A program made the translations under genes and the position numbers. 18,355 nt of DNA. It comes from Candidatus Poribacteria bacterium. Lineage in GTDB: Bacteria > Poribacteria > DTPJ01 > WJIO01. Positions 1 to 18,355 of this stretch are shown piece after piece (within the stretch, counting starts at the first letter, position 1; the number at the start of each line of letters is the position of its first letter). Below the pieces are notes generated by a model. That model had not been told where the DNA came from and made no database searches. It was given only the letters and a program-made list of their open reading frames with translations. Where the stretch lies: the NCBI GenBank assembly GCA_014730235.1, contig WJIO01000191.1:1-18355 (forward strand). Direction: 5' to 3'.

Positions 1-555
1 GATCTACACCAGGGAGGCGTGACTCCTATGGTAGATTCCCTGAATGTACGAGTCAGCAGGCGGCATCGTCTCCACAAAAAGTGTATGGAGCTGGCCAGGG
101 TCTTTGGCATCGGCTATATACTGGACGAAAAAGGGCCAAAAGGACAACTGGCTCAAGCTGCTCCTGATGAGGGAATACCTACCATTGATCCAGAACTGGG
201 AGGATGTCATGGATGGGACCAGAACAGCATCCAGAAAGGAATAACCGGTGTTGAAAATGTGCTGAAATATTATGGTTTTATTGATGGTGAACCTGAAATA
301 CCTGAAAAACAGATTGTAGTTAGACATTTTCATGAAATCCGCAACAACCGGGGTGGATTTATAAAATTCAGGGCAAAGCTCTACGATCTCCTGGAATACA
401 GGCAACCTGTAGCTGACATATGCGATGTTTTTGGTAAATCAATAGAGATTATAATCGCTCCCAAAAAGGGTGTCCTGTGGTCTAAAAATTTGTACCCTAT
501 GGTTCCTAGTGGAAGCAGAATAGGTTCTATAGGATTTGATTTATCATACATTTAG
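1..555 (+). CDS. Succinylglutamate desuccinylase/aspartoacylase-family zinc hydrolase, C-terminal part
   Basis: The frame is open from base 1, so the start lies outside the window; 184 codons remain, ending in TAG. The first residues read DLHQGG, matching the DLH motif of the AstE/AspA family (M14-like zinc carboxypeptidase fold), whose His is a zinc ligand. Residues 61-67 read TIDPELG, matching the family's conserved Glu (here Glu65) that acts as general base. The rest resembles the C-terminal beta domain. Known members remove acyl groups from N-acyl amino acids or act on related amides; the substrate here cannot be told. The N-terminal HxxE zinc motif is not visible because the gene is cut. 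A 631-bp gap separates it from hsp20, so it is probably not part of the following gene set. Confidence 0.8.
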   Translation, partial: DLHQGGVTPMVDSLNVRVSRRHRLHKKCMELARVFGIGYILDEKGPKGQLAQAAPDEGIPTIDPELGGCHGWDQNSIQKGITGVENVLKYYGFIDGEPEIPEKQIVVRHFHEIRNNRGGFIKFRAKLYDLLEYRQPVADICDVFGKSIEIIIAPKKGVLWSKNLYPMVPSGSRIGSIGFDLSYI

Positions 556-1186
556 GTACGTTAAACATAAAGACGCTTTGGACTATATACAGGCATGAAC
601 CTCTTTTTGAGATTGCCTAACCTTACCTTGAATAATATTATGTCGGTATTTAAACAACGTTGTTGTTTCCTAACCGTCAACGTTTTTTATCCTACCTCTA
701 CATTTATTTTTAACGATCATATAAACAAGCCTTAATATCTCTCTTCAGATACCCCACTGAAAAATTTTTTATTACCGCAAATCAAACTATCAACTCTTTC
801 CTTTTCTATACCTATCTAATATCATTTTCCAAAATAGACTCAGCAAGAGTTTCAGCGCGCCCCCCAGGAACAAGATATAATGCAAAATAGTTTTTGGAAA
901 TATTATAAAACAGAATCACATCTTTTTGACACTACGAAATTGGCATATTTGTTGCGCTTTAATAAGACAAACTTATTAGTTGGTTAAAATAATTCAGTTT
1001 ATACTTTAAGTTGACTTTATCATATTTAGCGGACAGAAATATTGTTGGATCTGCCTTGCTTATTATTCAGCAATTCACTGCTAAAGGGAGCTTATTATAT
1101 ACGGGCAATCATGCTTTGTAAATATGACTCAACCTACATTAGTATGAAAAGTCAAATTAATTTTATTTACAAAAGGAGTGCAAATT
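556..1186. other. Long intergenic region upstream of hsp20
   Basis: These 631 bp hold no convincing gene. They are AT-rich with one odd GC patch near 856-866. Visible structure: a 12-bp palindrome AACAACGTTGTT at 653-664; a TTTTTAACGAT motif near 706-720 that resembles motifs flanking the phosphoribosyltransferase gene; a sigma-54-like promoter at 941-955; and a TTGACT hexamer near 1012 without a good -10 partner. A 35-codon ORF at 880-987 has a fair ribosome site, but it overlaps the promoter candidate and has no recognisable features. If transcription starts just after 955, hsp20 has an untranslated leader of about 220 nt. Confidence 0.5.
941..955 (+). promoter_or_regulatory. Candidate sigma-54 (-24/-12) promoter
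   Basis: The sequence TGGCATATTTGTTGC has GG and GC elements separated by exactly 10 bases and agrees well with the consensus TGGCAC-N5-TTGC. It lies about 230 bp upstream of the hsp20 start. A match of this quality can occur by chance in AT-rich DNA, and no enhancer-binding protein is encoded in the window, so it remains a candidate. Confidence 0.4.
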
Positions 1187-1660
1187 ATGTCTATGAGAAG
1201 AAGAAACATTAAAGGTTTTGGTTTGCCAAGACCCCGGGATGAGAGGAATCGGATGTTTGACGATTTTAGTCGAGGATATTGGCCAAGGCCGGTAAAAGAA
1301 ATATTTGGAGGAGACAGAGTAGTTGAAGAAGATTGGTTTCCCAGTGTCGATGTATCAGAAAAAGACGAAGAAGTAATTGTTACAGCGGAAATTCCCGGTG
1401 TAGATCAGGAAGACCTGGAGATTACTTTTACCAGAGACGTATTAACTATTAAAGGCGAAAAGAAAGAGGAAGAAGAGACCAGGGAAGATGAATACCATCG
1501 CGCCGAGAGATGCTATGGCTGCTTTCAGAGGTCTATATCCCTACCGGCAGGTATAGAAGGAGAAAAGGCAAAAGCTAAGTATAAAGATGGTGTGCTGCGT
1601 ATAACCTTGCCTAAATCTGAAAAAACAAAACAAAAGAAAATTAAAGTAAATATAGAGTAA
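1187..1660 (+). CDS. hsp20: Hsp20/alpha-crystallin family small heat shock protein
   Basis: This 157-aa ATP-independent holdase chaperone binds unfolding proteins in the cytoplasm during stress. The alpha-crystallin domain runs from about residue 45 (DWFPSVDVSEKDEEVIV) to 145. It contains the family's AEIPGV segment, the DVLTIKGEK strand and the late GVLRITLPK motif. The C-terminal KIKVNIE carries the I-x-V-type motif used for oligomerisation. Two Cys in the segment RCYGCFQRS are unusual for the family and could be redox-sensitive or bind metal, which is a guess. The start is the ATG at 1187, eight bases after AAAAGGAG (1171-1178); the upstream in-frame GTG at 1178 overlaps that ribosome site. 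It has its own leader and is followed by a hairpin, so it is probably monocistronic. Confidence 0.95.
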   Translation: MSMRRRNIKGFGLPRPRDERNRMFDDFSRGYWPRPVKEIFGGDRVVEEDWFPSVDVSEKDEEVIVTAEIPGVDQEDLEITFTRDVLTIKGEKKEEEETREDEYHRAERCYGCFQRSISLPAGIEGEKAKAKYKDGVLRITLPKSEKTKQKKIKVNIE

Positions 1661-1679
1661 CAATTAAATTTATACATAC

Positions 1680-1739
1680 AGGCCTCAAAATGTATTCGGG
1701 GTGAAACGTAGGAAGAGTTATTAATTCATTTTGAGGCCT
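1680..1739 (+). terminator. Hairpin after hsp20, possible terminator
   Basis: A perfect 13-bp inverted repeat (AGGCCTCAAAATG at 1680-1692, complement at 1727-1739) encloses a 34-nt loop. It begins 20 bp after the hsp20 stop. The following sequence is T/A-mixed (TATATATC) rather than a clean T-run, so it may be a weak terminator or an mRNA-stabilising stem. Confidence 0.5.
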
Positions 1740-1778
1740 TATATATCAATATTTAAGAAATCTTAGGAAAGGAAGAAA

Positions 1779-3251
1779 ATGAAGAAGATTATAAAGAATA
1801 CAAAATTTTTTGTGGTATTTTTTTTAATCCAATTACTAATATTATCAAATATGATTTCATTTGCGGCGGAAAATGATCTGAAAGATAAAGACATAAAATC
1901 AGCACTTGAAATTGAGCTAACAACAGATGAAGGTGTAGCTTCACACTTAATAGATGTCAATATAACGGATGGAATAGTAACCTTATCAGGTTCTGTGGAT
2001 AGTATATTGTCAAAGGAACGGGCTGTTAAGGTCGCCAGATCGATTAAAGGCATTAGATCAGTAGTTGACAGGATTGAGGTCAAACCTGTTGAACAGTCAG
2101 ACAATCAGATACGCAAAAATGTCGAGGATGCTCTGTTTAACGATCCTGCCACTGATTCATATGAAATAAAAGTTAAGGTTAATGATGGTATGGTAACCCT
2201 TAGCGGAAATGTTGACTCTTACGCTGAAAAAGACCTATGCGAGCAAGTTGCTAAAGGTGTTAAGGGCATCAAGGAAATTGATAATAATATTTATGTCGAT
2301 TATGAACTTGAAAGACCAGATTATGAGATAAAAGAGGATGTAGAAAAACTCCTGGAATCAGATATTAGGGTAGATGATGGTCTTGTTGAAGTCGAGGTTG
2401 TTGACGGCAAAGTTAATCTGAGCGGAACTGTAGGTAGTTCAGAGGAGAAAAACCAGGCAAAGAGCAACGCATGGGTCAGCGGAGTTAATTCCGTAGATGC
2501 CAGCCAGCTTAACATTGAATGGTGGGCTCGTGACGAAATGATACGGCAAGATTTATATGCAGACCTGTCTGATGAAAAAGTTGAACAGGCGGTTAAAGAT
2601 TCCTTTGTATATGATCCTAGAGTCTGGTCTTTTAATATAGATGTGGACGCAAGTAATGGATCAGTTACATTAATGGGTACAGTAGATAACCTGAAAGCAA
2701 AGAAGGCGGCTGAAAAGAATGCTGAAAATACCCTGGGGGTATGGCGGGTCAAGAACCGACTGAAAGTGCGCCCTGAAGATGAATGGAAAGACTCGGAAAT
2801 TGCAGAAAATGTCCGGGAATCACTGCTGATGGATCCATATATAGACCGCTATGATTTAACTGTTTTGTCATACAATGGAAAAATCCATATGTACGGCGTG
2901 GTTGATACATTCTTTGAAAAAAACAGGGCGGAGGATATAGCATCCAGGACAAAAGGAGTTGTGGATGTTCAGAACAGCATTCAAGTTGACTTTGTTACGG
3001 ACTGGAGAACTCAGACATGGAAGCAGGATTGGGAAATTGTAGAAGATATAAACAGCGAGATGTTCTGGAGTCCGTTTGTTGATTCTGACGATATTAATGT
3101 AGCTGTTGATGATGGAGTTGCAACGCTTACAGGTACTGTCGCAACCTGGTCTGAACGTCAAAGCGCTACAGAGAATGCTCTTGAAGGCGGGGCCTTTCGG
3201 GTTATTAATAAACTCAAGGTAGACAAGGGTTCGGGTTACTGGCCATTTTAG
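1779..3251 (+). CDS. Secreted protein with six BON domains
   Basis: A 490-aa protein with a basic N-terminus, a hydrophobic core (about residues 9-28) and a likely signal-peptidase cut after SFAA (residue 30). Six BON repeats follow at about 36-101, 107-175, 182-247, 264-331, 338-404 and 417-482. Each has the family pattern: a helix, a central VTLSG-like strand with glycines (TDGIVTLSGSVDS, NDGMVTLSGNVDS, DDGVATLTGTVAT), a second helix, and a VxxxxNxLxV-like end. BON domains are thought to bind phospholipid or attach to the envelope and occur in OsmY-type osmotic stress proteins, so a periplasmic envelope-protective role is likely. Most BON proteins have one to three repeats; six is long. Repeats 4-6 are richer in Trp. 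The start ATG follows AGGAAAGGAA. Stop is TAG. Confidence 0.9.
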   Translation: MKKIIKNTKFFVVFFLIQLLILSNMISFAAENDLKDKDIKSALEIELTTDEGVASHLIDVNITDGIVTLSGSVDSILSKERAVKVARSIKGIRSVVDRIEVKPVEQSDNQIRKNVEDALFNDPATDSYEIKVKVNDGMVTLSGNVDSYAEKDLCEQVAKGVKGIKEIDNNIYVDYELERPDYEIKEDVEKLLESDIRVDDGLVEVEVVDGKVNLSGTVGSSEEKNQAKSNAWVSGVNSVDASQLNIEWWARDEMIRQDLYADLSDEKVEQAVKDSFVYDPRVWSFNIDVDASNGSVTLMGTVDNLKAKKAAEKNAENTLGVWRVKNRLKVRPEDEWKDSEIAENVRESLLMDPYIDRYDLTVLSYNGKIHMYGVVDTFFEKNRAEDIASRTKGVVDVQNSIQVDFVTDWRTQTWKQDWEIVEDINSEMFWSPFVDSDDINVAVDDGVATLTGTVATWSERQSATENALEGGAFRVINKLKVDKGSGYWPF

Positions 3252-3320
3252 TCTACACTCTATTACTCAGTAAAAGCTGATTTAATCACAATAGAAGCGG
3301 TTAAATCCCTCTTTGGAAAA

Positions 3321-3404
3321 GAAAGGTAGAATTGCTTATAGCAATGTTTTACAACCTTATTTAGCAAAAACCTATCTTTATCATCACCTTGAAAGGTAGG
3401 ATTG
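3321..3404 (+). repeat. Pair of direct repeats upstream of small membrane gene
   Basis: GAAAGGTAGAATTG at 3321-3334 and GAAAGGTAGGATTG at 3391-3404 differ at one base and are exactly 70 bp apart, about seven helical turns. The first continues into a small hairpin (ATTGCT-TAT-AGCAAT, 3331-3345). The second can pair with CCTATCTTT at 3371-3379, with one wobble. Their place before the gene at 3463 suggests paired operator sites or RNA structure. This is inference. Confidence 0.35.
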
Positions 3405-3462
3405 AAGGAACATATAAAAAACATGATTAACCAGTTATTATGAAGATAATAAAGGAGTAAAA

Positions 3463-3783
3463 ATGACTATATGGCATTTTATATTTGCCATAATTATTGG
3501 GGCTTTATGTACTGTAATTTTTACCTGGAGATTACGCAAGAATAAAGCATCGGCGATTGTCTGGATATTTCTTTTTATCATTACCATAATAGCCTTTTTC
3601 AGCGTTTTAACAATAGGTAAATTCGGTCCCACTTTTCACGGAATTCACTGGCTGCCGTTTTTGCTGGTTGGATTGCTGTTGATAATAACAACAAGTTCCA
3701 TTGTCATACGCAATCGTATATTGAATGAAAAGAAGGAAGTCAAAAATATAGAGAAAAACATAGAGGTTGATGAGAAGTTATAA
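3463..3783 (+). CDS. Small membrane protein, member A of a three-paralogue family
   Basis: I do not recognise a named family. The 106-aa protein has hydrophobic segments at about residues 3-22, 32-50 and 62-82 and a charged, Lys/Glu-rich tail. Residues 1-66 align without gaps with the proteins at 15269 and 15676. Shared positions include W4, A9, G13, L15, T17, I19-F20, F36, I40, L49, I51, G55-P56, G60, W63 and P65. Unlike the other two, it ends after the charged tail and lacks the final membrane helix. The ATG start follows AAAGGAG (3451-3457). It lies 41 bp before PEP synthase and may share its transcript. The fixed GP...G-[IV]-[HY]-W-[LV]-P signature between helices suggests a structural or binding role. 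Confidence 0.8.
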   Translation: MTIWHFIFAIIIGALCTVIFTWRLRKNKASAIVWIFLFIITIIAFFSVLTIGKFGPTFHGIHWLPFLLVGLLLIITTSSIVIRNRILNEKKEVKNIEKNIEVDEKL

Positions 3784-3824
3784 TTCGCATTTCTAAATGA
3801 AAAGTAATAGGGAGACAGATATAT

Positions 3825-6209
3825 ATGGAAAGTAAAAGCAAGTACATTCGCTGGTTGGAGGAATTGAGCAATGATGATGTCCCCCTTGTGGGCGGTAAAA
3901 ATGCGTCACTGGGAGAGATGATCAGGGAATTAAAGGACGAGGGGGTTCGTGTTCCAAGTGGGTTCGCGACAGTTGCTGAAGCATACTGGGATTTTCTGGA
4001 AGCCAATGATATTAAAGATAAAATCAGTTCGCATCTGGAAGAATTGGAAAAAGAAAATCAATCTCTGGAAAAGACCGGGAAATCTATACGAAGGCTTATA
4101 AGGAGGGGAAACTTTCCAGATGAGGTAGCTTCAGCTATTCTGGATTCCTATAAACAGCTTTGTGAAAAATATGACAGCGACGAGGTGGATGTAGCCGTCA
4201 GAAGCAGTGCAACTGCAGAAGACCTGCCTGAAGCCAGCTTTGCTGGTCAGCAGGAGACTTTCCTGAATGTTACAGGGGATGATGAATTAATGGAAGCGTG
4301 TCGGAAATGCTACGCATCCCTGTTTACTGACAGGGCCATCAGCTATCGGGAGGAGAAGGGATTTGATCATATGAATGTAGCCCTCTCTGTGGGTGTCCAG
4401 AAAATGGTGCGCTCTGACAAGGCCGGATCCGGGGTGATGTTCTCATTAGATACGGAAACGGGTTTCAGGGATGTGGTGGTTATAAACGCCGCCTGGGGGC
4501 TGGGAGAAAATGTAGTACAAGGTTCAGTTATACCGGATGAATACCTGGTTTTTAAACCCCTTCTGGATAAAGAGAATTTTAAACCTATTGTAGATAAAGT
4601 CCTGGGCGATAAAAAGAAGAAAATGATATATACAGGGGGTGGAAGCCAAACTGTAAAAAACGTAAATACATCAAGACGTGAACAAAATTCATTTGTCCTG
4701 GAAGATGATGAGATACTTCAATTCGCCAGGTGGGCCTATGTTATTGAAAAGCACTATGACAAACCTATGGACATTGAGTGGGCAAAAGATGGCGAATCGG
4801 GGGAATTGTTCATTATACAAGCCCGACCGGAAACGGTGCAATCTCAAAAAGAAGCCAGCGAGATGAAAAGATATAAACTTAAAGAAGACGGTGAAAAAAT
4901 TCTTGAAGGTCTGGCCATCGGACAGGCCATTGCCGCGGGGAAAGTACAGGTAATTAAAAGCGCGGACAATATAGAAAGCTTTGAGGATGATTCTATACTG
5001 GTAACAGGTATGACCGATCCTGATTGGGTTCCTATTATGAAAAAGGCGGCGGGAATAATTACAGATCACGGTGGTCGTACATCCCATGCCGCTATAGTCA
5101 GCCGGGAATTGGGAATTCCGGCTATAGTCGGTACAGGTAACGCCACCTCAGTTTTAAAGGGAGACCAGGAAATTACCATATCTTGTGCTGAAGGGGATAA
5201 GGGATTTATATACGAGGGAATACTGTATTTCGATGAGTCGGATATAAACCTTCAGGATATGCCCGAAACTAAAACAGAAATAATGATGAATATTGCCAGC
5301 CCTGACGGGGCGTTTCGCTGGTGGCGGCTGCCTACGGATGGCATAGGTCTGGCTCGAATGGAATTTATAATAAACAATATTATCAAAATTCATCCTATGG
5401 CCCTGGTACGATTCGACGACCTGGATGATAGGGAAGTTAAAAATCAGATTGAGGACTTAACTCAGGGATATAAAGATAAACCAACATACTTTGTGGAACA
5501 ATTATCCCAGGGAATAGCAAAGATCGCAGCTTCTCAATATCCAAAACCGGTTATTGTTAGAATGAGTGATTTCAAAACTAACGAGTATGCCAACCTTATA
5601 GGCGGAAAACAATTTGAGCCGGAAGAGGATAATCCGATGCTTGGTTTTCGTGGTGCTTCGAGATACTACAGCGACCGATACCGGGAGGGATTTTCCCTTG
5701 AATGTCAGGCGATAAAACGGGCCCGGGAAGAATTGGGATTCGATAATGTGGTTATGATGATACCCTTCTGTCGAACCATAGAAGAGGCTGATAGGGTTTT
5801 TGAGGTTATGTCAGAAAACAATCTGAAGAGGGATGATTCGGGTCTACAGGTTTATATGATGAGTGAAATTCCATCGAATATAGTATTAGCCGAAGAATTT
5901 GCCAGTAGATTTGATGGATTTTCTATAGGTAGCAATGACCTAACACAGCTTATTCTTGGTATTGACCGGGATTCGGCTGAATTATCGGAGCTTTTTGATG
6001 AGAGAAATGAGGCGGTTAAGAAGGTTATAAAAGAGCTTATTGAAAATTCCCATAATTCAAATACAAAGGTTGGTATATGCGGACAAGCACCAAGTGATTA
6101 TCCTGAATTTGCAGAATTTCTGGTGAAGGCTGGTATTGACTCTATTTCATTGAACCCGGATAGTATTGTTGATGTAAAAAGAAGGATAGCTGAATTGGGA
6201 GGTGGATAA
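3825..6209 (+). CDS. ppsA: Phosphoenolpyruvate synthase
   Basis: Converts pyruvate, ATP and water to PEP, AMP and phosphate in the cytoplasm, the entry step of gluconeogenesis. The length, 794 aa, nearly equals the 792 aa of the E. coli enzyme. The N-terminal ATP-binding domain contains AVRSSATAEDLPEASFAGQQ (about residues 126-145). The phosphohistidine domain has TDHGGRTSHAAI with the catalytic His at residue 421, the same number as in E. coli PpsA. The C-terminal TIM-barrel domain ends with GICGQAPSDYP, whose Cys752 matches the catalytic Cys751. All key residues are present, so the enzyme should be active. The ATG start follows AGGGAGA (3809-3815). A 16-bp AT palindrome lies just after the stop (6213-6228). 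The CBS gene follows 70 bp downstream, probably on the same transcript. Confidence 0.96.
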   Translation: MESKSKYIRWLEELSNDDVPLVGGKNASLGEMIRELKDEGVRVPSGFATVAEAYWDFLEANDIKDKISSHLEELEKENQSLEKTGKSIRRLIRRGNFPDEVASAILDSYKQLCEKYDSDEVDVAVRSSATAEDLPEASFAGQQETFLNVTGDDELMEACRKCYASLFTDRAISYREEKGFDHMNVALSVGVQKMVRSDKAGSGVMFSLDTETGFRDVVVINAAWGLGENVVQGSVIPDEYLVFKPLLDKENFKPIVDKVLGDKKKKMIYTGGGSQTVKNVNTSRREQNSFVLEDDEILQFARWAYVIEKHYDKPMDIEWAKDGESGELFIIQARPETVQSQKEASEMKRYKLKEDGEKILEGLAIGQAIAAGKVQVIKSADNIESFEDDSILVTGMTDPDWVPIMKKAAGIITDHGGRTSHAAIVSRELGIPAIVGTGNATSVLKGDQEITISCAEGDKGFIYEGILYFDESDINLQDMPETKTEIMMNIASPDGAFRWWRLPTDGIGLARMEFIINNIIKIHPMALVRFDDLDDREVKNQIEDLTQGYKDKPTYFVEQLSQGIAKIAASQYPKPVIVRMSDFKTNEYANLIGGKQFEPEEDNPMLGFRGASRYYSDRYREGFSLECQAIKRAREELGFDNVVMMIPFCRTIEEADRVFEVMSENNLKRDDSGLQVYMMSEIPSNIVLAEEFASRFDGFSIGSNDLTQLILGIDRDSAELSELFDERNEAVKKVIKELIENSHNSNTKVGICGQAPSDYPEFAEFLVKAGIDSISLNPDSIVDVKRRIAELGGG

Positions 6210-6279
6210 AATAAATAAAATTTTATTTTCACTACTAATTTACAGGATTAAAAGAAACATGCAAGGGGGAATTTCAGAT

Positions 6280-7035
6280 ATGAAAAAGTCGGAATATCAA
6301 AACAAAGTAGAAACGCGCTTAGATGAACTGGACAAGAAGATGCGTGTAATCGGAGACGATGTTGGTAAAATGGAGGAAAATGTACAGCAGCAGTATAAAA
6401 AATTACGAGATCCTCTGCACGCCAAGTTAGAAGAACTGCGAAAAATATTGAAAGAACTAAAAACATCCAGTGACGCCGAATGGAAAGACATTAAAAGCGG
6501 CGTAGAGGTTGCACTGAAAGATCTTGAAAAAGGTTTTGATGGTTTGGTTTCAAGTATGAAAAATTATATATCAATAAGCGATGTAAAAGGAGATACGAAA
6601 ATGAAAGTTTCTGAGATTATGACAAAACACCCAAAAGTTTGCACACCAAAAGACAACGTGAGTGTTCCTATCGGGATTATGTGGGATTTTGACTGTGGTG
6701 ACGTTCCAGTAGTAACAAGTATGGACGGAAAGCAGTTAGTCGGTATGGTTACAGATAGAGATATTGCCATATCTGTGGTCAAACATCATAACGCATCCCC
6801 TTCGGATGTTAGTGTGGAAAGCTGCATGTCATCACCAGCTATAAGCTGCAAACCTGATGATTCAGTGGAAACAGCAATTCAGCTTATGGCAGAGAATAAA
6901 ATCCGCCGTATCCCCGTGAGTGATGATGATGGCTGTTGCGTAGGTATTTTATCCCAGGCTGATATATTAAGACAGGAACTTGATTGCGAAACTATCCTAA
7001 GCATGTTACAGCAAGTTTCTGCTCCACAAAAATAG
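6280..7035 (+). CDS. Coiled-coil and tandem CBS domain protein
   Basis: A 251-aa cytoplasmic protein in two parts. Residues 1-100 are charged, heptad-like and probably coiled coil. Residues 108-235 are a CBS pair beginning MKVSEIMTKHPKVCTPKDNV, with VGMVTDRDIAI closing the first CBS and VGILSQADILR the second. CBS pairs bind adenine nucleotides and sense energy state; the two-CBS protein Hrp1 belongs to the mycobacterial dormancy regulon. The chosen ATG at 6280 follows AAGGGGGA. An upstream in-frame GTG at 6202 overlaps ppsA and lacks a good site. A second strong ribosome site lies inside the gene just before the CBS pair, so a 144-residue CBS-only product may also be made. The long hairpin at 7087 follows the stop. 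Confidence 0.88.
   Translation: MKKSEYQNKVETRLDELDKKMRVIGDDVGKMEENVQQQYKKLRDPLHAKLEELRKILKELKTSSDAEWKDIKSGVEVALKDLEKGFDGLVSSMKNYISISDVKGDTKMKVSEIMTKHPKVCTPKDNVSVPIGIMWDFDCGDVPVVTSMDGKQLVGMVTDRDIAISVVKHHNASPSDVSVESCMSSPAISCKPDDSVETAIQLMAENKIRRIPVSDDDGCCVGILSQADILRQELDCETILSMLQQVSAPQK
6585..6603 (+). promoter_or_regulatory. Internal ribosome binding site and in-frame ATG
   Basis: AAAAGGAGA (6585-6593) is followed seven bases later by ATG at 6601, in frame with the gene that starts at 6280. The new start falls exactly at the first residue of the CBS module (MKVSEIM). The spacing and strength equal those of real starts in this window, such as hsp20. It suggests two products from one gene, or a recent fusion of two genes. 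Confidence 0.55.
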
Positions 7036-7086
7036 GGAACTTATTTAACCTTATAAGTTAAGGATGAAAAATTTGCCTGGGAAGGT

Positions 7087-7142
7087 AAAATTCTTGCTGA
7101 ATACTGCAACCGATACTACCATGGTTATTCAGCAAGAATTTT
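7087..7142 (+). terminator. Long perfect hairpin after the CBS gene
   Basis: A perfect 17-bp inverted repeat (AAAATTCTTGCTGAATA at 7087-7103, complement at 7126-7142) encloses a 22-nt loop. The right arm ends in TTTTTA, so the stem plus T-rich end fits a rho-independent terminator. It separates the ppsA-CBS unit from glgC. Confidence 0.7.
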
Positions 7143-7207
7143 TATTCTGCCGGAAGGAATTAATTGAAATCTGGAATTACGAATGAATAATAATGGGGTG
7201 AATAAAG

Positions 7208-8530
7208 GTGATCAGCAGAGACCGTGTTCTGGGTTTTATAATGGCGGGAGGTCGGGGAAAACGACTAAAAGTTCTTACCATAACTAGATGTAAACCTGTG
7301 GTAAATATCCTTGGTCGCTACAGGATATTTGATTTTGTTGCGACAAATATCGCAGATACAGGAATACGTAATTCAATAGTAGCGGCACAATTTCAATCGG
7401 AATCCCTCAAAAACTACATAGGTGATGGTAAAACATGGGGGTTTGACGGTATTAACAAAAACATTGAAGTAATTGAACCTGATAAAGAGGGCTTAGCTTT
7501 TGAGGGTACGGCTGATTCCGTTAGAAAAAGCATCAGCCGGATTGATAGGTATAATCCAGAAGTTATACTTATACTGGGAAGTGACCATATATATAAAATT
7601 GATTACTCTGACGCAATAAAATATCACATAGCAAAAGAGGCTGATATTACCATAATGACAAGCCTTATCCCGGAAAAAAATGTAAGTGAATTTGGTCTTA
7701 TAAAGATCGATGGATCTGGTCGGATAATTGACTTTGCTGAAAAACCAACGGATAAAGAGATTATCGAAAGCTTCAGGCTTACTCCAGAAATTAAGGAATA
7801 TTTGGGTATAGAAAATACTAATTTTAACTTCCTTGCATCTATGGGTAATTACATTTTCTTTAGGGAAAGGTTAAAAAGATTTCTTGATTATCCCGGAGTG
7901 GATTTTGGTAAAGATATAATTCCTGCTATAAAGAAAAACAGCCGGGATATATACGCATATATCTTTAATGGATACTGGCGGGATGTTGGTAATATACAGG
8001 ATTATTTTGAATGTAATATGGAGTTTATAAACGGAAAATCTCCAATAATTAATCTGGAAAAACAAATAAAGACTAAGGGTAAAAAAAATCATTCACCTAT
8101 TAAAAATGCAATTCTTAACTCCGATAACATTATCCGTGAATCGAGTATAATAAAAAATTCCGTTTTAGGAAGCAAAATTACAATTGAAGACCAGTGCCTA
8201 TTAGAAAACTGTATAATACTTGGCAATGATATAAACAATAGAAATGGACATTATGCCAATCAAATAGGCAAAGGTTCGAAGCTTAGCCACGTTATTCTGG
8301 ATGAAAATGTCTGGGTTGGAAAAGATGTTAATATTAATCCATGTAACGGAACTTATGAACAGAGAAAGAAAACACTAGAAAGTGTAGGCTTAAAGCCATA
8401 CAGAGAAAACGGAAGTGAAATCACTAAAGGTGATTTTTATATTGAACCTGATTCTGGTATTCTGATAATCGGAAGACAATGTGAAACTAAAACAAAAAAG
8501 ATCGTTCTGCCTGATGGTATTAGATGCTGA
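7208..8530 (+). CDS. glgC: Glucose-1-phosphate adenylyltransferase (GlgC-like)
   Basis: Likely makes ADP-glucose from glucose-1-phosphate and ATP, the committed step of glycogen synthesis. The 440-aa length is close to other GlgC proteins (about 400-430). The nucleotide-binding loop is MAGGRGKRLKVLT (residues 12-24). GTADSV, GSDHIYKIDY (Asp126), FAEKP and GYWRDVGNI match the catalytic and sugar-binding motifs. The C-terminal third is a left-handed beta-helix with hexapeptide-like repeats (SVLGSKITIEDQCLLENCII). The region usually reading RAKPAVPFGGKYRIIDF is RCKPVVNILGRYRIFDF, so regulation or sugar preference may differ. Another NDP-sugar pyrophosphorylase cannot be excluded. The start is GTG at 7208 after GGGGTGA, with no better ATG nearby. 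No glycogen synthase or branching enzyme is in the window. Confidence 0.88.
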   Translation: MISRDRVLGFIMAGGRGKRLKVLTITRCKPVVNILGRYRIFDFVATNIADTGIRNSIVAAQFQSESLKNYIGDGKTWGFDGINKNIEVIEPDKEGLAFEGTADSVRKSISRIDRYNPEVILILGSDHIYKIDYSDAIKYHIAKEADITIMTSLIPEKNVSEFGLIKIDGSGRIIDFAEKPTDKEIIESFRLTPEIKEYLGIENTNFNFLASMGNYIFFRERLKRFLDYPGVDFGKDIIPAIKKNSRDIYAYIFNGYWRDVGNIQDYFECNMEFINGKSPIINLEKQIKTKGKKNHSPIKNAILNSDNIIRESSIIKNSVLGSKITIEDQCLLENCIILGNDINNRNGHYANQIGKGSKLSHVILDENVWVGKDVNINPCNGTYEQRKKTLESVGLKPYRENGSEITKGDFYIEPDSGILIIGRQCETKTKKIVLPDGIRC

Positions 8531-8592
8531 ATTTTCTTATCAGAAGCTAATATCAGAACGCAGTATCTCTTATTAATAAAAGGAAGGTTATT

Positions 8593-8826
8593 ATGAAAAT
8601 CGCAGTTGAAGTCAGTATTTATCCTTTACATCAATCCAAAATATCACCACCTATCGAAGCAGCGTGGGAAATCTTTGATAAATGCGGGTTGTCGTATGAG
8701 AAAGGTGAGATAAGCACCCTGGTAAAAGGTGAATTTGAAGAGGTGTTTGATGCACTTAAAGAATCCTTTGAGAAAGCTGTTGAGTTCGGTGATACAAATA
8801 TGTCTGTTACCATGACCAATATATGA
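8593..8826 (+). CDS. Thiamine-binding-like protein (Thiamine_BP/DUF77, MTH1187 type)
   Basis: A 77-aa cytoplasmic protein. It opens with VEVSIYPLHQ, and GEISTLVKGEFEEVFDAL in the middle fits the conserved STxxxGE segment of the family, which has a ferredoxin-like (ACT-like) fold and binds thiamine or hydroxymethylpyrimidine in some members. It is shorter than the usual 90-100 residues. The ATG follows AAAAGGAAGG. Its TGA overlaps the ATG of the DUF2254 gene (ATGA at 8823-8826), which lacks its own ribosome site, so the two are probably translationally coupled. No thiamine gene or riboswitch is nearby, so the ligand is uncertain. Confidence 0.75.
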   Translation: MKIAVEVSIYPLHQSKISPPIEAAWEIFDKCGLSYEKGEISTLVKGEFEEVFDALKESFEKAVEFGDTNMSVTMTNI

Positions 8827-9656
8827 TACAGATAAAAATCACCAACATTATTGAAAGCCTTCATACAAGCTACTGGTTTTTGCCTATGTTAATGGTAATA
8901 ATAGCCATTGTATTCTCTGTGATAACAGTTAGGATTGACGGGATTATCCAGGAAAAATGGACTAAACCCGATTGGATTCAGGCTATTGGCATTGAGGAAA
9001 TACGTTTACTCATTTCCACCATAGCAGGATCCATGATTACCGTTACAGGTATTACTTTTTCTATTACAGTAGTTGCTTTATCCCTGGCGGCATCGCAATT
9101 TGGTTCCCGTTTGTTGAGGAACTTTATAAGTGATAGAAAAAATCAGTTTGTATTAGGTGTATTTATATCCAATTTTGTATATTGTCTTGCAATTCTCTTC
9201 AGCCTTCGTCGTTCAGAGACGGATGTATTCGTTCCACATGCCTCTATTGCCTTTATATTACTACTAACTATAACAAGCCTGGGGGTACTTATTTTCTTCA
9301 TACATCATATAGCGGAATCAATACAAGCAGAAAACATTATTTCTACAGTCAGCAAAGATTTAGAGGATTCTATAGACCAGGTAAAATCACAGGAAGCGGA
9401 GAATCCGGGATTTCATAATGGGTTGAGAAATGACGATGATATTCCAGATGATATGGATAAAAAGGCAAAACCAATATCAATATATAAAACTGGATACATT
9501 CAGGCCATTGAATATGAAGATTTGCTAAAGGCTGCGCAGGAATATAACTGTATATTTCGACTTGAATATCAACTGGGAGGTTTTGTCATAAAGGGAAACA
9601 AAATCTTAACAAGCCGCTCACCGGAAAGCAGTTCTGATAACAAAATTAAGAAATAG
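8823..9656 (+). CDS. DUF2254 family membrane protein, N-terminal part
   Basis: 277 aa, with membrane segments at about residues 17-36, 62-90, 108-127 and 142-164, then a soluble part with GYIQAIEYEDLL and GGFVIKGNKIL. This is the order seen in DUF2254 membrane proteins, which usually exceed 400 aa and have no established function. The frame ends at TAG (9654-9656). The same frame then continues to 10148 with the missing family C-terminus, so this looks like one gene cut by a single amber codon in a linker. The start ATG overlaps the stop of the previous gene and has no Shine-Dalgarno, which suggests coupling. Only a nonsense change separates it from an intact gene; no frameshift is needed. 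Confidence 0.85.
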   Translation: MIQIKITNIIESLHTSYWFLPMLMVIIAIVFSVITVRIDGIIQEKWTKPDWIQAIGIEEIRLLISTIAGSMITVTGITFSITVVALSLAASQFGSRLLRNFISDRKNQFVLGVFISNFVYCLAILFSLRRSETDVFVPHASIAFILLLTITSLGVLIFFIHHIAESIQAENIISTVSKDLEDSIDQVKSQEAENPGFHNGLRNDDDIPDDMDKKAKPISIYKTGYIQAIEYEDLLKAAQEYNCIFRLEYQLGGFVIKGNKILTSRSPESSSDNKIKK

Positions 9657-9671
9657 ATTAATGAAACGTTC

Positions 9672-10148
9672 TTGATAGGCAACAAACGTTCCATGAGTCA
9701 GGATGTGGAATTTTGCATTAACCAACTTGTTGAAGTAGCAGTAAGGGCTTTATCTCTGGGTATCAATGACCCTTTTACTGCTATAGGATGTATTAATCAT
9801 CTTGGGGCGACATTGGCTAAACTTTCTGGAGACAACGCTTCACCCTTATATATTTATGATGAGAATGGCAAGCTCCGCATTATCACTAAACCTTTGACAT
9901 TCGATAGACTGATGGATTCAGCCTTTAACCAGATACGGCAATATGGCAAGGAAACCGTAGCGGTACAAATCAGATTGCTGGAAATCATTGCTGAAATCGC
10001 CTCGCATACTGTCGGCGCAAATAAAAAATCTATATTTAGGCGTCATGCTAACATGATTAAACTTGGGTGTTCAAAAGATATGGTAAGAGAAGATTTAATA
10101 GATATTGAGGAAAAATATAGGGAAGTCATAGAAACACTTAAAAACTAA
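9672..10148 (+). CDS. DUF2254 family membrane protein, C-terminal part after in-frame TAG
   Basis: This is the same reading frame as the preceding part, open from 9657. It contains LIGNKRSMSQDVEF and RALSLGINDPFTAIGCI, matching the most conserved DUF2254 region (an iGxxRTxxQD-like segment, then RALSPgiNDPfTA). The first possible starts are TTG at 9672 and ATG at 9693. Neither has a ribosome site, so independent translation would be weak and TAG read-through or reinitiation would be needed. Conserved motifs remain intact, so the lesion is recent, a sequencing error, or tolerated. DUF2267 follows after 17 bp. Confidence 0.7.
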   Translation: MIGNKRSMSQDVEFCINQLVEVAVRALSLGINDPFTAIGCINHLGATLAKLSGDNASPLYIYDENGKLRIITKPLTFDRLMDSAFNQIRQYGKETVAVQIRLLEIIAEIASHTVGANKKSIFRRHANMIKLGCSKDMVREDLIDIEEKYREVIETLKN

Positions 10149-10165
10149 AGAATTGGAGAACAAAA

Positions 10166-10567
10166 ATGAAATACGATGATTTTATAAAAGAGGTACAGAC
10201 TCGTGGTCGCTTGAGTTCCCAGGGAGAGGCGGTACAGGCTATACGCGCTACACTGGAGGTACTTGGACAACGCATAACACAAAAAGAGGCGGAACATCTT
10301 GCATCAGAACTGCCTCAGGAAATCGGGGTATATCTCCGGGATGCCGGAGATACTGAAAGATTTGATCTGGATGAATTTTTCGAACGCGTCAACAAAATTG
10401 AAAAAAGTTCTGTGGATTTGGCTGAAAGCGTTCACCACGCCCGGGCAGTAATTTCAGTTGTTAAGGATGCCATATCTGAAGGTGAAATAAATGATATCCT
10501 GGCCCAATTACCTGATGAATTTGAACCGCTGTTTAAATCTGGTAGTGAAGGTCCTATGAATAAATAA
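10166..10567 (+). CDS. DUF2267 family protein
   Basis: A 133-aa soluble protein with no signal peptide. It opens MKYDDFIKEVQTRG and contains AVQAIRATLEVLGQRIT, AEHLASELPQEI and DILAQLPDEFEPLF, which match the two helical repeats of DUF2267. The pattern is a repeated AIxAvLxvLxxRIxxxEAxxLxxQLP; the second repeat (AESVHHARAVISVVKDAIS...) is more diverged. The molecular role is unknown; members often sit beside stress genes. The ATG follows TTGGAGAA. It lies 17 bp after DUF2254 and 27 bp before polX, so the three genes probably share a transcript. Confidence 0.85.
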   Translation: MKYDDFIKEVQTRGRLSSQGEAVQAIRATLEVLGQRITQKEAEHLASELPQEIGVYLRDAGDTERFDLDEFFERVNKIEKSSVDLAESVHHARAVISVVKDAISEGEINDILAQLPDEFEPLFKSGSEGPMNK

Positions 10568-10594
10568 TCTGATTCAATCGAGGGATGATGGAAA

Positions 10595-12316
10595 TTGCCT
10601 ATTCATAATACTGATATTGCAGATATATTTAATAAATTAGCTAATCTCCTGGAAATTAAAGAGGCTAACCAATTCAGGGTAAGGGCCTATCGAAATGCAG
10701 CCAGTACCATATCCAGCCTTTCAAAATCAGCGGCGGATATGATAGAGGATAGCGAGGATTTGACTCAGTTGCCCGGAATTGGTGAAGACCTGGCTGGAAA
10801 AATTGAGGAAATTGTAAAAACAGGCAGTCTTGCACAATTAACGGAGATTGAGAAGGATGTTCCTGCTAATCTGGATGAACTCATGGATATCCCCGGTTTG
10901 GGTGCTAAAAGAGCCAGGAAGCTCTATGAAGAATTGGGAATAACAAGCCTTGATGAACTGAAAAAGGCGGCAGAATCAGGCAAAATAAGTGAAATAGAAG
11001 GCTTCGGGCAAAAAACAGAGGAAAATATTCTGGAGGAATTAAAACACGGAGGGGAGGGGGAAAAGCGAATCCAAATCAGCGTAGCTGAGGAATATGTCAT
11101 ACCTCTGATAGATTATCTCCAGGATATGGATGGGGTGAATCAAGTTGAGGTGGCCGGAAGCTACAGGCGCAGAAAGGAAACTGTAGGCGACCTGGATATT
11201 CTCGTAACTGGTGACACTCACAACAGGATAATTGAATATTTTATAGAATATGATGAAGTGGATGAAGTGGCATCCAAAGGTGAAACTCGTTCCAGTATTG
11301 TGCTTAATTCTGGAATTCAGGTAGACTTGAGAGCTGTATCTCAGGGAAGCTATGGAGCCGCCCTTCTTTATTTCACAGGTTCAAAATCCCATAATGTCAA
11401 ACTGCGAAATATGGCCATAGACAGGGATCTAAAAATCAACGAATACGGCGTATTTAAGGATAAAGAAAGAATTGTAGGAAAAACAGAAAAAGAAATTTAT
11501 GAAATTCTCGATCTATCCTATATAGATCCAGAACTGCGTGAAAACAGGGATGAAGTTGAAGCATCTCAAAAAGGAGAACTACCTGATCTGGTAACATTGG
11601 AGGATATTCGGGGAGATCTGCAATGTCACACAAAGGCCAGTGATGGTCACGCAAGCCTGAGGGAAATGGTGGAAGCGGCCAAGGAAAAGGGATATGAATA
11701 CTTGGCCATAACTGACCATTCTCCACTAGTTGCCGTAGCTAATGGATTAGATGCTGATGGATTAGCAGAACAAATAGACAAAATAGATGAGTTAAATAGC
11801 AAGATCAATGATTTCTTGATTCTCAAATCCATAGAGGTGGATATTCTGGAGGACGGCTCTCTGGATTTAGGGGATGATATTCTTGAGAGACTTGATCTGA
11901 CTATATGTTCGATACATTCAAAATTTAATTTAACAGAGGAAAAGCAGACAGAACGGATTATTAAAGCGATGGACAATCCCAACTTCAATATTTTAGCCCA
12001 TCCGACCGGACGGCGAATTGGAAAGCGGCGTCCATATGAAGTGAATATGGAACGCCTTATGGAAGCCGCTCTGGAACGTGGGTGTTTTCTAGAGGTAAAT
12101 GCCCATCCGGAGAGATTAGATTTGAACGACGTTTACTGCAAGCTGGCAAAGGAAATAGGTTTAAAAATCCCCATATCCACCGATGCCCATCGAAAAGATG
12201 AGCTTGAAAATATAAAATTTGGTGTATGGCAGGCCCGGCGCGGCTGGCTGGAAAAAGATGATGTTCTAAACACACGGAACTGGGGGGATCTCAAAAATTT
12301 GCTAAAGAGATCATAG
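10595..12316 (+). CDS. polX: DNA polymerase X (family X polymerase with PHP domain)
   Basis: A 573-aa gap-filling repair polymerase with a 3'-5' exonuclease, about the size of B. subtilis PolX. Residues 1-150 hold the 8-kDa-like domain and helix-hairpin-helix motifs (LPGIGEDLAGKI, IPGLGAKRARKL). The nucleotidyltransferase has AGSYRRRKETVGDLDIL with Asp199 and Asp201, and a third acidic residue, Asp244, in VDLR. The C-terminal PHP domain begins GDLQCHTKASDG (residues 340-351) and keeps ITDHS, EVDIL, ILAHPTGR and ISTDAH. Gln343 stands where many PHP domains have a metal-binding His. The start is TTG at 10595 after AGGGATGATGG; nearby ATGs are out of frame. Its place at the end of a stress operon fits base-excision repair in starving cells. 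Confidence 0.94.
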   Translation: MPIHNTDIADIFNKLANLLEIKEANQFRVRAYRNAASTISSLSKSAADMIEDSEDLTQLPGIGEDLAGKIEEIVKTGSLAQLTEIEKDVPANLDELMDIPGLGAKRARKLYEELGITSLDELKKAAESGKISEIEGFGQKTEENILEELKHGGEGEKRIQISVAEEYVIPLIDYLQDMDGVNQVEVAGSYRRRKETVGDLDILVTGDTHNRIIEYFIEYDEVDEVASKGETRSSIVLNSGIQVDLRAVSQGSYGAALLYFTGSKSHNVKLRNMAIDRDLKINEYGVFKDKERIVGKTEKEIYEILDLSYIDPELRENRDEVEASQKGELPDLVTLEDIRGDLQCHTKASDGHASLREMVEAAKEKGYEYLAITDHSPLVAVANGLDADGLAEQIDKIDELNSKINDFLILKSIEVDILEDGSLDLGDDILERLDLTICSIHSKFNLTEEKQTERIIKAMDNPNFNILAHPTGRRIGKRRPYEVNMERLMEAALERGCFLEVNAHPERLDLNDVYCKLAKEIGLKIPISTDAHRKDELENIKFGVWQARRGWLEKDDVLNTRNWGDLKNLLKRS

Positions 12317-12353
12317 AAATATCCAAAACTCAAAAATTAAATTTATATATTTC

Positions 12354-12499
12354 ATCGTTAAAAAATAAACATACTGATATTTCTAAAATTAACTAAAACC
12401 AGATGCTGCAGTGCTTAAAGAGACACTAGCAAATGACAAGCTGAGGGAATTTTCAATTATAACCACACTAGAACCGGAAGAGCCTAATTTTTTAACGAT
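12354..12499. repeat. Long-spaced inverted repeat upstream of phosphoribosyltransferase
   Basis: ATCGTTAAAAAAT (12354-12366) is the exact reverse complement of ATTTTTTAACGAT (12487-12499), 120 bp apart. The same ATTTTTTAAC core forms a second inverted pair downstream of the gene (13292-13360), and a related TTTTTAACGAT lies near 710. It may be a regulator site, but the AT-richness calls for caution. Confidence 0.4.
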
Positions 12500-12560
12500 T
12501 ACATATAGGTTTAGTAGGTATATTACTTGGGCTTTTTGTTCTGGTGAAAAATATTGCTGA
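12411..12560 (+). pseudogene. Possible short ORF or gene remnant
   Basis: The frame is open from 12393. Read from the GTG at 12411 it gives about 49 residues ending in TGA at 12558-12560, including LREFSIITTLEPEEPNFLTI. The composition looks protein-like, with balanced charged and hydrophobic residues and little AT-driven Lys/Asn bias. There is no ribosome site and I recognise no family. It overlaps an inverted-repeat arm. It could be a decayed gene end or chance. Confidence 0.15.
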
Positions 12561-12590
12561 AAATATTACTATAGTATGGAGGGGTTATTA

Positions 12591-13253
12591 ATGGCAACGT
12601 TTAAAAATCGAGTTGATGCAGGTAAAAAGCTGGCTGACAAGCTTTCTGATTATAGTGACAAAGATAATGTGATTATACTTGCATTACCCCGAGGGGGCGC
12701 ACCCGTCGCCTTTGAAGTAGCAAAGAAAATTAATGCACCATTGGATGTATTTTTGGTTCGCAAACTGGGTGTACCCGGACGCGAGGAGCTGGCTATGGGG
12801 GCCATTGCATCTGGTGGAGTACGGGTATTAAATGACGATATACTCAGGATGCTGAGTATACCTGATGAGGGTATAAATAGGGTAGCAGAGAAAGAGCAAA
12901 AAGAACTGGAAAGACGCGAGATAGAATATCGGGGAGATCGTCAGGAATTAGATGTCAAAGGAAAGATATGCATACTCATAGATGATGGCCTTGCTACCGG
13001 CGCGAGTATGAGGGCGGCAATAAAAGCGCTTCAACAAATGGAACCAGCGAAAATTGTTGTTGCCGTTCCAGTAGGTGCTTCTGAAGTATGTGAGGGTTTT
13101 GAAAATGAAGCAGATGAAGTTATATGCGCGGCAACACCCGAACCTATTCATGCTATCGGGGCATGGTACGATAATTTTTCCCAGACAACCGATGATGAAG
13201 TGCGAGCTATTCTGGCAGAAGCTGATAAATTGGTAAAATCAAATGCTGGATAA
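12591..13253 (+). CDS. Phosphoribosyltransferase-family protein
   Basis: A 220-aa cytoplasmic type I phosphoribosyltransferase fold. The PRPP-binding signature ICILIDDGLATGAS lies at about residues 126-139. LALPRGGAPVAFEVAKKI (about 30-47) and VRKLGVPGREELAMGAIA (about 56-73) are typical of the Rv0571c-like group. In many bacteria this domain is fused to a dienelactone-hydrolase-like domain; here that partner is the next gene. The substrate is unknown, and no sequence typical of a named purine or pyrimidine enzyme is seen. The chosen ATG at 12591 lies seven bases after GGAGGGG; the ATG at 12576 overlaps that site. The gene is flanked on both sides by inverted repeats sharing ATTTTTTAAC. Confidence 0.88.
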   Translation: MATFKNRVDAGKKLADKLSDYSDKDNVIILALPRGGAPVAFEVAKKINAPLDVFLVRKLGVPGREELAMGAIASGGVRVLNDDILRMLSIPDEGINRVAEKEQKELERREIEYRGDRQELDVKGKICILIDDGLATGASMRAAIKALQQMEPAKIVVAVPVGASEVCEGFENEADEVICAATPEPIHAIGAWYDNFSQTTDDEVRAILAEADKLVKSNAG

Positions 13254-13291
13254 CATGATTCTTGGCTTTTTTTGGTTTGGTAAAAGTAATA

Positions 13292-13360
13292 GTTAAAAAA
13301 TGGAAAATGTGTTTAGAAAATACCTTTATAATGACAACTAAATTACATCCATTTTTTAAC
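13292..13360. repeat. Inverted repeat between phosphoribosyltransferase and hydrolase genes
   Basis: GTTAAAAAATGGA (13292-13304) and TCCATTTTTTAAC (13348-13360) are perfect complements around a 43-nt spacer. It shares its core with the pair at 12354/12487. It is AT-rich with no T-run after the right arm, so it is not a normal terminator. It may be a binding site or may affect the transcript between the two genes. Confidence 0.4.
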
Positions 13361-13432
13361 GACTACTAAAATTAAAAATTACATCAGGAATTCTCTTTTG
13401 GAAAATGGTATTGCTTAAAGGAGGAAACCGTT

Positions 13433-14110
13433 ATGGATAAAAAATCAGAAGTGAGCGTTGAGACAGATTTAATACAGATATCTCTTGATTCAGTGACTCT
13501 TGAAGGAAGTCTGAATATTCCTGAAGGCGCCCAGGGTCTTGTGCTTTTTGCTCATGGCAGTGGAAGCAGTCGGAAAAGCCCGCGAAATCGATTTGTCGCG
13601 GAGGAATTAGGCAAGGGGAATTTAGGTACTTTATTGTTTGATCTTTTAACGTCTGATGAAGAAAGCATCGATATTATGACACGGGAAATTCGGTTTGATA
13701 TTGATCTGCTGTCCGAAAGACTTATAGGCGCAACGAAATGGGTGATGGATCAACCAGCTACTCAGGAGCTTAAAATCGGTTACTTTGGCTCAAGCACAGG
13801 AGCGGCGGCTGCCCTTATAGGTGCGGCTAATCTACCTGACGTTATCAGTGCGGTTGTATCTCGCGGGGGACGACCGGATATGGCCGAAGGTTTTCTGAAT
13901 AAGGTAAAAGCACCCACGCTTTTAATAGTAGGCGGTAACGACTATCACGTTATAAAACTGAATGAACAAGCTATAGATCGTCTGTCATCAGAAAAGAAGA
14001 TGGAAATAGTTCCCGGAGCAACCCATCTGTTTGAAGAACCGGGAAAACTGGAGCAGGTTGCGCAATTGGCACGGCACTGGTTCCAGACATATCTTACAGA
14101 ACATAAATGA
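13433..14110 (+). CDS. Alpha/beta hydrolase, dienelactone hydrolase-like
   Basis: A 225-aa soluble hydrolase. The oxyanion-side HGSGSSR motif is at residues 41-47. The nucleophile elbow is GSSTG with Ser121. The acid is probably Asp170 in VGGNDYHV, and the His is His198 in GATHLFEEPG. A complete catalytic triad is therefore visible, though the substrate is unknown. The sequence is close to the hydrolase half of phosphoribosyltransferase-hydrolase fusion proteins, so a joint role with the gene at 12591 is likely even though 179 bp separate them. It has a strong AAAGGAGG site (13418-13425). GAPDH begins 13 bp after its TGA, so the two are probably co-transcribed. Confidence 0.87.
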   Translation: MDKKSEVSVETDLIQISLDSVTLEGSLNIPEGAQGLVLFAHGSGSSRKSPRNRFVAEELGKGNLGTLLFDLLTSDEESIDIMTREIRFDIDLLSERLIGATKWVMDQPATQELKIGYFGSSTGAAAALIGAANLPDVISAVVSRGGRPDMAEGFLNKVKAPTLLIVGGNDYHVIKLNEQAIDRLSSEKKMEIVPGATHLFEEPGKLEQVAQLARHWFQTYLTEHK

Positions 14111-14123
14111 AAGGATAATAGTT

Positions 14124-15131
14124 ATGGCTAAGAAAGTTGCTATTAACGGTTTCGGCCGTATTGGAAGATTGATTTTCAGACAAATAATGGATTCAGAAGA
14201 TTTGGAATTGGTTGCTCTTAATGACATTGCACCGTTGGACAATCTGGCATATTTGTTAAAACATGATTCGGTGCATAAAGATCCCAAATCTTCCATCAAA
14301 TATACTGATGATGAGCTCTTATGGGATAATAAAAAGGTTAAATTTCTGAGCATTAAAGACCCGGCTGAGCTTCCCTGGAACGAAATGGGAGTTGAGATCG
14401 CAATAGAAGCAAGTGGAATTTTTACAAATAAAGAAGACTCAGCCAAACATCTAGAAGCAGGAGCAGAAAGAGTTGTTATTACTGCCCCTGCTAAAGGAGA
14501 TGTACTTACAGTTTGCATGGGAGTAAACGAGGAAAAATTTGATCCGGATAAACACAAGATCGTTTCTAATGCTTCATGTACTACCAATTGTCTTGCTCCT
14601 GTTGCAAAAGTTCTGGACGAGGAATTCGGTATAGTGACAGGATTTTTAACAACTATACACGCCGTTACCAGTTCACAGGCGGTTGTTGACACAGCAAGTA
14701 AGAAATGGCGTAGAGGTCGCGCAGCGATAATCAATATTGTGCCCACTACTACAGGAGCGGCTATTGCTGTAACCAAAGTTCTGCCGCATCTGGAAGGCAA
14801 ACTGGACGGTCTGGCCATGAGAGTTCCGGTGGCTAACGGTTCAATAATTGATTTTGTGGTTCATACAGAACAAACAGTTAGTGTTGATAAGGTTAATGAT
14901 ACGTTTTGCAAAGCGGCAAAAACCAAAGGATTAAAGGGTATTTTGGGTGTAAGTGATGAAGAGCTCGTATCCAGCGATGTTATTGGCAGTGAATATTCAG
15001 CGATGGTAGATTTGCAATCAACAATGGTTTTGGGAGATAAATCAGTGAAGGTGCTGGCATGGTATGATAACGAATGGGGCTATGCACGACGGGTTGTGGA
15101 TTTAACCAGTTATATTAGCAAAAATATATAG
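14124..15131 (+). CDS. gap: Glyceraldehyde-3-phosphate dehydrogenase, type I
   Basis: A 335-aa, usually tetrameric enzyme that interconverts glyceraldehyde-3-phosphate and 1,3-bisphosphoglycerate with NAD in the cytoplasm. The N-terminal Rossmann motif is INGFGRIGR. Asp34 (ALND) indicates NAD rather than NADP preference. The catalytic site is SNASCTTNC with Cys152, and His179 lies in TTIHAVT. The C-terminal WYDNEWGYARRV is typical. HAVTSSQAVVDTASKKWRRG departs from the common HAYTNDQ...RRAR form, marking a divergent member. With PEP synthase in the same window it may serve gluconeogenesis. The ATG at 14124 follows AAGGATA; the upstream in-frame ATG at 14031 lies inside the hydrolase gene. The stop is TAG, and a perfect palindrome follows. 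Confidence 0.95.
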   Translation: MAKKVAINGFGRIGRLIFRQIMDSEDLELVALNDIAPLDNLAYLLKHDSVHKDPKSSIKYTDDELLWDNKKVKFLSIKDPAELPWNEMGVEIAIEASGIFTNKEDSAKHLEAGAERVVITAPAKGDVLTVCMGVNEEKFDPDKHKIVSNASCTTNCLAPVAKVLDEEFGIVTGFLTTIHAVTSSQAVVDTASKKWRRGRAAIINIVPTTTGAAIAVTKVLPHLEGKLDGLAMRVPVANGSIIDFVVHTEQTVSVDKVNDTFCKAAKTKGLKGILGVSDEELVSSDVIGSEYSAMVDLQSTMVLGDKSVKVLAWYDNEWGYARRVVDLTSYISKNI

Positions 15132-15159
15132 GATAACCTGAATCTACTTACCTTTTATA

Positions 15160-15200
15160 TCACATTTTTAGGGCGTGTTAAACACGCCCTAAAAATGTGA
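15160..15200. repeat. 41-bp perfect palindrome after GAPDH
   Basis: A 20-bp arm (15160-15179) ending GGGCGTGTT and its exact complement (15181-15200) flank one base. The GC-rich centre would form a very stable hairpin. Unlike a terminator, the T-run precedes the stem and an A-run follows it, on both strands. It might block exonucleases, cause termination in another way, or bind a protein dimer. Confidence 0.75.
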
Positions 15201-15268
15201 GTTGTCCCAAGTTAATCGGTTATGTAATTATATTCTTTAATCATTATCATAAACTTAAGGAGAAAAAG

Positions 15269-15652
15269 ATGATCCTTTGGCAAATACTATTCGCCGTTGG
15301 CATTGGATTTTTATTTACCGCCATATTCACCCTGGGATTCCGCAGAAGAGGGACGAAATCAGGTATAATACTATTTTTGATAGTCATAATACTTGCCTCC
15401 TGGGCCGGGGGATTATGGATCAACCCCACAGGCCCATCTATTGTCGGTGTATACTGGGTACCTTTTGTTATAGTTGGGTTTATATTTGCGATTATCCTGG
15501 CAGGAACACTCTTTACAAGTCCACAAAGAGAAATTGATGTTATTCATGCAGAACAAGCAGAATCCAGCATAGAAGATGCAGCAAATATATTCTTGTGGCT
15601 TCTTATTGGCATACTTCTTGTAATGGTTATACTTGGCTATTCTTTGAGATAA
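15269..15652 (+). CDS. Small membrane protein, member B of a three-paralogue family
   Basis: 127 aa with membrane segments at about residues 3-22, 31-51, 62-82 and 108-125, and an acidic loop before the last helix. Residues 1-66 align without gaps with the proteins at 3463 and 15676, including W4, G13, T17, I19-F20, G55-P56, G60, W63 and P65. I know no family name or function. The ATG at 15269 follows AAGGAGA; the upstream in-frame ATG at 15197 has no such site. The palindrome lies upstream, and the paralogue at 15676 starts 23 bp after the stop, so this is a tandem duplication on one transcript. Confidence 0.82.
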   Translation: MILWQILFAVGIGFLFTAIFTLGFRRRGTKSGIILFLIVIILASWAGGLWINPTGPSIVGVYWVPFVIVGFIFAIILAGTLFTSPQREIDVIHAEQAESSIEDAANIFLWLLIGILLVMVILGYSLR

Positions 15653-15675
15653 ATTACATTAATCAGGAGGAAGCT

Positions 15676-16095
15676 ATGTTCATTTGGCACATATTAACCG
15701 CCATAATTGTTGGAGTATTAGTTACTGTAATATTTGCCGTTATATTCCACAGAAAAGGGCCCTGGCAAAATGTGGGGATTTTCTTTCTTATTATTTTTCT
15801 GGGTGTATGGGCAGCAAGTTTATGGATTGTTCCTGTAGGGCCAAACATAATGGGTATATACTGGGTACCTGTGTTACTAACTGGACTGATTTTGGGTTTA
15901 CTTATGATTGCAGCAACCCCCCAAACCCGCGTTTCAGAGGTACAGGAAGAGGTTATTGTAAAAGGTCAATATGAGGAGGAAAGAGAATACCCTGTAAAGG
16001 AAAAGAAAATAGATACCTTACTCTGGGCTTTTCTTGGAATTACATCAATTGCCCTTTTGATTGCTATTATTGTTGGTTATGTGGTCACAGGATAA
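15676..16095 (+). CDS. Small membrane protein, member C of a three-paralogue family
   Basis: 139 aa with hydrophobic segments at about residues 3-24, 33-52, 62-83 and 116-137. A longer acidic and basic loop (about 85-115, rich in Glu and Lys) precedes the last helix. It is closest to the neighbour at 15269: both share WAxxLWI, the GP...G-[IV]-Y-WVP motif and the last helix. The start ATG follows CAGGAGGAA. The sigma factor gene begins 66 bp downstream, so members B and C may be co-expressed with it. A membrane sensor or anti-sigma role is conceivable from context but not shown by any recognised domain. Confidence 0.82.
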   Translation: MFIWHILTAIIVGVLVTVIFAVIFHRKGPWQNVGIFFLIIFLGVWAASLWIVPVGPNIMGIYWVPVLLTGLILGLLMIAATPQTRVSEVQEEVIVKGQYEEEREYPVKEKKIDTLLWAFLGITSIALLIAIIVGYVVTG

Positions 16096-16101
16096 AAAAC
16101 A

Positions 16102-16142
16102 GAAGGCAAAGATAAATTTATCTATACTTCCTAACAGCCTTC
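16102..16142 (+). other. Nested hairpin before the sigma factor gene
   Basis: GAAGGC (16102-16107) pairs with GCCTTC (16137-16142) around a 14-bp self-complementary AGATAAATTTATCT (16110-16123). No T-run follows. It lies 20 bp before the sigma factor ATG, so it could affect translation or processing of the transcript. Confidence 0.35.
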
Positions 16143-16161
16143 ATACTGGATAGGAGTTAAG

Positions 16162-17094
16162 ATGGAATCGTTGAAATTATCTGAAAATACAGCGGCGGCG
16201 TCGACATCGAAGAGGGGGATAAATACATTTGGAGATAGTTCAGGTTCTAAAGTATACGAAACTGGTAATGATGTTTTTATGCAGATTTATATGAAGGAAC
16301 TTGCCAGATACCCCACATTAAACGCTCAGGAAGAGAAGCAACTATTTACTGAATTTGACAAAGCAAAAGAGAATGGAGATAACAAAAAGGTTGATAAGAT
16401 TAGAGAAAAAATCGTCTTATCCAATCTGCGATTAGTATTCAGTGTAGCAAAGAGATTTAACAAAAACAGTGATCTAAATTTTTTGGATTTTATACAGGAA
16501 GGTAATATCGGGCTGATAAAAGCGGTGGATAAATTCGATCATAGAAGAGGCAACAAGTTTTCCACCCATGCTGTCTGGTGGATACGTCAAAGCATACAGC
16601 GCGCCATTGTTAATTCTACAGGAACTGTTCGTCTGCCGGCACATGTCCAGCACGAAATTAAAGAGATAAAACAGGCAGGAAAAGAAATACTCAAAAATGG
16701 CAAAAAAATATCCATAAAAAACCTTTCTGATAAAACCGGAATTTCAACAAAAAAAATCGGAAAAATTATACGAGCCCAGAAAATGGAGAAAATCACTTCC
16801 CTTAACCATATTTTATCTGGAGATGAAAATAATGTATCGGAAATGTTCGATTTGATTCCGAATGGGGATACCATGTCTCCAGAATATGAAATTACTCAAA
16901 ACGATCTTAAAAGCCATATAGAAAAAGCCCTTAGCGGTTTCAGAAAAAGAGATGCAGAAATAATAAGGATGCGCTATGGACTTAAAGATGGAAAAGAATA
17001 TACCCTTCAGCAAATAGCAGATGTCTTTAATCTTAGTCGTGAACGCGTCCGTCAGATTCAGAATAACGTTCTAGCAAAACTAAAACGCATATGA
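16162..17094 (+). CDS. RNA polymerase sigma factor, sigma-70 family (group 2-like)
   Basis: A 310-aa alternative sigma factor. It lacks region 1.1. Region 1.2 starts DVFMQIYMKELARYPTL (about 37-53). Region 2 spans about 86-155 with LNFLDFIQEGNIGLIKAV and THAVWWIRQSIQRAI, the core-binding and -10-melting parts. Region 3 spans about 157-235. Region 4 (about 248-308) contains RMRYGLKDGKEYTLQQIA and LSRERVRQIQ, the -35-reading helix-turn-helix. This resembles RpoD/RpoS more than RpoH or flagellar sigma factors. The N-terminal 36 residues are Ser/Thr-rich and probably disordered. The ATG follows TAGGAG. It is a natural candidate to control the surrounding stress genes, which is inference. No anti-sigma gene of known type is beside it. 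Confidence 0.92.
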   Translation: MESLKLSENTAAASTSKRGINTFGDSSGSKVYETGNDVFMQIYMKELARYPTLNAQEEKQLFTEFDKAKENGDNKKVDKIREKIVLSNLRLVFSVAKRFNKNSDLNFLDFIQEGNIGLIKAVDKFDHRRGNKFSTHAVWWIRQSIQRAIVNSTGTVRLPAHVQHEIKEIKQAGKEILKNGKKISIKNLSDKTGISTKKIGKIIRAQKMEKITSLNHILSGDENNVSEMFDLIPNGDTMSPEYEITQNDLKSHIEKALSGFRKRDAEIIRMRYGLKDGKEYTLQQIADVFNLSRERVRQIQNNVLAKLKRI

Positions 17095-17195
17095 AAACAG
17101 ATAATTCTGTATCTTAAATTTATCTATTAGGTTCAATCTAAAATCTGCAAATCCCTATTTTTATTGAATTCATTGTAAATTTATACTTTTGATTG

Positions 17196-17210
17196 TGGAA
17201 TGATTCTTGC
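17196..17210 (+). promoter_or_regulatory. Candidate sigma-54 (-24/-12) promoter upstream of the P460 gene
   Basis: TGGAATGATTCTTGC has GG and GC exactly 10 bases apart and matches TGG-N3-G-N4-TTGC. Transcription would begin near 17222, giving a leader of about 45 nt before the ATG at 17268. The position in a 173-bp intergenic gap is ideal. It is the second such site in the window. Confidence 0.45.
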
Positions 17211-17267
17211 GATTATCTGATTTATCATATAAAGTTGCCTATTTTGTTGTTTATGGAGGGGAAAATT

Positions 17268-17807
17268 ATGAAGCGAATTTTAATTTTCTGTTTAATTGTA
17301 ATTTTTATCATACTGCCCTTCTTTTCGGGCAAAACTCTAAATTCTGCGATAGGATCTGAAGAGAAAGCGAACATGCTATTTGGCGGCGAAGATGACGTAG
17401 ATTTTGCCAAAAAAATGTGGAAATCTATAAAAGGGTATCAGGATTGGTTAATCAAGTCTGATATACTTCCAGGCAAATCCCATGGCCCTTTTGTACGAGT
17501 TTACTACAATATGGTAAGTGCAGATGAAAAAAATTACCATGCTATTGTTAAGGATAATCTCGATTCAAATAAGGAATTGACCGCTGTTGCGTTAATGGTC
17601 CAGAGAGAAGATGGATATGATCCGGAAAATGATAACTGGTTCTGGGTAAAATATGAAACTGATGGGAGTATTAGCAAAAATGACAAGGGATTGGCCCTTG
17701 CGGGTAAAGTAGCGAAGGGGATGGATATGGGTTGCATTGCTTGTCATAAAGGTGCTGCTGATAAAGATTATATATTTATCAACGATGAAAAAGCATATGG
17801 AAGATAA
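17268..17807 (+). CDS. Periplasmic cytochrome P460-like c-type heme protein
   Basis: 179 aa with a signal peptide or N-terminal anchor (residues 1-20: MKR, then a long hydrophobic run). A single c-heme site, CIACH, lies at residues 156-160 close to the C-terminus, followed by KGAADKDYIF. The body contains WKSIKGYQDW, SHGPFVRVYYN and DNWFWVKYETDG, the order seen in cytochrome P460 family proteins. In ammonia oxidisers P460 oxidises hydroxylamine or NO; in other bacteria the role is often unknown. The Lys-heme cross-link residue cannot be fixed by eye. The ATG at 17268 follows GGAGGGG; an upstream in-frame start would place charged residues before the signal peptide. A sigma-54-like site precedes the gene and a hairpin follows. 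Confidence 0.85.
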   Translation: MKRILIFCLIVIFIILPFFSGKTLNSAIGSEEKANMLFGGEDDVDFAKKMWKSIKGYQDWLIKSDILPGKSHGPFVRVYYNMVSADEKNYHAIVKDNLDSNKELTAVALMVQREDGYDPENDNWFWVKYETDGSISKNDKGLALAGKVAKGMDMGCIACHKGAADKDYIFINDEKAYGR

Positions 17808-17827
17808 TGCAGAAAGCCAACAGAGGC

Positions 17828-17879
17828 GTTGTGTAGGACATGACACCGTTGTGTCCTACACAACAACAAAAAGTTTTTT
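17828..17879 (+). terminator. Terminator after the P460 gene
   Basis: A 13-bp perfect stem (GTTGTGTAGGACA at 17828-17840, complement at 17852-17864) with an 11-nt loop is followed by a six-T run at 17874-17879. An alternative small hairpin, GACAC-CGTT-GTGTC, competes within it. It lies 20 bp after the P460 stop and 20 bp before the ferredoxin ATG, so it probably limits read-through into the ferredoxin gene. Confidence 0.6.
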
Positions 17880-17899
17880 GAAGCAAAGGAGAAATTATT

Positions 17900-18139
17900 A
17901 TGAAGTTCAAAGTAACTATAGACAGGGAAGAATGTATTAGCTGTGGACAATGTTGGGAGACCTGCTCCGAATTCTTTGAGGAAAATTCTGATGACGGTTT
18001 CAGTCAGGTAATTAGTGAGTATAGAATTAAAGACAATCCTGCTGAGGGAGAAGCATCGGAAGATTTGGAAGATTGTGTACAGGAAGCCGCTGATGTATGT
18101 CCTGTTGAAATTATAGATGTGGAAGAGATGAGCGATTAG
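17900..18139 (+). CDS. Single-cluster 4Fe-4S ferredoxin
   Basis: A 79-aa acidic electron carrier. Cys12, Cys15, Cys18 (CISCGQC) and Cys67 (in DVCPVEII) are the expected cluster ligands. Cys22 and Cys59 occupy the positions that form a disulfide in related single-cluster ferredoxins such as those of Desulfovibrio and Thermotoga. The second-cluster motif is absent. It would pass low-potential electrons to cytoplasmic oxidoreductases; no partner gene is visible. The ATG follows CAAAGGAGAAA. A terminator-like hairpin precedes it and a strong terminator follows, so it is probably a small separate unit. A ferredoxin is also part of the mycobacterial dormancy regulon. Confidence 0.93.
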   Translation: MKFKVTIDREECISCGQCWETCSEFFEENSDDGFSQVISEYRIKDNPAEGEASEDLEDCVQEAADVCPVEIIDVEEMSD

Positions 18140-18154
18140 CATTTCTATCAATCC

Positions 18155-18199
18155 TTAACTGACATTCAAGTATACTTGAATGTCAGTTAAGTGTTTTTT
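18155..18199 (+). terminator. Rho-independent terminator after ferredoxin
   Basis: A 36-bp perfect palindrome (arms 18155-18172 and 18173-18190, centre AAGTATACTT) is followed by GTG and six Ts (18194-18199). This is the clearest terminator in the window and closes the + strand gene set 16 bp after the ferredoxin stop. Confidence 0.88.
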
Positions 18200-18247
18200 C
18201 ATCTTTACTTTAATCAAAACGAATTTTTGTTCAAGGGAAAATTGTTC

Positions 18248-18355
18248 ATGAATCAAAAAGGACCAAACCTTATTATTGTTATCGCCAACAAGTTTAGACA
18301 ACAGGCAGTAGGTTACATGGAGCAAGATCCGGTTGTTACTCCAATTCTGGATCAA
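18248..18355 (+). CDS. Sulfatase-like protein, N-terminal part (runs off the window)
   Basis: Thirty-six codons from an ATG at 18248 after AAGGGAAAA. The residues PNLIIVIANKFRQQAVGYM, then DPVVTPILD, match the opening of type I sulfatases (PNIlxixxDQxRxxAxGxxG...TPNLD). At the position of the first metal-binding Asp this protein has Asn14 (IANKF instead of xADQF). The catalytic CxPSR motif would lie outside the window. It could be a sulfatase relative or another alkaline phosphatase superfamily enzyme. The gene starts after the ferredoxin terminator and is a new transcription unit. Confidence 0.6.
   Translation, partial: MNQKGPNLIIVIANKFRQQAVGYMEQDPVVTPILDQ

Follow-up and report, generated by a model that had tools for sequence, protein, structure and literature searches.

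A rare family of small, predicted four-helix membrane proteins encoded among stress genes in a Candidatus Poribacteria genome and in unrelated bacteria

The window analysed here, the whole 18,355-nucleotide stretch of contig WJIO01000191.1 from a Candidatus Poribacteria bacterium, encodes three small membrane proteins, paralogues A, B and C, in the company of several stress-related genes (Table 1). Open reading frames for all three are present where the initial annotation had placed them, each with a plausible ribosome-binding site, and that of paralogue C starts 23 bases past the end of paralogue B. Between the GAPDH gene and paralogue B, positions 15160-15200 hold a perfect 19-bp inverted repeat with a 3-base loop (fold z -9), the core of which is unique in the genome; it has no T-tail and is therefore not a canonical terminator. 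Two separate ORFs, 8823-9656 and 9672-10148, match profile positions 2-248 and 262-367 of one DUF2254 membrane protein, reflecting either a broken gene or a sequencing error. At positions 12576-14110 a gene for an alpha/beta hydrolase comes after one for a phosphoribosyltransferase; a fusion of the phosphoribosyltransferase-hydrolase type belongs to the mycobacterial DosR regulon.

Table 1. Genes of the window, with positions counted from its first nucleotide
Feature	Position	Strand	Remarks
Hsp20 small heat-shock protein	1178..1660	+	Pfam HSP20 7e-25
BON-repeat protein, 490 aa, six BON domains, N-terminal signal-like helix	1779..3251	+	Pfam BON E 1.5e-85, six stretches
Paralogue A, 106 aa	3463..3783	+	derived copy; three predicted helices, without WAGG element and fourth helix
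CBS-pair protein, N-terminal sll1863-like coiled coil	6202..7035	+	NCBIfam sll1863_fam 1.8e-15
GAPDH, upstream of B	14121..15131	+	start assigned to the internal ATG of the 14031-15131 ORF
Paralogue B, 127 aa	15269..15652	+	typical four-helix member, WAGGLWINPTGPSIVGVYWVPF hairpin
Paralogue C, 139 aa	15676..16095	+	four-helix member; WAAS replaces WAGG
Sigma-70 family factor, downstream of C	16162..17094	+	Pfam Sigma70_r2 5.5e-18, r4 3.3e-14

Residues 1-66 of the three proteins align without gaps, as had been claimed, with pairwise BLOSUM scores 8.5-11.8 standard deviations above those of shuffled sequences. They have in common exactly the 16 positions named in the initial annotation, plus Met1, where 20,000 shuffles averaged 0.74 and never exceeded 6, and the GP-x3-G-[IV]-[HY]-W-[LV]-P motif is found in each of them. 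The description of the tails was likewise accurate, with a charged end in A and a charged loop plus a further helix in B and C. W4 is indeed shared by A, B and C, but it is not a family-wide feature, occurring in 4 of 35 members.

The AlphaFold2 monomer model of paralogue B (pLDDT 84.6, pTM 0.77; two of the five models were poor) has helices at residues 2-23, 30-50, 64-81 and 94-126 and a short hairpin near residues 57-62, so that B combines four predicted helices with the WAGGxW element, while the three-helix model of paralogue A is of low confidence (pLDDT 73, pTM 0.40). Lysine and arginine residues number 2.2 per protein in loop 1 and 4.0 in loop 3, compared with 0.26 in the hairpin loop. 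Under the positive-inside rule this distribution would place both termini and the conserved hairpin in the periplasm; the hairpin thus probably faces the periplasm, judging from charge alone.

Neither Pfam nor NCBIfam gave a match to A, B or C above cut-off, and the profile search places none of the three in a known family. When a 35-row set of members was compared with Pfam, NCBIfam and PHROGs, the matches among the 25 commonest families listed were weak and scattered. Those to the Pfam families Acyl_transf_3 (best E 0.00028), OATP and holins fall below the cut-offs and were rejected as hydrophobic-helix noise. PHROG 32616 weakly matches 6 of the 35 members (best E 0.0075), which probably reflects shared hydrophobicity. 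A profile search of the PDB found no meaningful or convincing relative, Foldseek returned no significant fold match, and neither the family nor its cluster came up in a literature search. The initial view of A, B and C as a real paralogous family is therefore upheld, and the family is unnamed in the Pfam, NCBIfam and PHROGs libraries.

The 5.5 Mb genome, in 451 contigs, holds exactly one more copy, found with the profile of A, B and C at positions 22876-23253 of contig C27 (E 1.7e-31). Here a six-BON-type protein, a coiled-coil protein, the family protein and an ECF sigma factor are encoded in that order, with a PRC-barrel gene and others beyond. Between the two clusters, the BON proteins share 48% identity over 482 columns, and the coiled coil of C27 is 34% identical (E 1e-14) to the sll1863-like N-terminal part of the CBS protein in the window, which indicates that the clusters are paralogous as sets. 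In both, a sigma factor lies directly downstream of the family gene, and the two factors differ in class. No family gene accompanies a third similar BON gene, on contig C302, within the 6 kb examined. Tetranucleotide distances to other contigs (0.10 for the window and 0.12 for C27) fall towards the lower end of the contig-to-contig range, making bin contamination an unlikely source; since their composition fits the rest of the bin, both clusters are probably native to the genome. All four copies match the family profiles, which span about 128 positions, those of the window with 93-129 bits against the 35-row profile that includes them, and the family has expanded to four copies within this lineage.

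Scanning contigs of other genomes with the three-row alignment gave no match, and the peptide patterns followed the residues of the window's own genome. A DNA pattern for W[x]GGxWxxPxGPxxxGxxW, checked beforehand on two known copies and applied to one genome per species over 84,980 species, matched 46 loci. The ten in Streptomyces proved to be chance matches out of frame and were discarded; the other 36 encode proteins that share the layout of the family, with about 130 residues, four predicted helices and a WAGGxWxxPxGPxxxGxxWxPF hairpin. The 36 loci represent about a dozen bacterial lineages, labelled as MAGs or strains of Deltaproteobacteria, Desulfobacteraceae, Nitrospira, Omnitrophota, Ignavibacteriae, Planctomycetota, Hydrogenedentota, Zixiibacteriota, GN15, WS1, Trueperaceae, Spirochaetes, Oligoflexia and Orenia. 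Since W45, G47, G48, W50, P53, G55, P56, G60 and W63 are prescribed by the pattern, their invariance in the rows that it found is a consequence of its design. Independent evidence of homology comes from conservation at positions outside the pattern (F37 in 28, P65 in 27, F66 in 26, G70 in 25, F109 in 28, W110 in 30, L116 in 32 and Y124 in 33 of 35 members). Homologues with G55-P56, W63 and mostly P65 thus occur far outside the Poribacteria genome, and by sequence this is a true protein family, rare and widely scattered over bacteria. An apparent pairing of an acidic residue 5 with a basic residue 123 (Fisher p 0.016) was set aside, as the statistic ignores shared ancestry.

Profile searches free of the pattern recovered more divergent copies, including further members in the phyla sampled. 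Contigs from three Nitrospira genomes (loci L079, L080 and L083) carry two or three copies each, among them a divergent form whose open frame is longer, at ~180 residues. No copy was found in 83 other Poribacteria genomes, giving at least 1 of 84 for the phylum itself; in three other phyla the frequencies are at least 3/148, at least 3/199 and at least 2/198 genomes, with the search-centre genome counted in each, and these values are lower bounds in which part of the first-look candidates of large genomes was scored. Searches of plasmids, phages and viral contigs gave no family match. In the tree the four Poribacteria copies group together, their nearest relatives being from Sedimentisphaerales, Omnitrophota and a spirochaete, and paralogue A has by far the longest branch (2.44). 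Horizontal transfer or frequent loss may account for this patchy distribution.

The stress-gene setting seen in the window recurs in unrelated bacteria. Neighbours were clustered from the genes of 38 wider loci and the two clusters of the Poribacteria genome, as delimited by a crude, simple ORF caller. Counted by lineage, the most recurrent neighbour is a BON-repeat protein (9), followed by PRC-barrel proteins (5), GAPDH (4), a PfkB-type kinase (4), DNA polymerase X (3) and FtsH (3); among the nearest two genes per side, Pfam tallies BON 6 times, transaldolase and phosphomannomutase 3 times each and the trehalose-6-phosphate synthase type twice. Response regulators and kinases also occur near members and were left uncounted because they are abundant everywhere. 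In the Sedimentisphaerales locus L062, genes for a BON protein, Hsp20 and the family protein follow each other, with polymerase X and a PRC-barrel protein nearby, a setting much like that of the window, and in L071 and L088 the gene directly adjoining that of the family protein encodes GAPDH. Of 25 other genomes, 6 have a BON gene no more than two genes away from the family gene, where ~0.24 would be expected (P about 7e-8) when every BON domain is counted as a gene, in a test made after the pattern was seen; in the follow-up set this applies to 0 of 5 loci. Since most family loci are without a BON neighbour, a BON partner cannot be obligatory. In L070 and L076 the family gene is followed directly, on the same strand, by an FtsH-type gene, the follow-up locus L112 has an FtsH-like gene directly after it, as judged by N-terminal sequence only, and Lon-like genes are found near some members.

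These observations bear on several possible functions. Among the suggestions initially made were a small channel and sensors acting with the sigma factor. The former can be framed as a small channel or transporter, homo- or hetero-oligomeric, that is switched on under stress, in which the tandem paralogues B and C could hetero-oligomerise. The size and four-helix layout of the proteins, the tandem copies in the window and in Nitrospira and the conserved glycine and proline residues would suit such a role; however, the predicted helices carry no conserved charged residue, and no match to a channel or transporter family or to a channel fold was obtained, which leaves the proposal without positive evidence and, in our estimate, unlikely. 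The latter, a membrane sensor or anti-sigma partner controlling the downstream sigma factor, derives from the arrangement of both Poribacteria clusters, but the different classes of the two sigma factors argue against it, as does the absence of a recognisable cytoplasmic regulatory domain from the family proteins. Among the other mapped loci a sigma factor is detectable nearby only in L073, three genes away; the link is not conserved outside this genome, and a regulatory role of this kind appears very unlikely.

The FtsH-type genes of L070 and L076, the FtsH-like gene of L112 and the Lon-like genes would fit an adaptor or modulator of membrane proteolysis, acting beside FtsH and other quality-control proteases. 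We consider this unlikely, given that the FtsH pairing is found mainly in one group of Desulfobacterota-type genomes and that there is no FtsH gene within the window or beside the C27 copy. Least probable, to the point of being barely credible, is a membrane enzyme of the MAPEG-like kind with lipids or thiols as substrates. MAPEG proteins such as FLAP, LTC4 synthase and MGST2 have four helices and about 130-150 residues, and these three align passably in structure, being among the better rows (Z 5.1-5.2 over 90-100 residues, rmsd 3.8-4.7), yet VIA Z values of 5-6 among the structures listed, several MAPEG entries included, are at chance level for helical bundles. Foldseek gave no significant hit, there is no sequence match, and MAPEG is missing from the full Pfam match lists of A, B and C (E up to 1).

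Homology, the four-copy expansion, the predicted four-helix fold and the recurring stress-gene neighbourhood are established here by computation. The reading that we prefer, at a probability of roughly 40% and on the strength of predicted fold and gene neighbourhood, is that the family consists of small polytopic inner-membrane proteins of envelope-stress islands, which may stabilise the membrane or dock partner proteins. Within this reading, paralogue A, having neither the fourth helix nor the WAGG element, would be a copy that has become specialised or is decaying. Expression of the island would be a response to envelope or redox stress, and the family protein would insert in the inner membrane, where its Trp/Gly/Pro hairpin, which we infer to lie at the outer leaflet, could stabilise or organise the membrane and possibly serve as a dock for the BON-repeat protein, presumed to occupy the same periplasmic compartment; Hsp20 and other island products would meanwhile protect the cytoplasm. 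DolP binds anionic phospholipids through its BON domains (PMC7806268), which makes it plausible that a membrane protein might work beside a six-BON protein. A bolder version, in which the family acts as an inner-membrane dock for multi-BON periplasmic proteins, with the string of BON domains bound by the outward WAGG...GP...GxxWxPF hairpin and so held at the inner membrane under stress, as part of a mobile envelope-protection module common to unrelated phyla, is unlikely.

Absent from the libraries searched, the family offers a concrete, testable candidate for a component of envelope-stress islands, and its company of BON-repeat proteins, Hsp20 and FtsH shows where its function may be sought. 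The profile allows the family gene to be found and deleted in named hosts, for example Orenia metallireducens.

Several known systems invite comparison. The DosR dormancy regulon of Mycobacterium comprises gene kinds that include Hsp20, a CBS protein, a phosphoribosyltransferase with a hydrolase, and ferredoxin. The window appears to resemble it in having Hsp20, a CBS protein, a phosphoribosyltransferase adjoining a hydrolase and a ferredoxin, a likeness in gene kinds; a DosR/DosS pair was not identified within the window. Among the genes of the tLST are those for a small Hsp and for membrane proteins whose role is unclear. Like the islands of the present family, the tLST (described in PMC8290217) is a scattered, apparently mobile stress island. 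The gene content of the window, in contrast, is centred on BON, PRC-barrel, PEP synthase and polymerase X, a distinction drawn from general content and not gene by gene. A further comparison is with the BON envelope proteins OsmY and DolP/YraP. These are soluble or lipid-anchored repeats, whereas the family described here consists of predicted integral membrane proteins and has no sequence relation to them; the two nevertheless occupy the same gene neighbourhood and, by inference, the same periplasm-facing compartment, and they likely serve the same broad role in envelope integrity.
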